Source of the DNA: Planktothrix paucivesiculata PCC 9631 | Lineage (GTDB): Bacteria; Cyanobacteriota; Cyanobacteriia; Cyanobacteriales; Microcoleaceae | Assembly (NCBI RefSeq): GCF_900009265.2 | Contig: NZ_LR735002.1 | Location: 1 to 64,000, forward strand | Direction: 5' to 3' | Length of the DNA stretch: 64,000 bases | In this document: positions 1 through 64,000 of the stretch, piece by piece | How the letters are laid out: every line of letters starts with the position of its first letter | How positions within the stretch are numbered: position 1 is the stretch's first letter | The notes under the pieces: generated by a model | The model's input: only the letters and a program-made list of their open reading frames with translations | The model's database searches: none | What the model was told of the DNA's origin: nothing | Made by a program: the position numbers and the translations under genes

Positions 1-110
1 TGGGTAATGGGTAATGGGTAATGGGTAATGGGTAATACTTCGACTTCGCTCAGTAACAGGGTAATGGGTAATAGGGAATAGAAAATAGGGAACAGGCAAT
101 AAATAGGTGG
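1..110. repeat. short tandem repeats (TGGGTAA heptamers, then degenerate GGGAATA units)
   Basis: Seen directly: about five perfect tandem copies of TGGGTAA at 1-36, then degenerate GGTAATA/GGGAATA units. The same family recurs near 36330, 54110, 56070 and 62950. It resembles the short tandemly repeated repetitive (STRR) sequences known from filamentous cyanobacteria. No coding capacity is evident. Confidence 0.85.
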
Positions 111-126
111 TATACTGTATATAATC

Positions 127-768
127 ATGCTCAAAGCGATTTTATTTGATTTGGATGGAACTCTGGTTAATAGTGACCCATTGCATTATCTGACTTGGGC
201 AAAGGTGTTAGAAATTTATCAATTGACAATTGATCATCATTTTTATCAAACTCGGATTAGTGGCAGAACTAATGCGGAAATTGTGGGGGATTTATTTCCT
301 GAATTTTCCGATGAAGATATATTGAAAATGGTAGATTTAAAGGAATTAAAATTTCGAGAACTGGCTGCTGATTTACAGCCTTTACATGGGTTAATGGACT
401 TTTTGGCTTGGGTGAATCAGCAAGGGTTTAAAACAGGTTTAGTTACCAATGCGCCTCGGGAAAATACAGATTTTATCCTGAAAATTCTGAAGTTATCGAA
501 CTATTTTGATAGTGTGGTTTTGTCTGATGAAATTGGCATCGGTAAACCCGATCCGGCGCCCTATCAATATTGTTTGGAACAGTTAAATATTCTACCAGAA
601 GAAGCGATCGCTTTTGAAGATTCTCCTTCTGGGATTCGTTCTGCCATTGCTGCGGGGATTAAAACCATCGGGGTTGCTTCTACCCATAATCCCAATCGTT
701 TAAAAGATTTGGGGGTAGCATTTGTAATTGAGGATTTTACCCAGGTTGACCTACAAAAAATGCGATAA
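127..768 (+). CDS. HAD-superfamily hydrolase (phosphoglycolate phosphatase / beta-phosphoglucomutase-like)
   Basis: A 213-residue HAD subfamily IA phosphatase. Motif I is FDLDGT near residue 8, where the first Asp is the expected nucleophile. The cap domain follows. Motif II is VTNAP near residue 105, motif III lies around IGKPDP near 140, and motif IV is FEDSPSG near 162. Such proteins hydrolyse small phosphate esters or isomerise sugar phosphates in the cytoplasm; the substrate cannot be read from sequence. The length is normal for the family and the HIP1 octamer GCGATCGC lies inside the gene. The next gene is separated by a small inverted-repeat element, so it is probably monocistronic. 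Confidence 0.85.
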   Translation: MLKAILFDLDGTLVNSDPLHYLTWAKVLEIYQLTIDHHFYQTRISGRTNAEIVGDLFPEFSDEDILKMVDLKELKFRELAADLQPLHGLMDFLAWVNQQGFKTGLVTNAPRENTDFILKILKLSNYFDSVVLSDEIGIGKPDPAPYQYCLEQLNILPEEAIAFEDSPSGIRSAIAAGIKTIGVASTHNPNRLKDLGVAFVIEDFTQVDLQKMR

Positions 769-769
769 G

Positions 770-907
770 TATAGCAATCCTATTAGAGTTGTGTTCAAAA
801 TTTTTGAGTAAAAGGGAACAGGGGACAGGGAAAGGGGAACACTAGATAATACTTCTGACTTTTTCATATCAGTATAAAAATGCTACAACCTATTTAGGAT
901 TGCTATA
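770..907. repeat. MITE-like element with TATAGCAATCC terminal inverted repeats
   Basis: Seen directly: TATAGCAATCC at 770-780 is matched by its reverse complement GGATTGCTATA at 897-907, and the homology extends a few bases inward. The interior is AT-rich and includes GGGAACAGGGGA-type units. A compact hairpin with the same ends occurs at 17490-17520. The length and terminal repeats suggest a non-autonomous mobile element, but no target-site duplication was verified. Confidence 0.6.
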
Positions 908-958
908 TGTCCTAATGCTTTAACTGATCGGGTTGACTATCGGGTCGGGCTTATTGTT

Positions 959-2605
959 ATGAAAAAAATTGGACAAACTTTTATCATCTGGCTGCTGGTT
1001 ACCTTTCTGATTGTCACCGCCATCCCCCTAGTAGTGGCGCAGAATTCTCCATCCCCTCAACCCAATTCACCGGCGATTCAGTCTAACCGTGGGTCTGTAA
1101 CACTAGAGAACGAAACTTTATTTGTGATTGAAACTGAGTTAGGCGGTTCGTCTCCTTCAGAACGTTCTCAACGCATGAGCCAAAGCTTGAAAGATTTTGC
1201 TGACAACCAAGCCCTATCCCTTAATGAACTTGAAGTCTATACGGGGGACAAGGACGGCATTCCCTTGACGGTAATTCGTGCTGGCAATATTTTTTTAACC
1301 ACAATCTCCAACGCCGATGCCCAAATAGCTGGCAAACCGCGCCCCGAATTAGCCGCATTGTATTTAGAAAAAATCAAGGCGGGAGTCAGTCGCTACCGAC
1401 GGCAAAGAAGCCTGGAATATTTGCTCCGTGCCAGTTTATGGAGTGTTTTAGCCACTGTGGCTCTGATAATTATTTTATTGATGACTAATAACGTCTTTGC
1501 CAGAATTTACCAGAGACTCGAAATTTGGGAAGAATCTTATATTCGTCCCGTGCGGTTTGGCAATTGGGAACTGATTCGTGCCAACCAATTAGACAATATC
1601 ATTTTTTGGCTGGTTCGGCTGGTACAGGCGGCGATGATTCTAGGGCTGTTGGCTGCCTATTTTCCCTTTGTCCTTAGACAATTCCCTTGGACGAGCGGAT
1701 TAGCCAAAACCTTTGAGGGCTATTTGTTAGCCACATTACAAACGGGGTGGCAAGCTTTTATCAATTATTTGCCCAGTTTGTTGGCAATTGTACTGGTGAT
1801 TGTTGCGACCAAATTTCTTCTGAGCTTATCCAAACCTTTCTTCCGAGAATTGAGTGCCGGGACATTTTCTTTACCGGGCTTCTATGCCGAGTGGGCCGAT
1901 GCGACCCAAAAGCTGGTTAATTTTTTAATTATTGCTTTGGCGGCAGTGATTATCTTTCCTTTACTGCCCGGATTTCAGTCTCCTGCGTTTCAAGGGATAT
2001 CTGTCTTTTTAGGGCTGCTAATTTCTCTGGGCTCTACCTCTGTTATTTCTAATCTCGTTTCTGGTAGTGTTCTGATCTATACTCGGGCATTTCGGGTGGG
2101 TGATCGGATTAAAATTGGCGACATCTCTGGGAAAGTTCTGGAAACCACCCTGCTAGTGACTCGCATCCTGACTCCTACGAATGTCGTTGTTAGTATTCCC
2201 AATTCTCAAATTAGCACCAGTTCGATTGAAAACTTCAGTTTTAGCTATCGAGAATTAAACCAGCCCTTGATCCTACGGACGACGGTGTATTTAGGGTATG
2301 AAGTCCCCTGGCGCGAAGCTTACGAGGCTTTGATCCAAGCGGCACTGCGTACGGAAGGAATGCTGGAGTCTCCGCCAGCTTTCGTACTACAAGGGGAGCT
2401 AAACGAAGTTTACGTTACCTATTTGCTCAATGCCTATATGAATGTGGAGTATTTTCAGGGCAAAACTTCAAAAGGAATTGAACAAGCTCGCTCCCAATTG
2501 AATGAAAATATCCGAGATTGTTGTGCCACAGCCGGAATTCGGATTTTTGCTCCTAATTATGAAGCCGATCCCACCAATTACGGCCCGGCGGTTGACAAAA
2601 TTTAA
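959..2605 (+). CDS. MscS-family mechanosensitive ion channel protein
   Basis: A 548-residue membrane protein. An N-terminal signal-peptide-like segment (residues 1-27, ending VVAQ) precedes a periplasmic stretch to about 150. Several hydrophobic helices follow at about 160-180, 215-240, 260-285, 315-335 and 345-370. The MscS pore and beta domain lies at about 340-420, with the recognisable LGSTSVISNLVSG pore helix, the RVGDRIKIGD turn and VSIPNSQ. The C-terminal alpha/beta region follows. Cyanobacteria carry several such large MscS relatives thought to release solutes on hypo-osmotic shock. The family is clear, gating and ion preference are not. Transcription appears to be independent of the HAD gene. 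Confidence 0.9.
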   Translation: MKKIGQTFIIWLLVTFLIVTAIPLVVAQNSPSPQPNSPAIQSNRGSVTLENETLFVIETELGGSSPSERSQRMSQSLKDFADNQALSLNELEVYTGDKDGIPLTVIRAGNIFLTTISNADAQIAGKPRPELAALYLEKIKAGVSRYRRQRSLEYLLRASLWSVLATVALIIILLMTNNVFARIYQRLEIWEESYIRPVRFGNWELIRANQLDNIIFWLVRLVQAAMILGLLAAYFPFVLRQFPWTSGLAKTFEGYLLATLQTGWQAFINYLPSLLAIVLVIVATKFLLSLSKPFFRELSAGTFSLPGFYAEWADATQKLVNFLIIALAAVIIFPLLPGFQSPAFQGISVFLGLLISLGSTSVISNLVSGSVLIYTRAFRVGDRIKIGDISGKVLETTLLVTRILTPTNVVVSIPNSQISTSSIENFSFSYRELNQPLILRTTVYLGYEVPWREAYEALIQAALRTEGMLESPPAFVLQGELNEVYVTYLLNAYMNVEYFQGKTSKGIEQARSQLNENIRDCCATAGIRIFAPNYEADPTNYGPAVDKI

Positions 2606-2617
2606 CCGTACCTATCT

Positions 2618-3442
2618 CTACTCCTTAAAATTATCGGATAAATAGTCTTTGATTAAATTAATTGTTTCCTGGGGATGACTCATCTGGGGACAATGCCCGG
2701 TAGCCTCCATTAATTTTAAGGTACCTTCATAGAGGTAGCGCTGAAGATAATATCCCACTTCTACAGGAGCGATCGCATCATCGGTACATTGTAGAATCAA
2801 TGAGGGTGTTCTAACTTTCAGTAAATCCCGGCGATTATCGGAGTAAAAAGTCGCCCTAGCAAAACAATTAGCCACCACCGCATTAGTCGAACAAAAACTG
2901 GCTTCTAGCTCCTGAATTAGCTCTGGGTGATCCTGATTTTGCATAATAATGGGAGCCAGAAAACTCGCCCAACCGATATAATTTTTGCCCATCAGATCCA
3001 GTAGATCTTCAATATCTGAGCGCTCAAATCCACCGATATAATCATCAGATGAATCATTAATATAACAGGGGGAAGGACAAATCAAAACCATCTTTTTAAA
3101 TAATTCTGGAGCTTTAATTGATGCCAAAAGACCAACCATACTACTCACAGAATGACCTACAAAAAATATATTTTCTAAGGACAAAGCTGCACAAATCTCC
3201 AGAATATCCTGAACATAACCCTGGAGATCAGCATATCTTTCTACACTATAAGCATTCATATCTGATTTTCCTGACCCTACATAGTCAAAAACAATGATTT
3301 TATAATCATTTTCAAAACCAGGTGTGATGAAACGCCACATATTTTGATCACATCCAAACCCATGGGCAAATAATAGGGGTTGTGTCCCTTTTCCATAAAT
3401 TTTTACATTATTTCTTTGCAGAATGTTCTCAGTCATAATCAT
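2618..3442 (-). CDS. RsbQ-like alpha/beta hydrolase (KAI2/D14-related family)
   Basis: A 274-residue alpha/beta-fold protein strongly reminiscent of Bacillus RsbQ. An HGFGC oxyanion segment lies at 27-31, the nucleophile elbow GHSVSS has Ser98, the acid is D221 or D222, and His250 sits in TGHCPQMSHP. RsbQ works with the PAS phosphatase RsbP in energy-stress signalling, and plant KAI2 and D14 (karrikin and strigolactone receptors) belong to the same family. Here the partner is the PAS-cyclase gene immediately upstream on the same strand (53-bp gap), last in a five-gene run. I infer that it supplies or senses a small ligand for that PAS domain. A second ATG two codons downstream is an alternative start. 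Confidence 0.85.
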   Translation of the reverse strand: MIMTENILQRNNVKIYGKGTQPLLFAHGFGCDQNMWRFITPGFENDYKIIVFDYVGSGKSDMNAYSVERYADLQGYVQDILEICAALSLENIFFVGHSVSSMVGLLASIKAPELFKKMVLICPSPCYINDSSDDYIGGFERSDIEDLLDLMGKNYIGWASFLAPIIMQNQDHPELIQELEASFCSTNAVVANCFARATFYSDNRRDLLKVRTPSLILQCTDDAIAPVEVGYYLQRYLYEGTLKLMEATGHCPQMSHPQETINLIKDYLSDNFKE

Positions 3443-3495
3443 CTGTTGGGTTTTCTTTATTTTAATTGATCGTGATCAAAAGTTTTACCGATTCA

Positions 3496-4557
3496 CTATT
3501 CCCTGAGATGAAATTTGATCAGTTTCCATGCTATTAAAGAATTGGCTTTTCCTTTGACATCAATTGGCTTTTTTGCTTCTACTTCTAATAAATGACTCAT
3601 ACTTTGATAAACTGTATCAGAAATCGTAATTTCTTCGGCAGGAGTCGCACCTTCTAAACGTTTAGCAGTATTCACAACATCACCAATTACGGTATAAGTT
3701 CTCACCCCAGTACCGCCAAATAATCCTTCAATGACATTACCACAATGGACGGCACAACCCGTACTAATATTTTCGGATTTGAGAATATCTGAGGCTGCTT
3801 TTTGCATGGCGATCGCGGCTTTCACTCCCTGTTGGGGTGTGGCATAAATTGCCATAATTTCATCGGCCGTAAAACTAACTTTTAGGGGGTTAAATTGGGC
3901 TGCTATGGGTTCCACATGACGATAATAGTTATTTAATACCGTGGCCACATGATCGGGTTCTCTCTGTTCACACCAGGCGGTAAATCCTCGAATATCTATA
4001 AATAATATAGTCCGATCAAACCGTTGAAATTTTAATTGTTCAGGATTATTCATAGCGGCATTGACGACATGACTTCCCATCCCCCATTCCGCTAATTTTT
4101 TTAAGATTTCTGTGATTTGAGTATGCTGATTAATTGGGGTAAAAATACAATCATTGAAGAATGTTGCTTGATGTTCTCTCCTGGTTGCATTCACCAGCAT
4201 GGGAATATCTGTTCCATCTTTTGAACGCAAAGAAAAATAGATTTCTTCCGCTTTTCCATAGAATTTTAACAGGGGAAAAAAATGGGTTTGACAAAAAATA
4301 CGCCCGGCTAAGGGTAAAATTGAGTTCATGGATTTTCCTTGGAGTTCGTGGGTTTCATAGCCTAGTAATTTTAATAATGTATTATTGATTATGGCGATCA
4401 TCTTATCATCGGTAAATGACAAAAAACCGCAGGGTGCATTATTAAGAATTTCATCGATAGAGTCTGTCATAAGGCTAGTCAAGTTAAGGGTAGATGAGTT
4501 TATATTTAACTCCCTATCGTTAAATGATCTACTAATTTCATTTGTATTACTATTCAT
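3496..4557 (-). CDS. PAS domain - class III adenylate/guanylate cyclase
   Basis: A 353-residue soluble protein. A PAS domain at about 35-150 contains GRIFCQTHFFPLL and LRSKDGTDIP, which look like the PAS of RsbP-type proteins. A class III cyclase domain follows at about 180-350. It has the first metal Asp in FIDIRGFTAW, the second in FTADEIMAIY, a preceding Lys in NPLKVSF at the substrate-specifying position, and VIGDVVNTAKRLE carrying the transition-state Asn and Arg. Catalysis of ATP to cAMP is therefore plausible. The second metal motif reads TADE where most family members have GDE. It lies between another cyclase and the RsbQ-like hydrolase, all on the minus strand with gaps near 50 bp. 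Confidence 0.85.
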   Translation of the reverse strand: MNSNTNEISRSFNDRELNINSSTLNLTSLMTDSIDEILNNAPCGFLSFTDDKMIAIINNTLLKLLGYETHELQGKSMNSILPLAGRIFCQTHFFPLLKFYGKAEEIYFSLRSKDGTDIPMLVNATRREHQATFFNDCIFTPINQHTQITEILKKLAEWGMGSHVVNAAMNNPEQLKFQRFDRTILFIDIRGFTAWCEQREPDHVATVLNNYYRHVEPIAAQFNPLKVSFTADEIMAIYATPQQGVKAAIAMQKAASDILKSENISTGCAVHCGNVIEGLFGGTGVRTYTVIGDVVNTAKRLEGATPAEEITISDTVYQSMSHLLEVEAKKPIDVKGKANSLIAWKLIKFHLRE

Positions 4558-4609
4558 AAAATATGTCCCATTGGATTTTTGTCTTATGGTTTTTCCCTAT
4601 AATAATAGT

Positions 4610-6538
4610 TTATTCCCTATGCCCAGAGTTAAGGGTTTCCTGAATTAACCAATAGGTAGTCATTTTCCCCCTACCTTTGACTTCAATTTGTCCCCGTTCT
4701 TCAAAAATGTAAGAAGTTTTTAAGCGTTGATAGGTGGCTTCGGTGACTTGAATTTTCCCCGGTAAACCGGAGGATTCCATTCGAGAAGCGACATTAACCG
4801 CATCCCCCCATAAATCATAAATAAATTTTTTCACCCCAATTACTCCCGCAATTACTGACCCAGTATTAATCCCAATTCTGATTTGTAAAGGTTCGTTATA
4901 TTGGGTTTGAAAATTGGCGATCGCTCCTTGCATATCTAAAGCTATTTGAGCCACAGCTTCGGCATGATCGGGCTTGGCTAGGGGTAAACCTCCGACCACC
5001 ATATAGGCATCCCCAATGGTTTTAATTTTTTCTAAACCATGCTTTTCTGTGAGTTGATCAAATACCGAAAACACTTGATTTAATCGCTCCACTAATTCAT
5101 CGGGTTGAATGCGATTTGAAAGGGGCGTAAACCCAACAATATCGGCAAATAAAATTGTGACCTCATCGAATTTTTCGGCAATTGAACTGGTATCATATTT
5201 CAGGCGTTCTGCAATGGATGGAGGTAGAATATTTAGTAATAACTTTTCTGAACGTTCCTGACTTTCTTGGAGAGCCTTGTCGGTATTTTTACGTTCTAAT
5301 TCGGCGCCAGCCCGGGCTGCAAAAATCCTTAACACCAGTTCTCTGGTTTCGTCATTGATCATAGGGTTTGTATCCAAAATCGCAATATTACCGATCACAT
5401 TTTTCATGGAATCTATTAAGGGAATTCCTGCATAACTGCGTGTTGTTGATTCCAGTGAAGTTTTAATTTCGGGAAACTGATCAAAAATATGATCAGAACA
5501 ACAATAATATTCTCCATTACCAATGACTTGACCACAAGGTGTTCCTACTAATTCATACTCAATATTGTTAATAAAACCCTGATCAACCCAAAATGCCAGG
5601 GTGCGAACTTTGTTTTTTTTATGACTGGTAAATTCAGTTACTAAAGTATAATGAACCCCCAGGATTTCAGCTAGGGAATGAACACAGGAGCGAAAAAAAT
5701 CATCTCCGGTTTTAGAGGCTGTTCCCTCTACAATTAATTTTAGGGCGTCTTCTCGACGTTTGCGATCGCTGATATCTCGCATCACAGTCAGGACTGAACT
5801 AGAGGAAATAGGGGAAATATTAACGGATAAATCTGTTTTTTTATTTTCGAGAATTAAACTATATTCAACTTCAATGGTTTCCTGGGTTTCTAAAGCGGTT
5901 TTAATCCCTGCCAACAAAATATCAGCTTGTTTTTGGGGGAGAATATCATGAATAGTTTGGCCGATTCTTTCCTGTTCCGGCTTATATAATAATTGCGTAT
6001 TGGGGGTAACTACTTTTAGATAATGCCCATCCGCATCAAAAACGACAATTGATTCCTTCATTGCTTTAAATAAAGCATTAACTTCTGCCTCGGATTTTTC
6101 TAAGGCTTGATTTTGAGTTTGGAGGGTTTTCTGAAGGGCTTGAAGTTTTAATTGGGTTTGAACTCGAATCAAAACTTCTTCGATTTGAAAGGGTTTAGTA
6201 ATATAATCTATTCCTCCGACTTCAAAGGCTTTGACTTTATCCTTGACATCATCTCCAGCACTTAAAAATATAACGGGTACAGAACTGGTTTTGGGATCGG
6301 ATTTTAAGATTTTACAGACCTCATAACCGGTAATTTGGGGCATATTAATATCCAACAAAATCAGATCGGGAATTACGGTTCTCGCCGCCATTAAAGCCAC
6401 ATTTCCATTAATCGCTTTCCGCACTTGATATCCTTGCTGGACGAGGAAATCGGATAAAAAACGAATGTTGTCAACATTGTCATCAACAATCAGAATATCG
6501 GCTTTTAATTGATTGGTATTATTGGTATTAATGTTCAT
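4610..6538 (-). CDS. response regulator - PAS - GAF - class III adenylate cyclase
   Basis: A 642-residue soluble cyclase. The N-terminal receiver (15-130) has the acidic pair D19/D20, phospho-acceptor D63 in LLDINMP, and the Lys of YITKPF. A short coiled coil follows, then PAS (about 150-265), GAF (about 275-420) and a class III cyclase domain (about 450-635) with VTILFADIVGFT, KIKTIGDAYM and LWGDAVNVASRME. The Lys and Asp at the base-specifying positions favour ATP as substrate. It should receive phosphate from one or both upstream kinases encoded in the same run. The architecture resembles the receiver-cyclases of Anabaena and Arthrospira, although those differ in domain number. Confidence 0.9.
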   Translation of the reverse strand: MNINTNNTNQLKADILIVDDNVDNIRFLSDFLVQQGYQVRKAINGNVALMAARTVIPDLILLDINMPQITGYEVCKILKSDPKTSSVPVIFLSAGDDVKDKVKAFEVGGIDYITKPFQIEEVLIRVQTQLKLQALQKTLQTQNQALEKSEAEVNALFKAMKESIVVFDADGHYLKVVTPNTQLLYKPEQERIGQTIHDILPQKQADILLAGIKTALETQETIEVEYSLILENKKTDLSVNISPISSSSVLTVMRDISDRKRREDALKLIVEGTASKTGDDFFRSCVHSLAEILGVHYTLVTEFTSHKKNKVRTLAFWVDQGFINNIEYELVGTPCGQVIGNGEYYCCSDHIFDQFPEIKTSLESTTRSYAGIPLIDSMKNVIGNIAILDTNPMINDETRELVLRIFAARAGAELERKNTDKALQESQERSEKLLLNILPPSIAERLKYDTSSIAEKFDEVTILFADIVGFTPLSNRIQPDELVERLNQVFSVFDQLTEKHGLEKIKTIGDAYMVVGGLPLAKPDHAEAVAQIALDMQGAIANFQTQYNEPLQIRIGINTGSVIAGVIGVKKFIYDLWGDAVNVASRMESSGLPGKIQVTEATYQRLKTSYIFEERGQIEVKGRGKMTTYWLIQETLNSGHRE

Positions 6539-6604
6539 AAATCACTAACTTGACGACAGAGTGGGATAGCTGAAACTTTGACACAAGGGGAATTTTTGAT
6601 GGGG

Positions 6605-9600
6605 TTAGGGTTGTCCGGTCGTAATCTCGGTACTCGTGAATTCTAAAATAGTTTGAAATTCAAAATTCATGTTTAACCGATTTAGGATAGTCATTAATTC
6701 CTGATTTTCCGGGGGAATTTGAGCAATCAAATCTCCAATTTTTTCATCACTTCCTTGAGCCGCAGCATAATAGAGTTCTCCTTGCCATTGTGGGGACATG
6801 GTGGTCAGGAGAGAACTTAAACTTTCTTCTGAATTGGGGGAGAAATTAGAACTTGATTCTTCTGACTGAGTTTCATTTTCTTGATAAGTATATTTTACAC
6901 TTAAATGGTGACTAATTTTTTCGAGTAATTTTTCAATTTGTACCGGTTTATCCACAAAATCATCACAACCACAGGCTAAAATTTGTTCTTGATCCTCCTG
7001 AAAGACACTGGCGGTTAAAATGATAATTTTAGTTTTTTGTCCTAGGGATGTACCTTTAATTAATTTAGTAGCGGTTAACCCATCTATGACGGGCATTCTA
7101 ACATCCATTAAAATTAAGTCCGGTTGCCAAGTTTCCCAACAATCAATGGCTTGTTGACCATTTTCGGCATTTTCAATTTTAAACCCCATATCTGATAATA
7201 ATTCATTCAGTAATAAACGACTATCTAAACGGTCATCGACGACTAAAATTTTATAGTCTGGCTGTCCGGGTGCAAGATGAATTGCTTTAACTTTATTTGT
7301 ATTCACGGGCAATGAACAATACTCTAGGGAATGGGTGGGAATTTCAAAGCCAAATAAACTTCCGGCGCCTAACTGACTTCTAACGTGAATATCTCCGCCC
7401 ATAAGTTGTACATATTTTCGACTAATTGCTAATCCTAATCCGGTTCCCTGATTAGAATTTCGTCCTGATTCAGTTTGTTTAAAGGGTTCAAAGAGCAGGT
7501 CAATTTCTTCGGGAGCAATTCCCGCCCCCGTGTCTTCGACTTCAAATAAAATAAACTCTAATTTCTGCTGATTCTCGGAATCAATAGCCAAATTTTCCCC
7601 ATCTAAATCCTCTAAATTAGAAGCTGAGGAGGATTCGGGTTGAACAATTTGATATTTGCCTTTTACCCGGACTCGAATTTCGCCTTGATTGGTAAATTTA
7701 ATGGCATTGCTTAACAAATTTAATAAAACCTGTCGTAATTTTCCTTCATCGGTTTCTAAATAACGGGGTAGGTCTGGTGCATACTCAAATTTCAATTCTA
7801 AGCCTTGGGATTCTGCCCGCATTTGCATCATTTTTTTTAACCCATCTAAAAGATTAATTAAATCAAATTGATGTTGATTTAGGGTAGTTCTTCCGGCTTC
7901 AATTTTAGACATTTCTAAAACATCATTAATCAAGGTCAATAAATGTTCCCCGGCTTGATTGATAATCCCCACATATTTATGATGTTTGGCAGACAATAAA
8001 GGATCTTCATTCATTAATTGAGTAAACCCTAAAATGGCATTCAAGGGTGTTCTTAACTCATGACTCATACTCGCTAAAAATTCTGATTTAGCTTGATTGG
8101 CTTTATCCGCCGCTACGGCTGCTTTTTGTAGCTGAATCGATTGTTTTTGGGTGGTTTCTAATAATTCAGTTTGTTGTAAAGCTACGCCCAACTGATTACT
8201 AATTTGGATGGCAATATTAATTTCTACTTCCTTCCACAGACGAGGACTGGAGTTTTGGTAAGTGGCGAGTAAACCCCATAATTGATTGTTAGAGAAAATC
8301 GGAGTAATAATATAGGCTCTAGCCTGAAAACTCTCTAATAAGTTGATATAACATTGATTAAATCCAGCGTTATAAATATCAGTAACCGCCCGATAGTTGA
8401 CCCCCTGACTATATAGACCGCCTTGGGTATCTTTTAAATAAGTATCTTGGACTAGAGGGGAAATGTTAGAAGAATTATTTTCAAAGAGTTTAACGGTACA
8501 CCGTTCATTTTCCGTGGTATTTTCCTGTAATGAGGGATTAGTATTTTGTTCTTCAAATAAAGACATCCACCCCTGACTAACCGATTCGGCGATGAATTCT
8601 CCACTCCAGTCAGGGCGGAACTGATACACCACAACCCGTTCACAATTAAGCACTCGTCTTAATTCTAAAGCCGTGGTGGAAAAAATTGTTTTTATGTCTA
8701 AGGTTTGGCGAATTCTTTGAATTGCTTTTGCTAGGGCTTGTTCCCGTTCTAAACTTTCTTGTAAAGCAATTTGGGTATTTTTTTTGTCGGTAATATCTTC
8801 AGAAATACATAACATATGGGTAATTTTTTGATTATTATTAATAATCGGGATTTTTTGGGTTCTTAATAGAAGGTCATTACCGGCTAGATTATGAATCATA
8901 AATTCCGGGATATCTACGGCTGTTTGGTGATTTAAAATTTCTAAAATCTGCGATCGAAAATAATCCGCTTGTTTCTGGGGTAAAAGACTATAAATATTTT
9001 TGCTTAAAATCTTATCTCTTTTAACTCCAAATATGGTTTCAGTGGATTTATTACATAATTCAAATTTGAAATCATTCTCGATATTTTTTACATAGATAGC
9101 TAAGGGAATATTTTCAATAATAGTATTTAAAAATTGTTGAGATTCGGCAAGTTTTTGATCAAGTTTTTTCCGTTCAGTAATATTATTAAACGTGCAAACA
9201 ATTCGTTCTAATTTACCTGTGCTATTGAACTGAGGATCAATATTCAATAATAACCAAGCCCTTACTTGAGACGACGGGCTTTGAGTCAGTCCCAGAATTA
9301 AGTTGTGGATGGGTTTCCCTTGGGAAATTGCTTGATGAATGGGTTGCATTTTATGGGTTAAGGGATTGCCTTGTTCATCAAGAAATTGCCAAGATAGGGA
9401 AAATATATTTTTTCCTTCTAATTCTGGTTCGGTTTGTGATAACAGGTTTTGAGCAAATTGGTTACTCAAAATAATCGTTCCTTGGGGAGATAAAAGTAAT
9501 ACACCGACGGGCATTTCTCGAATCAGACAACGGAAGCGTTTTTCACTTTCTTGTAGGGCGTTTTGATAGACTAATTGACTGGTATACCGTTGATCAAAAA

Positions 9601-10339
9601 CCGATATTACTAGGGTTCCAATTAACAGGATTAAGGTGACAATTCCAATTTGTACCGCTAACCCGGAATTAGCATTGGTTTCCATTAAGTTGACGGGAAC
9701 AGAAGACTGTTCGACCATGGATATGGCCCACATTCCCGTATAGTGCATTCCACTAATCCCAACGCCCATCACCCCGGCGCTGCAAACCTTCCAGGGATCA
9801 AACGCCGATGAGGGGGAATTTCTCAGGTAAAATGCCAAACCCAAGGCCGCCATTGAGGCAATAATCGCGATCGCCACCGACAGCAAAACTCGCTTTAAAT
9901 TGTATGCCATCATCGCCCCAGCAACGGTCATTCCGGCCATGCCTAGATAGTGCATCGAGGCGATCGCTAATCCCATGACCACACCGCCGGAAAACACCCC
10001 TAAACTGAGTTTTGGCCGACTGAATAATAATAGGGCCAGTCCTGAAGCGATAATCGCTACCCCCCAGGAAAGTAGGGTAGTCACCAGGTTGTAGGTCACG
10101 GGTAGGGGGAGTTTCAGGGCTAACATCCCGATAAAGTGCATTGACCAAATGCCTGTTCCCATGGCAACAGCACCGCCTAATGTCCACAGCAAGCGACTTT
10201 GGGGGGGTGATTCGGGGGTGACTCGGGTGGCGAGATCTAAAGCGGTATAGGAGGCAATCACCGCGATCAGGAAGGAGAAGGCAACTAAAAATGGTTGATA
10301 ATGGCTTTGAATGACCGTCATAGCGATTAATAATTTCAT
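6605..10339 (-). CDS. MHYT-domain hybrid sensor histidine kinase with PAS, GAF and receiver domains
   Basis: A 1244-residue membrane hybrid kinase. The N-terminal MHYT domain (about 15-250, seven predicted helices) has the three signatures MHFIGM, MHYLGM and MHYTGM, which are proposed to bind copper and sense O2, CO or NO. Two PAS domains follow (about 265-390 and 400-525), then GAF (about 540-730, FRPDWSGEF and the phytochrome-like end). The HisKA motif is SMSHELRTPLNAILGF, followed by HATPase_c with GTGLGLAISRKY. A receiver carries LILMDVRMP, and a short tail ends the protein. It lies 15 bp downstream of the ethylene-type kinase and 66 bp upstream of the receiver-cyclase, so co-transcription is likely. 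The ligand of the MHYT domain is not known. Confidence 0.92.
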   Translation of the reverse strand: MKLLIAMTVIQSHYQPFLVAFSFLIAVIASYTALDLATRVTPESPPQSRLLWTLGGAVAMGTGIWSMHFIGMLALKLPLPVTYNLVTTLLSWGVAIIASGLALLLFSRPKLSLGVFSGGVVMGLAIASMHYLGMAGMTVAGAMMAYNLKRVLLSVAIAIIASMAALGLAFYLRNSPSSAFDPWKVCSAGVMGVGISGMHYTGMWAISMVEQSSVPVNLMETNANSGLAVQIGIVTLILLIGTLVISVFDQRYTSQLVYQNALQESEKRFRCLIREMPVGVLLLSPQGTIILSNQFAQNLLSQTEPELEGKNIFSLSWQFLDEQGNPLTHKMQPIHQAISQGKPIHNLILGLTQSPSSQVRAWLLLNIDPQFNSTGKLERIVCTFNNITERKKLDQKLAESQQFLNTIIENIPLAIYVKNIENDFKFELCNKSTETIFGVKRDKILSKNIYSLLPQKQADYFRSQILEILNHQTAVDIPEFMIHNLAGNDLLLRTQKIPIINNNQKITHMLCISEDITDKKNTQIALQESLEREQALAKAIQRIRQTLDIKTIFSTTALELRRVLNCERVVVYQFRPDWSGEFIAESVSQGWMSLFEEQNTNPSLQENTTENERCTVKLFENNSSNISPLVQDTYLKDTQGGLYSQGVNYRAVTDIYNAGFNQCYINLLESFQARAYIITPIFSNNQLWGLLATYQNSSPRLWKEVEINIAIQISNQLGVALQQTELLETTQKQSIQLQKAAVAADKANQAKSEFLASMSHELRTPLNAILGFTQLMNEDPLLSAKHHKYVGIINQAGEHLLTLINDVLEMSKIEAGRTTLNQHQFDLINLLDGLKKMMQMRAESQGLELKFEYAPDLPRYLETDEGKLRQVLLNLLSNAIKFTNQGEIRVRVKGKYQIVQPESSSASNLEDLDGENLAIDSENQQKLEFILFEVEDTGAGIAPEEIDLLFEPFKQTESGRNSNQGTGLGLAISRKYVQLMGGDIHVRSQLGAGSLFGFEIPTHSLEYCSLPVNTNKVKAIHLAPGQPDYKILVVDDRLDSRLLLNELLSDMGFKIENAENGQQAIDCWETWQPDLILMDVRMPVIDGLTATKLIKGTSLGQKTKIIILTASVFQEDQEQILACGCDDFVDKPVQIEKLLEKISHHLSVKYTYQENETQSEESSSNFSPNSEESLSSLLTTMSPQWQGELYYAAAQGSDEKIGDLIAQIPPENQELMTILNRLNMNFEFQTILEFTSTEITTGQP

Positions 10340-10354
10340 ATTTTAGGGATTAAA

Positions 10355-11929
10355 TTAATGATTAATAACCCGGGGTTGACTATCCCAAAAAAAGCCTGAC
10401 GTTAAAGGATTTTGTCTTAAATCACAAGTGGGAAAGGGAATCGTTGCCTGTTGTATTGAAGTTGAGAGGGGAATAGAAATAATAAATTCTGTGCCTCTTT
10501 CTAACTGAGAGTTACAGTATAAATAGCCCCGATGGTTATTAACAATTTGGTAGGAAATTGCTAACCCTAATCCTGTCCCATAACCAACTGGTTTTGTGGT
10601 GTAAAACGGATCATAAATTTTGTTGATCATCTCAGAACTCATGCCGATACCATTATCTTCTATATGAATTTGTACCCACTGATGATTAATTAACGTGGTT
10701 CTAATCCACAGGGTCGGGGGAGAAACTATATCGATTTCTGGACTGCGGTTTTTGACTCGGTTTTTAAGTTGAGTTCTTCTTTCCTCTAGGGCATCAATTG
10801 CATTACTAAAAATATTCATAAATACTTGGTTAAGTTGGCCGCAATAACACTCAACTCGGGGTAAGTCTTGATAGTCTTTAATCAGTTTAATCTCAGAACC
10901 CTGAGACTGTTCCTTTAATCGGTGCTGGAGAATCATTAATGTACTATCAATTCCTTCATGAATATTAACCACTTTCATTTCGGCTTCATCTAAACGGGAA
11001 AAGGTGCGAAGGGATTTAACAATATCTTTGATTCGCTCTGCTCCAAATCTGATAGACTTTAGAATATTGTTGATATCCTCACGAATAAAATTTAGATCAA
11101 TTTCTTGAATATAATTCTCGATGTCTGGGTTGGGTTTAGGGTGATAATTTTGGTATTTATGGATTAATTCCAACAGATTTTCCACATATTCACAAGTGGG
11201 GGCAATATTGCCATAAATAAAGTTAACAGGATTATTAATTTCATGGGCAACACCCGCCACCATTTGTCCTAAAGAAGACATTTTTTCGGTTTGAATCAGT
11301 TGGGCTTGGGTGTGTTTTAACTCTTGTAGAGTATTAGCCAGTTTATCGGCTTTTTGACGAAGTTTAATTTCCGATGCTTTTAAAGCAGTTTGGGCAATAT
11401 CTCGTTCTTGATTTTCCTGTTGTAACAGTTGATTTGTTCTTTCTAAATCCAGGGTTCGTTGCTGAACTCGAGCTTCTAATTCAGTAGCAAGTTGATTTAG
11501 GGCTACTTGTGTTTGTTTTCGTTCGGAAATTTCAGCTTGTAAGGCAAAATTTGCTGCTTCTAATTGGGTTGAACTGGGAATTGCTAAAACCTTGGGAATT
11601 AACTCAATAATCACCGCCGCAGTACAGAGGGAAATAGCCGCTGTGATTGCTTTAAGAAAACCCGAAATCCAATAATGGGGATGCCATAGTGTCCAGATTT
11701 CCATAATATGGGTAATCCCACAACAAATAATAAAAGAACCAAACAGCATAAATACCCAATCGAAGGGGATATCCTGACGCTTTTTGACAATAAAAATTAA
11801 TTCAATAGGAATTAAAAAATAGGCTAAACTAATGGCAGCATCTGATATAATGTGGAGGCTAACTAATCCCGGTTTCCACAGATAGCAATGACCATGGGGA
11901 ATGAAATAATTAGAGAACAGTTCCTGCAT
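10355..11929 (-). CDS. ethylene-binding-domain sensor histidine kinase (ETR1/SynEtr1-like)
   Basis: A 524-residue membrane kinase. Residues 22-115 form three hydrophobic helices matching the ethylene-binding domain of plant ETR1 and Synechocystis Etr1 (slr1212). D30, Y37, I40, P41, I67, C70 and H74 align at a constant offset of five with ETR1 D25, Y32, I35, P36, I62, C65 and H69. In the family C65 and H69 hold the copper cofactor. A coiled coil spans about 120-210. A histidine kinase core follows, with phospho-acceptor His in GVAHEINNPVNFI, an N box at NIFSNAIDAL and GTGLGLAISYQ. It has no receiver, so phosphate probably passes to the neighbouring receiver-cyclase. It is first in the five-gene minus-strand run. 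Confidence 0.92.
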   Translation of the reverse strand: MQELFSNYFIPHGHCYLWKPGLVSLHIISDAAISLAYFLIPIELIFIVKKRQDIPFDWVFMLFGSFIICCGITHIMEIWTLWHPHYWISGFLKAITAAISLCTAAVIIELIPKVLAIPSSTQLEAANFALQAEISERKQTQVALNQLATELEARVQQRTLDLERTNQLLQQENQERDIAQTALKASEIKLRQKADKLANTLQELKHTQAQLIQTEKMSSLGQMVAGVAHEINNPVNFIYGNIAPTCEYVENLLELIHKYQNYHPKPNPDIENYIQEIDLNFIREDINNILKSIRFGAERIKDIVKSLRTFSRLDEAEMKVVNIHEGIDSTLMILQHRLKEQSQGSEIKLIKDYQDLPRVECYCGQLNQVFMNIFSNAIDALEERRTQLKNRVKNRSPEIDIVSPPTLWIRTTLINHQWVQIHIEDNGIGMSSEMINKIYDPFYTTKPVGYGTGLGLAISYQIVNNHRGYLYCNSQLERGTEFIISIPLSTSIQQATIPFPTCDLRQNPLTSGFFWDSQPRVINH

Positions 11930-12333
11930 AAAATATCCATAGAAACATTATGGGTGTATGAACTCAATTATATCGGGGTTCCTTTGACTTTTAGAGTAAA
12001 CATTCCAGTGAAGTTAAATAGAAGTTTAGACAATAGAGAATAAAAAAGTAAGTTTTTGAATCCTATCTATCAAGATTCGACCTGAAATCAGTATAATTTA
12101 ATACTAAAATCAGATATCAATACTGGAATCTTTCTGGAACGAATTCCTAAAACCTAATATTCACAGGTGTTTCATAAAAAACAATTTTTGTCAATACCCT
12201 AAAGTTAACCTCTTGTAACTTTCTTTGACTGGAGTTGTATAAAAATGGTTAACTCTATGCAAGGATATTGGGGGTGGCAGTTATAGCAGTATAGCCCGTG
12301 AGCCATTGCTTCGAGAACACAACACCTGACTGA
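11930..12333. other. intergenic region between divergent genes
   Basis: Just over 400 bases between the start of the minus-strand signalling operon and the plus-strand AAA-like gene. It must hold both promoters. It is AT-rich. I see a TATAAT at 12092-12097 and an isolated TTGACT at 12225-12230, but no -35/-10 pair with normal spacing that I trust. No RNA gene or ORF is evident. Confidence 0.6.
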
Positions 12334-13650
12334 ATGACCATTGATCAACTCATTGATATTCTCAAAGTCAGTTTACCCGAAGGTCTGACAGCCCTCCAAG
12401 AAATGGTGTTACGTTCTTCTTGGGATGGTAAAACCTATGCGTTAATGGCATCGGAAACTAACTATGTCAAAGAATATTTGAGTCGGGCGGCGTCGGAACT
12501 GTGGTCAACCCTGAGTGATTTTTGGGACGAACCCATTGGCAAAAATAATCTGCGCCAGATGTTCGAGTCCCGTCCTTTAACCAAAGCCCAACGAAAACTC
12601 CTAGAACAGTTTCAATCTCAAACCTTGATCTCTGTTTTAGAGTTCCCGGGCGCGCCTGTGGGCTTAGACTCTAAATTATATATTGAACGTCCTCCGATTG
12701 AAACCCTTGCCTATGAAGAGGTGACTAAACCCGGCAGTATTATTCGGATTAAAGCCTCTTGGAAAATGGGCAAAACTTCTTTACTTTTAAGGATTATTAA
12801 TCAAGCTGAATCCTATCATTATAGCACTGTTAATATTGATTTTCAACAGGCGGAAAAAAACATATTGTCGAGTGTGGATAAATTTTTTCGTTGGTTTAGT
12901 CGAAATATTAGTTGGAAGTTAAAAATTCATCCTAATTTGGATGAATATTGGGATGAAGATATGGGGAGTAAAGTCAGTTGTACGATTTATTTTGAAGCCT
13001 ATCTCTTACAACAAATTGAGACGAATTTAGTTTTAGGATTAAATGAAGTTAATCGTTTATTTGAATATCCTGATATTGCCGAGGAATTCTTTTCGCTCCT
13101 GCGGTCTTGGTATGAACAAGCCAAAAGTAATAATACCTGGAAAAAGTTACGTTTAGTTTTAACCTATTCTACGGAAATTTATATTCCTTTAAATATTAAT
13201 CAATCTCCTTTTAATGTAGGATTACCTTTAAAATTACCCGCTTTTGATGCTGAACAGGTTTTATCCTTAGCCCTGCGTCATGGGTTAGACTGGACTCCCA
13301 CCCAAACCAAGCAACTCATGGCAATGGTTGGCGGTCATCCGTTTTTAGTTAGACTGGGATTATACTATTTATGTCGAGGGGAATTAACCCTAAAACAACT
13401 GTTACAAGAAGCGGTAACAGAAACGGGAATTTATAGTAGTCACCTACGGCGAATTTTAGCGGTTTTACAGGCAGACCCGCAACTTGAAAAAGCATTTAAA
13501 CAAGTGATTTATGCCGATCAACCGATTAAATTAGCTTCTGTGGTAACGTACAAATTAGATAGTATGGGCATTGTCACCATCAAAGGAGATTCTGTTGTCC
13601 ATAGTTGTGAACTTTATCGAGTATATTTTAGGAATCAATTACTTGATTAA
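12334..13650 (+). CDS. AAA-like (AAA_35) P-loop ATPase with N-terminal vMAP-type HTH domain
   Basis: A 438-residue protein. Residues 1-95 match the small helical domain seen in many cyanobacterial regulators (vMAP, known from proteins of vWA-MoxR conflict systems), with LQEMVLRSSWDG and a KNNLRQM end. The ATPase runs from about 115, with a P-loop-like KMGKTS and a sensor-like NEVNRLFEY region. C-terminally, GGHPFLVRLGLYYL is typical of the AAA_35 family. These proteins are abundant in cyanobacteria and mostly uncharacterised; regulatory or conflict roles have been suggested. The same N-terminal domain occurs in the gene at 45979-46488. It is divergent from the ethylene-sensor operon. Confidence 0.8.
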   Translation: MTIDQLIDILKVSLPEGLTALQEMVLRSSWDGKTYALMASETNYVKEYLSRAASELWSTLSDFWDEPIGKNNLRQMFESRPLTKAQRKLLEQFQSQTLISVLEFPGAPVGLDSKLYIERPPIETLAYEEVTKPGSIIRIKASWKMGKTSLLLRIINQAESYHYSTVNIDFQQAEKNILSSVDKFFRWFSRNISWKLKIHPNLDEYWDEDMGSKVSCTIYFEAYLLQQIETNLVLGLNEVNRLFEYPDIAEEFFSLLRSWYEQAKSNNTWKKLRLVLTYSTEIYIPLNINQSPFNVGLPLKLPAFDAEQVLSLALRHGLDWTPTQTKQLMAMVGGHPFLVRLGLYYLCRGELTLKQLLQEAVTETGIYSSHLRRILAVLQADPQLEKAFKQVIYADQPIKLASVVTYKLDSMGIVTIKGDSVVHSCELYRVYFRNQLLD

Positions 13651-13854
13651 CAGGCAATAGTAAGTTATGAGCAGGTTACAAGGTTTAGTCTTGTCAAACA
13701 CCTTAATTGGTAGCACTATAGTATCGTTGATTAGAAATTAAATAAAGTTCTGTCCGGTCAAATCGAATCTTCCAAGGAACAATAAAGGGATTCTATCGAC
13801 TCTTAAGTTATAAGAGTGAAATCAGAACTTGAAAAAATAAGGATGTTTGAGTGT

Positions 13855-14502
13855 ATGTTAACTTCTAAATTATCCCGTTCAGGACTGTCGGTTTTCCTGG
13901 CCTTGGGCTTAACAACAGCCGTGGCCACACCTCTACTACAAGCTATTCCCGCCACGGCCCAAGCCTTCCCCAATACCTTACAACGGGATAGAATTTTAGC
14001 GGGAACCCAGATTCCGGTGGAATACTCCGAAGCCGAAAAAATCGTGGTTATGCCCAATGAAACCGTTTCCCTAACGATCACGGTGGCACAGGATATTGTA
14101 ACCACTCAGGGACGGGTTTGGATTCCAGCCGGGGCTGAAATTGTCGGACAATTAAAACCCGCTTCCGGGGGGTCTCAATTTGTGGCGAGTGAAGTAATTA
14201 TCAGTGACCGACAACGGTTTCGCCTAGATGCCAATTCTCAAGTTGTAACCCATACCGAAACCATCCGCAAAGGAGCCTCGGCGACATCTATTATCGGTGG
14301 GGCAGCCATTGGGGCTGCTGCGGCCACCGCCATTGCTGCGGTTGCTGGGGATAATGCGATCGCAACAGAAGAAGTTTTAGTCGGTGCGGGACTCGGCGCA
14401 GTTACGGGAATCTTTGTTGGACGGAATAAAGTGGATGTGGTGGTGATTAATCCGAGTCAAGACCTCAGTTTAACCGTACAATCGGATATCATCTTCCGTT
14501 AA
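13855..14502 (+). CDS. secreted or membrane-associated protein of unknown function
   Basis: The reading frame extends upstream to a GTG at 13816. I prefer the ATG at 13855 because an AAGG lies about 12 nt upstream and a good signal peptide follows at once (hydrophobic LSVFLALGLTTAVA, then ATAQA as cleavage site). This gives 215 residues. The mature part is beta-rich, with GRVWIPAGAEIVGQLKP, which recalls conjugative TrbI/VirB10-like surface motifs only weakly. A glycine- and alanine-rich hydrophobic segment (GGAAIGAAAATAIAAVAG) then resembles a glycine-zipper. I do not recognise a specific family. A hairpin terminator follows at 14511. Confidence 0.75.
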   Translation: MLTSKLSRSGLSVFLALGLTTAVATPLLQAIPATAQAFPNTLQRDRILAGTQIPVEYSEAEKIVVMPNETVSLTITVAQDIVTTQGRVWIPAGAEIVGQLKPASGGSQFVASEVIISDRQRFRLDANSQVVTHTETIRKGASATSIIGGAAIGAAAATAIAAVAGDNAIATEEVLVGAGLGAVTGIFVGRNKVDVVVINPSQDLSLTVQSDIIFR

Positions 14503-14510
14503 ACCGTAGT

Positions 14511-14533
14511 GAGGCGTTCACGCCTCTTTGTTT
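14511..14533 (+). terminator. rho-independent terminator
   Basis: Seen directly: perfect stem GAGGCG / CGCCTC around a TTCA loop, followed by TTTGTTT, starting 8 bp after the stop codon at 14502. The same hairpin core, reversed, sits at 33091-33106 beside another gene end, so it may be a mobile palindrome used as a terminator. Confidence 0.7.
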
Positions 14534-14590
14534 CAAGATAGCCCTAAAGGGCTTACTACTTTTCAAGATAGCCCTAAAGGGCTTACTACT
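14531..14590. repeat. two tandem 30-bp copies of a REP-like palindrome
   Basis: Seen directly: two identical 30-bp units at 14531-14560 and 14561-14590, each containing the palindrome AGCCCTAAAGGGCT and ending TTACTACT. The second copy ends two bases before the start codon of the M23 gene, and its AAAGGG (14577-14582) is the only Shine-Dalgarno-like sequence there. Related palindromes with a TTC centre occur at 20431, 21185 and 33000. Confidence 0.85.
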
Positions 14591-14591
14591 T

Positions 14592-15695
14592 ATGAGGATT
14601 TCCACGGCCAAAAAATACGCGATAGCATTCTGCCTAACTTTGGGGTTAACGGCATTAGTTAGTTGTTGGAGTCCTGAAGTCACCCAAACGGCTGAGTCTT
14701 CCCTACAGCAAGCTCAGACCATAGCCCAAGGGATCTCCCAACAACTAATCAGCCAAACCCAAAATCCCCGTTTTGCTCAACCGATTGATTGTCAATTGGG
14801 TCAGGATTGCTTTATTTTGTTATATCCCGATCGCGATCCCACCCCCAATGCCGTTGATTTCGGCTGTGGACGGCAAACCTACGATGGTCATAAAGGCACG
14901 GATTTCGCCATACCCGATGAACAAGCCATGGCCAGAGGCGTTCCGGTCTTAGCCTCCCAGGGGGGGACGGTGTTGCGTGTACGGGACGGGGTTGTGGATC
15001 GACGAATTCAAACCGAAGCCGATAAAAAGACCGTGGAAGGGACGGAATGTGGCAATGGTGTGGTGATTGACCATAGTTCTATTGCTAATGGTGCGGGGTG
15101 GGAAACCCAATATTGTCATTTACGCCGGGGAAGTGTCCAGGTCAAACCCGGGGATCAGGTCGAAAAAGGCACGGTTTTAGGGGCGGTGGGGGCCTCGGGT
15201 TTGGCATCTTTTCCCCATGTTCATCTAACTATTAATTATCAGGGAGCAGTGATTGATCCCTTTGTGGGGCCAGCAGCAACGGCCGGATGTAATGTGACTC
15301 GTAACCCGATTTGGGAACAGTCTTTTGCCTATATTCCCACGGGATTAATTCGGGCTGGATTTTCGGCTCAACCTCCAACTATGGATGAATTATGGCAGGG
15401 AAAATTTAATCAAACTACCCTACCCCAAGACAGTCCGGCGTTGTTATTTTGGGTACAGGTTTATGGGGTATTAACCGGGGATAAAATGGTTTTTAATCTG
15501 TATGACCCCCAGGGACAAAAAGTTTTAAATAATGAAAATTTTGTGAATGATTCCAGTAAAACTTGGATTGGTTATGTGGGGAAAAAAAATAATCCTCAAC
15601 AACCTTTAACTCCTGGAACTTGGAAAGCAGAATATCAATTAATTCGAGGCGATCGCACTTTGGTTAAAACTCAAAATCAACTGGAAATTCAATAG
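14592..15695 (+). CDS. M23-family metallopeptidase lipoprotein
   Basis: A 367-residue envelope protein. Residues 1-25 form a lipoprotein signal, with LTALVSC placing the lipidated Cys near 25. A LytM/M23 peptidase domain follows at about 70-220. Zinc ligands H100 and D104 are in HKGTDFAIPD, and the HxH pair is H209 and H211 in HVHLTI. The C-terminal part (about 250-367) looks like a beta domain. M23 enzymes cleave peptidoglycan cross-bridges; with its zinc motif complete this one is probably active at the outer surface of the plasma membrane or in the periplasm. The start codon directly follows a REP copy that carries the only plausible ribosome-binding site. Confidence 0.88.
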   Translation: MRISTAKKYAIAFCLTLGLTALVSCWSPEVTQTAESSLQQAQTIAQGISQQLISQTQNPRFAQPIDCQLGQDCFILLYPDRDPTPNAVDFGCGRQTYDGHKGTDFAIPDEQAMARGVPVLASQGGTVLRVRDGVVDRRIQTEADKKTVEGTECGNGVVIDHSSIANGAGWETQYCHLRRGSVQVKPGDQVEKGTVLGAVGASGLASFPHVHLTINYQGAVIDPFVGPAATAGCNVTRNPIWEQSFAYIPTGLIRAGFSAQPPTMDELWQGKFNQTTLPQDSPALLFWVQVYGVLTGDKMVFNLYDPQGQKVLNNENFVNDSSKTWIGYVGKKNNPQQPLTPGTWKAEYQLIRGDRTLVKTQNQLEIQ

Positions 15696-15696
15696 G

Positions 15697-15801
15697 GAAT
15701 TACGAATTACGAATTACAAATTGGGAATAGGGATATAATTTTAGTTACCAGTTAATTTCTAAACTGATAACTCGTAGAGACGTGCCATGGCGCGTGTCTA
15801 C
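15697..15801. repeat. ATTACGA tandem units and a CCATGG-centred palindrome
   Basis: Seen directly: short ATTACGA repeats at about 15699-15720. A near-perfect palindrome at 15774-15801 starts GTAGAGACG, has CCATGG at its centre and ends GTCTAC. The palindrome recurs at 30312-30335 and 54021-54048, a dispersed family common in filamentous cyanobacteria. Confidence 0.8.
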
Positions 15802-15820
15802 ACTGATGACTAATGACTAA

Positions 15821-17443
15821 TTACCAATCAGGACGATCAACTGTATTCTCATCTTCCCAATCATCTAAATAACGCTTTAATAACGGTTTAATATCTGCTT
15901 CGATGGGTTGTTCTTCTTCCTCCAATTCAGTAGAATTAAAATTCAGGGGTTCAATAATTTTGGCAAAGGCATCCTGCACAAATTGTTTAACAAATTCATC
16001 CCGACGGGTTAACTGAAATTGTCGTTGTACCACTTCTGTCATCCCTCCATCTCCCCAGTCTTGATCTTGACGAAAATATTCAATAAAACTTTTACCTGCA
16101 ATTCTGGTTAAATAAGCCGCACTCACCGCTTGAATTGCCCGTCCTACCACTAAGGTTGCTAAATTTAATTGTAGGGCGGTTGAGACTAACTGAATCACCC
16201 CTTTAACTACTCCTAAACTTCCCAAGGTTTTTGCTAGGGATAGAGCTAATTCTCGACCGCGATCGCTATTTAATTCACACCCATAAATTTTACCAATTTC
16301 GATTACCATTTGGGTATTAACCGCCGCCGTAGCAATTAAATCAATTACGGGTAAAGGTGTTACTGCAATTACCCCCGCACCTATCCATTGAAACCGCTCA
16401 ACAATTTTTTCTGCTTCCCGTTTGCGTTGACTATCAATTAAGAGTCTAGCTTCTTCTCCTAAGCGTTGGGATTGTAATAAAATATTATCAGCAATTAATT
16501 CTTCTCCTTCGGATCTTAAAATTAGGGCGATACGTCGAATTAAGGGCATAATATCTGGTTCTGGCTGTATTATCTCTCCCATTTCTAATCTAATTGATTG
16601 CGGATTTGCTGCAATAGAAATAACATCATTTGCATCTAAAAATAGTTTAACTCTATCTTTAAGTTTGGCTAAAATAATATGTTGATCCGCTTCTGTATAC
16701 AAATCTTTTTTATTTAAAATAATTAGCGATCGCTTGCCAATTTCAACTAAGGCTTGTAAAGAGTGATATTCTGATTGTCTTAAATCATTATCTAAAACAA
16801 ATAATAATAAATTAGCATCTGTCGCCAGCGAACGGGCTAATTTTCCCCGCTCAGACCCGCCTATTCCCGCTTCTAAAATTCCGGGGGTATCGGTAATTAA
16901 AATTTCCCGTTCAATTCCTTCTAATTTTAAATGATAGGTTTCGCCAACTTCGGTAGTTCCCATGGGTGCATTGACTTTCCCAACCATCCGACCCATTAAC
17001 GCATTAACTAAAGAGGTTTTTCCCGCCGACCCCGTACCAAAAACAACCACTTGAATATTACCTTTAGCTAATTCTGAAGCCATATCTTGGGAGCGACTCA
17101 ATAAGGCTTTTTTAGCTACTTCATCTTGAATTTGAGTCACCTGTTGTTGTACGGATTTTAACGATTCTTCTGCTGCTTCTAGTTTGTCTAAAGGTATTTT
17201 TAAAGGTCGGCGTTTTTTGCCAGATTTTCCTGATTTTTGGAAGAATCGAGTATAATAAAAAAAGGCAAAGATCGCTAATCCTAACAAGATAATTAATAAC
17301 AAAAGTAGCAAATTTGCTAAAATCGGATTTGCTGACCAAATGACCTGACTATAAAGAGCCGATAGGGAACTCACCAGCCAAATCATTAAGCCTAAAATTA
17401 GACAGATTCCAAAAATTAAAAGTAAATAACGAGAGATAGGCAT
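15821..17443 (-). CDS. membrane-associated GTPase with DUF697 domain
   Basis: I place the start at the internal ATG that begins MPISRYLLLIF, giving 540 residues. The frame is open 28 codons further but runs into an inverted repeat. Two membrane helices (about 5-25 and 45-65) precede a GTPase domain: G1 GTGSAGKTS, G2 Thr in MGTTEVGE, G3 DTPG and G4 NKKD. A C-terminal DUF697-like helical hydrophobic region follows (about 330-470), with VTPLPVIDL. The architecture matches the YcjF/DUF697 GTPases found in most cyanobacteria, whose cellular role is unknown. It lies downstream of the GUN4-domain gene on the same strand, separated by a hairpin. Confidence 0.85.
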   Translation of the reverse strand: MPISRYLLLIFGICLILGLMIWLVSSLSALYSQVIWSANPILANLLLLLLIILLGLAIFAFFYYTRFFQKSGKSGKKRRPLKIPLDKLEAAEESLKSVQQQVTQIQDEVAKKALLSRSQDMASELAKGNIQVVVFGTGSAGKTSLVNALMGRMVGKVNAPMGTTEVGETYHLKLEGIEREILITDTPGILEAGIGGSERGKLARSLATDANLLLFVLDNDLRQSEYHSLQALVEIGKRSLIILNKKDLYTEADQHIILAKLKDRVKLFLDANDVISIAANPQSIRLEMGEIIQPEPDIMPLIRRIALILRSEGEELIADNILLQSQRLGEEARLLIDSQRKREAEKIVERFQWIGAGVIAVTPLPVIDLIATAAVNTQMVIEIGKIYGCELNSDRGRELALSLAKTLGSLGVVKGVIQLVSTALQLNLATLVVGRAIQAVSAAYLTRIAGKSFIEYFRQDQDWGDGGMTEVVQRQFQLTRRDEFVKQFVQDAFAKIIEPLNFNSTELEEEEQPIEADIKPLLKRYLDDWEDENTVDRPDW

Positions 17444-17489
17444 ATTGCGATCGCTCCAACCCGAAATTAGGCAAATGAGTCTTTCTCTA

Positions 17490-17520
17490 CTATAGCAATC
17501 CTCAACAACTATTGCTATAG
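17490..17520. terminator. 10-bp perfect inverted repeat (hairpin) between two minus-strand genes
   Basis: Seen directly: CTATAGCAAT at 17490-17499 and ATTGCTATAG at 17511-17520 with an 11-nt loop. The arm contains the stop codon of the GUN4-domain gene. Its ends match the terminal repeats of the element at 770-907, so it may be a minimal copy of that element. A terminator or processing role is inferred only; there is no clear T-run. Confidence 0.55.
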
Positions 17521-18582
17521 TTTGCAATTATCAACTTGTGTAAAAAACAAAGTTCTGGCTTTAATTTCTTGAGAAGACAAAGAGAGAGAATTAGGGGACA
17601 TAAGCTGATAATTTAATTGCATTTTCATGCCTTTTTCAAGTTGATTAAGGCGAGGAAGATGGCCTTCCGGTGCTTCTAAAGAGAAAGTCATTTTATCATA
17701 ATTTTTCCATTTTTCTTTTCCATCTTTCCCCGATTCAATCCATCTTACTAAATCGGTAAAATGAATATAAGCATTGGGATCATATCGAGCTAGAGCCTCA
17801 TCTTGTAATTGATTATCTGTCTCTAGGAAAATTCGCTTTTGAACACTAAAACCAAACAACCCGCCAGAATATTTTTTCCATAATTGATCAATAGTTCTTA
17901 AATAAGAACAAGATATTTTTTTAATCGAATCTTCATCCAGATAGCCAACACTTTCTCGATTCGTAATTTTGACTAAAACTTGATTAGTTTTTTGATCGGC
18001 TTGTTTCCACTTTTTCTGTTCTAGGAGTTTTTCTAACTCTTGAATATATTTGGGTTTTCTCACACAACTTTGTTCTTCACTGAGTAAATTAATATCAATT
18101 ACTGCTAATTCATCTTCAGAACTAACCACTTCAATATATCCAAATCCATCACTAATAATTTGATTCATACGCTGTTTAAACCCATTAAATTCCGTATTTC
18201 GATCAGAGTTTTGTTTTCCAATCACCTCAACTGAAGGTAAACGCTTGACTTTATCTCCTTCTAAAATAGCACCTTCACAAATAGATTTGGGGAGAACATA
18301 AATATTTAAACTATTGGGATTAACACTAATATTCAATTTTTCAATATATCCGCGATATTGTCTATTTTGCTCTAGGGGAGGTTGGGAAAATCCCAATAAT
18401 TCTCGATAAAATTTGAGAATATTCTGGTCATTATTCAGATAATTCAAAAAATTGATCTGGGTTAAAGTTCCATATACAGTAATCAGTGATCCCGTAATAA
18501 ATCCAAAAGCAAAAGTAGGAAATTGATCAATAAATTTCCCAATTAATGTATCGCTTCTCGCGGGCAATCTAGGATTTTTCAT
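17515..18582 (-). CDS. membrane-anchored GUN4-domain protein
   Basis: A 355-residue protein. A single hydrophobic segment at about 22-48 suggests an N-terminal membrane anchor. A middle region without recognised domains follows. A GUN4 domain then spans about 180-320: LEKLLEQKKWKQADQKT, LRTIDQLWKKYSGGLFGFS with QKRIF, and EAPEGHLPR all match the family. Canonical Gun4 binds porphyrins and stimulates magnesium chelatase. Cyanobacteria also carry many GUN4 paralogues fused to other domains, and this is one of those rather than the canonical gene. The stop codon lies inside an inverted repeat shared with the next gene. Confidence 0.82.
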   Translation of the reverse strand: MKNPRLPARSDTLIGKFIDQFPTFAFGFITGSLITVYGTLTQINFLNYLNNDQNILKFYRELLGFSQPPLEQNRQYRGYIEKLNISVNPNSLNIYVLPKSICEGAILEGDKVKRLPSVEVIGKQNSDRNTEFNGFKQRMNQIISDGFGYIEVVSSEDELAVIDINLLSEEQSCVRKPKYIQELEKLLEQKKWKQADQKTNQVLVKITNRESVGYLDEDSIKKISCSYLRTIDQLWKKYSGGLFGFSVQKRIFLETDNQLQDEALARYDPNAYIHFTDLVRWIESGKDGKEKWKNYDKMTFSLEAPEGHLPRLNQLEKGMKMQLNYQLMSPNSLSLSSQEIKARTLFFTQVDNCKL

Positions 18583-19031
18583 GTTAATATTGATAGATGC
18601 AATGTGAATTAAAACAGGGGAAAGTCAAGAGAGTTTCATAATATAGGAGTTGCGTCTAGCCAAAAACTCAGACTATAAAGTCTTTTTTTCCTGGGCTTTA
18701 CTCCCCATTCCCTGATGTAGCATTGAAAAAAAACAATGCTAGGCTTAGATTCTAACAGAACATCCTAAAAAATAAACGGTTTTATCCTGTTGTTATCGGA
18801 TCAACTTTGCTACTCACGAGTCGTTAAAAATACAATCCTTGATCACTGTATTTTTATTTTTTAAGCTTTGAAATCATCCCAAACAACTATAATGATTGTC
18901 ATTAACCCTAATTCAATTTTTGATAATTATTGCGGATGTATGGTACTTTTTTATACAAAAGCTCATCAGTAAATTCTCTGAATGAATCCTAATTGTGTTC
19001 ACCTCTGAATCCCAATCCTGGCTATTTCCCT
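18583..19031. other. intergenic region with a hairpin and a possible promoter
   Basis: About 450 bases between divergent genes. A perfect hairpin lies at 18718-18741 (TAGCATTG, eight A, CAATGCTA). A possible promoter for the ABC genes is TTGCGG at 18930-18935 with TATACA at 18952-18957, 16 bp apart. Both assignments are by eye. No RNA gene was recognised. Confidence 0.45.
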
Positions 19032-19787
19032 ATGATCATGGCTTTGAATCCCTCTGTTATTGTTGAGTTCTGTCAGGTCAATTATCAAATTGATCAGCGT
19101 TTCTTGATTGAAAAGTTAAATTTAAAAGTCTATCAAGGGGAAACCTTAGTTTTATTAGGAAGAAGTGGAAGTGGAAAAACCACAACCCTAAAACTGGTGA
19201 ATCATTTATTAACTCCCACGGACGGAGAGGTTTTAGTGGAGGGAAAATCAACCCATCAATGGGATCTAATTCAACTGCGAAGACAGACAGGTTATGTGAT
19301 TCAAGATGTGGGTTTATTTCCCCATTTTACCGTAGAACAAAATATTGCTTTAGTCCCTAAATTACAACAATGGAACCGCGATCGCATTCAGGAAAGAGTA
19401 TATCAACTCTTGCATTTAGTGAACCTAGATCCGGCTCAATTTGCCCATCGTTACCCCCAGGAACTTTCAGGCGGTCAACGTCAACGGGTGGGTGTGGCTC
19501 GAGCTCTAGCGGCTGATCCTCCGTTATTATTAATGGATGAACCCTTTGGCTCCCTTGACCCGATTACTCGCCTAGAATTACAGCGAGAATTTCGCCGTCT
19601 CCAACAACAATTAGGAAAAACGATTATTTTTGTCACCCATGATATTCAAGAAGCATTTTTATTAGCTTCCCGGATTGGTTTAATGCAGTATGGACAGTTA
19701 GTATTTTTAGGAACTCCTACGGATTTCAAACAATCGGAACACGCGGAAGCCCAGGCTTTTTTAGAATGTTTAAAATTACCCACTTAG
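19032..19787 (+). CDS. ABC transporter ATP-binding protein (osmoprotectant / glycine betaine type)
   Basis: A 251-residue ATPase starting at the ATG at 19032; a TTG 13 codons upstream is less likely because homology begins after the ATG. Walker A is GRSGSGKTT, the Q-loop YVIQDVGLFPHFT, the signature LSGGQRQRVGVARAL, Walker B LLLMDEPFGSLD, and the H-loop VTHD. The Q-loop and signature sequences resemble OpuCA/ProV-type importers of betaine, choline or proline. It lacks the C-terminal CBS pair found in many OpuCA proteins. The permease gene follows after 18 bp. Confidence 0.87.
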   Translation: MIMALNPSVIVEFCQVNYQIDQRFLIEKLNLKVYQGETLVLLGRSGSGKTTTLKLVNHLLTPTDGEVLVEGKSTHQWDLIQLRRQTGYVIQDVGLFPHFTVEQNIALVPKLQQWNRDRIQERVYQLLHLVNLDPAQFAHRYPQELSGGQRQRVGVARALAADPPLLLMDEPFGSLDPITRLELQREFRRLQQQLGKTIIFVTHDIQEAFLLASRIGLMQYGQLVFLGTPTDFKQSEHAEAQAFLECLKLPT

Positions 19788-19805
19788 TTATATTTATTTT
19801 AGAAA

Positions 19806-20435
19806 ATGATTGATTTTTTGAGCCGTTATGGTGCGGAAATAATCGAACGCACAACCCAACACTTGATTTTAGTGGGAATTGCCATAATATTTGCTATTTT
19901 AATTGGGGTTCCTTTAGGAATATTATTAACTCGAAATCCTAAATTAAGTCAACCGATTTTAGGTTTTGCCAATGTTATGCAAACCATTCCCAGTTTAGCC
20001 CTATTTGGGTTTTTAATTCCGATGCCGTTAATTGGGGGAATTGGCGATCGCACTGCGATTGTCGCCATTACCCTTTACTCATTATTACCCATTATTCAGA
20101 ATACCTATGTCGGAATTACTAACGTTGATCCCGCCGTATTAGAAGCCGGAAAAGCCATGGGCATGACCCCTAGACAATTATTAACTCAAGTCGAAATTCC
20201 CCTCTCTTTAAATATCATTTTAGCCGGAATTAGAGTCGCCAGTGTGATTGCAATTGGTTTAGGAACTATTGCCGCGGCTATTGGTGCGGGAGGGTTAGGA
20301 GTATTAATTTTTAGAGGGTTAGCAACCGTTAATAATCAACTGTTATTAGCGGGAGCCATTCCAGCCGCCATCCTAGCATTATTCGTTGATTTAGGATTAG
20401 GAAAACTGGAAAAACGACTAAAAAAATCCCCGTAG
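19806..20435 (+). CDS. ABC transporter permease (osmoprotectant / glycine betaine type)
   Basis: A 209-residue permease with about five or six hydrophobic helices and the binding-protein-dependent transport signature around EAGKAMGMTPRQLLTQVEIPLSLNII. It resembles OpuCB/YehW permeases. It pairs with the ATPase just upstream. The stop codon TAG is provided by the first bases of a REP copy. No substrate-binding protein gene follows; the next gene is an unrelated Uma2 protein on the other strand, so the binding protein must be elsewhere or lost. Confidence 0.87.
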   Translation: MIDFLSRYGAEIIERTTQHLILVGIAIIFAILIGVPLGILLTRNPKLSQPILGFANVMQTIPSLALFGFLIPMPLIGGIGDRTAIVAITLYSLLPIIQNTYVGITNVDPAVLEAGKAMGMTPRQLLTQVEIPLSLNIILAGIRVASVIAIGLGTIAAAIGAGGLGVLIFRGLATVNNQLLLAGAIPAAILALFVDLGLGKLEKRLKKSP

Positions 20436-20489
20436 TAAGCCCTTCAGGGCTTTCTTCTATTCCCAGAATTATTGTTAACAGTAAAATAG
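20431..20489. repeat. 59-bp repeat unit, left copy (REP palindrome plus unique tail)
   Basis: Seen directly: CGTAGTAAGCCCTTCAGGGC followed by a tail ending TTGTTAACAGTAAAAT. An almost identical copy lies at 21185-21243. The two copies flank the Uma2 gene in the same orientation. The palindromic part alone recurs at 33000. Confidence 0.85.
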
Positions 20490-20511
20490 GTATGGGAAAC
20501 TTGATTAGTTT

Positions 20512-21138
20512 TTATCTTAATTGTCTTACCCAATTTCTAATTGCCCGCCGTACTGCCAGCTTACCATCAAGACGATATTGCTCAATTATAGTTGGAATTT
20601 CTTGCACCCGCAGCATCGGAAATACCGAACTTTTTTCTACTTCTCGATAGGTTTCCTGTTGGAGTTGGTAAATTTTTAATTCGCCGGAATCGTAACACCA
20701 AATTTCGGGTATTCCCAAGCGAGCATAAATCGGAAAGCGATTTAAAGATTTATGGGTCATATCAATTTCTAAAGCTAAGTCTGGAGGAGGATCTTGATTC
20801 AAATTAAACTGTAATCTGCCCCGAATTTTAGCTTCATTCTGAAAATAAAAGCAGTTGTCAGGTTCTATTCCTGCTAAATGTGCTTCCCGTTTCCAAGTTG
20901 TTGAACCATAACTTTCATAATTGATGTTTAGTTCTTCGGCAATATCTTGAATAGAAATTCCGATTGCTTCTTTATAATATTCGTGTTCGGGTAAGGGGGT
21001 CATAATTTCAAAAGTCCCATTATCATAGGCAATTCTAGCGGCGCGAGTTTGTCCTAAATCAATCAGGAGATTTTCAAATTGCTGCCAACTAATATTGTAT
21101 AAAACAACGCGATCAGCACGGTGTTCAGTGAGTTGCAT
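20512..21138 (-). CDS. Uma2-family (DUF820) putative restriction endonuclease-like protein
   Basis: A 208-residue protein of the PD-(D/E)xK-like Uma2 family that is greatly expanded in cyanobacteria. Typical features are YESYGSTTWKRE, the EPDNCFYF block, PPDLALEIDMTHKS containing the catalytic Asp and Glu, and IPEIWCYDSG. The biochemical activity of the family is largely untested; DNA cleavage and a link to mobile DNA are suggested from the fold. It lies alone between two direct repeats, in a region that would otherwise join the ABC genes to the WYL regulator, so it is probably a recent insertion or a duplication-bounded passenger. Confidence 0.85.
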   Translation of the reverse strand: MQLTEHRADRVVLYNISWQQFENLLIDLGQTRAARIAYDNGTFEIMTPLPEHEYYKEAIGISIQDIAEELNINYESYGSTTWKREAHLAGIEPDNCFYFQNEAKIRGRLQFNLNQDPPPDLALEIDMTHKSLNRFPIYARLGIPEIWCYDSGELKIYQLQQETYREVEKSSVFPMLRVQEIPTIIEQYRLDGKLAVRRAIRNWVRQLR

Positions 21139-21184
21139 AGGTTTTTTTAAGCAAGTTATGAAAACAATAATTGTAGTATAATCC

Positions 21185-21243
21185 CGTAGTAAGCCCTTCA
21201 GGGCTTTCTTCCATTCCCAGAATTATTGTTAACAGTAGAATAT
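21185..21243. repeat. 59-bp repeat unit, right copy
   Basis: Direct repeat of 20431-20489 with only a few differences, same orientation, upstream of the Uma2 start codon. Region 21244-21386 holds nothing else I can identify. Confidence 0.85.
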
Positions 21244-21386
21244 CTCTCTTTCTGAACCAAAAAAATCTGGAAAATTCTGGAAATGGGATATTGTTCTGTC
21301 CCCGTATCAATGGAAGACCCCCTTTCCACATCGGAACTAATATAAAAGTACAACGGGTGAAAGGAATCTCGCTTCTACCCGTCTGA

Positions 21387-22229
21387 TTAATCATATTGTT
21401 GACAGATGGCTTGCGCTTCTTGCTTAATGCGATCGCGCACACTGTCAGGCGCAACAATTTCACACAGGGAGCGATAGGCCAAAACCTCGCGGATCAGCCA
21501 AAAGGTGTTCGTCACCCGACGCACCACGCGACGGATATCACCGTCCCGTTCGCTGCTGAGGTCGTCCCGTTTGGATTCGTAGCTATTCGCCAGTTCTCCC
21601 TTAAAGTGTAAGTACACTTTAATAAAATCTAAATCATCTCGCCATGTCCCCTCCCCGGGGAGAATATTCAGATCCGCAATCCGATCCAGACGCAGGGAAC
21701 GGTTATGGGCCAATTCCGGTAAATCCCGGTTGCCCTCGGTTTCCTCGCTCCAGATCTCCAAATAGAGGCGTTTTTCCCGGGGCAAAATTTTGGCATAACG
21801 GACGGTATACATCCAATCTCGCTGTTGGGCATCTCGGTACAGAAGGCGAAAGGGTTGACGACGGGCAATTTGCTGATCGAGTAACACCCGCCAAGCCGGG
21901 AGGGATTGACTGATCTGTTGGACAAAGGACTGACGCAGGGGGTCAGCCAGATTTCCCCGTTCTAGGAGCAGGGCCATTAATGCTTGGGCTTCGCTAATAT
22001 AACCGGAATCAATTAGGGCTTTCGTCCCTTGCTCCAAAGATTGTACTTGCACTGAACTGAGGGTAAAGCGATCGCCGACTTCCAATTCTGAACGGGCGAT
22101 CGCCACTAGCAAGCCCGATATACTAGGGCGATCGCCCCATAGAATCTGGAATTTAGCTGCGATCGCTTCTAATTGCTCCTTCGTTCCTGGAGGTATAGAC
22201 AGTGTAATGGTTTCTTTTTTTCGAGCCAT
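21387..22229 (-). CDS. WYL-domain transcriptional regulator of the CRISPR-Cas locus
   Basis: A 280-residue protein. The N-terminal part (1-60) begins ARKKETITLSIPPGTKEQLE, a ribbon-helix-helix-like DNA-binding segment. The middle and C-terminal parts fit the WYL family found beside cyanobacterial cas operons (the TIGR03985-type CRISPR-associated group), with RQPFRLLYRDAQ and YLEIW. In Synechocystis a WYL-type protein, Sll7009, represses a type I-D array. The gene is divergent from cas3 with 91 bp between start codons, which fits a local regulator that may bind a nucleotide ligand. It is unlikely to be part of the effector complex. Confidence 0.82.
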   Translation of the reverse strand: MARKKETITLSIPPGTKEQLEAIAAKFQILWGDRPSISGLLVAIARSELEVGDRFTLSSVQVQSLEQGTKALIDSGYISEAQALMALLLERGNLADPLRQSFVQQISQSLPAWRVLLDQQIARRQPFRLLYRDAQQRDWMYTVRYAKILPREKRLYLEIWSEETEGNRDLPELAHNRSLRLDRIADLNILPGEGTWRDDLDFIKVYLHFKGELANSYESKRDDLSSERDGDIRRVVRRVTNTFWLIREVLAYRSLCEIVAPDSVRDRIKQEAQAICQQYD

Positions 22230-22243
22230 TTTAGTTTTTATAC

Positions 22244-22272
22244 TTGCACATCAAATAAAGCTGTGCCATAAT
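22244..22272 (+). promoter_or_regulatory. candidate promoter of the cas operon
   Basis: Seen directly: TTGCAC at 22244-22249 and CATAAT at 22267-22272, 17 bp apart, in the short divergent spacer between the WYL gene and cas3. A purine-rich AGGGGG lies just before the GTG start of cas3. Assignment is by eye. Confidence 0.5.
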
Positions 22273-22320
22273 CGGTCTATTAACAACTATAAACGACCCG
22301 TCACTATTCTAGGGGGAATC

Positions 22321-24450
22321 GTGAAAATTACGCTACTTCCTTTATATTCTCAGCAAAACACCGATGTCCAGGGCTGTCCGTTGGGATGTCGGGGTGAATG
22401 CAAAGTTAAACAGCAAGCCACGAACTTTGGTAAAAATCCAGAGGTTTCCTGTCCTCTGTCCGTACACCAGGTACAAACCTGCGCCCAAGTGCTCGATGGC
22501 CCCGCAGAGATTATCTTTAACACCTCAGCTACCGGAGATGGTAAATCCCTGGCGGCTTACTTAGGGGGATTACTTAATCCTAAATTTCGGACAATTGCCC
22601 TATATCCGACCATTGAATTAGTCACCGATCAAGATAAACAAGTTAGAAATTATTGCCAAGATTTTAATTTAGATGGGAGTCGGCGCGTCGATAGTTTGTA
22701 TGGTGTGGAATTAGCCCGACGGGTAGAAATTGCAGAAAAAAGTAACAAATTTAAGGAATTATCAAAAGTTATTGAACACAAACCCGTTATTCTGACAAAC
22801 CCCGATATTTTCCACCTCATTACCCATTTTCGTTATTATAATCCAGCCTATAATCACGCCTGGTTTCCCTCACTTTTAGCCAGAAATCCCGATCTCTATG
22901 TTGCCGATGAATTTCATATTTTTGGAGTGCATCAAGAAGCCGCTATTCTTAATAGTTTGCTATTAATTCGCTACAACCGACCGCGTAAACGTCCGATCAA
23001 GGTTTTATTCACTTCCGCAACGCCGAAACCCAGTTTTATTAACACCCTAGAAAAAGCGGGATTTCAAGTGACTAAAATAGCAGGAAATTATGTTTCTGAA
23101 CCCACGGCCGGATATCGGCAAATTTTGCAGTCAGTCGAACTCAAATTTGTGCAGTTAGATCGAGATTCAGATAGTTTAACCTGGTTGAAAGAACAAGCGG
23201 AACTGATCCGACAACTTCTCACAGTAGAAGGTCAAGGACGAGGATTAATTATTCTCAATTCCGTCGCCCAAGTCAGTCGCACAGTTCGAGAATTACAAGC
23301 AATTTTTCCAGAAGATCAAATCAAAGTTCGAGAGATTAGTGGCCGAATTGATCGACAGGAAAGAACGATCACCCAAACGGAGTTAAAAAATGCTGAACAA
23401 TCGGTTTTAGTAGTAGGAACATCGGCGGTAGATGTGGGAGTGGATTTTAAAATTAATTTGCTGATTTTTGAGGCGAGTGATTCTGCCACCTTTATTCAAC
23501 GATTAGGTCGATTAGGTCGTCATCCTAATTTCTCCAGTTACAATGCCTATGTATTACTTCCCGGTCGCGCGCCTTGGATTGAAGCTAGATTAGCTGAAAA
23601 ATTAACAGAAGGACAAGACATAAATCGAACGGAATTTCGAGAAATTATTGAAGATGCCTTTAATCCCCCGACGGAATTTGAGCAATATCGCAGTTATTGG
23701 GGAGCCTTACAAGCTCAAGGAATGTTGTTAAAAATGACCGGGGAAAATGCAGCCGTGATGGAGCGAATTCATCAGAATATGAGTGAGGATTTAAGACGGG
23801 TTTATGGGGAAAAATTAGATAAAAAACGGGGTCATTGGTGTGCATTAAATAACAATCCAACGGGTGAGGCGGTACAGGAAGAATTATTACGATTTCGAGG
23901 CGGGTCAGACCTACAAGCGGCGGTTTGGGAGGGTTCACGGTTTTATACCTATGATTTATTACGACTTTTACCCTATGCAGAGGTAGAAATTATTGATTCC
24001 CAGACTTTTTTAGAAGCGGCTGAAAAATTTAACCATCCAGCGACGGAATTTCCTGATCAATATATCCAAGTTTACTTAAAAATAAAACAATGGACAGATC
24101 GACGATTTGAGATGCAATTAGAATGCGATCGCACAACCGAAGAACTCAAACAATGTACTTTAATTTTACTCGATAAACTCACGATTGTCGGACACCCCCA
24201 AGGGGAGGTTAAAAAATGTCTTCGGAAACGGAAATTACTGGCATTTATTGTTTCAGTCAACCGGAGTCAAGCCTATAGTCATTGGGAAGTTAGTCGCAAA
24301 TTGCATCTTAATCCCACCTTTGGATTATATCGTTTAACCGATGCCGATGGTGTTGCCTACGCCTGTGCTTTTAATCAAGATGCCTTACTTTTAGAAGCGA
24401 TGAAATGGCGACTCAAACCTTGTGAAACCGCCCAACCTTATATTTTTTAA
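22321..24450 (+). CDS. cas3: Cas3 helicase (type I-D, HD-less Cas3')
   Basis: A 709-residue superfamily 2 helicase. I choose the GTG at 22321 because AGGGGG precedes it and a Cys-containing N-terminus follows; the longer ATG frame would overlap the divergent WYL start. The Walker A lysine is K75 in TSATGDGKS, the DEFH box is D196-H199, TSATP is motif III, and the motif VI arginines lie at 394-401 (RLGRLGRH). There is no HD nuclease, as expected in I-D, where the HD domain is on Cas10d. The enzyme is recruited by Cascade to unwind target DNA. cas10d follows 4 bp after the stop, so they are probably coupled. Confidence 0.92.
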   Translation: MKITLLPLYSQQNTDVQGCPLGCRGECKVKQQATNFGKNPEVSCPLSVHQVQTCAQVLDGPAEIIFNTSATGDGKSLAAYLGGLLNPKFRTIALYPTIELVTDQDKQVRNYCQDFNLDGSRRVDSLYGVELARRVEIAEKSNKFKELSKVIEHKPVILTNPDIFHLITHFRYYNPAYNHAWFPSLLARNPDLYVADEFHIFGVHQEAAILNSLLLIRYNRPRKRPIKVLFTSATPKPSFINTLEKAGFQVTKIAGNYVSEPTAGYRQILQSVELKFVQLDRDSDSLTWLKEQAELIRQLLTVEGQGRGLIILNSVAQVSRTVRELQAIFPEDQIKVREISGRIDRQERTITQTELKNAEQSVLVVGTSAVDVGVDFKINLLIFEASDSATFIQRLGRLGRHPNFSSYNAYVLLPGRAPWIEARLAEKLTEGQDINRTEFREIIEDAFNPPTEFEQYRSYWGALQAQGMLLKMTGENAAVMERIHQNMSEDLRRVYGEKLDKKRGHWCALNNNPTGEAVQEELLRFRGGSDLQAAVWEGSRFYTYDLLRLLPYAEVEIIDSQTFLEAAEKFNHPATEFPDQYIQVYLKIKQWTDRRFEMQLECDRTTEELKQCTLILLDKLTIVGHPQGEVKKCLRKRKLLAFIVSVNRSQAYSHWEVSRKLHLNPTFGLYRLTDADGVAYACAFNQDALLLEAMKWRLKPCETAQPYIF

Positions 24451-24454
24451 AATC

Positions 24455-27421
24455 ATGGAAAAACTCACCCTTCTGCAAACATTACTGATTCAAACCTTAC
24501 CCGAAGATACTGATCCGATTTTGCGTTCTTATATTGAGACTATTCTCCCGGCAATGGAACGGGAATTTTCAGTTATTACGGCTTTAGGGGGTTCCTATAA
24601 AAGTCATTTAAACAAATTAGAAAAACAAGGCGATCGCCATGCCGAAGAAAAAGCTCAACGGTGGTCAAATAAAGCCGATCAAGGTTTACAGGTTCATGTT
24701 CTGAATGCCTTATTAACGGCTTGGAATTTGAGTCAATATTTACCCGATGATTTACAACTTTCCGAGGAAGAAAAAAGGCTATTGTGTTTAGGAATCACCT
24801 TGCATGATTATAATAAAGCCATTCAAGGTCAAACCGAAGCATCCACATCCCCAAAAGCCCATGAAATTCGGCAAATTTTGCAAGTCTGCGAAACCTGGGG
24901 AGAAAAACTTAATTTTGATGGGTTTTGGCATCCGTGGCGTGAGTATTTACTAGACATTGCCTATTTAGCCCAAAATACCCAATTTAATGTGGGAAGTAAT
25001 ACGGTCATTTCTAATTGGGAAATTGATGATTTTCAGGTACAAATTGAGGATGATCGCCGCTTAGATTTACCCCTGCGTCACCTGTTAGCTTTTGGTGATA
25101 TTGCAGTGCATTTTAATGATCCGACGGATGTGGCAATCCAAACGGGAGGCGATCGCCTACAAGATCATTTAGACTGGTTAGAAATCGAGAAAAAATTGGT
25201 TTACCATCGCCTGCGGGACTGTCGGGGTTTGCTGACTAATCGTATTCATAATGCGGTGGTTAGTTTTGTCGAAAAAATGGGCTGGGAACCCCTATTATAT
25301 TTTGCCCATGGTACAGTTTATTTAGCCCCTAAAATACCCAAAATTCCCGATTTTAGAGCTATTGAAAATGCTATTTGGCAGAATATTATCCAAGGGGATC
25401 AAGATAAAAATATTCAAGGTCTAGCTGAATATTTTAGTAAGGGTGATATTGGGTTTGTCCGAGATGGGAAAGGCTTAAAAGTTGCCCCCCAAACTCTGGA
25501 ATTATTCAGTCCCGCAGACCTAATTCGACAACTTCCCCATGTTGTAGAAGTTAAAGTTGCTAATGATAAAAGTCACGCAACTCCTAAGCGCATTGAAAAG
25601 TTAGACATTTCCCAAGTTGAAAAAGAAAGACTATTAAAAGCGGCGGATTTGCGGGCGGATCGAATTGCGGAATTTTTGATTTTTACTCAAAATCAATTTT
25701 TTGAAACCTCTGGGGAATACGCCCCCCAAGTTCTAACCCTGCTAAATTTAGAAACCCAAATTTCCCCAGAAGAAACAGCAATTCAATCCGGGGGGGTTAA
25801 TTATGGTTGGTATCGAGTTGCTGCTCATTATATGGCTGATCATTTAACCCTAAATTTAGAACAAGTAACCGAATTTTTAACTGTTTTTGCCGATCGCCTA
25901 GCAACTTGGGCAGAAGAAAAAGGTTTACTTAAACAAAATAGTAGCCCAACTCGTGAAGCCTTTAGCGATTATTTAGAACAGTATTTAGAGGTTTGGGGGT
26001 TAACAGCATTTCCTCATAAATTCCCTAATGAACTAACGGCTTATACCGAGGCAAAAGTTACAAATCAACCGATTTGTTCGTTAAGTTCTGGGGAATTTTC
26101 CGCCGAGGATCAACTGGATTCCGTAGTGTTGTTTAAACCCCAACAATATAGTAATAAAAATGCCCTAGGAGGAGGTAAAATTAAACGAGGAATCTCAAAA
26201 ATATGGGCTTTAGAAATGTTATTACGGCAGGCTTATTGGTCTGCCCCGGCGGGAAAACTAGAAGATAAACAACCGGTTTTTCTGTATATTTTCCCCGCCT
26301 ACGTTTACTCACCCCAAACCGCTAAAGCGGTGAAACTATTAACTAATACTTTAAAAAGAATGAATCTTTGGGAGGTTCGTAAACATTGGATTGATGCTAA
26401 TTTGCAAATTGACGGCTTACAAACCTTAGCTTGGCAAGACCAAGATGAACCAGAAGCAGGACGGTTTGCAAAGCATCAATATTCCGTTCAAGACTTGCCA
26501 TTTATGGCAATTAATTACACAACAACCATGGGAAAAACCGTAACGGATGCTTGGGTAGAACCTGCGTTTTTATCCCTAGCTTTGCCCAGACTTTTAGGTG
26601 TAAAAGTCGTAGCTACCACCAGTCCCGATCCTCTTTATACCAGTGATCAAGAGTTTCTGGAAACCGTGAAATTAGACGGAATTGCTGGGTTTTGGAATCT
26701 ACTCGGTTTAGATTCATCTATTCGTTTAGATGGCTTAGAAACAGCCCTAGAACGCTTGTTAATTGCCTATAGCATTCACTTAGATAATCGGAGTGCTAAA
26801 CCCGATGCCCGTTGGCAAGCGTTTAATGGCACGGTGAGGGATTTAGCCACGAATGTGTTGAATATTTTTGCGATCGCGAATGAGGGATTTCGTCGTGACA
26901 AACGAGAACCCTATAGCAATGAAATTGATCGCTATTGGGAGTTTGCTCAAATTTGGTCAAAAGGAGATGATGTTATGGAGAAAACCATGGAATTTACCAA
27001 AGATTTAGTCGAAAAATATCGCAAGTTCTATCAAGTCGATATTAAAGATTCGAGTCATTCGATTTTGTTACCTATTACTAAAGCTTTGGAGGTGATTTTA
27101 TCGAGTCCAAATGATCTTGACCCCCAAGATTTAATCTTTCAAGGTGCTGGACAATTGCGCGATGCTTTGGATCGTCAAGAAGTCTATAAACGCCCCTTAA
27201 TTAAAGATAAATCCGTGGATTATGCCCTGCGTCAACAACAGGAACTTGAAGCAATTCATGGGTTTATGACAACCTTTGTGGAGGAGGTTTTTTTGAAGCA
27301 ATATAAAGGCGATCGCGCCCTGCTTCAAGAAAACCGGAACCGCATCAAAGCGGGGGCAGAATTTGCTTACCGTTGGTTGGCATTACAAGACAAACAACAA
27401 CAATCTCAAGTCCAAAACTAA
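24455..27421 (+). CDS. cas10d: Cas10d (Csc3), large subunit of type I-D effector
   Basis: A 988-residue large subunit. I start at the ATG at 24455, 4 bp after the cas3 stop. An HD-type site is seen at H117-D118 in TLHDYNKA within the first 250 residues. In type I-D the HD domain of Cas10d supplies the nuclease that Cas3' lacks. The central region is palm-like but without a GGDD motif. The C-terminal 148 residues are helical and correspond to the small subunit Cas11d, for which an internal start is visible. Flanked by cas3 and csc2 in the canonical I-D order. Confidence 0.92.
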   Translation: MEKLTLLQTLLIQTLPEDTDPILRSYIETILPAMEREFSVITALGGSYKSHLNKLEKQGDRHAEEKAQRWSNKADQGLQVHVLNALLTAWNLSQYLPDDLQLSEEEKRLLCLGITLHDYNKAIQGQTEASTSPKAHEIRQILQVCETWGEKLNFDGFWHPWREYLLDIAYLAQNTQFNVGSNTVISNWEIDDFQVQIEDDRRLDLPLRHLLAFGDIAVHFNDPTDVAIQTGGDRLQDHLDWLEIEKKLVYHRLRDCRGLLTNRIHNAVVSFVEKMGWEPLLYFAHGTVYLAPKIPKIPDFRAIENAIWQNIIQGDQDKNIQGLAEYFSKGDIGFVRDGKGLKVAPQTLELFSPADLIRQLPHVVEVKVANDKSHATPKRIEKLDISQVEKERLLKAADLRADRIAEFLIFTQNQFFETSGEYAPQVLTLLNLETQISPEETAIQSGGVNYGWYRVAAHYMADHLTLNLEQVTEFLTVFADRLATWAEEKGLLKQNSSPTREAFSDYLEQYLEVWGLTAFPHKFPNELTAYTEAKVTNQPICSLSSGEFSAEDQLDSVVLFKPQQYSNKNALGGGKIKRGISKIWALEMLLRQAYWSAPAGKLEDKQPVFLYIFPAYVYSPQTAKAVKLLTNTLKRMNLWEVRKHWIDANLQIDGLQTLAWQDQDEPEAGRFAKHQYSVQDLPFMAINYTTTMGKTVTDAWVEPAFLSLALPRLLGVKVVATTSPDPLYTSDQEFLETVKLDGIAGFWNLLGLDSSIRLDGLETALERLLIAYSIHLDNRSAKPDARWQAFNGTVRDLATNVLNIFAIANEGFRRDKREPYSNEIDRYWEFAQIWSKGDDVMEKTMEFTKDLVEKYRKFYQVDIKDSSHSILLPITKALEVILSSPNDLDPQDLIFQGAGQLRDALDRQEVYKRPLIKDKSVDYALRQQQELEAIHGFMTTFVEEVFLKQYKGDRALLQENRNRIKAGAEFAYRWLALQDKQQQSQVQN
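26975..27421 (+). CDS. cas11d: Cas11d small subunit from an internal start within cas10d
   Basis: Within cas10d, AAGGAG at 26961-26966 lies 8 nt before an in-frame ATG at 26975 (residue 841 of Cas10d). Translation from there gives 148 residues, starting MEKTMEFTKDL and mostly helical. Type I-D systems are known to make their small subunit Cas11d by internal translation of cas10d (shown for Synechocystis). The near-ideal ribosome-binding site, stronger than that of cas10d itself, makes the same likely here. Expression is inferred, not observed. Confidence 0.75.
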   Translation: MEKTMEFTKDLVEKYRKFYQVDIKDSSHSILLPITKALEVILSSPNDLDPQDLIFQGAGQLRDALDRQEVYKRPLIKDKSVDYALRQQQELEAIHGFMTTFVEEVFLKQYKGDRALLQENRNRIKAGAEFAYRWLALQDKQQQSQVQN

Positions 27422-27443
27422 CACTTTAAAGGAGATGATCACC

Positions 27444-28481
27444 ATGGCAATTCTCGAAACACTTAAACCTCAATTTCATGTCAATATTCCTCCGTTTGCT
27501 TCTAGCAAATATATCCACTTCTTAATGCTGCGCCACAGCCAATCGTTCCCAGTATTCCAAACTGACGGGATACTAAATACAACTCGAACCCAAGCAGGTT
27601 TAAATACATCAGATTTCATCGCTCGAATAGTCATGTTTAAGCGCAAACAAGTCAGCCCTGAACGACTAATCGGACGCGAACTCTTACGCTCTATTAATTT
27701 GATAGATGGGGAAGACAAAAAGGCTGATAATTTCTGTCGTTATGGTGGAGAACAGTTTTGTGGCAAGTGTCCAGATTGTGTAATTTATGGTTTTGCTGTT
27801 GGTGATAGCGGTTCAGAACGCTCTAAAGTATATTCTGATTCTGCATTTTCTCTAACTCCTTATCAAGATTCCCGCAAGAGTTTCTCTTTCAATGCGTTAG
27901 GCGAAGCAGGAACAATGATACTCGATTATGACGATCCAAAGCGGAGTGAAGACAAGAAAACTCGTACATCTATTAACGAACAGGAACACATTCTTCCTGA
28001 AATCGTATTTCCAACTGTTGAAACTTTGCGTGATCCGACATTTGAAGGGTTTATTTATGTTTTGGGTAATCTGTTGCGAACTCGGCGCTATGGCGCACAG
28101 GAATCCCGCACAGGTAAGATGACAAATCATATTCTTGGAATTGCTTTTTGTGATGGGGAAATCTTTAGTAATCTGCATTTTACCCAGGCAATTTATGATC
28201 AGTTAAAGCCAGATATTAATGCTCCGATTAGTGATATTTTGACTAAAGCAACGGAAGTGGCTGATCATTTAATTAAAAAGGAACCCGTGCGGAAAAGTCA
28301 GGTAATTTTGCGTCCTCAATTGGATGAGTTATTAACAGAAGTGAGTGCAATTTATCAGGATGAAACCCGCTTGCGGGAAACTTTGACCACTCTCTATCAA
28401 CAGACGAAAAGTTATGCCGAAACCTATGGTGCTTTAACTACTAAGGAAAAAGGCAAAAACAAAGGAAAATCTAGTTCTTAA
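27444..28481 (+). CDS. csc2: Csc2 (Cas7d) backbone subunit of type I-D Cascade
   Basis: A 345-residue protein. The ATG at 27444 is chosen because AGGAG lies 9 nt upstream; the frame is open further back into cas10d. It has a Cys cluster, C98, C106, C109 and C112, which probably binds zinc. YGAQESRTG later matches Csc2/Cas7d proteins. Csc2 polymerises along the crRNA. The C-terminus ends in a Lys-rich tail (KGKNKGK). The codon use is close to its neighbours. A set of palindromic repeats separates it from csc1, the largest gap among the effector genes. Confidence 0.9.
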   Translation: MAILETLKPQFHVNIPPFASSKYIHFLMLRHSQSFPVFQTDGILNTTRTQAGLNTSDFIARIVMFKRKQVSPERLIGRELLRSINLIDGEDKKADNFCRYGGEQFCGKCPDCVIYGFAVGDSGSERSKVYSDSAFSLTPYQDSRKSFSFNALGEAGTMILDYDDPKRSEDKKTRTSINEQEHILPEIVFPTVETLRDPTFEGFIYVLGNLLRTRRYGAQESRTGKMTNHILGIAFCDGEIFSNLHFTQAIYDQLKPDINAPISDILTKATEVADHLIKKEPVRKSQVILRPQLDELLTEVSAIYQDETRLRETLTTLYQQTKSYAETYGALTTKEKGKNKGKSSS

Positions 28482-28483
28482 TT

Positions 28484-28599
28484 AGTTGTTGTGCTTTAGC
28501 ACTCAGTTGTTGTGCTTTAGCACACAATCTTGGGATTAAATTAAGCTGGAAATTTCCTGTTTTCTTTTAAACCTTTGGGTGCGCTGAAGCGCAACAACT
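28484..28599. repeat. REP-like repeats between csc2 and csc1
   Basis: Seen directly: AGTTGTTGTGCTTTAGCAC twice at 28484-28502 and 28505-28523, and a related inverted copy at 28579-28599 (core GCGCTGAAGCGC, ending CAACAACT). The inverted copies can pair into a long hairpin. It begins 2 bp after the csc2 stop. Confidence 0.85.
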
Positions 28600-28625
28600 T
28601 TTATCAAGTTTTTGAGGAAAATTAA

Positions 28626-29405
28626 ATGGTTCTTTATCACTGTAATTTGACTTTGCATGATAATGTTTTTTTTGCGAGTCGGGAAATGGGTATTCTTTAT
28701 GAAACGGAAAAATATTTGCATAATTGGGCCTTGAGTTATGCGTTATTTGAAGCGGTTTATATTCCTAAACCCTATCGACTGCATGGGAAAAATGCTCAAA
28801 AACCTGCTTATTTAGATGGCGATCGCGAACAAAATTTACTCCATCTCAATCGAGCCCAAATTTACGTTTTTCCCGCCGAACCTTTGCACTGTTCCTATCA
28901 AATTAATACCTTTAAAGCGGCTCAAGTAAATTACTATGGTATTTCCAAACAATTTGGGGCTACCGGGGCAAGTCGCAACTATCCGATTAACTACGGTCGA
29001 GCTAAGGAATTAGCCGTAGGTAGCCGATATCGGACTTATATTATTGCACCGCCAGAGGTGAAATTTCCGGCTTGGATACGGTTAGGAAAATGGGCGGCAA
29101 AAATTAAAGTAGATGTGACACCAATTCCCGATACTGGGATTAAAAAAAAATCGGGAGAATATGTCTGTAAACATCCCTTAAATCCCGTAGATTTACCACC
29201 CTCTTGTCGCTTACTTTTATACAATCGGATTGTTATGCCTCCGGTTAGTTTATTAAGTCAGGCACAATTGATCGGCGAATATTTGGAAATCTCAAGACCG
29301 GATCGGGGGCAAGAAATGGCAGAATGGTCACAATTAACTGAGTTATCTTTTCCGATCAATTTACCTTTAGGAGTGGCTTATGGAGCTAATACCGTTGCAG
29401 TCTGA
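28626..29405 (+). CDS. csc1: Csc1 (Cas5d) subunit of type I-D Cascade
   Basis: A 259-residue Cas5-like protein; AGGA lies about 9 nt before the ATG. The sequence matches Csc1 by its start (CNLTLHDNVFFASREMGIL), the KQFGATGASRNYPINYGRAKEL stretch shortened here to its recognisable core SRNYPINYG, and the position between csc2 and cas6. Cas5d binds the 5' handle of crRNA and contacts the PAM region. It overlaps the start of cas6 by 26 bp, so the two are probably translationally coupled. Confidence 0.88.
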   Translation: MVLYHCNLTLHDNVFFASREMGILYETEKYLHNWALSYALFEAVYIPKPYRLHGKNAQKPAYLDGDREQNLLHLNRAQIYVFPAEPLHCSYQINTFKAAQVNYYGISKQFGATGASRNYPINYGRAKELAVGSRYRTYIIAPPEVKFPAWIRLGKWAAKIKVDVTPIPDTGIKKKSGEYVCKHPLNPVDLPPSCRLLLYNRIVMPPVSLLSQAQLIGEYLEISRPDRGQEMAEWSQLTELSFPINLPLGVAYGANTVAV

Positions 29406-30201
29406 GAAATCTTTTAATTTATATGCGATCGTTGTCCAAATAGCCGCTATTAATCGGGGTTATTTACCTCCAACTTTAGGGCGGGCGATCCATGCTCAAG
29501 TTTTATATTGGTTACAAATGGGCGATCCAAATGCTTCTGAATATGTCCATAATAGTCAGGATTCTCCCATAAGTTTATCGGGTTTAATTGGTCATCGTCG
29601 TACCTCTGGAATTCGCTCTGGAGATGAGTTTTATTTTCGCATTGGTTTGTTAAATGGAAGCCTGATAGAACCCCTATTAAGTGGCATTGAACAATGGGGA
29701 AGTGAACCCCTAACTTTAGGTAAATTTCCCTTTATTATTAAAGGCATTCATTCTTTACCCGGTACTCATCCTTGGGTGGGTTCGGGGGATTATCAAATGT
29801 TAGCAAAACTGCCAAAAAATTCCGATGATATTACCTTAGAGTTTCTTTCTCCTACCAGTTTTAAGCAACAAAAATATGTGCAACTTTTTCCCTCACCGGA
29901 ATTAGTATTTTCGAGTCTGATGAAACGATGGAATGCCTTTGCACCGGAGGAACAAAAAATGGAGGCGATCGCGTGGCAAGGTTTTGTTTCTGCCTATAGT
30001 TTAGAAACCCATACTTTAAAAATGGAAAATAACATAGAAATTGGGGCAAAAGGATGGATTAAATATAGATTTTCTGACCATCAAGAAGCAAAAATTGCTA
30101 ATATCTTAGCCCATTTTGCCTTTTTCTCAGCCATCGGTCGTAAAACCGCTATGGGAATGGGACAAACGAGAATCAGTCATCAGTTATCAGTTAACAGTTA
30201 G
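29380..30201 (+). CDS. cas6: Cas6 CRISPR RNA endonuclease (type I-D)
   Basis: A 273-residue ferredoxin-fold RNase. The C-terminal glycine-rich loop GRKTAMGMGQTRI is the family hallmark, and a candidate active-site His lies early in the protein (RAIHAQVL). It cuts precrRNA at the base of the repeat hairpin; the repeat here has a fitting stem (TCCCGC/GCGGGA). The start codon overlaps csc1. The region after the gene is repeat-rich and may mark the end of the effector part of the operon. Confidence 0.9.
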   Translation: MELIPLQSEKSFNLYAIVVQIAAINRGYLPPTLGRAIHAQVLYWLQMGDPNASEYVHNSQDSPISLSGLIGHRRTSGIRSGDEFYFRIGLLNGSLIEPLLSGIEQWGSEPLTLGKFPFIIKGIHSLPGTHPWVGSGDYQMLAKLPKNSDDITLEFLSPTSFKQQKYVQLFPSPELVFSSLMKRWNAFAPEEQKMEAIAWQGFVSAYSLETHTLKMENNIEIGAKGWIKYRFSDHQEAKIANILAHFAFFSAIGRKTAMGMGQTRISHQLSVNS

Positions 30202-30375
30202 CTGATGAAGTCGGAAAAATTCTTTTTGCTATCCTAAAAAAACCAGAATTAGCAATAATGAATCAAGCAAAATTATCCCAGAAAACCAATAACTGTTAAA
30301 TGTTAACTAAAAGACGCGCCATGGCACGTCTCTACACTGTTAACTCTAAAACTGATAACTGTTAACTGATGACTG
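30202..30375. repeat. STRR and CCATGG-palindrome region between cas6 and cas4
   Basis: Seen directly: GTTATCAGTTAACAGTTA-type repeats around the end of cas6, a palindrome at 30312-30335 (AGACGCG, CCATGG, CACGTCT) of the family at 15774 and 54021, and GATGACTGATGACTGA immediately before and into the cas4 start codon. It divides effector genes from adaptation genes. No ORF. Confidence 0.8.
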
Positions 30376-30954
30376 ATGACTGATTTAACTTTAGCTTATC
30401 TCAATGCTTGGGAATATTGCCCCCGTCGATTTTATTTAGAGTATCAATTGGGGGAAATGCAGGATAACGAACATATTATTATGGGGCGTTATCTCCATGA
30501 AAATATCAATGAAGAAGGAACGACTTTTGAAGGAGATACTATTATTCACCGTCAGCAGTGGGTCTGGAGTGAAGATCTGAAAGTGAATGGAATTATTGAT
30601 GCTGTGGAAGAACGGGAGGGTCAACTGATTCCTTTAGAATATAAAAAAGGAAAAATGGCGCAACATCTCAATGATCATTTTCAACTGTGTGCAGCGGCGT
30701 TATGTTTAGAAGAACGTACGGGGAAAGAAATTCCCTATGGTGAAATTTTTTATCATGGAAATCGCCGTCGTCAACGGGTTGAATTTACCCCAAAATTGCG
30801 ACAAATGACCCAAGAAGCGATCGCCTTAGCCCATCAAACCGCGATGGGTAAAATGCCTTTACCGATTAACAATTCTAAAAAATGTCAAGCCTGTAGCTTA
30901 ATCGGAATTTGTCTACCTTTTGAAGTAAAAGAACTAATTCGTCAAGGAGTTTAA
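30376..30954 (+). CDS. cas4: Cas4 exonuclease
   Basis: A 192-residue RecB-family nuclease. The four Fe-S cysteines are C15 and C170, C173, C179. The nuclease core shows GIIDAVEE followed by LIPLEYKKG (Asp and ExK). Cas4 works with Cas1-Cas2 to trim prespacers and select the PAM. The start is the second of two ATGs in a GATGACTGATGAC repeat; the first is closed by a stop at once. cas1 follows after 6 bp. Confidence 0.92.
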   Translation: MTDLTLAYLNAWEYCPRRFYLEYQLGEMQDNEHIIMGRYLHENINEEGTTFEGDTIIHRQQWVWSEDLKVNGIIDAVEEREGQLIPLEYKKGKMAQHLNDHFQLCAAALCLEERTGKEIPYGEIFYHGNRRRQRVEFTPKLRQMTQEAIALAHQTAMGKMPLPINNSKKCQACSLIGICLPFEVKELIRQGV

Positions 30955-30960
30955 ATTAAA

Positions 30961-31938
30961 ATGTCTATTCTTTATATCACCCAACCTCAAGCAATTTTAG
31001 GCAAAAAGTATGAAGCCTTTACCGTCGCAACTCAAGAAGAAAGTGGCAAGTGGAATAAACAATCGGTTCCCGCCCAAACCGTCGAACAAGTGGTATTAAT
31101 GGGCAATCCTCAAGTGACTGGAGATGCTCTAACCTATGCTTTAGAATTGGGTATGCCTATTCACTATTTAACCAGTTTTGGCAAATATTTAGGCAGTGCT
31201 TTACCCGGATATTCTCGGAATGGAGCCCTACGGTTAGCCCAGTTTGAATTATATCAGGATACGGAACGCCGCTTGGAATTAGTGAAAACCATTGTATCGG
31301 CTAAAATTCAAAATCAAGCTACGGTTTTATATCGTCAGAAAATTGCCGATAGTCCTTTAAAAGATCATAAAAAGTTAGTGTTTAAAAAAGCCACTTTAGA
31401 TGAAGTCCGAGGAGTGGAAGGCATTGCCGCAAAAGATTATTTTCGGGAGTGGTCAGCGATCTTAAATGAACCTTGGTTTTTTCCGGGTCGAAATCGTCGT
31501 CCACCGACCGATCCGGTGAATGCGTTATTAAGTTTTGCCTACGGTTTATTGCGGGTACAGGTAACAGCAGCAGTGCATTTAGTGGGACTTGATCCTTATA
31601 TTGGATATTTGCATGAAGTCAGTCGGGGTCAACCGTCGATGGTATTGGATTTAATGGAGGAATTTCGTCCTTTGGTAGCGGATAGTTTGGTATTTTCGGT
31701 ATTGAATAAACGGGAAATTCAACCGGAGGATTTTACCGAAAGTTTGGGTGCTTATCGACTCAAAGATGAGGGCCGTAAGCGGTTTTTACAAGCCTTTGAA
31801 CGAAAAATGAATGATGAGTTTAAACATCCAGTTTTTGAGTATCGGTGTACCTATCGGCGGGCGATTGAATTACAAGCTCGATTATTAGGACGCTATTTAC
31901 AGGAAGACTTGGTTTATAAACCTTTGGTGTTACGATGA
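30961..31938 (+). CDS. cas1: Cas1 integrase
   Basis: A 325-residue spacer integrase. The metal-binding residues are E153 in GVEGIAA, H218 in YLHEVSRG and D230 in VLDLMEEF. The length and motifs are complete. An AAGGAG at about 30942 lies rather far upstream of the ATG. The last codons overlap cas2 by four bases (ATGA), so translation is coupled. With Cas2 and Cas4 it forms the adaptation module next to the array. Confidence 0.95.
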   Translation: MSILYITQPQAILGKKYEAFTVATQEESGKWNKQSVPAQTVEQVVLMGNPQVTGDALTYALELGMPIHYLTSFGKYLGSALPGYSRNGALRLAQFELYQDTERRLELVKTIVSAKIQNQATVLYRQKIADSPLKDHKKLVFKKATLDEVRGVEGIAAKDYFREWSAILNEPWFFPGRNRRPPTDPVNALLSFAYGLLRVQVTAAVHLVGLDPYIGYLHEVSRGQPSMVLDLMEEFRPLVADSLVFSVLNKREIQPEDFTESLGAYRLKDEGRKRFLQAFERKMNDEFKHPVFEYRCTYRRAIELQARLLGRYLQEDLVYKPLVLR

Positions 31939-32231
31939 AAAACACGTTATTTTATTTGGTGATTTACGATTTACCCGATAGCAAAGCGGCAAATAAACGG
32001 CGCACAAGGTTACATAAATTGTTATCAGGTTATGGCAAATGGTGTCAATATAGTGTGTTTGAATGTTTTTTAACCAGTATTCAGTTTGTGAACCTACAAC
32101 ACCAAATTGAAAAGTTAGTTAAACCTACGGAAGATTCGGTACGGATTTATGTTTTGGATGCGGGATCTTTAAAACGAACAATTACCTATGGGTCGGAACA
32201 TCCCCGCCAAGATCAGGCTATTGTCATTTAG
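31935..32231 (+). CDS. cas2: Cas2 adaptation protein
   Basis: A 98-residue ferredoxin-fold protein with the conserved Asp at D12 (VIYDLPDSKAANKR) and the FECFLT strand. It bridges two Cas1 dimers during spacer integration. It is the last cas gene; a probable terminator and the array leader follow. Confidence 0.95.
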   Translation: MKNTLFYLVIYDLPDSKAANKRRTRLHKLLSGYGKWCQYSVFECFLTSIQFVNLQHQIEKLVKPTEDSVRIYVLDAGSLKRTITYGSEHPRQDQAIVI

Positions 32232-32247
32232 TTGAATTGAATAGGAT

Positions 32248-32285
32248 ACCCTTAACCTTGTTTCCGTTGGAGGCAGGGTTTTTTA
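32248..32285 (+). terminator. probable terminator after cas2
   Basis: ACCCT at 32248-32252 pairs with AGGGT at 32275-32279, followed by a run of T to 32284. The stem is short and the loop long, so it is a moderate candidate for ending the cas operon. Confidence 0.45.
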
Positions 32286-32582
32286 TTGTGGGCGGCAAGA
32301 ATTGGTCTTTAGTTTTAAGGGGCGATCGCCATATCATATAAGATTCCGCTTGACAAGAAAATTGTTTCGGTTTATGATGATTTTCGTGAACCTAAGCGGG
32401 AGCGAAAACCTGGGGGGGTTCACGAAAAACCTTAGAACCTTGACAAATCAATAGTTTATATTTTTGAGTCCGGTTAGTTATTGATAATCTGTATCAATAA
32501 TGAAGCCTGAAATGAGGCAATTTTTGAGGTTCACGAAAATGGGCTCCAGAATCACCGCCCTATCAGGCTTTCAAACGGCAGA
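32286..32582 (+). promoter_or_regulatory. CRISPR leader with repeated 12-mer and a 9-bp inverted repeat
   Basis: Seen directly: GGTTCACGAAAA occurs at 32417-32428 and 32528-32539 and, inverted, at 32381-32392. A perfect inverted repeat TTATTGATA-ATCTG-TATCAATAA lies at 32478-32500. The region lies between cas2 and the first repeat and has no ORF, so it is the leader. It should contain the array promoter and integration signals. Which element does what is unknown. Confidence 0.7.
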
Positions 32583-32991
32583 GTTTCAATAAAAATAATC
32601 CCGCTTGCGGGACTGAAACTTATTGAATGGGTAGCTACCGACACCATCATCAAAAGGAGTTTCAATAAAAATAATCCCGCTTGCGGGACTGAAACTTGAA
32701 ATAATATAAAACTAGAGGAAGATTCACATAGAGGAGTTTCAATAAAAATAATCCCGCTTGCGGGACTGAAACACGATTTGAGGCCCTTCTTTAAATCTAG
32801 TAACAGATCCTAAGTTTCAATAAAAATAATCCCGCTTGCGGGACTGAAACTGCCATTATTTCTCCCGTGGATAGGTTTGAATTAATTGTTTCAATAAAAA
32901 TAATCCCGCTTGCGGGACTGAAACGTTCAGACTCAAACCTATTCTTTTAAGAATAAGGAAGTTTCAATTAAAATAATCCCGCTTGCGGGAC
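32583..32991 (+). CRISPR. type I-D CRISPR array, 5 intact repeats plus a degenerate terminal repeat, 5 spacers
   Basis: Seen directly: a 37-bp repeat beginning GTTTCAAT and ending CTGAAAC, with central stem TCCCGC-TT-GCGGGA, at 32583-32619, 32659-32695, 32736-32772, 32814-32850 and 32888-32924. A sixth copy at 32961-32991 has a substitution at position 9 and loses the last six bases of the repeat. Spacers are 39, 40, 41, 37 and 36 bp. The degenerate copy is at the end away from cas2, as expected for the trailer. The first five repeats are identical. No spacer target was recognised in this window. Confidence 0.97.
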
Positions 32992-32999
32992 AAAATTCC

Positions 33000-33106
33000 C
33001 GTAGTAAGCCCTTCAGGGCTTTCTTAAAAAGTGAACAGAATTTTTAGAATTTTTATATTTATATCCTTCAGGGCTTTCTGAAGAAGAATAGAGGCGTGAA
33101 CGCCTT
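33000..33106. repeat. cluster of REP-like palindromes after the array
   Basis: Seen directly: the GTAGTAAGCCCTTCAGGGCT unit at 33001-33020, a partial copy (CCTTCAGGGCTTTCT) at about 33065-33079, and a hairpin GAGGCG-TGAA-CGCC at 33091-33104. The first copy starts within ten bases of the broken terminal CRISPR repeat, and the last supplies the stop codon of the DUF1802 gene and probably its terminator. Confidence 0.8.
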
Positions 33107-33107
33107 A

Positions 33108-33686
33108 CTACGAGGATTGAAGAATTTGATGGATAGTTGATACTTGTTGATCGTAGTCTTCTTGAGTTAAAACCGGAGCTATATTTTCTAATGAAATCAT
33201 TTCTTGTAACTCAATCCAAGAGCGACATCCTCCATAACTGGGATGATAGGGAATATCATAAATTTGAGAGAGTTTATAGGTTCTCAATAATAAAATATAA
33301 AGCGGTTTATGGGGTTTATATTGCAGGCGATCGCGAATAAATGCTTGATTCCAAATATGATATTTTATTAAGGAATTAATTAAAGATTCATTTTTAGTAT
33401 TATTCCATGATAAAATATCAGTAATTTCAGCAAAACTGCTAATTTTAACGCTTTCAGGATGCCAACCCGATGCAACAGATTGCACAAGATTCTCATACTC
33501 TGGTTTTAATAAAGTGGGATTTTGATGTTCAAAGGTGGGATAGAGTAGGACTCGATTCTGATTGATTTGAAAAGTTCCTCCCTCTGAAATTCCGCCTTTT
33601 CTCAATAACATAATCGTTTCACCCCGCTCCAAGGCTTGAATCGCCATATCCCATTCCTTTAAAGCATAATTTGTTACGGTTTCCAT
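33108..33686 (-). CDS. DUF1802 family protein
   Basis: I start at the internal ATG at 33686 (METVTNYALKEW), giving 192 residues. The longer frame would overlap the start of the divergent aldo/keto reductase. The sequence fits the cyanobacterial DUF1802 family: ALERGETIMLLRKGGI with an Arg-Lys-Gly core, RVLLYPTFEHQ, and PYHPSYGGCRSW. The function is unknown. The stop codon TAG belongs to a REP copy. Confidence 0.78.
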   Translation of the reverse strand: METVTNYALKEWDMAIQALERGETIMLLRKGGISEGGTFQINQNRVLLYPTFEHQNPTLLKPEYENLVQSVASGWHPESVKISSFAEITDILSWNNTKNESLINSLIKYHIWNQAFIRDRLQYKPHKPLYILLLRTYKLSQIYDIPYHPSYGGCRSWIELQEMISLENIAPVLTQEDYDQQVSTIHQILQSS

Positions 33687-33755
33687 AGGTTTATTTAATA
33701 TTTTAATTGCCTCTAATTTTAGATATAATAATAACCGATAATTGAGGAATTTAAC

Positions 33756-34718
33756 ATGGAAAAACGGATTCTTGGTCAATCTGATATTTTAATTACTCCT
33801 ATTTTAATCGGAACTTGGCAAGCCGGAAAACGGATGTGGGTGGGCATTGAAGATGCAGAAACCATTAAAGCCATTCGTGCCGCCTTTGATGCGGGTATTA
33901 CCACCGTTGACACCGCAGAAATTTATGGGGAAGGACACTCGGAACAAATCGTCGCCCAAGCTTTATCGGATGTTCGAGGGCAAGTAGTTTATGCGAGTAA
34001 AGTATTTGCTAATCATTTAAAATATGATCAAGTGATTGCAGCCTGTGAACGGTCTTTAAAAAATCTGAATACCGATTATATTGACCTCTATCAAATTCAT
34101 TGGCCCTCTGGATTCATGAACTCGGAAATTGTGCCCATTGCAGAAACCATGAGGGCTTTAAACGACTTAAAAGCACAGGGGAAAATTCGAGCCATTGGGG
34201 TGTCTAATTTCTCTCGTTCTCAATTAGAAGAAGCTGCCCAATATGGAAAAATTGAAAGTCTACAACCTCCCTATTCTTTATTTTGGCGAAAGGTAGAAAA
34301 AGATGCCATGCCCTATTGTATTGAACAGAATATTTCGATTTTAGCCTATTCTCCCTTAGCCCAAGGATTATTAACCGGAAAATTCGGCCCTAATCATCAA
34401 TTTGCTGAAGGAGATCATCGGTCTAAAAATAAATTGTTTGCCGATAAAGACCATTATCAACGGGTACAAAATGCCCTAAACCAATTAAGACCCATTGCCG
34501 AAGGTTATCACTGTACTTTAGGACAATTAGCGATCGCTTGGTTAATTTCTCAACCCCAAACCAACGCAATTATTGGGTTTAGAAATGCTGAACAAGCCCA
34601 ACAAAATACTCTGGCAACTCAGATTCATCTTTCCCCCGAAGATATCGCAGAAATCGATAAAATTGGACGGACTGTTACGGATTATTTAGATGATAGTCCG
34701 GTGATGTGGAATTTTTAA
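33756..34718 (+). CDS. aldo/keto reductase
   Basis: A 320-residue NADPH-dependent oxidoreductase with a TIM-barrel fold. The catalytic tetrad is visible: D52 and Y57 in VDTAEIYG, Lys in YASKVF, His in YQIHWP. The nucleotide-binding C-terminal end (IIGFRNAEQAQQNT) is also present. It reduces aldehydes or ketones of unknown identity. It is divergent from the DUF1802 gene with a short spacer and has no obvious operon partner. Confidence 0.9.
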   Translation: MEKRILGQSDILITPILIGTWQAGKRMWVGIEDAETIKAIRAAFDAGITTVDTAEIYGEGHSEQIVAQALSDVRGQVVYASKVFANHLKYDQVIAACERSLKNLNTDYIDLYQIHWPSGFMNSEIVPIAETMRALNDLKAQGKIRAIGVSNFSRSQLEEAAQYGKIESLQPPYSLFWRKVEKDAMPYCIEQNISILAYSPLAQGLLTGKFGPNHQFAEGDHRSKNKLFADKDHYQRVQNALNQLRPIAEGYHCTLGQLAIAWLISQPQTNAIIGFRNAEQAQQNTLATQIHLSPEDIAEIDKIGRTVTDYLDDSPVMWNF

Positions 34719-34736
34719 AAAGTTTCACAATTAATA

Positions 34737-34772
34737 TTCATTCGTAATTCGTAATTCGTAATTCGTAATTCC
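34737..34772. repeat. tandem ATTCGTA heptamers
   Basis: Seen directly: about four copies of ATTCGTA between the convergent aldo/keto reductase and nucleotidyltransferase genes. The same unit occurs at about 54078-54103. Confidence 0.85.
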
Positions 34773-34775
34773 CTA

Positions 34776-35864
34776 TTAAAATCCTTGCTGAGATACTAAT
34801 TCAATGCAAAGTTGATTCACAACTTCCGCATCCACTTGTTTCGGCAAGGTAGAATTTTCCGCCGCTTGGTCGAGTTTTTCATACAAACCTTTGGCAATTT
34901 CCATCACCTGATCATAGGAATATTTGCCTTTTTTGATGTCTAATAATTCCTGAGCATCCCCAGTTTCTCGACGGTCTACAATCAAAGATTGGGTTTCTAA
35001 AACCTCAATTCCCGTTTTTAATAGGCGAATGGCTTGCATGGCAAATTTACAATCATATCCCACCTTGGCTTCCATTTCTGCCCGGTCGCGATTGCGATTT
35101 TTCTTCCAATCTTGATAATGTTGATATTCTCGACAAGCCCGTTGATATTGTTGACTTTTTTGCAATAATTGGATAAAATCATTAGAAGAATTAGATAACT
35201 TTTGAGTCATCTCCAAAGTAGATTCCGGTAAAGGATACTGTTTTAAAATCCCTTTAAAATCGATATCCGCCGTTAGGAGTTTATAGAGTTCTTGGGTGGG
35301 TTCTAAAAACTCAATGCGATCGCGAACTAACCCATATAAATACTCTAAAAAACCATTCATCTGACTAACGGTTAAAGGCGGTGTTTCCACTAACCCAAAT
35401 TCCGCCGCCGTGGGTTTCTGGGTGGGTGGGTTCAATAACCAACGACGATGGGATTCTAACTTTTTAATTTGAGCATAGCCATAGCCGGAATAGGTTTGTT
35501 TGACTTTTTTAGATAAAAAAATCTGGCGATGTTGTCTCAATCGTTCTCCCACTTCCGTCAGATGAACATAGTCTTTAAACCATAATAATTCTAAAATATT
35601 AGGGTTATTATCAATCAAAAGTTTCAGGAATTTTTTTAATTCATATAAACAGGTATCTTTAGATAAAAATGGGAACTTTTCTGTCGGTTCTGTCTCCCAA
35701 CCCCGATCTTTTTGTTCAATGATATTAAATCCTAAATAATAGGGTTTGGTGGCAATAAATACCCCGCGATAATCATAATCAGAAGTCGGTGTATCCAGTC
35801 CATAACCCCTGGAACCCGTTAACGCCAGTAAAATTGTCCGGTTTTCAATCTCTAAACGGTTCAT
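34776..35864 (-). CDS. nucleotidyltransferase-superfamily protein (DNA polymerase beta-like)
   Basis: About 362 residues from the ATG at 35864; the frame is open 21 codons upstream to a GTG. The N-terminus carries the nucleotidyltransferase signature LALTGSRGYGLDTPTSDYDYRG, including the DxD metal pair. LELLWFKDYVHL follows. Proteins of this kind are annotated as predicted nucleotidyltransferases; the substrate is unknown. Some relatives occur in phages and in toxin-antitoxin-like settings, but no partner gene is seen here. Confidence 0.8.
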   Translation of the reverse strand: MNRLEIENRTILLALTGSRGYGLDTPTSDYDYRGVFIATKPYYLGFNIIEQKDRGWETEPTEKFPFLSKDTCLYELKKFLKLLIDNNPNILELLWFKDYVHLTEVGERLRQHRQIFLSKKVKQTYSGYGYAQIKKLESHRRWLLNPPTQKPTAAEFGLVETPPLTVSQMNGFLEYLYGLVRDRIEFLEPTQELYKLLTADIDFKGILKQYPLPESTLEMTQKLSNSSNDFIQLLQKSQQYQRACREYQHYQDWKKNRNRDRAEMEAKVGYDCKFAMQAIRLLKTGIEVLETQSLIVDRRETGDAQELLDIKKGKYSYDQVMEIAKGLYEKLDQAAENSTLPKQVDAEVVNQLCIELVSQQGF

Positions 35865-35982
35865 AAAGACAGAAATTAAAAAAGTGCGTTCTGCTATTTT
35901 ACTGTAATTGAATTTGAGGTCTAACACAAATGTTATCCGGGGTTGATATAATAAATCAATTACCCTTTAAGGAGTGATCCTC

Positions 35983-36315
35983 ATGGAACGAGATAAACGA
36001 CTGATTCTATCGGTACTGAGTCATGGTGCAATCTTTTTTAGTGCTACCTTAATCGCCATTGGTATTCCTATTGCTATTTTATTTCTAGTTCAAGATTCCG
36101 TTGTCAAAGCCAATGCCAGAGAATCCCTAAACTTTCATATCAATTTATACATTTATGCGTTTGTATTTACAATGCTGACTTTTTTATTAATTGGGTTTCC
36201 TTTATTAGTAATTTTAGGCGTTTTTAGTTTGGTCATGCCGATTTTGGCGATTGTTTCTGTTGTTTCTAATCCTGATCAACCTTATTCCTATCCTTTCATT
36301 TTTAGAATTATTTAA
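35983..36315 (+). CDS. DUF4870-domain small membrane protein
   Basis: A 110-residue protein starting at ATG 35983, with AAGGAG 8 nt upstream (the GTG nine bases upstream is less likely). Three hydrophobic helices and the central VVKANARESLNFHINLYIY match DUF4870 (Tic20-like fold). The function is unknown. It is divergent from the nucleotidyltransferase. Confidence 0.85.
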   Translation: MERDKRLILSVLSHGAIFFSATLIAIGIPIAILFLVQDSVVKANARESLNFHINLYIYAFVFTMLTFLLIGFPLLVILGVFSLVMPILAIVSVVSNPDQPYSYPFIFRII

Positions 36316-36329
36316 GAATAAGGGAAGAG

Positions 36330-36392
36330 GGAATGGGTAATGGGTAATGGGTAATGGGTAATGGAGAATAGGGGATAGGGAATAGGAGGAGT
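36330..36392. repeat. tandem TGGGTAA / GGGAATA repeats
   Basis: Seen directly: about four TGGGTAA copies followed by GGGATA-type units, between the convergent DUF4870 and bestrophin genes. Confidence 0.85.
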
Positions 36393-36398
36393 ACAAGT

Positions 36399-37370
36399 CT
36401 AGGTTTCAGAATCAGTAGGAGTCCTAACTTCCTGGGCGACTGCTATATCATTAAGTTTAGATTTAATTTCTTGTTCATAGGTCTGAACACTGGGGGGGAG
36501 AGAAATTAAATCTTGAATATTTTTTAACATAGCTTGACAAATTGTATCTAGTTGGATGTCGTTTTCGTCATAACCGAAAGGATTTTCAATTTGGCGGGCA
36601 ATTTCTTCAATTCCCAATAGGGTAAACGTCATAATTGCTACGATTAACCCGGTAAATAATCCTAGATTATTAACGATTTTTAAAGGTAAAATTAAACAGT
36701 AAATTAATAAAATTTGTTGGAGATGAATTTGATAGGCTAAAGGTAGAGGAGTTTTAGTAATGCGTTCACAACTTCCTAAAACATCGACCATGGTATCTAA
36801 AAGTTTATATAAAGCAGTTAATTGATAAATATGAAGGTGATGCTGTTTATGTTGATCCTGTAAATAATCTCCAATCCAAAAGGCAATTTCCAGAGGGGGA
36901 TGGTTCATTGTTTGCAGTTTTAGATACTGTTCTAAAGAAATTAAAGCCTCAATTTCGGGATTAATTTTCTCTCCCCTTAAATGAAGTTTAGTTGCCACTG
37001 CAAAAGCAACTAATAGTCTTAATGTGACGATTTTATTATGGGTATCATTAATATCTTTTTCGGGAACTATTAACCAGATTTGACGAGAAAAATTTCTCAC
37101 GGTATTGACTAAAGTTCCCCAAAGTTTGCGACCTTCCCAAAAGCGATCATAGGCTGTATTTGTTCGGAAAACTAATAATAAACCCAGAACCAAATCAGGA
37201 AAAATAAAATAATTAAAGACTTCCGATACGATCGGCCAATCATGATAATCGAATAGAGAAATTGCAATGCCCAATGTTGTACATAGAATCACACGGGGCA
37301 TAATCGCTGGAATAACAGAGTTTTTAATGGTAACTGTTAACTTAAACCAATTTTTTTCGGGATTAAACAT
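36399..37370 (-). CDS. bestrophin-family (UPF0187) ion channel protein
   Basis: A 323-residue membrane protein. Hydrophobic helices lie near the N-terminus (about 20-70) and the middle (about 215-255), and the family block NTAYDRFWEGRKLWGTLVNTVRNF is recognised by its DRFWEGRKLWG core. EIARQIENPFGYDENDIQLD is the bestrophin C-terminal neck signature. Bacterial bestrophins form pentameric anion or cation channels; in algae related proteins sit in thylakoids. The gene is preceded by the cyclic-nucleotide-binding gene on the same strand after about 45 bp. Confidence 0.9.
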   Translation of the reverse strand: MFNPEKNWFKLTVTIKNSVIPAIMPRVILCTTLGIAISLFDYHDWPIVSEVFNYFIFPDLVLGLLLVFRTNTAYDRFWEGRKLWGTLVNTVRNFSRQIWLIVPEKDINDTHNKIVTLRLLVAFAVATKLHLRGEKINPEIEALISLEQYLKLQTMNHPPLEIAFWIGDYLQDQHKQHHLHIYQLTALYKLLDTMVDVLGSCERITKTPLPLAYQIHLQQILLIYCLILPLKIVNNLGLFTGLIVAIMTFTLLGIEEIARQIENPFGYDENDIQLDTICQAMLKNIQDLISLPPSVQTYEQEIKSKLNDIAVAQEVRTPTDSET

Positions 37371-37415
37371 ACAAGAGTATGAACGGTTATTCTCCTAAAA
37401 ATTCTGATTCAGAGA

Positions 37416-37895
37416 CTATCCCGCAGATGGTCGCAGTTCGACGACTTTATTTCCTTCTACGGGAGGGGTAGGCGGATTTAATTTTTGATTCAGTTCTCGA
37501 ATTCGCCGAGATAATAAACGAATAATATTAATCGCAATTCCGGGGGTTTCATCAATGGCATCATAGAGTTGCATTTGGGTTAATATCAAACATTCGCAGG
37601 TTTCTAGGGTGCTAACGGTGGCGGAGCGAGGTTCGGCATCAAAAAGAGACATTTCACCAAAACAGGTTCCCTTTCCTAATTCGGCTAAATTGCGATCGCC
37701 AATATGAACCCGCACCCGTCCAGAAACCACAATATAAAGCGCTCGCCCCTCTTGACCTTCGGTAAAAATACTATGTTCATTGGGAAAGGATAATTCATCC
37801 ATCACCGATGCCAGACGGACTAAAAAATCGTCTCGCAATTCTTTAAAAATCGGGACACCCCTGACAAATAAAAGGCGTTCAACGCTGGTTAACAT
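37416..37895 (-). CDS. cyclic nucleotide-binding domain protein
   Basis: A 159-residue stand-alone CNB domain: IFTEGQEGRALYIVVSGRVRVH, GKGTCFGEMSLFDAEPRSATV with the phosphate-binding GEMSLFDAEPRSA cassette including Glu and Arg, and a short C-terminal helix ending LNQKLNPPTPPVEG. There is no DNA-binding domain, so it is not a CRP-type regulator. It may regulate a partner protein. It lies directly downstream of the large carrier-HEAT gene and upstream of bestrophin on the same strand. Two predicted cAMP-producing cyclases are encoded at 3.5-6.5 kb. Confidence 0.9.
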   Translation of the reverse strand: MLTSVERLLFVRGVPIFKELRDDFLVRLASVMDELSFPNEHSIFTEGQEGRALYIVVSGRVRVHIGDRNLAELGKGTCFGEMSLFDAEPRSATVSTLETCECLILTQMQLYDAIDETPGIAINIIRLLSRRIRELNQKLNPPTPPVEGNKVVELRPSAG

Positions 37896-37917
37896 AGGTT
37901 TACTAAAAAATTCATTT

Positions 37918-37964
37918 CTAGGAGGGAACAGGGAACAGGGAACAGGGAATAGGGAATAGGGGGA
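37918..37964. repeat. tandem GGGAACA / GGGAATA repeats
   Basis: Seen directly: several GGGAACA and GGGAATA heptamers in the gap between the carrier-HEAT gene and the cyclic-nucleotide-binding gene. Confidence 0.8.
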
Positions 37965-38006
37965 AAATCATTAACTTCTGTGTTCCGCACTCTATACCTT
38001 TGATCG

Positions 38007-41000
38007 CTACTTAACTCCAAGCTGAAGCATTAACTCCTCAACTTGGTTTGCGACTAAATGATCGGGATCATTTTGTAGCATTGGCAATAATTCTATCAAA
38101 GCCCGTTCAGATGCAATCTTTAGATAGGCTAAGACCGCTTCTCGAACAAACCCGGTGGGATGACGTAAGCACATCAAGGCTTGTTCGGCTGTTAAACTCC
38201 ATCGGGAGCTTTTGGCTAAATGGAAACAACAGGCCAAAGCCCAGTCCGAGAGGAAATGGCGTAACTCTAATAAACGGCGTAGGCGATCGCTGGGTTTTAG
38301 GGGTTGATAGCTGACTAAATCGGATAAATTCTGCAATTTCTCTAATTTAGAGTGCTGATCGAGAATGCTAATTAATGCCCGTTTATGGGCAATATCAACA
38401 ATGTTATCAAGAATTTCTAACCCCCGTGCGACATTAGAAGAAGAATTGGACTGGACATTAAACGATGCAGCTTGAACAGAACTATGGGGATACAAAAACT
38501 TCATTAACAGAAAGCAACGATCCACCGCATCAATTTCTAATCCTTCCAGGGCGCGTTTTAATAACTGTTGGGGAGCATGAATATCAGGGACAACCGGATC
38601 GAAGGGATCAAAGGTATCTGAATCTTCATCGTCTGAGTCCGACAGGATAGGGGTTTCCAGGGACAAATCCAGCAAAGCCGCATAAATTTGACCGATGAAC
38701 ATTAATTCCTGTTCAATTAAAATTTCTACCCCGGTGCGTCCGACCCGATCTAATACTCCTTCAATTCCGGCATCTTGAGGAATTTTAAGCAAAATTCTGA
38801 GGATATTGCGCCGGGTAGTTCCCCAGGAAATCATCAATTCACCGATCAGGGTATCCAGGGCTTCGGCTGTGCCGATTTCACCGAGGGCTGTCCAAGCCTG
38901 TAACCGCACCAAATCTGGTTTGTAAATATCACTTGCTTGCTGGATTAACAAAGGAATTGCCTCATTTCCCAATCTCACCAAAGCCTGTAACGCTATATCC
39001 CGGGTAGAACGATAGGAGAGAGCTTTGATTAAAGAAGGATAGTATTCCTCTAAATGGGTAGAGGCAATCACATCTAATAGGGCACAACGGACGCGCAGGG
39101 ATTCATCCTGTAATAAATCGTTCAGATAGAGCCGCAGTCCTTGTAAATAGTCCGCTTCTCCCAAGGCACGAACTCCCATCACCCGTTCCCGTTCTTGGCT
39201 GTTGGTAATCATGCGCCGGATGGTATTGGTGGCGGCGGCTTTTTGTTCGCGATCGCCTCGACGCAAAATTAAAGCTCCGGCCGTCCCCCGCACCACCGGA
39301 TCAACCTGGGGTTGGAGATAGGGACGTAACTGTTCAATATCGGGACTGCTTTCAGTTAACCACAGGTATCGCAGGGCCAGGGCCAGGACTTCCGGGGGTA
39401 AAGTCCCCTGAGTGAAGGAGCGGATTTCCTCCAAATAGGCAGGATTTGGGTGATTGAGCATAATTTCCAAGCTCTGACGCTGTAACCCCGGGGAGAGACT
39501 ATCGAGGAGGGGAACCAGGGTTTCACCGACGTTTTTCGCATCCAGTTGACTCAGGAGTTCAATACAGGAGCGTTTATCCGCTTCTTCTCCTGGTTTTTTC
39601 AGGGTTTCTACCACATTGCGCTTGAGTTGAGGCATATCAATATCCGAGACACTCAGCCGTCCCCGTTCAGCGCTCCGAACCAATAAACTGACATATTGGG
39701 CACGAATTAACCAAACCACCAATAGCCAAACCACAGCCATGAGGATGATCAGACCGACGAACATTAAGCCCTGCTGACTTTGTAACTGGGTTTCGGCCGA
39801 TTCAGGAAAAATCAACCGCGAGACCCAGAGGGTAATTAAAATCAGTACCCCCGTCACCCCCGTGGACATCGGTTCAAAGATGCCATTCACCATCGATTGA
39901 ATATCGCTACGAACATGATCGGGCAACGGTTGGAACAGGACGGCTCCGGTGGTTTCAATTAAGGTGTAGTGGAATAATTCATCTAGGAATCGCAGGATCA
40001 CAAATCCTATAAAAACAGAAAATATTCCGGTGATTCCCCCAATGAAGGAAATCGTGCCTAAAATAATCACCCCAACGGGCAAAACAATGGCGGTGACAAA
40101 GACCCCCGTGCGTTCAACTAATCGGCTAGACCCAAACCACTGAGTTAAGACCTGAGCCACACTCAAAATCCCTTCAAAAATTCCCAGGAAGCTAACAATC
40201 CCACTGGCTCCGGCTGTATCGCTTTGAAATTCTAATTGACTAAAAAATTGAAAATCGACTAATACATAGAGGGCTTCTGCTAGAACAAAAAACGAGACTA
40301 GGGGAATCACATAACCCAAAACTGGGCCCTTGAGATTGCGGGTACTAAATTCTTGTTCTTCATCTTCCGGTGTCCAGCGCGTGGAGTCGGGGAAGGATTG
40401 ACCGTAACGTTGGGATAGATAAAATAAAATTACGGCGGCTAGGAGTACCATCACCCCAGAAACCAAAGTGACGTTATTGAGTCCCACCACCCTTAATAGC
40501 AGGGGCAGGGAAAATCCACTAATTACCCCAGCAACTAGAAATCCACTACTAATAATCGGATAGGTGCGTTTAATTTCTCGAATATTAAACAGTTGGTTAG
40601 CGGTGATCGCATTATTTAAGTCGTTGAGAACATAAGAGGCTTCCACCCATAACCACATTAAAAATAGGGTAATAAATTGAAGACTTAACCCTAATATTTT
40701 GATATCGGATAATCCCAGTCCCCAACGAAATAAAAATAGGGGTATTGCCATGATCACAAAGATAATGACAATTGCCTGACGTAAGGGAAAAACCTTTTGC
40801 AGCGACGAATAAACAAAGCCTAAACCTGAACCCATCCCGGCACTAGCGATATAGATCCAAGGTAATTTATCAGCGCCGTATTCATCGAGGAATAAACCCA
40901 CGGTACTGAGTTCTAACCAAATTAACCCCACGGATGCTAAGGTGTAGACCAAAAACATCAGTAGGGTTCTTTCTACTTCTTCCTGACGGAGATTCAGTCC

Positions 41001-41093
41001 CCGCAGCACCCCTTGTCCCAGCATAGCGGAACCACTGACTGGTTTTTCCATGCGATGCCCAAACCCCTTTTTGTGATGATCGGATCTCTCCAT
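38007..41093 (-). CDS. multi-spanning carrier (MFS / ATP-ADP carrier-like) fused to HEAT repeats
   Basis: A 1028-residue protein. Residues about 40-470 contain about twelve hydrophobic helices of a major-facilitator or Npt1/Npt2-like carrier fold (for example VYTLASVGLIWLELSTVGLFL and FHYTLIETTGAVLFQPLP). Residues about 490-1028 are soluble HEAT-like repeats (LLSQLDAKNVGETLVPLL and ALVRLGNEAIPLLIQ). Similar cyanobacterial proteins are annotated as MFS transporters with HEAT repeats; some relatives elsewhere also carry a CNB domain in the same chain. Here the CNB domain is a separate downstream gene. Substrate unknown. Confidence 0.82.
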   Translation of the reverse strand: MERSDHHKKGFGHRMEKPVSGSAMLGQGVLRGLNLRQEEVERTLLMFLVYTLASVGLIWLELSTVGLFLDEYGADKLPWIYIASAGMGSGLGFVYSSLQKVFPLRQAIVIIFVIMAIPLFLFRWGLGLSDIKILGLSLQFITLFLMWLWVEASYVLNDLNNAITANQLFNIREIKRTYPIISSGFLVAGVISGFSLPLLLRVVGLNNVTLVSGVMVLLAAVILFYLSQRYGQSFPDSTRWTPEDEEQEFSTRNLKGPVLGYVIPLVSFFVLAEALYVLVDFQFFSQLEFQSDTAGASGIVSFLGIFEGILSVAQVLTQWFGSSRLVERTGVFVTAIVLPVGVIILGTISFIGGITGIFSVFIGFVILRFLDELFHYTLIETTGAVLFQPLPDHVRSDIQSMVNGIFEPMSTGVTGVLILITLWVSRLIFPESAETQLQSQQGLMFVGLIILMAVVWLLVVWLIRAQYVSLLVRSAERGRLSVSDIDMPQLKRNVVETLKKPGEEADKRSCIELLSQLDAKNVGETLVPLLDSLSPGLQRQSLEIMLNHPNPAYLEEIRSFTQGTLPPEVLALALRYLWLTESSPDIEQLRPYLQPQVDPVVRGTAGALILRRGDREQKAAATNTIRRMITNSQERERVMGVRALGEADYLQGLRLYLNDLLQDESLRVRCALLDVIASTHLEEYYPSLIKALSYRSTRDIALQALVRLGNEAIPLLIQQASDIYKPDLVRLQAWTALGEIGTAEALDTLIGELMISWGTTRRNILRILLKIPQDAGIEGVLDRVGRTGVEILIEQELMFIGQIYAALLDLSLETPILSDSDDEDSDTFDPFDPVVPDIHAPQQLLKRALEGLEIDAVDRCFLLMKFLYPHSSVQAASFNVQSNSSSNVARGLEILDNIVDIAHKRALISILDQHSKLEKLQNLSDLVSYQPLKPSDRLRRLLELRHFLSDWALACCFHLAKSSRWSLTAEQALMCLRHPTGFVREAVLAYLKIASERALIELLPMLQNDPDHLVANQVEELMLQLGVK

Positions 41094-41259
41094 AGAGTTT
41101 AACCGATTTATAGCGTGTCTTGAGTTAGAAAGGATGGAAACGACCAGTTAAAATCCCCCTGGTTAAGGAGGATCTAATCTTACCTATAATCAGGGTTTTT
41201 GGGCTGAACTTGAGATCTAAAGGCAACCTCCTAGAAGTCCAAACCTCAACACCGGAGTT

Positions 41260-41793
41260 CTACTTTTTGGGTGAGAGCAACATCATCATGCTGCGTCCTT
41301 CTTGTTTGGGTTCCTGTTGCACCTCAGCCAGTTCTTGTAACTCGGAGGCCATGCGTTCCAGCAGGCTTTTGGCGAGGTGGCTGTGTTGAATTTCCCGACC
41401 CCGGAACATAATGGTGGCTTTGACTTTATCCCCCGATTGCAGGAAGCGTTTGGCTTGATTGACGCGCACTTTGTAATCGTGTTCGTCAATGATGTAGCGC
41501 ATCTTGACTTCCTTGACATCAACGGTGTGTTGTTTTTTCTTGGCTTCTCGAACTTTCTTTTCCTGTTCGTACTTGTATTTGCCATAGTCCATAATCCGAC
41601 ACACCGGGGGGTCGGCTTTGTCACTAACCAATACCAAGTCGAGTTCTTTTTCCTCCGCCATGCGCGAGGCTTCTCGAGGGGTGAGAATCCCTAATTGAGA
41701 GCCATCTGCGTCTATGACCCGGATTTTAGGAAACCGGATATTTTCGTTAATTGGAGGCAAATTGCGATTGATTTTTTTATCGGTCACAGGCAT
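41260..41793 (-). CDS. infC: translation initiation factor IF-3
   Basis: A 177-residue IF-3 starting at the ATG that begins [17 protein letters not shown], the usual cyanobacterial beginning; the frame also has an ATG five codons upstream. The N domain contains [20 protein letters not shown], recognised by its IRFPKIRVI core. The linker has [13 protein letters not shown], and the C domain ends [12 protein letters not shown]. It binds the 30S subunit and checks the initiator tRNA and start codon. Essential and complete. Confidence 0.95.
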
Positions 41794-41930
41794 TAAAGAA
41801 GTTTGCAAGCGATTAAATATGATAGTGATAGGGTTCTACAGTTTCCTATTGTACTCATTCCCATCGATATTCTGTTCCAAATTTAACCTAAATTCCAGAA
41901 ACGTTAAGATTATCTATATAAAGTTATGTT

Positions 41931-42872
41931 GTGATCGGAGGATATTTGTTAAGTTCTGCAAGCTGGCAAGACCAGGTAGGTTGTCAACGGGATTGGATTT
42001 GGCGGGGTTGGCGGGTTCGATATACCTATAGTCGGCCCGGTTTGTCCCTATCTTCTAGTCCCAGTTACCCTCTATTGTTTTTACATGGATTTGGGGCTTC
42101 GATTGGACATTGGCGATACAATTTGGCTGTGTTGAGTCAAACCCATACGGTTTATGCTTTGGATTTATTGGGTTTTGGCGGTTCGGAAAAAGCGATCGCC
42201 ACCTACAATACTCAGTTATGGGTAGATTTGGTCTATGATTTTTGGAAAACTTTTATCCGAGAACCTGTAATTTTAGTGGGAAATTCAATTGGGTCTTTGG
42301 TGAGTTTAATGGTAGCGTCCCAAGATCCGAAATTAGCTAAAGGATTAGTTTTAATTAGTCTTCCTGACCCGGGATTACAATTAGAAATGTTACCGCCTTG
42401 GTCAATTCCCGTGGTGGAAACTGTACAAAATATTGTAGCTTCTCCTCCGGTTTTAAGATTATTTTTTGCCTTGGCTCGTCGTCCGAGTTTTGTCCGGCGT
42501 TGGGTAAAGTTAGCCTATAATAACCCTGATGCGATTACCGATGAATTAGTGGGAATTTTAGTCACTCCTGCCCTAGAACGTGGTGCTGCCCGGGCATTTT
42601 GTGCAATTTTAAAGATGATGGGCAATCCCCGGTTGGGGCCGACGGTTAAAAGTCTATTTCCACAGTTAACGGTTCCTATTTTGTTACTTTGTGGATTAGA
42701 AGATCGTTTGATTCCAGTTAAATTTGCTAACCCTCGTCAATATTTACAATATTACTCTCAATTAAAATTAGTGGAGTTGGAAAATGCCGGACATTGCGCC
42801 CATGATGAATGTCCAGAACGGGTGAATGGGGAAATTTTAACTTGGTTGCAGGAAAGTTTTGATTTAGGGTAG
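41931..42872 (+). CDS. alpha/beta-fold hydrolase
   Basis: A 313-residue hydrolase with a GTG start; an earlier start is excluded by distance from infC and a later one is possible. HGFGASIGHWRYN is the oxyanion region, the nucleophile Ser lies in VGNSIGSLVSL, the Asp in LEDRLIPV, and the His in NAGHCAHDECPE. The family includes chloroplast and cyanobacterial hydrolases linked to pheophytin or lipid turnover, but specificity cannot be read. It is divergent from infC. Confidence 0.88.
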   Translation: MIGGYLLSSASWQDQVGCQRDWIWRGWRVRYTYSRPGLSLSSSPSYPLLFLHGFGASIGHWRYNLAVLSQTHTVYALDLLGFGGSEKAIATYNTQLWVDLVYDFWKTFIREPVILVGNSIGSLVSLMVASQDPKLAKGLVLISLPDPGLQLEMLPPWSIPVVETVQNIVASPPVLRLFFALARRPSFVRRWVKLAYNNPDAITDELVGILVTPALERGAARAFCAILKMMGNPRLGPTVKSLFPQLTVPILLLCGLEDRLIPVKFANPRQYLQYYSQLKLVELENAGHCAHDECPERVNGEILTWLQESFDLG

Positions 42873-43050
42873 GAGGTTTTTGATTAATCTTGAGAAGCAA
42901 CTCCACTTGTCACCCTGATATTAAAATATTGATTTTTTGGTCAAGTGTATATCCATGGTCAGCGTAAGAATATTGTCTCCTATCTGGGGGATTTTGTCAA
43001 GCTAATTCCCTAGAAATCGGCGAAAAATTGATCAAATAGCCAAGAATAGA

Positions 43051-43620
43051 CTACAGACGAGAATCACAATTAAGGAAAGGAAACTCAGTTTTGATGTTCC
43101 AGGTTTGTCCGTTATGAATTAATAGGGTTAATTGAGGGACAGTAAATTCAAAATAAATCGGACGTTGGGCAAATTCTATCCATGCGGTTTCAAAAGCAGT
43201 TCGACTTAAATCTTTAAACGCGACGGTGACATGGGGAGAAAAGGGATATTTTTTAGAAACTTGATGAACAATATTAAGCTGTTGTTCTAAGCTATTGCTT
43301 AACTGTTGTTGAATATTAATTAATTCAGGTGTTTTGATCACATCAACAAACAGGACACGGGGGGGAAAGGCATTAAAACCAGATAAAGTTATTGGAATAG
43401 AAGCACGATTTAGGGCAAATGTAGTTAAATGTTGTTCTAAAGTTGGCAAGTCTTCAGTTAACCATTTAAAAGGAGGTTGTAAGGTAATATGGGGGGGAGA
43501 TTTCAACGCATGGCGACTATTATAAGTTTGGGCAAAATATTGTTTAATCTCTGTGATTTGGTTTTGAATGGGTTTAGGAGGAAGTAGGGCAATAAAAAAT
43601 AGTCGTTCTGAAGGTGTCAT
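43051..43620 (-). CDS. 2'-5' RNA ligase / cyclic phosphodiesterase family protein (LigT/ThpR-like)
   Basis: A 189-residue 2H phosphoesterase. The two HxT/S motifs are H44-I-T46 and H130-V-T132. Such proteins hydrolyse 2',3'-cyclic phosphates in RNA or related nucleotides. It is single-copy here without an obvious partner. The 5' region contains no clear Shine-Dalgarno. Confidence 0.88.
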   Translation of the reverse strand: MTPSERLFFIALLPPKPIQNQITEIKQYFAQTYNSRHALKSPPHITLQPPFKWLTEDLPTLEQHLTTFALNRASIPITLSGFNAFPPRVLFVDVIKTPELINIQQQLSNSLEQQLNIVHQVSKKYPFSPHVTVAFKDLSRTAFETAWIEFAQRPIYFEFTVPQLTLLIHNGQTWNIKTEFPFLNCDSRL

Positions 43621-43717
43621 CTCAAAATAGGCTAGGGTTGGTCATTACGGCGCAGGCACTACCCTAGACTATATTAACATAAAACCAGAAATTTCAGATG
43701 AGATGCTCAACAGCTTA

Positions 43718-44620
43718 CTAAAATTCAACTTTAACGGTTAAATTAAACTCATAGACTTCTTTTTTAATTTGCTCAATTTGAGCTTGTAAATCAAGATAAA
43801 CTGGAACATTAATATCAGCAATTGCTTTAAAATTTTTCTTAAATTCCTCGCTGAGACTTAAAGTTAATTCTCGACTTTGTAGAGGATTACTACCTGATCT
43901 TTGAGCAATTAAACTTGTCATAGAATGATCGCTTAACAGTTGATATTTATTTAGATGAGCTTCAGCTTCTTCTATATTCGGATTTCCCCCTGGAAATGTA
44001 CTCCGAATTTTAAGTTGATTCCGTATTTGTTCCAAGGTTTTACTCTGTGCTTCAATATTTCCCGTAACACCAGAACTATTTAGAGAACCTTTATAAACTT
44101 GCTTTCCTGTTGAAGTTTTGACTTCGATTTGTTCTACCGTAACTTCTCGCGCACCGAGGAACCCGCATAAAGTCGTAAAATGAAGATATTTTGCTAATGC
44201 AAAGGTTGAAGCCGATTTCTCAAGAACAACATAATCCGATGAATCATAAGGATTTTGAATTAATAAAGATCCTTCTTCCAAAAGTCCACTATTTTCCAAT
44301 TTTTTTTCTAAAGAACTTGATACTTCATCGGAAGGAACTAAAAGATGAACCTGATCACTTAAAAGTAAATCATTCCCACCCGAAGTATATTCTAGTCGAG
44401 TCAAATCGTGAGAAGAAATAACTAAAATAGCTTTGCGTTTTCTAGGGGAAACTGCATCAATATTCATCTGTTTTTTCTGATTGATATTATTAAATTTGTC
44501 AGGGATTATTTCAGGTTTAATTTGCTCTGATTTGGGTTGATCAGGAATATTTGCATGGACATTATCAATAGGTTGTTCAGTCCTATTAACCCCCCAATTT
44601 GTAGCGGTGTTAATTGCCAC
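43718..44620 (-). CDS. unknown protein, frame open upstream into the A9 slippery tract
   Basis: Unrecognised family, 300 residues from a GTG at 44620. An alternative ATG at 44467 would begin MNIDAVSPRKRK. The frame is in fact open further upstream to 44728, through nine A residues (44708-44716, minus strand), giving about 45 further codons. These would read KKKAGAVANKSYQF then a basic amphipathic stretch. The protein has a Lys/Arg-rich linker, then an alpha/beta part (KAILVISSHDLTRLEY) and a C-terminal coiled-coil-like end (QAQIEQIKKEVYEF). It overlaps the preceding gene by at least 115 bp. It is probably the third gene of the GTPase module. Confidence 0.65.
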   Translation of the reverse strand: MAINTATNWGVNRTEQPIDNVHANIPDQPKSEQIKPEIIPDKFNNINQKKQMNIDAVSPRKRKAILVISSHDLTRLEYTSGGNDLLLSDQVHLLVPSDEVSSSLEKKLENSGLLEEGSLLIQNPYDSSDYVVLEKSASTFALAKYLHFTTLCGFLGAREVTVEQIEVKTSTGKQVYKGSLNSSGVTGNIEAQSKTLEQIRNQLKIRSTFPGGNPNIEEAEAHLNKYQLLSDHSMTSLIAQRSGSNPLQSRELTLSLSEEFKKNFKAIADINVPVYLDLQAQIEQIKKEVYEFNLTVKVEF

Positions 44621-45120
44621 CCTTGAAACTGTATCAGCAAGCTTACTGCTAAAGGAACGAAAAGACTTATTGACAAACTGATAAGATTTATTTGCAACTG
44701 CACCTGCTTTTTTTTTGCGTCTAATTCCTCATTCAACCATTTTTCAATTGATTCTAATGTACCGTTTTGTAATGTTCTCTTAATTTGATTAGAGACAACT
44801 TCTTGAATCTCATTACATACATTATTAACCCAGTTTGACGGGCATTCCTCTGGAAACTCTCCATAGATAACAATTGGAGCTAGACGATTACTTTCATCTT
44901 TCTCAACAGGTATAACTTCCATGACAAATTTAGGATCACTGTAACGAACAGTAACGGACGCGCCATGAGATGCAATTTCTATTTTTTTTGCACGAACCTC
45001 AGAAATTTCAAACACAAGCTTTCGCCGTGATTCATCATTATATAATTCTTCTCCATTTTGAATAATAATATCACGAGATTTATTGTCAAGATTCTGAGCA
45101 AAAAATGATAAATTTGTCAT
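44506..45120 (-). CDS. unknown membrane protein of the GTPase module
   Basis: A 204-residue protein of unknown family. Residues 1-135 are soluble with a beta-rich pattern (KKIEIASHGASVTVRYSD and EVIPVEKDE). Residues about 140-195 form two hydrophobic helices (INLISLSISLFVPLAVSLL and GGLIGLNNLLIMSMQIFLI), suggesting a membrane anchor. The start codon overlaps the stop of the GTPase gene (ATGA, four bases). The A9 tract at 44708-44716 lies just before the first helix, so slippage there would replace the membrane part with the other frame. Confidence 0.7.
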   Translation of the reverse strand: MTNLSFFAQNLDNKSRDIIIQNGEELYNDESRRKLVFEISEVRAKKIEIASHGASVTVRYSDPKFVMEVIPVEKDESNRLAPIVIYGEFPEECPSNWVNNVCNEIQEVVSNQIKRTLQNGTLESIEKWLNEELDAKKKQVQLQINLISLSISLFVPLAVSLLIQFQGWQLTPLQIGGLIGLNNLLIMSMQIFLINPNQSKLNLK

Positions 45121-45803
45121 TTCTCCACCTGCTTAAAAATTGTCTGAATTAGATAATCTGCATCGTTTTCATTTGCCAAACTTCCCAGAGCAACTTTGAC
45201 TGTAGCTGCTCCTCCAGCAAGCTGAATCATTTTTTTTACAATGGGAAGGGATGTAAATTGGCTCTGGTAGTTACCCCTCTGATCAGGAGTAAGATTTTTA
45301 TAGACGGGATCAGAATCCCAATGATTTCCAACAATAAAGAATTGCTTTCTTTCTGTTGCACCTAGTTCTTTAATCCAGATTTGAATCTGTTTTAGATCAT
45401 CCTCAGTCCCTTTTTCTGTCTCTGAATCATGCTTTAGCAACATATCTGTTCTAACGAGATATAAAACTAAATCAGCTTCTTCAAAGAGTTGTTTCCACTT
45501 ATAATATTGATCTGTACCACCTGGAACATCATCAGTCTTTTTAAGAAGAATATCTAAATCGCCGAGCTTAATGTGCGTCCTCTGTATATCTTCTATATTG
45601 ACAGTTTGGTTATATCGCTCAATCAAAATCCCCTTTTCCATATATTTTAAAAGGGTAGTTTTTCCGACTCTCCTTCCACCTAAAACGGCAATTTTCTTTC
45701 CCTTCAGGGAATAGACAATAGTTTCCCAGTTAGAGACAACTGATCCGCTTACCACCGCGCCAACGGCAAAAGCGATAAAGATTGGAACGAGAGGCAACGG
45801 CAT
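45117..45803 (-). CDS. membrane-anchored small GTPase-like protein
   Basis: A 228-residue protein with a hydrophobic N-terminus (about 5-22), P-loop GGRRVGKTT at 42-50, a G3-like DDVPGGTD, and VGNHWDSD where most GTPases have NKxD. The fold is that of TRAFAC-type GTPases, but the base-specificity motif is atypical, so the nucleotide is uncertain. It is the first of three minus-strand genes, translationally coupled to the next (ATGA overlap), and divergent from an HTH-like gene. Confidence 0.78.
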   Translation of the reverse strand: MPLPLVPIFIAFAVGAVVSGSVVSNWETIVYSLKGKKIAVLGGRRVGKTTLLKYMEKGILIERYNQTVNIEDIQRTHIKLGDLDILLKKTDDVPGGTDQYYKWKQLFEEADLVLYLVRTDMLLKHDSETEKGTEDDLKQIQIWIKELGATERKQFFIVGNHWDSDPVYKNLTPDQRGNYQSQFTSLPIVKKMIQLAGGAATVKVALGSLANENDADYLIQTIFKQVEK

Positions 45804-45870
45804 AAATATTAGACAAAATACATTTTTTAAGTCTTAAACTATACTAAGGTTCTCAGATAAAATCTGTAAA

Positions 45871-45948
45871 GACGGAAAAGGGCGGAAAAAGACGGGAATT
45901 TCTAAAATTTTAGTGAAGGGCGGAAAAAGACGGAAAAGGACGGATATA
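45871..45948. promoter_or_regulatory. two triplets of 10-bp phased repeats flanking a 12-bp palindrome
   Basis: Seen directly: units of the form GRCGGAAAAR start at 45871, 45881 and 45891 and again at 45919, 45929 and 45939, exactly 10 bp apart within each triplet. Between them lies the perfect palindrome CTAAAATTTTAG (45902-45913). The cluster lies in the divergent spacer before both the GTPase and the HTH-like gene. The helical phasing suggests protein binding on one face of DNA; the binder is unknown. Confidence 0.8.
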
Positions 45949-45978
45949 ATAACAGCAGGTTTTTTCAGGTCTTTACCG

Positions 45979-46488
45979 ATGGACATTCCTGATATATTAC
46001 AGTTTGTAGATGAAATTATCTCCTTTAAAACTGGCAAACATCTCAACGATTTGCAACGGGGAATTATTGAGGGAACACTGAAACGACAGAGGTATACTGA
46101 CATTGCAGAAACCTACGGTTGTACTGCGGGTCATGCTAAGGATGAGGGTTACAAGCTGTTACAACTTTTATCTAATTTCTTTGGTGAAACTGTTGATAAA
46201 AATAATCTTAAATCTGTACTCGATAGACAAATAAATTTAAACATAAATCTTGGTAATAATAATACTACTTTTCAAAACAGTAAAGAAATTAACTATATCA
46301 ATATTTGTCCAGATAATCCAACTCCTTCCTCAAATAAAAGTCAACCTTCTACTGTTAATACCAAAACCAGAAAAAACAAAGTTAATATGGAATCGATTAA
46401 TAAATTACGGCTATTTGGCTTGAATAATGAGCAAATTGCAGAGGCTTTAAATCTTTCTTTAGAGGTTGTTAATCAGGTAGATTTATAA
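45979..46488 (+). CDS. vMAP-type HTH domain protein with a C-terminal HTH-like segment
   Basis: A 169-residue protein from the ATG at 45979. The frame is open upstream to a GTG at 45913, but those codons are the phased repeats. Residues 1-85 match the N-terminal domain of the AAA-like gene at 12334 (LNDLQRGIIEGTLKRQRYTD and KNNLKSVLDRQ against LQEMVLRSSWDGKTYA and KNNLRQMFESR). An Asn-rich linker follows. The last 35 residues (KLRLFGLNNEQIAEALNLS) look like a second helix-turn-helix. I infer a regulator of the divergent module. Confidence 0.72.
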   Translation: MDIPDILQFVDEIISFKTGKHLNDLQRGIIEGTLKRQRYTDIAETYGCTAGHAKDEGYKLLQLLSNFFGETVDKNNLKSVLDRQINLNINLGNNNTTFQNSKEINYINICPDNPTPSSNKSQPSTVNTKTRKNKVNMESINKLRLFGLNNEQIAEALNLSLEVVNQVDL

Positions 46489-46976
46489 CATATTGTTGGT
46501 ATTATTCTGGTTTTTTTACCAAAAATATCAACAATTAAAATAGCATCAAATCAACCAGAACACAAGAAATCAATCTGTAGGGGCGGGTTCAACAAAATCT
46601 TTCAAATCTCACAGAAAATCTTAATAAACCCGGCCCACCCCACGGATATTTTAGATGAAAAAACTAGGCTTATGGGGTTTTGTCTTGATTAATATTAACA
46701 AGACGGGACGGGTTTATTTAGGTTAATGATCATCACCAAAATCAACTCGAACCCGCCCCTACATTTGGGGACAGACAGGGCGGGTTTCTCTCGTTACCAG
46801 GCTCTAGCCTGGGAATGCCTACTGGAAGGCTCCGCCTTCTGTTATAGGAGGCAGAGCCTCCTGAATTGCATTTCTAGCTAGAAGCTAGAAACGAGGTTGA
46901 AGCTAAAATTATTTCAAATAAATAATATAAAATTGATACTTAAAAAACATTCAGCGATCGCAACTTCCCACTAACT
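46489..46976. repeat. intergenic cluster of MITE-like palindromic elements
   Basis: Seen directly: one element at 46577-46643 begins GTAGGGGCGGGTTC and ends with GGCCCACCCCAC. A second at 46702-46762 ends GAACCCGCCCCTAC. A third, 46790-46895, has CTCGTT/AACGAG ends and folds through CCAGGCTCTAGCCTGG, GGAGGCAGAGCCTCC and TTCTAGCTAGAA. The first two match an element at 63524-63584. No gene seen. Confidence 0.75.
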
Positions 46977-47402
46977 TTAAATTTCCTTAACCACCAAAAC
47001 CGAACAATTTGCTTCCGATACCACCTGGGAACTCACCGACCTTTCCAGAATTCGTTTTACCCCCGTGAGTCCGCGATTTCCAATAATAATCAAATCTGCC
47101 TTATATATATTAGCCAAACGAATAATTTCCTCCGCCGGATCACCCGCTACAATCTCAATTTCAGTCTGACAATCGAACTGATCCTGATAAGCCCTCAGTT
47201 GCTTTTCCAGATGACCATAGGGAAACTCATCCGCACCCGGACGCGGCCGATCCGCCACCAGATCAAAATCCGATTCCACCGTTGGAACAATATGAGAGAA
47301 GATCACGTTGGTTGTGGGTTGCAATCGCAGTTGACCCAGCGCCTTAATCACAAACTTTGCAGTTGGTGAATCATCCACAGCAACCAAAATCGTATTCAGC
47401 AC
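46977..47402 (-). CDS. universal stress protein family protein
   Basis: A 141-residue UspA-type protein from the GTG at 47402, chosen because GAGGGGA lies 7 nt upstream and homology starts there (LNTILVAVDDSP); the frame is open 20 codons more. The ATP-binding loop IIGNRGLTGVKRILERSVS and VLVVKE are typical. It probably binds ATP and responds to stress, though targets are unknown. It lies downstream of hisD on the same strand. Confidence 0.88.
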   Translation of the reverse strand: MLNTILVAVDDSPTAKFVIKALGQLRLQPTTNVIFSHIVPTVESDFDLVADRPRPGADEFPYGHLEKQLRAYQDQFDCQTEIEIVAGDPAEEIIRLANIYKADLIIIGNRGLTGVKRILERSVSSQVVSEANCSVLVVKEI

Positions 47403-47503
47403 AAAAACGTCCCCTCTAAACAATTGGAAAGTCACCGAAATTGAAATCTTCACAAATCCCATTCTAAAGGTAAGACGTTACCTGCAACCCTTTGAAATTG
47501 ATT

Positions 47504-48799
47504 CTAGGGTTCCGTTCTCAACCTTACCGAGTCCCCATGGGAAGGTAGACCCTCGGCCAGCGTTAACACCTGAATAGCACCTGCAACCTTCTGTAAAGCC
47601 GTGGGCGAATACTGAATTAAACTCGAATGTTTCATAAACGTTTCCACCCCCAAGGCCGACGCATAACGGGCTGCCCCCGATGTCGGTAAAGTATGGTTAG
47701 GGCCGGCTAAATAATCCCCAACCGCTTCCGGGGTCGAACAACCTAAAAATATTGCCCCCGCATGGCGAATTTTCTCCAGTAAGTCCCAGGGTTCGGCCAC
47801 TTCTAATTCCAAGTGTTCCGGGGCAAACTCATTAGACAACTCGGCTGCGGCTTCTAAGGAATCGACAACCACCACCACCCCATAGTGGGCGATCGCTTTT
47901 TCCGTCAAAGTGCGTCGGGGATGGTTCACCAACTGCCTTTCTACCTCGGCCACCACCTGCCGAGCCAAGGCCGAATCCGTTGTTAATAAAATTGCCGCCG
48001 CTAGGCTATCATGTTCGGCCTGGGCCAATAAATCCGCCGCCACATGAACCGGGTTCGCCGCCCCATCAGCAATAATCAGAACTTCCGATGGCCCAGCCAG
48101 GGAGTCAATTCCCACCGTGCCATAAACCAATTTTTTCGCCAAGGTGACATAAATATTGCCTGGGCCAGTAATTACATCGACTTTCGGGATGGTTTCCGTG
48201 CCATAGGCCAAGGCTGCGATCGCTTGCGCTCCGCCCACACGATAAATTTCTTGAACCCCCGCCTCTTGAGCCGCCACCAACACCGCCGGGTTCACCTTAG
48301 AATCTGGCCCTGGGGGAGTCACCATCACAATCCGGGGAACCTTGGCCACTTGAGCCGGAACCGCATTCATTAAAACCGTACTGGGGTATGAAGCTTTACC
48401 CCCAGGTACATATAAACCCGCCCGGTCAACGGGGGTAAACCGTTTCCCCAGGACAATATCATCCTCTCCAAACTGCACCCAGGATTTAGGAGTGCGCTGG
48501 CGGTGAAAGGCTTCAATTTGTTGGCGGGCAAACTGGATCGCATCCAACAATTCCTTAGATACTTGCTGGTAAGCTGCGTCCAACTCCGAACCACTCACCC
48601 GCAACTCGTCTAATGTCAATATTTTTTGATCGAATTCTTCCGTATAGTGCAGAAGTGCCTTATCCCCTTGACGCCGAACCGTTTGCAAGACTTCCCGCAC
48701 GGTTGCTTCTTTATGGATCATGGCGTCATCATGGGTACGGTCAGAGATCCGTCGCAATTCAGCTTGTGCTTCAACCCACTGAGTAATAATTCGCAGCAT
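47504..48799 (-). CDS. hisD: histidinol dehydrogenase
   Basis: A 431-residue enzyme catalysing the last two steps of histidine biosynthesis, from histidinol to histidine with two NAD. Recognised blocks: LYVPGGKASYPSTVLMNAVPA by its PGGKASYPS core, the VDVITGPGNIYVTLAK region, AGPSEVLIIAD, LAQAEHD with the zinc-binding Gln/His, and GPNHTLPT. The length is normal for the family. It stands alone, as is common for his genes in cyanobacteria. Confidence 0.95.
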   Translation of the reverse strand: MLRIITQWVEAQAELRRISDRTHDDAMIHKEATVREVLQTVRRQGDKALLHYTEEFDQKILTLDELRVSGSELDAAYQQVSKELLDAIQFARQQIEAFHRQRTPKSWVQFGEDDIVLGKRFTPVDRAGLYVPGGKASYPSTVLMNAVPAQVAKVPRIVMVTPPGPDSKVNPAVLVAAQEAGVQEIYRVGGAQAIAALAYGTETIPKVDVITGPGNIYVTLAKKLVYGTVGIDSLAGPSEVLIIADGAANPVHVAADLLAQAEHDSLAAAILLTTDSALARQVVAEVERQLVNHPRRTLTEKAIAHYGVVVVVDSLEAAAELSNEFAPEHLELEVAEPWDLLEKIRHAGAIFLGCSTPEAVGDYLAGPNHTLPTSGAARYASALGVETFMKHSSLIQYSPTALQKVAGAIQVLTLAEGLPSHGDSVRLRTEP

Positions 48800-49532
<733 letters not shown>

Positions 49533-49726
49533 CTCATCAGTGATCAGTCAACAGTAATCAGTCATCAGTTATGAGTAAACAGCTAAACAGAAAGCAGTCG
49601 GCGAGGACGCTGGCACGACAAAACCAATAACTGATTACGAACGCGCCAATCGCCTAACAGCATGGCTCGATATCGGCACGTTTTTATCCTGATCACTGAT
49701 TGCTGATGAATCTGAGTAAAGGGACT
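49533..49726. repeat. STRR-like CAGTNATCAGT repeats between rpsT and tatD
   Basis: Seen directly: imperfect CAGTCATCAGT/CAGTTAT units after rpsT, then sequence without clear structure up to the tatD start. Confidence 0.6.
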
Positions 49727-50512
49727 ATGCAACTGATCGATACCCACGTCCATATTAACTTCAAAGCCTTGGCATCGGATTTAGACGCAATTCGGCAGAG
49801 ATGGCAAGAGGCGGGAGTAGTCCGTTTGGTGCATTCCTGTGTTCACCCTGGAGAATTTCAGGAAATACAGGAAATTGCCAATCAAGTCCCGGAACTAAGC
49901 TTTGCTGTTGGGTTGCATCCCTTGGATGCAAAACTCTGGGATTCTACCTCGGCCCAAACCATAACCCAACTCGCCCAATCCGATGATAGAGTCGTTGCGA
50001 TTGGGGAAATGGGGCTGGATTTCTATAAAGCCGATAACCGAGATCAACAAATCCAGGTGTTTACCGAACAGCTAGAAATTGCCTATCGTTTGCATAAACC
50101 TGTGATTATCCATTGTCGGGAGGCAGCAGAAACCATGATCCCTCTATTAAGGCAATTTTGGCAAGAACGGGGCAAAGTTTCCGGGGTAATGCACTGTTGG
50201 GGAGGCACTCCCGACGAACAGCAGGAGTTTCTGAAGTTGGGACTGTATATCAGCTTTAGCGGAACCGTGACCTTTAAAAATGCGATCGCGATTCACGAAT
50301 GCGCCCGTCTAGTTCCGTCTGATCGAATTTTAATCGAAACGGACTGTCCTTTTCTAGCGCCTGTTCCCCAAAGGGGAAAACGGAACGAACCCGCCTTTGT
50401 GCGCCATGTTGCCGAAACCGTTGCCCGACTGCGGGATATTTCCCTAGAAACCCTATCTCAACAAACCACCGATAACGCCTGTCAACTGTTTCAGTTATCA
50501 GTAATCAGTTAA
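49727..50512 (+). CDS. TatD family metal-dependent DNase
   Basis: A 261-residue protein from ATG 49727 (homology begins [12 protein letters not shown]; the frame is open nine codons more). Metal ligands are the HxH at IDTHVH, Glu in [10 protein letters not shown], His in IIHCREA, His in MHCWGG and Asp in LIETDCPF. TatD enzymes are 3'-5' DNA/RNA exonucleases in DNA repair and RNA turnover. In cyanobacteria the gene often lies just before rpoB, as here. Confidence 0.92.
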
Positions 50513-50693
50513 TAGTTATCAGTTGAGGAGTGATCAGTTGAGGAGTGATCAGTTGAGGAGTTAATAAATTAACTGTAAACTTCTTAACGATTAACTGATG
50601 ACTGATGACTGATGACTGATGACTGATTATTGATAACTGATAACAATTAACTCAATCACTGATAATTGATAACTGATTACTGATAACTGATAA
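50513..50693. repeat. STRR array between tatD and rpoB
   Basis: Seen directly: three copies of TGATCAGTTGAGGAG at about 50517-50562, then GATGACT units and AACTGATAACTGAT units running to the base before the rpoB start codon. There is no Shine-Dalgarno. Confidence 0.88.
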
Positions 50694-53600
50694 ATGGCAA
50701 GTCTAACCCATAACGAACCCACTTTTTTACTCCCTGACTTAATTGAAATTCAACGGTCAAGTTTCCGTTGGTTTTTAGAAGCCGGGTTGATTGAAGAATT
50801 AGAAAGTTTTTCCCCCATTACCGACTATACAGGTAAACTAGAACTGCATTTTTTAGCCAAAGACTATAAACTGAAACGTCCTAAATATGACGTTGACGAA
50901 GCCAAACGGCGGGATAGTACCTACGCGGTTCAAATGTACGTTCCGACTCGTTTAATTAATAAAGAAACTGGAGAAATTAAAGAACAAGAAGTCTTTATTG
51001 GGGACTTACCCCTAATGACAGAACGGGGAACTTTTATTATCAATGGGGCTGAACGAGTTATCGTTAACCAAATTGTGAGAAGTCCCGGGGTTTATTATAA
51101 ATCTGAAATTGATAAAAACGGCCGACGGACATATAGCGCGTCCCTAATTCCCAACCGAGGCGCCTGGTTAAAATTTGAAACCGATAAAAATGACTTAGTG
51201 TGGGTGAGAATTGATAAAACCCGCAAACTATCGGCCCAGGTCTTATTAAAAGCCTTGGGACTCACCAATAACGAAATTTTTGATGCCCTGCGTCACCCCG
51301 AATACTTTGAAAAAACCATTGAACGGGAAGGGGAATTTAGCGAAGATGACGCCTTAATGGAACTGTACCGCAAACTCCGTCCCGGGGAACCCCCAACGGT
51401 GGCCGGTGGAGAACAGTTGCTTAATAACCGCTTCTTCGATGCCAAACGCTATGATTTGGGCCGGGTGGGACGCTATAAACTGAATAAAAAACTGCGGCTG
51501 ACTATTCCCGATACTACCCGGGTGTTAACGTCCGTTGATATTCTCTCGGCGATTGATTATTTAATTAACCTAGAATTTGATATCGGTGAAACCGATGATA
51601 TTGACCACTTAGGAAATCGTCGGGTACGGTCAGTCGGAGAACTGCTGCAAAACCAAATTCGGGTCGGGTTAAACCGCCTAGAAAGAATTATCCGAGAACG
51701 GATGACCGTAAGTGACGCCGATGCCTTAACTCCTGCTTCTCTGGTCAACCCCAAACCCCTAGTCGCTGCCATTAAAGAATTCTTCGGTAGTTCCCAATTA
51801 TCGCAGTTTATGGATCAGACAAATCCCCTAGCGGAACTGACCCACAAACGCCGTTTATCTGCCCTTGGCCCCGGGGGACTAACCCGAGAACGGGCTGGAT
51901 TTGCTGTCCGAGATATTCACCCCAGCCACTACGGTCGGATTTGTCCGATTGAAACCCCAGAGGGGCCAAACGCCGGATTAATTGGGTCTTTGGCAACCTT
52001 AGCCCGGGTGAACCCCTACGGATTTATTGCCACCCCCTACAATAAAGTCGAAAACGGCAAAGTCCGCCGGGATTTGCCTGCGGTGTACATGACCGCCGAC
52101 GAAGAAGACGACCTGCGGGTCGCCCCAGGGGATATTAGAACCGATGCCGAGGGGACGATTTTAGGGGAGATTGTTCCGGTGCGGTATCGCCAGGAGTTCA
52201 CTACCACAACTCCGATGCAGGTGGACTATGCCGCCGTATCTCCGGTACAGATTGTCTCGGTTGCCACCTCCTTGATTCCCTTCTTGGAACATGACGACGC
52301 GAACCGGGCCTTGATGGGGTCTAATATGCAACGGCAAGCCGTCCCCCTGCTGCGTCCACAACGGCCCTTAGTGGGAACCGGACTAGAAGCCCAAGCCGCC
52401 CGGGATAGTGGGATGGTGATTGTCTCCCGTACCGATGGGGAAGTTAGCTATATTGATGGGTCTTGTATCCGGGTTATGGATACCACGGGCAAAGAACATG
52501 AATATGAGTTACAAAAATATCAACGTTCTAACCAAGATACTTGTTTAAACCAGCGTCCCTTGGTTTATGAAGGAGATCAGGTGGTGGCGGGTCAGGTATT
52601 AGCCGATGGTTCCTCCACCGAAGGGGCTGAACTGGCTTTAGGTCATAATATTCTAGTGACTTATATGCCCTGGGAGGGATATAACTACGAAGACGCGATT
52701 TTAATTAGTGAGCGTTTAGTCCAAGAGGATATTTACACCTCCATCCACGTTGAAAAATACGAAATTGAAGCCCGACAAACCAAACTCGGCCCGGAAGAAA
52801 TTACCCGCGAAATTCCCAACGTCGGGGAAGATTCCCTACGACAACTCGATGGAAACGGGATTATCCGAGTCGGGGCTTGGGTGGAATCCGGGGATATTTT
52901 AGTCGGGAAAGTCACCCCCAAAGGGGAATCCGACCAACCCCCGGAAGAAAAATTACTCCGGGCAATTTTTGGAGAAAAAGCCCGGGACGTGCGGGATAAC
53001 TCCCTGCGGGTTCCCAACGGAGAAAAAGGTCGGGTTGTTGATGTGCGCGTCTTTACCCGGGAACAGGGGGATGAGTTACCGCCTGGGGCGAATATGGTCG
53101 TGCGGGTTTATGTGGCGCAAAAACGCAAAATCCAAGTCGGGGACAAAATGGCCGGACGCCATGGAAATAAAGGGATTGTGTCTCGGATTCTGCCGATTGA
53201 AGATATGCCCTACTTGCCCGATGGTCGGGCTGTGGATATTGTCTTGAATCCCTTGGGTGTACCCAGTCGGATGAACGTGGGCCAAATCTTTGAATGTTTA
53301 TTAGGGTGGGCGGGTCAAAACCTGAAAAAACGGTTCAAAGTGGTTCCCTTTGATGAAATGCACGGGCCAGAAATGTCTCGGGAAACCGTTCATGGGAAGT
53401 TGAGAGAAGCCCGGGATAAAACCAAGAAAGATTGGTTATTTAACGAAAACTATCCTGGGAAAAGCATTGTTTATGACGGGCGTACCGGAGAACCCTTTGA
53501 CCAACCCGTCACCGTGGGAATTGCCTATATGTTGAAACTGGTTCACTTGGTTGATGATAAGATTCACGCCCGGTCTACTGGCCCCTACTCTTTGGTGACT

Positions 53601-54008
53601 CAACAACCCTTGGGAGGAAAAGCCCAACAGGGGGGACAACGATTTGGAGAAATGGAGGTTTGGGCCTTGGAAGCCTTCGGGGCGGCCTATACCTTGCAGG
53701 AGTTGTTAACGGTGAAATCCGACGATATGCAGGGACGAAACGAAGCCCTCAACGCCATTGTCAAGGGTAAAACCATCCCCCGTCCTGGGACACCGGAATC
53801 CTTCAAGGTGTTAATGCGGGAGTTGCAGTCGTTGTGTTTGGATATTGCGGTACATAAAGTGGAAACCACCGACGAAGGTGGAAGTCGAGATGTGGAAGTA
53901 GACCTGATGGCTGATATCCCAGCCACCCGGATGACCTACACTTCTAATAACTTTGCCCCCGCTAAACCTACTTATGATTTAAGTAGTTCAGTGGAAGAAG
54001 ACGAATAA
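50694..54008 (+). CDS. rpoB: RNA polymerase subunit beta
   Basis: A complete 1104-residue beta subunit, normal for cyanobacteria. Recognised blocks: [22 protein letters not shown] by its GAERVIVNQ core, [20 protein letters not shown] in the rifampicin region, [23 protein letters not shown], and [13 protein letters not shown]. With the products of rpoA, rpoC1 and rpoC2 it forms the core enzyme. The ATG directly abuts a short tandem repeat array and lacks a visible Shine-Dalgarno sequence. Confidence 0.98.
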
Positions 54009-54173
54009 TCAGTTATCAGTGTAGAGACGTGCCATGGCGCGTCTCTACCAGTTATCAGTTATCAGTCTATTAACCATTCGTAATTCGTAATTCGTAATTC
54101 GTAATTCCCCATTCCCCATTACCCATTACCCATTACCCATTACCTATTCCCCGTTCCCTATTCCCTGAATAAA
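54009..54173. repeat. repeat-rich spacer between rpoB and rpoC1
   Basis: Seen directly: CAGTTATCAGT units, a palindrome at 54021-54048 (starts GTAGAGACG, CCATGG centre, ends CGTCTCTAC), ATTCGTA heptamers at about 54078-54103, then TTACCCA units (complement of TGGGTAA) and TTCCCTA up to the start of rpoC1. Confidence 0.9.
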
Positions 54174-56069
54174 ATGGCTAAAATTGAACAACGGTTTGAT
54201 TACGTTAAAATTGGAATCGCATCTCCAGAACGCATTCGTCAGTGGGGAGAAAGAACCCTACCGAATGGTCAGGTGGTTGGAGAAGTCACAAAACCTGAAA
54301 CCATCAATTACAGAACCCTGAAACCGGAGATGGATGGGTTGTTTTGTGAACGAATTTTTGGCCCGGCAAAGGATTGGGAATGTCATTGTGGGAAATATAA
54401 ACGGGTCAGACATCGTGGAATTGTCTGTGAACGCTGCGGGGTAGAGGTAACAGAATCCCGGGTTCGTCGTCACCGGATGGGTTTTATTAAACTAGCCGCT
54501 CCTGTGACCCATGTTTGGTATCTCAAAGGCATTCCTAGTTATATGGCTATTTTATTAGATATGCCATTACGGGATGTGGAGCAGGTTGTTTATTTTAATG
54601 CCTATGTGGTGTTAAATCCAGGCAACTATGAGGGCCTATCCTATAAACAGTTATTAACTGAAGATACCTGGTTAGAAATTGAAGACCAAATTTATAGTGA
54701 AGATTCCACTTTAACCGGAATAGAAGTAGGAATTGGGGCTGAAGCAATTTCCCGTTTGCTCGAAGATATCCCCTTAGAAGAAGAAGCCGAAAGATTACGG
54801 GAAGAAATCGGCGTCGCCAAGGGACAAAAACGCGCCAAATATATTAAAAGGTTGCGGGTAATTGATAACTTTGTGGCTACGGGTTCCAAACCCGATTGGA
54901 TGGTTTTGAATGTCATTCCCGTCATTCCTCCTGATTTACGGCCGATGGTGCAGTTAGATGGGGGACGGTTTGCTACCTCCGATTTAAACGACCTATATCG
55001 TCGAGTCATTAACCGAAATAATCGGTTAGCTCGGTTGCAGGAAATTCTGGCTCCAGAAATTATTATCCGTAACGAAAAACGGATGTTACAGGAAGCCGTT
55101 GACGCCTTAATTGATAACGGTCGCCGGGGTCGGACGGTGGTGGGGGCAAATAATCGACCCTTAAAATCCCTCTCCGATATTATCGAAGGAAAACAAGGAC
55201 GATTCCGCCAAAACCTATTAGGAAAACGGGTCGATTATTCTGGACGTTCGGTTATCGTGGTGGGGCCAAAATTAAAAATGCACCAATGCGGTTTACCTCG
55301 GGAAATGGCAATTGAATTGTTCCAACCCTTTGTAATTAACCGCCTGATTCGTCAAGGATTAGTCAACAATATTAAAGCGGCAAAAAAACTGATTCAACGG
55401 AATGATTCGAGCATTTGGGAGGTCTTACAAGAAGTTATCTTAGGACATCCGGTGATGCTAAACCGCGCCCCAACCTTGCACCGTTTAGGAATTCAAGCCT
55501 TTGAACCGATTTTAGTCGATGGTCGGGCGATTCAACTGCATCCGTTAGTTTGTCCCGCCTTTAACGCCGACTTCGACGGTGACCAAATGGCCGTTCACGT
55601 CCCTCTATCGATTGAATCCCAAGCAGAAGCCCGGTTATTAATGTTAGCCTGCAATAATATTCTGTCTCCAGCTACGGGTAGACCGATTGTTACACCTAGT
55701 CAGGATATGGTGTTGGGATGTTATTATTTAACCGCAGAAAACCCCAAATTGGAGGATCAAAGCCACCGCTATTTTCCTGATTTAGAAGATGTTATCCTAG
55801 CCTATAAACAGGGTGCTTTGGGTTTACATTCTTATGTAATGGTGCGATTTGATGGGGAGATTTTATCGGATGAAGTAGAACAGATAGGCGTCGAACATAA
55901 AGACGACTTAACTGGAGTAATCACTAAAACTTATGTGGGCAAAAAAACGGGGAAACTAATGCGACGAGTTCGAGAAGATGCGGAGGGAAATATTATAACT
56001 CAATATATTCGGACAACTCCAGGCCGCGTCATTTTCAATAAAACCGTTCAAGACACCCTAATTCAATAG
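54174..56069 (+). CDS. rpoC1: RNA polymerase subunit gamma (beta' N-terminal half)
   Basis: A complete 631-residue gamma subunit. The N-terminal zinc-binding cysteines lie in [20 protein letters not shown] (C-x-C and C-x2-C). The active-site [12 protein letters not shown] has D466, D468 and D470, which hold the catalytic Mg. Lid and rudder regions are also recognisable. The beta' split into RpoC1 and RpoC2 is diagnostic for cyanobacteria and plastids. The upstream spacer is made of tandem repeats and has no Shine-Dalgarno. Confidence 0.98.
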
Positions 56070-56274
56070 GTAATAGGTAATGGGTAATGGGTAATGGGTA
56101 ATGGGTAGAGTTTATTGTTCTTCTAAATAGAATACGCCTTTAATTACAAGCAATTTAAGGCGTATTCACGACAAGAAATAAACCTACTAAAACCCATTAC
56201 CATTACTGATTACCTCTAAGGGATAAGGGGTAATAGTTAAGAATTAACTGATAACTGATAACTGATTTAAAATC
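56070..56274. repeat. repeat-rich spacer between rpoC1 and rpoC2 with a long hairpin
   Basis: Seen directly: four TGGGTAA units at about 56076-56106; a hairpin with 11-bp perfect arms GAATACGCCTT (56130-56140) and AAGGCGTATTC (56157-56167), extended by AATT/AATT after one mismatch; then AACTGAT units just before the rpoC2 start. Confidence 0.88.
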
Positions 56275-59200
56275 ATGGCTAACAAAAAAATCTTTCGGAA
56301 TCAAGTTATTGATAAAGGACAATTAAAAAAAATCATGTCCTGGGCTTTTATGAATTATGGTACGGCTCGTACCGCCCAAATTGCCGATGAATTAAAGGAA
56401 TTAGGGTTTACCTATGCCACAAAAGCCGGGGTTTCTATTAGTGTGGATGACTTACAGATTCCGCCTTCCAAAAAAGCTTTATTAGAAGAAGCCGAAGAAG
56501 AAATTAGAAATACAGAACGCCGTTATATTAAAGGAGAAATTACCGAAGTTGAACGGTTCCAAAAAGTTATTGATACTTGGAATGGCACATCTGAAGCCCT
56601 AAAAGATCGGGTGGTGGAAAACTTTAAAGCCAGTAACCCTCTGAACTCGGTTTATATGATGGCCTTCTCCGGTGCCCGGGGGAATATTTCCCAAGTCCGT
56701 CAGCTAGTCGGGATGCGGGGACTAATGGCTGACCCCCAAGGGGAGATTATCGATTTACCGATTAAAACCAACTTCCGGGAAGGCTTAACCGTTACTGAGT
56801 ATATTATTTCCTCATACGGGGCGCGGAAAGGTCTAGTAGATACGGCCCTCCGAACCGCCGACTCTGGGTATTTAACCCGCCGTTTAGTCGATGTTTCCCA
56901 GGATGTGATCCTGCGGGAAATTGACTGCGGAACCAGCAAGGGGATTTGGACTCGCAGTATGACCGATGGGGAACGGGTGTTAATTCCGATTAAAGATCGG
57001 TTAATGGGCCGGGTGTTAGGGGAAGATGTGCGCCACCCCCAAACCGGAGAAATTGTCACCTATCAGTCGGAACAGGCGGTTAAAAATCACTCCGTGAGTG
57101 AGGAGTTAGCCCTAGCCATTCAGGAAGCCGGGGTTGAGGAAGTGCTATTGCGATCGCCTCTGACCTGCGAAGCCAACCGTTCCGTCTGTCAACATTGCTA
57201 TGGCTGGAGTTTAGCCCATGGTCATAACGTCAACCTGGGGGAAGCGGTGGGAATTATTGCCGCCCAGAGTATCGGCGAACCCGGAACCCAGTTAACCATG
57301 CGGACATTCCACACCGGAGGGGTTTTCACCGCCGAAGCCGCGGGGATGATCCGAGCCGGAATTGATGGGGTGGTCAAGTTCTCTAAATCCCTGCGAGTCC
57401 GTCCCTTCCGTACCCGTCACGGAGATGATGCGTTCATCGTGGAAAACACGGGCCAAATTATTGTCGAGGGTGGCGGAAAAAATACCGAAAAACACAGTAT
57501 CGCCCAAGGGACAACCATTATTGTCCAAGAAGGCCAACGAGTTAAAGCTAACGAAATCCTAGCGGAAATTGCCGCCGGGGGTCGGACAGCCCGGAAAACC
57601 ACGGAAAAAGCCACCAAGGACGTGGCCACGGACTTAGCTGGGGAAGTCAAATTTGCGGATGTGGTTCCCGAAGAAAAAACCGACCGTCAAGGGAACATGA
57701 CCCGCATCGCCCAACGGGGGGGTCTGATTTGGGTGCTCGGAGGAGAAGTATATAACCTACCCCCGGCGGCCGAACCCTTGGTCAAAAATGGAGATACGGT
57801 TACACCCGGAAGCGTTCTGGCCCAAACTAAACTGGTTTCCGAGCATGGGGGATTAGTCCGAATTCGGGAACAGTTTGCTGAGGGTGAGCTACCTCGGGAA
57901 ATTGAGATTATCACCGCTTCGGTATTGCTGGATCAAGCCTTAGTGCGGTTAATACAGATGCAGGGACGGGAACAACATATTATTGAAACCAATAGTAACC
58001 ACCGCTTCATGCTCAAAGTCAGTCCCGGTTCCAAAGTGGAAAACCACGATGTGATTGCGGAACTGATGGATGATAGCTACCGGACAAAAACCGGGGGGAT
58101 CATTAAATACGCCGGGGTAGAGGTCGCCAAACGGGGTAAGGGAAAACAGGGTTATGAAGTTACCCAGGGAGGGACTTTATTATGGATTCCCGAAGAATGC
58201 CATGAGGTGAATAAGGATATTTCCCTACTGTTAACCGAGGACGGACAGTATGTGGAAGCGGGGATGGAAGTGGTTAAGGATATCTTCTGTCAGAGTAATG
58301 GGGTAATTGAAGTTACTCAGAAAAATGATATTCTGCGAGAAATCGTAATCAAACCCGGAGAACTGCATCTGGTGGATGATCCGGAAATGGTGATGGCGAT
58401 TGATGGCCAAATTGTCAATCCCGGCCAAGAGGTGATCCCCGGGATTATCTCGGACAACTTGCGTTATGTGGAATATGTAGAAACCCCCGAAGGCCCAGCC
58501 TTGCTATTGCGTCCCGTGGTGGAGTTTAGCGTTCCCGAAAACCCCACCGTTCCTTCTCAAGAATCCCTGAACGAATCCATTGCCCTGCGAGCGGTACAAC
58601 GCTTGACATACAAGGATGGGGAACGGGTACGGTCGGTGGAAGGGGTGGAACTACTCCGCACCCAATTAGTGATTAGTATTGGCACAGAAGCCCCGCAATT
58701 GGCCGCCGATATCGAGTTACTACCCGATGAAACTGACCCCGATGTGATGAAATTACAGTTGGTCATCCTAGAATCCTTAGTAATTCGTCGGGATGTGATC
58801 GCTGATGCCACCCAGGGTAGTACCCGCACCCGGTTACTGGTCAAGGATGGAGATGAAATTGAGAAAGGCGCCGTTGTCACTCGCACAGAAATCATGTGTA
58901 AGGAAGACGGGATTATTCAAGGGATTCGCTCTGGGTCGGAAATTCTCCGCCGTTGTCTGGTGGTACGCGAGAATGATGAGGTGAACTTAGAAGTCACAAC
59001 CATTCCCTTAGTTAATGAAGGAGATTTGCTTGTTGAAGGTCAACTTATTGCAAATGGAGTAACAGCAACACAATCAGGACAAGTTATTCATGTATCGAGT
59101 CATGTCAAATTAGACTCTGATTGGAAAAAGAAACTTGATAAAGTCATTGACTTTCTTGGAGATCTTTTAGCCAATGTGATTATCGCTAAACTGGGCGCAA

Positions 59201-60774
59201 CTGCCATAACTGCACTTCCTGTTCCCACTTTAGTAAGTACAGTTACCCCGACAATCATCGGCGCGCTACCTGATGTTTTCAAAAACGAATATATTGAGCG
59301 CTCAATCAGTGTTGCAGTGGAAGCTATTGTTAGCATCATGTCCAAAATCGGTATAGCCTCTCTATCAGGGTATTCTAAAAGTTCCCTTAAAGAGAAAGTT
59401 ATAATTCCAGCGTTGCAACAGGTTGCTCAATCAATAGCGTTTGTTTTGGGTGTCCATGGATATCACAGCTTGATCGAAATTATTCTTGAAATCAACAAAA
59501 CTGTCGATAATGCGTCTTCTGGTAAGCTAAACGTAACAGATTTAAGCACAATTGTTCCGAATTTAGCCACGCTTTTGGCTGCCTTTGTAACAGGTAAGTG
59601 GACAAAACCGATAACAATCAAACTGCGCTTAGGTCGGCCCTATCGGGTGTCTCCGGGTGCGATTCTCCACGTTAAAGACGGAGACTTGGTACAACGGGGG
59701 GATAACCTGGTGTTGCTGGTGTTTGAACGGGCCAAAACCGGAGATATTATTCAAGGGTTGCCCCGAATTGAAGAATTGTTAGAAGCCCGCAAACCCAAAG
59801 AAGCCTGCGTTTTAGCCCGACGTCCTGGAACTGCCCAGGTGACGATGGATGATGACGTCACCGAACTGCGGGTGATTGAAAATGATGGCACGGTTACGGA
59901 TTATCCCCTGGGTTCGGGTCAATCCCCAATTGTCTCCGATGGTCACAAAGTAGAAGCCGGACAAACCCTGACCGATGGCCCTAGTAATCCCCATGAAATC
60001 CTCGAAGTGTTCTATGACCACTATCTGGAACAGGGAGAAGGAATGTATGATGCGGCTTTGGGGAGTTTCCGCCAGTGTCAAGCGTTCTTGGTTAACGAGG
60101 TGCAGTCGGTGTATCAGTCCCAGGGAATTGATATTTCCGATAAGCATATTGAGGTGATTGTCCGTCAGATGACCTCTAAAGTTCGGATTGATGATGGGGG
60201 CGATACGACTATGTTACCTGGGGAATTGGTGGAACTGCGCCAGGTGGAACAGGTGAATGATGCCATGTCGATTACCGGAAGCGCGCCCGCCAAATATACC
60301 CCCGTGTTATTGGGGATTACTAAAGCCTCCTTAAATACCGATAGCTTTATCTCGGCGGCCAGTTTCCAAGAAACTACCCGGGTCTTGACTGAAGCGGCGA
60401 TTGAGGGCAAATCCGACTGGTTACGCGGTCTCAAGGAAAACGTGATTATCGGACGTCTGATTCCGGCGGGAACGGGATTTAATGCCTATGAGGAATCCGG
60501 GAATGCCGACTATGGCTTCGATAACGGCACGTTGTATTTGGATGAGGAAGATGAAGACGAACTGCGGGATGTGGTCTTAGATGACAAAACTGCCCGGGTT
60601 TATAACAGTTTTGAACGGGAATTACCCCCGGAACCCAAAGCAGCGCCGTCTAGTTTAGGAAAAGGTAGCAAAGTCCTATTTGAAGATAGTGAAGATGATC
60701 CTTTATTATCGGCTATCCTCGATGACGAGTTAATTGATGACGAATACGAGGACGACGAGGACGAAGACGAATAA
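56275..60774 (+). CDS. rpoC2: RNA polymerase subunit beta' (C-terminal half) with an extra internal domain
   Basis: A 1499-residue protein, against about 1300 in the cyanobacterial RpoC2 proteins I know. Recognised blocks: [17 protein letters not shown] by its start, the trigger-loop/bridge region [20 protein letters not shown] by its [10 protein letters not shown] core, zinc ligands in [22 protein letters not shown], the SI3 sandwich-barrel region (about 345-1120), and [19 protein letters not shown]. About 170 residues at 945-1115 have no counterpart in the family. They are hydrophobic and lie inside SI3 near its end. The reading frame is intact on both sides. The acidic C-terminus (DEDEDE) is normal. 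Confidence 0.95.
59110..59620 (+). other. in-frame insertion inside rpoC2 encoding a hydrophobic helical segment (residues about 945-1115)
   Basis: Family RpoC2 goes almost directly from the SGQV strand to [13 protein letters not shown]. Here they are separated by about 170 residues rich in Ile, Val, Leu and Ala, including [30 protein letters not shown] and [16 protein letters not shown]. Hand counts of G+C in 60-base lines are 34 at 58921, 22 at 59041, 27 at 59161, 20 at 59461 and 34 at 59641, so it is distinctly AT-richer than its host gene. No intein splice residues are present. I do not recognise the domain. Confidence 0.85.
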
Positions 60775-60815
60775 AATCAGTTATCAGTTATCAGTGTTTC
60801 AATAAGTCCTAATAC

Positions 60816-60844
60816 AAATCCCCTACTTTTAAGTGTGGGGATTT
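60816..60844 (+). terminator. hairpin after rpoC2
   Basis: Seen directly: AAATCCCC at 60816-60823 pairs with GGGGATTT at 60837-60844, 8-bp stem. The T run is short. It lies 42 bp after the rpoC2 stop and is a reasonable terminator of the rpo operon. Confidence 0.5.
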
Positions 60845-60847
60845 CCC

Positions 60848-60904
60848 TGTTTCCCGTTTCCTATTCCCTATTCCCTGTTCCCTGTTCCCTGTTCCCTATT
60901 CCCT
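60848..60904. repeat. tandem CCCTGTT/CCCTATT heptamers before the S4 gene
   Basis: Seen directly: about eight TTCCCTATTCCCTGT-type units running into the ATG at 60905. No ribosome-binding site visible. Confidence 0.85.
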
Positions 60905-61096
60905 ATGTCTGAAACCATTAAACTCGATCAATTTCTGAAATTTATGGGTGAAGTCTCCACCGGGGGACAAGCAAAAATCCTAATTAAATTTGGTGATGTT
61001 GAAGTCAATGGTGAAGTTGAAACTCGCAGGGGAAGAAAGTTAGTCACCGGAGATCAAGTATTGGTTAATGGAAAAACCTTAACGGTTAATTTATAA
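60905..61096 (+). CDS. small S4-domain RNA-binding protein
   Basis: A 63-residue protein from the ATG at 60905; the upstream open frame is made of repeats. It is almost entirely an S4-like RNA-binding fold (KLDQFLKFMGEVSTGGQAKILI and GDVEVNGEVETRRGRKL). It resembles YbcJ/YaaA-type single-domain S4 proteins. RNA target unknown. Its stop overlaps the end of the convergent pentapeptide gene by six bases. Confidence 0.88.
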   Translation: MSETIKLDQFLKFMGEVSTGGQAKILIKFGDVEVNGEVETRRGRKLVTGDQVLVNGKTLTVNL

Positions 61097-61654
61097 CATT
61101 GATAATAGCACTTGACCATTGGGCATCATCGTATTGCAAATTATCGCATCCTGATCATTAAATCCGATGGCATCGGTTAGGTTAGCATCGGTTAAATTAG
61201 TGGCTTTAAACTTGGCTTTGTGTAAATCCGTATCCCGTAAATCTGCCCCCACTAACCAGGCATTTTCTAAATTACATTCATATAAAGTTGCATCGCTTAA
61301 ATCTGCTTGATAAAGATTAGTATAACTTAAATTAGCTTGAGTTAAATTCGCTCCATTGAGATTGATATGGGAAAGATTTGCCCCCATGATTTGGGCACTA
61401 TATAAACTGGTTTGTTTCAAAATGGCATAACTCAAATTCGCCCCCATTAAGTTAGCTCCGCGCAAGGAAGCTCGACTTAAATTTGCATGACTGAGATTCG
61501 CCCCACTCAAGTCCGCCCCAATAAAGACTAACCTACTCAGATCAAAATTTTGTAAATCTGCACCCCTTAAATCCACTTCTTTAAAATTCCATTCTCCGGT
61601 TGCTTTCCGTTGTAGTAATTCCAACCCATCCATAATATTAAGCCCAAATCCCAT
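61091..61654 (-). CDS. pentapeptide repeat protein
   Basis: About 187 residues from the ATG at 61654 (an ATG at 61633 is also possible; the longer frame would overlap the divergent exporter gene). Residues from about 30 are A(D/N)LXX repeats, for example ADLSGANLSHANLSRASL and ANLTQANLSYTNLYQADL, forming a right-handed beta-helix. The function is unknown; some family members inhibit gyrase, most are uncharacterised. Convergent with the S4 gene. Confidence 0.85.
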   Translation of the reverse strand: MGFGLNIMDGLELLQRKATGEWNFKEVDLRGADLQNFDLSRLVFIGADLSGANLSHANLSRASLRGANLMGANLSYAILKQTSLYSAQIMGANLSHINLNGANLTQANLSYTNLYQADLSDATLYECNLENAWLVGADLRDTDLHKAKFKATNLTDANLTDAIGFNDQDAIICNTMMPNGQVLLSML

Positions 61655-61695
61655 AACATTAATAGCATCAAATGTCTGTTTAAGGAAAAGCCCAG

Positions 61696-62949
61696 ATGAC
61701 GCCAACAGTCCTGCCAGAAATCGATCAAAAGTTTCACCTAGTTTTATTGACCGCCCGACTTCTCCTCCAAAATAGTGCTGCAACCGAAAGAGTGCATCGA
61801 GTCACTCATCAATTGGCGGATAGTTTAGGAATTGAAGCCCGGTTATTAGTTTCCTATGAAGCCATCACATTAACAACCAAAATCCATAATCAATTCTATT
61901 CGCGCATTAGTATGCCGATTCCGGTGATGAAAATTAATATGATGGTGATTACTCAAGTCATGCGGTTAGTTGATGATATTCAACAAGGACATAAAACTTT
62001 AGAACAAGTTACGGATGAGTTAGAACTGATTAATTATCATTCTCCCCCTAATTATCCCCAATGGTTTTTAGTATTAATGTTAGGAATAGCGGGGGGAAGT
62101 TTAGCTAAAATTTTTCAAGGAGACTGGCCGGCATTTTTGATTGTTAGTGTGGCAACAGCCCTGGGATTAATCTTACGGCAGGAATTAGCTAAACGTAAGT
62201 TTAATGGGTTTATGATCACATTTTTTGCAGCTTTTTTAGGAGGCTGTATTGGAGGAGTTAGCATTAAATTAGGTTTAACAATAACCCCCGAACCCTGTTT
62301 ATTAGTTCCTTCGATGATGTTAGTCCCAGGCGTGCATTTAATTAATGCTATTTTAGATATGGTTTACAACCATCAAATTACAGGAATTGCTCGATTTAAT
62401 TTTAGTTTAATGATGTTAATTTCAATTTTATTTGGTTTATTATTATCGGGTACATTTATGGATATTCCCGTTGCCGTTAATTCATTTAAACCGCCCCAAT
62501 TAGAACCCGAAAGTATTCTATTTGCGGGAGTTGTTGCCGCCGGATTTGCCATTTTATTTAACGTGCCAAAAGGGATTATTTGGATTTGTATGCTTTGTGG
62601 AATGGTCGGTTATGGAATGCGATTTGTTTCAGTTTATCTGGGATTTGGATTGATTTGGGGAAATCTTATTGCCTCCATGGTGGTGGGATTTATGACGGTT
62701 TATTTTTCTCGAAAATTTAAAGTCCCCTCGGCGGCTATTGCATTTGGGGCGGTTGTGGGTATGATTCCTGGGATTTATATTTTTAGGGCTGGAAGTGGTT
62801 TAATTTTAATGATCAAGTTAGGAATCCATGCCGATGTTCCATTAATTGCTAATACTATTGTCATGGCAGGCACAGGATTATTGATGACCCTAGGCATTCC
62901 CGTGGGGTTAGCACTGCCCAATCTCTTGTTTTTTCGTTCAGATGATTAG
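61696..62949 (+). CDS. threonine/serine exporter family protein (ThrE-like)
   Basis: A 417-residue membrane protein combining the soluble N-terminal half and the two integral halves of the ThrE family in one chain. The first hydrophobic set begins near residue 118 (WFLVLMLGIAGGSLAKIFQG), about ten helices follow, and the second half contains VGMIPGIYIFRAGSGL. It probably exports Thr, Ser or related metabolites. Divergent from the pentapeptide gene. Confidence 0.88.
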   Translation: MTPTVLPEIDQKFHLVLLTARLLLQNSAATERVHRVTHQLADSLGIEARLLVSYEAITLTTKIHNQFYSRISMPIPVMKINMMVITQVMRLVDDIQQGHKTLEQVTDELELINYHSPPNYPQWFLVLMLGIAGGSLAKIFQGDWPAFLIVSVATALGLILRQELAKRKFNGFMITFFAAFLGGCIGGVSIKLGLTITPEPCLLVPSMMLVPGVHLINAILDMVYNHQITGIARFNFSLMMLISILFGLLLSGTFMDIPVAVNSFKPPQLEPESILFAGVVAAGFAILFNVPKGIIWICMLCGMVGYGMRFVSVYLGFGLIWGNLIASMVVGFMTVYFSRKFKVPSAAIAFGAVVGMIPGIYIFRAGSGLILMIKLGIHADVPLIANTIVMAGTGLLMTLGIPVGLALPNLLFFRSDD

Positions 62950-63210
62950 GTAATAGGTAATAGGTAATAGTCACGCGATTAAGTATATGGAGTAAACATT
63001 TAAGTATTAAGAATTAAAAATTTAGGGTTGAGGATTGTAGTTAAATGTTAAGAATCCCTGAAAAAATCAAGAATTGAGTATGGCCGATGCAGGATGTTTG
63101 ACAGAATGTAAAGTTAAATTACAACTGTGATTAAAATGTTGAGAAATTTTCCAAAATTGAATCAATCCCTTAATCTGGAAGTTTAAAGTAATATTATCAA
63201 GAGAGAACCA
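62950..63210. other. intergenic region
   Basis: Short GTAATAG repeats at 62950-62970, then AT-rich sequence without recognised structure up to a small membrane-protein gene. Confidence 0.5.
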
Positions 63211-63501
63211 ATGCAAGATCTGAAAAAGTATCGTATTCGATGCACACTAACATACGGCGATATCTATAGCCAAATTATCATTTGGTTAATTGTCATCTTT
63301 ATCGCCTTAGCAACTTGCCTAGCCCTGTGGAGTACAACCCGTCAAATTTATGCTTTAGCGACGGTTGGCCTAATTGTTGTGCTGTCTTTACCTTTCCTGC
63401 TCTTTGCATTCGTCACCACTTTATTTAACCATATTGAAATTTTATCCGTAGATCCCTTGATTGAAGACGAACCCAGTCGTGCTGAATTTCCGGCTTCCTA
63501 A
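63211..63501 (+). CDS. small membrane protein of unknown function
   Basis: A 96-residue protein with two hydrophobic helices (about 23-42 and 47-70), a charged N-terminus (QDLKKYRIRCTLTYGD) and an acidic tail (DPLIEDEPSRAEF). GAGAGAA lies about 10 nt before the ATG. Family not recognised. It is followed by a MITE-like element and repeats, so it is probably monocistronic. Confidence 0.65.
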   Translation: MQDLKKYRIRCTLTYGDIYSQIIIWLIVIFIALATCLALWSTTRQIYALATVGLIVVLSLPFLLFAFVTTLFNHIEILSVDPLIEDEPSRAEFPAS

Positions 63502-63523
63502 ACAGCACAGATCAGTTATCAGT

Positions 63524-63584
63524 GTAGGGGCGGGTTCATCAAAATTTAGGTGATTAACAAAAATCTAAAAGAACCCGCCCGTAC
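63524..63584. repeat. MITE-like element with GTAGGGGCGGGTTC ends
   Basis: Seen directly: GTAGGGGCGGGTTC at 63524-63537 and its inverse GAACCCGCCCGTAC at 63571-63584 (one mismatch), 33 bp between. Same family as 46577-46643 and 46702-46762. Confidence 0.8.
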
Positions 63585-63739
63585 CAGTTACCAGTTATCA
63601 GTTAATAGTTAAGAAGTTTACAGTTAATTGATTAGCTCCTCAACTGATAACTCCTCAACTGATAACTCCTTAACTGATGACTGATGACTGATAACTCCTT
63701 AACTGATGACTGATAACTGATAACTGATAACTGATTAAG
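63585..63739. repeat. STRR array before sdhA
   Basis: Seen directly: AACTGATAACTCCT, GATGACT and AACTGAT units running to within a few bases of the ATG at 63740. No Shine-Dalgarno. Confidence 0.88.
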
Positions 63740-64000
63740 ATGCTAGAACATGATGTGATTATTGTTGGGGGCGGGTTGGCAGGATGTCGGGCGGCGGTAG
63801 AAATTGCCCGGACTCACCCCAGCTTAAATATTGCCATTGTTGCCAAAACTCATCCCATCCGTTCCCATTCCGTGGCTGCCCAAGGGGGTATTGCTGCTAC
63901 TTTAAAAAATATTGATGAAAGTGATAGTTGGGAAGCCCATGCCTTTGATACGGTCAAGGGTTCAGACTATTTGGCTGACCAAGATGCTGTCGAAATTTTA
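63740..64000 (+). CDS. sdhA: succinate dehydrogenase / fumarate reductase flavoprotein subunit (partial, 5' part)
   Basis: The first 87 codons, running off the window. MLEHDVIIVGGGLAGCRAA is the FAD-binding dinucleotide fold, and RSHSVAAQGGIAA is the region of the flavin-linking His. SdhA oxidises succinate to fumarate at the membrane and feeds electrons to the quinone pool. It could also be an L-aspartate oxidase-like relative, but the N-terminal match favours SdhA. Confidence 0.85.
   Translation, partial: MLEHDVIIVGGGLAGCRAAVEIARTHPSLNIAIVAKTHPIRSHSVAAQGGIAATLKNIDESDSWEAHAFDTVKGSDYLADQDAVEIL

Follow-up and report, generated by a model that had tools for sequence, protein, structure and literature searches.

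A helical insert domain in cyanobacterial RpoC2, probably gained by recombination, and its putative relatives in RpoB

RNA polymerase core subunits count among the most conservative genes. A survey of the insertion domains of this enzyme (PMC11515920) names BEAN for the β subunit and HABAS for β′, states that their distributions follow the tree, and places cyanobacterial β in type 1, which lacks lineage-specific insertions. SI3 of RpoC2 is treated as a set of nested barrels in a paper on domain insertions (PMC13114784). The SI3 fin comprises residues 884-973 and 424-478 and contacts rim helices and the β lobe loop (PMC10120043).

The window, that is the whole stretch of 64,000 nucleotides of Planktothrix paucivesiculata PCC 9631 analysed here, carries rpoC2 (56275..60774, + strand), an ORF of 1499 aa for the β′2 subunit of RNA polymerase. 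The NCBIfam models TIGR02388 and NF002724 each match it at E=0, in two stretches, and its alignment to cyanobacterial RpoC2 chains in the PDB is also in two blocks. Residues 6-942 correspond to 2-945 of 8h3v_B and residues 1111-1498 to 960-1345; against 8syi_Z the first block ends at query residue 939 and the second starts at 1112, equivalent to 942 and 945 of that chain. Since the alignment splits in this way, about 170 extra residues are placed at the tight turn of the last SI3 barrel. In 8gzg_Z, which we take to come from Synechocystis, the corresponding gap falls between positions 934 and 942, a part of the SI3 fin. The insert site is a β-hairpin at the end of SI3 (last SI3 barrel, SBHM-8, SI3 fin).

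A hydrophobic extra domain in the SI3 region had been claimed in a sequence-only reading of this DNA, and the two-block alignment confirms it, at residues 943-1112 (59101..59610, +). The domain, predicted all-helical, is indeed rich in Ile, Val, Leu and Ala, as had been claimed: I, L, V, A, F or M make up 47% of its residues, its GRAVY is 0.55, and Cys is absent from it. The protein length of 1499 residues given in that reading is correct; the figure of about 1300 quoted as normal is slightly low, the open frames of eight of the nine other genomes of the genus, all without the insert, having 1343-1373 codons. In the ninth, UBA8402 (G005), this site is occupied by a domain with 37% identity to that of the window, next to a barrel segment present in duplicate. 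Comparison of the two inserts (E=4e-31) gives strong grounds for believing that they share an origin.

Next, we compared rpoC2 with its relatives. The gene is 93-96% identical to those of Planktothrix PCC 11201, bin CG2_30_40_61 and P. rubescens over its first 2702 and last 1143 bases, and about 86% identical to a fourth relative in these flanks. Identity to all four (L156-L159) stops at 58976 and is back at 59632, leaving a replaced tract of 655 bp (58977..59631, +) in place of 187 bp, an in-frame difference of 156 codons. The tract starts ahead of the domain, with a foreign-type SBHM segment (EVNLEV...SGQVIHVSS; 58977..59100, +), and ends with the strand that re-enters the SBHM (ITIKLRL; 59611..59631, +), immediately left of the right identity edge at 59631/59632. 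At this right junction, ..AATCAAACT.CGCTTA is common to the window and UBA8402 and is not found in L156-L159. Base composition changes together with identity. GC in 120-base windows falls from about 0.49-0.56 in the flanks to about 0.36-0.45 in the low-GC stretch; GC3 drops from 0.51 on either side to 0.20 in 58978-59100 and 0.35 within the insert, and the compositional edge coincides with the identity edge at 58976/58977. The composition drop reported to begin before the insert, at about 59000, is thus borne out.

The left 124 bases of the tract, the SBHM piece, score 131 against the equivalent UBA8402 piece, the best among the matches listed. Other RpoC2 reach at most 98 (best 18 matches among the loci compared), and normal Planktothrix copies 75-76, the lowest among the matches listed; the barrel piece of G027 lay outside the stretch scored. 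As this piece is nearest to UBA8402 and least like the native copies, the tract looks like DNA of another rpoC2 that already carried the domain. Recombination with such a donor, proposed earlier from the sequence alone, is well supported as the source of the domain, since the tract includes both the foreign-looking SBHM segment and the composition drop. An ancestor of the strain would have received it by homologous recombination, apparently from a different cyanobacterium. Identity between UBA8402 itself and the window gene is 89% across the 2199 bases that align in the 5′ part; in the 3′ part it is 93%. There a cassette of the same kind precedes a complete native barrel segment, with 910 bp between the anchors, and the right junction in the window resembles the end of this native barrel copy. 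One possible path would lead through a UBA8402-like state, with cassette and native barrel side by side, from which the native barrel was later lost. By reading, RpoC2 on the UBA8402 contig resembles RpoC from a different phylum over its first ~200 residues, so the contig is probably chimeric at its start, away from the insert.

How common is the domain in RpoC2? A query with the RpoC2 tail matched 377 of the 388 genomes of the order, 20 of them with more than one match. The helical insert is present in three of the 377: the window, UBA8402 and G027, a member of another genus of the family with a distant insert. The segment is therefore not shared by most RpoC2 proteins of the order, the possibility that would have spoken against the sequence-only reading. 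In this count the 357 single-match genomes were taken by match number rather than read one by one. In the remaining 17 split genomes the cause is a translated short repeat, an additional copy of the barrel, an interrupted frame, a contig end (as in G044, close to the site) or a split at some distance from the site; 15 of them were judged by sequence, G334 and G217 by coordinates. At the very same hairpin we found translated short repeats in L076, L078 and L079 and extra barrel copies in L074 and L075. Since three of 377 genomes have the helical domain and the other 17 splits are of other kinds, the hairpin evidently tolerates insertions while the helical domain is rare.

Related inserts, absent from the sequence-only reading, turned up in a second subunit. 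A profile of the three RpoC2 inserts (A1), searched against the 388 genomes of the order, gave a weak match (E 0.002) inside RpoB of G095 and G117. A search with the empty RpoB site, combined with look-ups, revealed inserts of about 200 residues at one loop also in G087, G307, G334 and G354, so that RpoB inserts are found in six genomes from three other families. The counterpart site in the window is empty: a short RpoB loop of residues ~595-602 (52476..52499, +), located by alignment to 8h3v_A. In 8h3v_A, presumably from Nostoc PCC 7120, this loop holds a repeat translation akin to the fillers of the RpoC2 hairpin. The empty-site query matched 373 of the 388 genomes, 87 with two places, and the look-ups covered 79 of these 87 and G363, where a contig edge falls at the site; G095 and G117 were known from the profile search, and G143, G209, G229, G234, G351 and G373 were left out. 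Most look-ups were judged by frame length and by second places among the matches listed, and ten regions were fetched; the other RpoB loops fetched were much shorter than ~200 residues. In G018, one of the 87, the two places are separate RpoB matches rather than parts of a split one. Counting either subunit, carriers make up two of the ten same-genus genomes, one of the three sampled in g9, two of three in g45, all three in g122 and one genome in g38, a patchy distribution that does not follow the bacterial tree.

The eight distinct inserts (window, UBA8402, G027, G087, G095/G117, G307, G334 and G354) are about 170-230 aa long, and all eight have a GC content of 0.37-0.41. In a single hhalign comparison the RpoB set (five sequences) matched the RpoC2 set (three) with a probability of 90% (E 1.5e-6), against 0.30 and 0.35% for reversed controls. 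Smith-Waterman scores of the window insert with G095 (z 7.6) and G087 (z 6.9), of G087 with G095 (z 9.5) and of G087 with G307 (z 13.9) were reached by none of 500 shuffles, and reversed sequences scored 41-52 against 76-113 for the real ones in these four pairs. Both the shuffle and the reversed controls were passed by the pairs that bridge RpoC2 and RpoB, in which the window and UBA8402 inserts are compared with those of G095 and G087. Within RpoC2, G027 gives z 7.0 with UBA8402 (0 of 500 shuffles as high) and z 3.1 with the window (4 of 500).

Other comparisons failed. Direct hhalign comparison of the g122 and RpoC2 sets gave a probability of only 0.27%; it was 7.8% for G087 on its own with the RpoC2 set (2.6-2.9% reversed), 15% for G087 with G095 and 1.1% for G095 with g122. 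G307 gave z 1.0 and 1.6 with the two RpoC2 inserts tested, 91 and 41 of 500 shuffles being as high. Since other cross-pairs fail, the link between the RpoB and RpoC2 inserts runs through G087 and G095. We hold with moderate confidence that the inserts of the two subunits are homologous, with similarity uneven across the family.

All strong matches, in overlapping sets of 61, 388, 388, 79 and 143 genomes, fall within rpoB or rpoC2. A profile built from all eight inserts gave one strong match in each of the nine carriers among 79 chosen genomes, always in one of these two genes; in G027 a second match appears at E 0.056. In a class sample of 143 genomes the only strong match was the window itself, and four further matches had E values of 0.02-0.09. 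Occurrence restricted to RNA polymerase is not thereby proven, because profile A1 missed real members: the G087 and g122 inserts were absent from its results in the 388-genome search. Thirty-four weaker matches were translated in their own frames, and by eye none held such an insert or belonged to rpoB or rpoC2, the loci being other proteins or stop-containing frames; 23 came from the A1 search of the 388 genomes (besides the two RpoB loci) and 11 from other searches, the match place in these 11 being taken as the middle of the locus. Thus no copy outside RNA polymerase was found with profiles that miss distant members. Plasmid and phage collections gave no match to the insert, and neither viral contigs searched with alignment A1 nor genome contigs scanned with the window insert alone gave a confirmed one. 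Weak, scattered matches in Pfam (four of the eight inserts scanned), NCBIfam (the window insert only), PHROGs and PADLOC (all eight) and the PDB (profile of all eight), with a best E of 0.002-0.025 per library, were treated as chance.

What does the domain look like? AlphaFold2 models of the window insert are all-α, with low confidence whether made from one sequence (mean pLDDT 47) or two (57.3), and a Foldseek search of the PDB with a model of the insert returned 168 matches at E<=10, none of them at E<=0.001. The sequence-only reading had proposed that the domain might bind a membrane, and we consider improbable a membrane or lipid anchor that draws RNA polymerase to the membrane. The high aliphatic content suits such an anchor, as do the GRAVY values of the window (0.55) and UBA8402 (0.85) inserts and their best 19-residue Kyte-Doolittle means (1.73 and 2.02, respectively). 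But transmembrane-like segments number zero out of 154 in the window insert and 0 to 2 per insert across the family, the GRAVY of RpoB members goes down to 0.03, and the hydrophobic (helical) moment exceeds the shuffle mean in all eight inserts. Moreover, RNA polymerase of S. elongatus, a species that may or may not be a carrier, colocalises with DNA (PMC13378304). Membrane binding is therefore not supported as a family property and the transmembrane reading was dropped; since the moments exceed the shuffles and transmembrane-like segments are nearly absent, a soluble bundle suits the data better.

A different objection is that nearly any DNA that keeps the frame could settle in the hairpin, the helical domain being one of several harmless, tolerated fillers without selected function. 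The repeats and extra barrels found elsewhere at this hairpin, and the similar repeat translation filling the RpoB loop of 8h3v_A, agree with it, and so does the fast evolution of the window and UBA8402 inserts (dN 0.63, dS 1.43). Against it stand the g122 RpoB inserts, which in three species remain in frame with far fewer amino-acid than silent changes. Three pairs give dN 0.20-0.40 at dS of about 2.4-2.5, hence dN/dS of about 0.08-0.16, ratios that are rough because dS is near saturation. The RpoB flanks have dN 0.02-0.05 at dS 1.5 and 2.3 (dN/dS 0.013-0.018 in two pairs, the third beyond estimate), so that the insert dN is about 7-10 times that of its host flanks. In g122, the sole genus where this could be measured, the RpoB insert thus appears to be under purifying selection. 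Moreover, the same domain in two subunits would hardly be expected of random filler. On balance, we judge a passive filler unlikely. An element spreading on its own account, intein-like or a protein-coding mobile repeat aimed at essential polymerase genes, is less likely still. The patchy occurrence in essential genes, the two host genes and the uniformly low GC of the inserts would fit such an element; the all-α prediction and the single strong match per carrier genome do not. An intein with its Hint splicing domain was rejected, as no such family appeared when Pfam was run on four of the eight inserts. The same holds for a transposon- or MITE-like in-frame element: in 58900-59720, which includes both edges of the window insert, no repeats of at least 10 bases were reported, whether direct, inverted or terminal, nor any target duplication, and no repeats frame the insert in three other cases or in UBA8402. 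Least credible of all is an assembly chimera or contamination. The sharp identity edges and the apparently chimeric start of the related UBA8402 contig would suit it, but the frame is kept, both edges lie inside one gene within a 197,763-bp contig, and a second genome of the genus has a related insert at the same site. In addition, the 3579-bp loci with the RpoB inserts of G095 and G117 differ by two bases, and G117 consists of a single contig.

We consider it probable that rpoC2 of the window holds a member of a helical insert-domain family, gained by recombination, that occupies the RpoC2 hairpin or the RpoB loop in scattered cyanobacteria. The family is apparently undescribed: literature titles and abstracts, a scope that leaves most subscription papers outside, contained no description of such a helical domain in RNA polymerase. 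On the surface of the polymerase the domain would form a helical bundle of its own, leaving catalysis untouched. Such a bundle would offer a putative strain-specific docking or shielding surface for another protein, either a regulator or a phage protein kept off, and its position in the fin could bring it into contact with factors close to the secondary channel. We put forward this docking or shielding role, in our view the likeliest one, only tentatively. If true, inter-species recombination and the use of two host subunits would show the core polymerase to be capable of acquiring accessory modules within a short time. Close Planktothrix genomes with and without the domain make its effect on transcription directly testable.

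Among known systems, inteins in polymerase genes resemble these inserts in being sporadic and in frame (PMC1635734); they differ in that no intein family was found here, the window insert has no Cys and the site is a length-variable loop. SI3/HABAS of β′, built of SBHM (PMC11515920, PMC10802570 and PMC10120043), is likewise a lineage-specific domain in the same subunit, and the new insert sits inside its last barrel. Unlike these tree-following β barrel-sandwich repeats, the insert is patchy and predicted all-α; the four-stranded barrel-sandwich sheet is found in neither of the low-confidence AlphaFold2 models of the insert, SBHM being present only in the flanking segment. BEAN of bacterial β, as described in PMC11515920, is similar in being an RNA polymerase insertion domain that recurs at separate sites. 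In contrast to its two antiparallel brackets, each made up of one helix and two strands, with which we compared by description, the window insert is predicted, at low model confidence, to have no strands. It is conceivable, though we would not yet favour it, that the family stands next to BEAN and HABAS as a third type of insertion domain in RNA polymerase: all-helical, restricted to RNA polymerase, passed horizontally, using two permissive loops, kept by selection and offering a putative private docking or shielding surface, for example against phage takeover.

Window RpoB is encoded at 50694-54008, and its loop, the counterpart of the RpoC2 hairpin, lies at about 52476-52499. Within the same genus, a query with this loop gave an unbroken match in genomes G000, G003, G004, G006 and G007 and a split match in G001, G002, G008 and G009; the loop is some 40 residues longer in G009 and G008, the two split-match genomes that were read (loci L101 and L104). 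In G018, a single-contig genome (L136), rpoB is found at two places far apart, one of them within an open frame of 1960 codons that extends far upstream of rpoB across a segment of unrelated appearance.

The start of the UBA8402 rpoC2 contig (L155/L038, about 1-630), by reading of its sequence, resembles RpoC from another phylum, and the contig is probably a metagenome chimera there. G370 (L079, L089) carries a tandem duplication of the rpoC2 SI3 tail, with the rpoC2 reading divided between two open frames of 1052 and 655 codons, which may represent a genuine rearrangement or else an assembly error.

At the very hairpin that holds the extra domain of the window, additional barrel repeats are present in L075 and L074 (G171 and G186), whose rpoC2 open frames comprise 1489 and 1404 codons. 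Short repeats, TDNGQLT-type in translation, occur in the RpoC2 hairpin of L076 and also in the RpoB loop of the PDB chain 8h3v_A (about 611-633), as if hairpin and loop were both landing places for repeat DNA.
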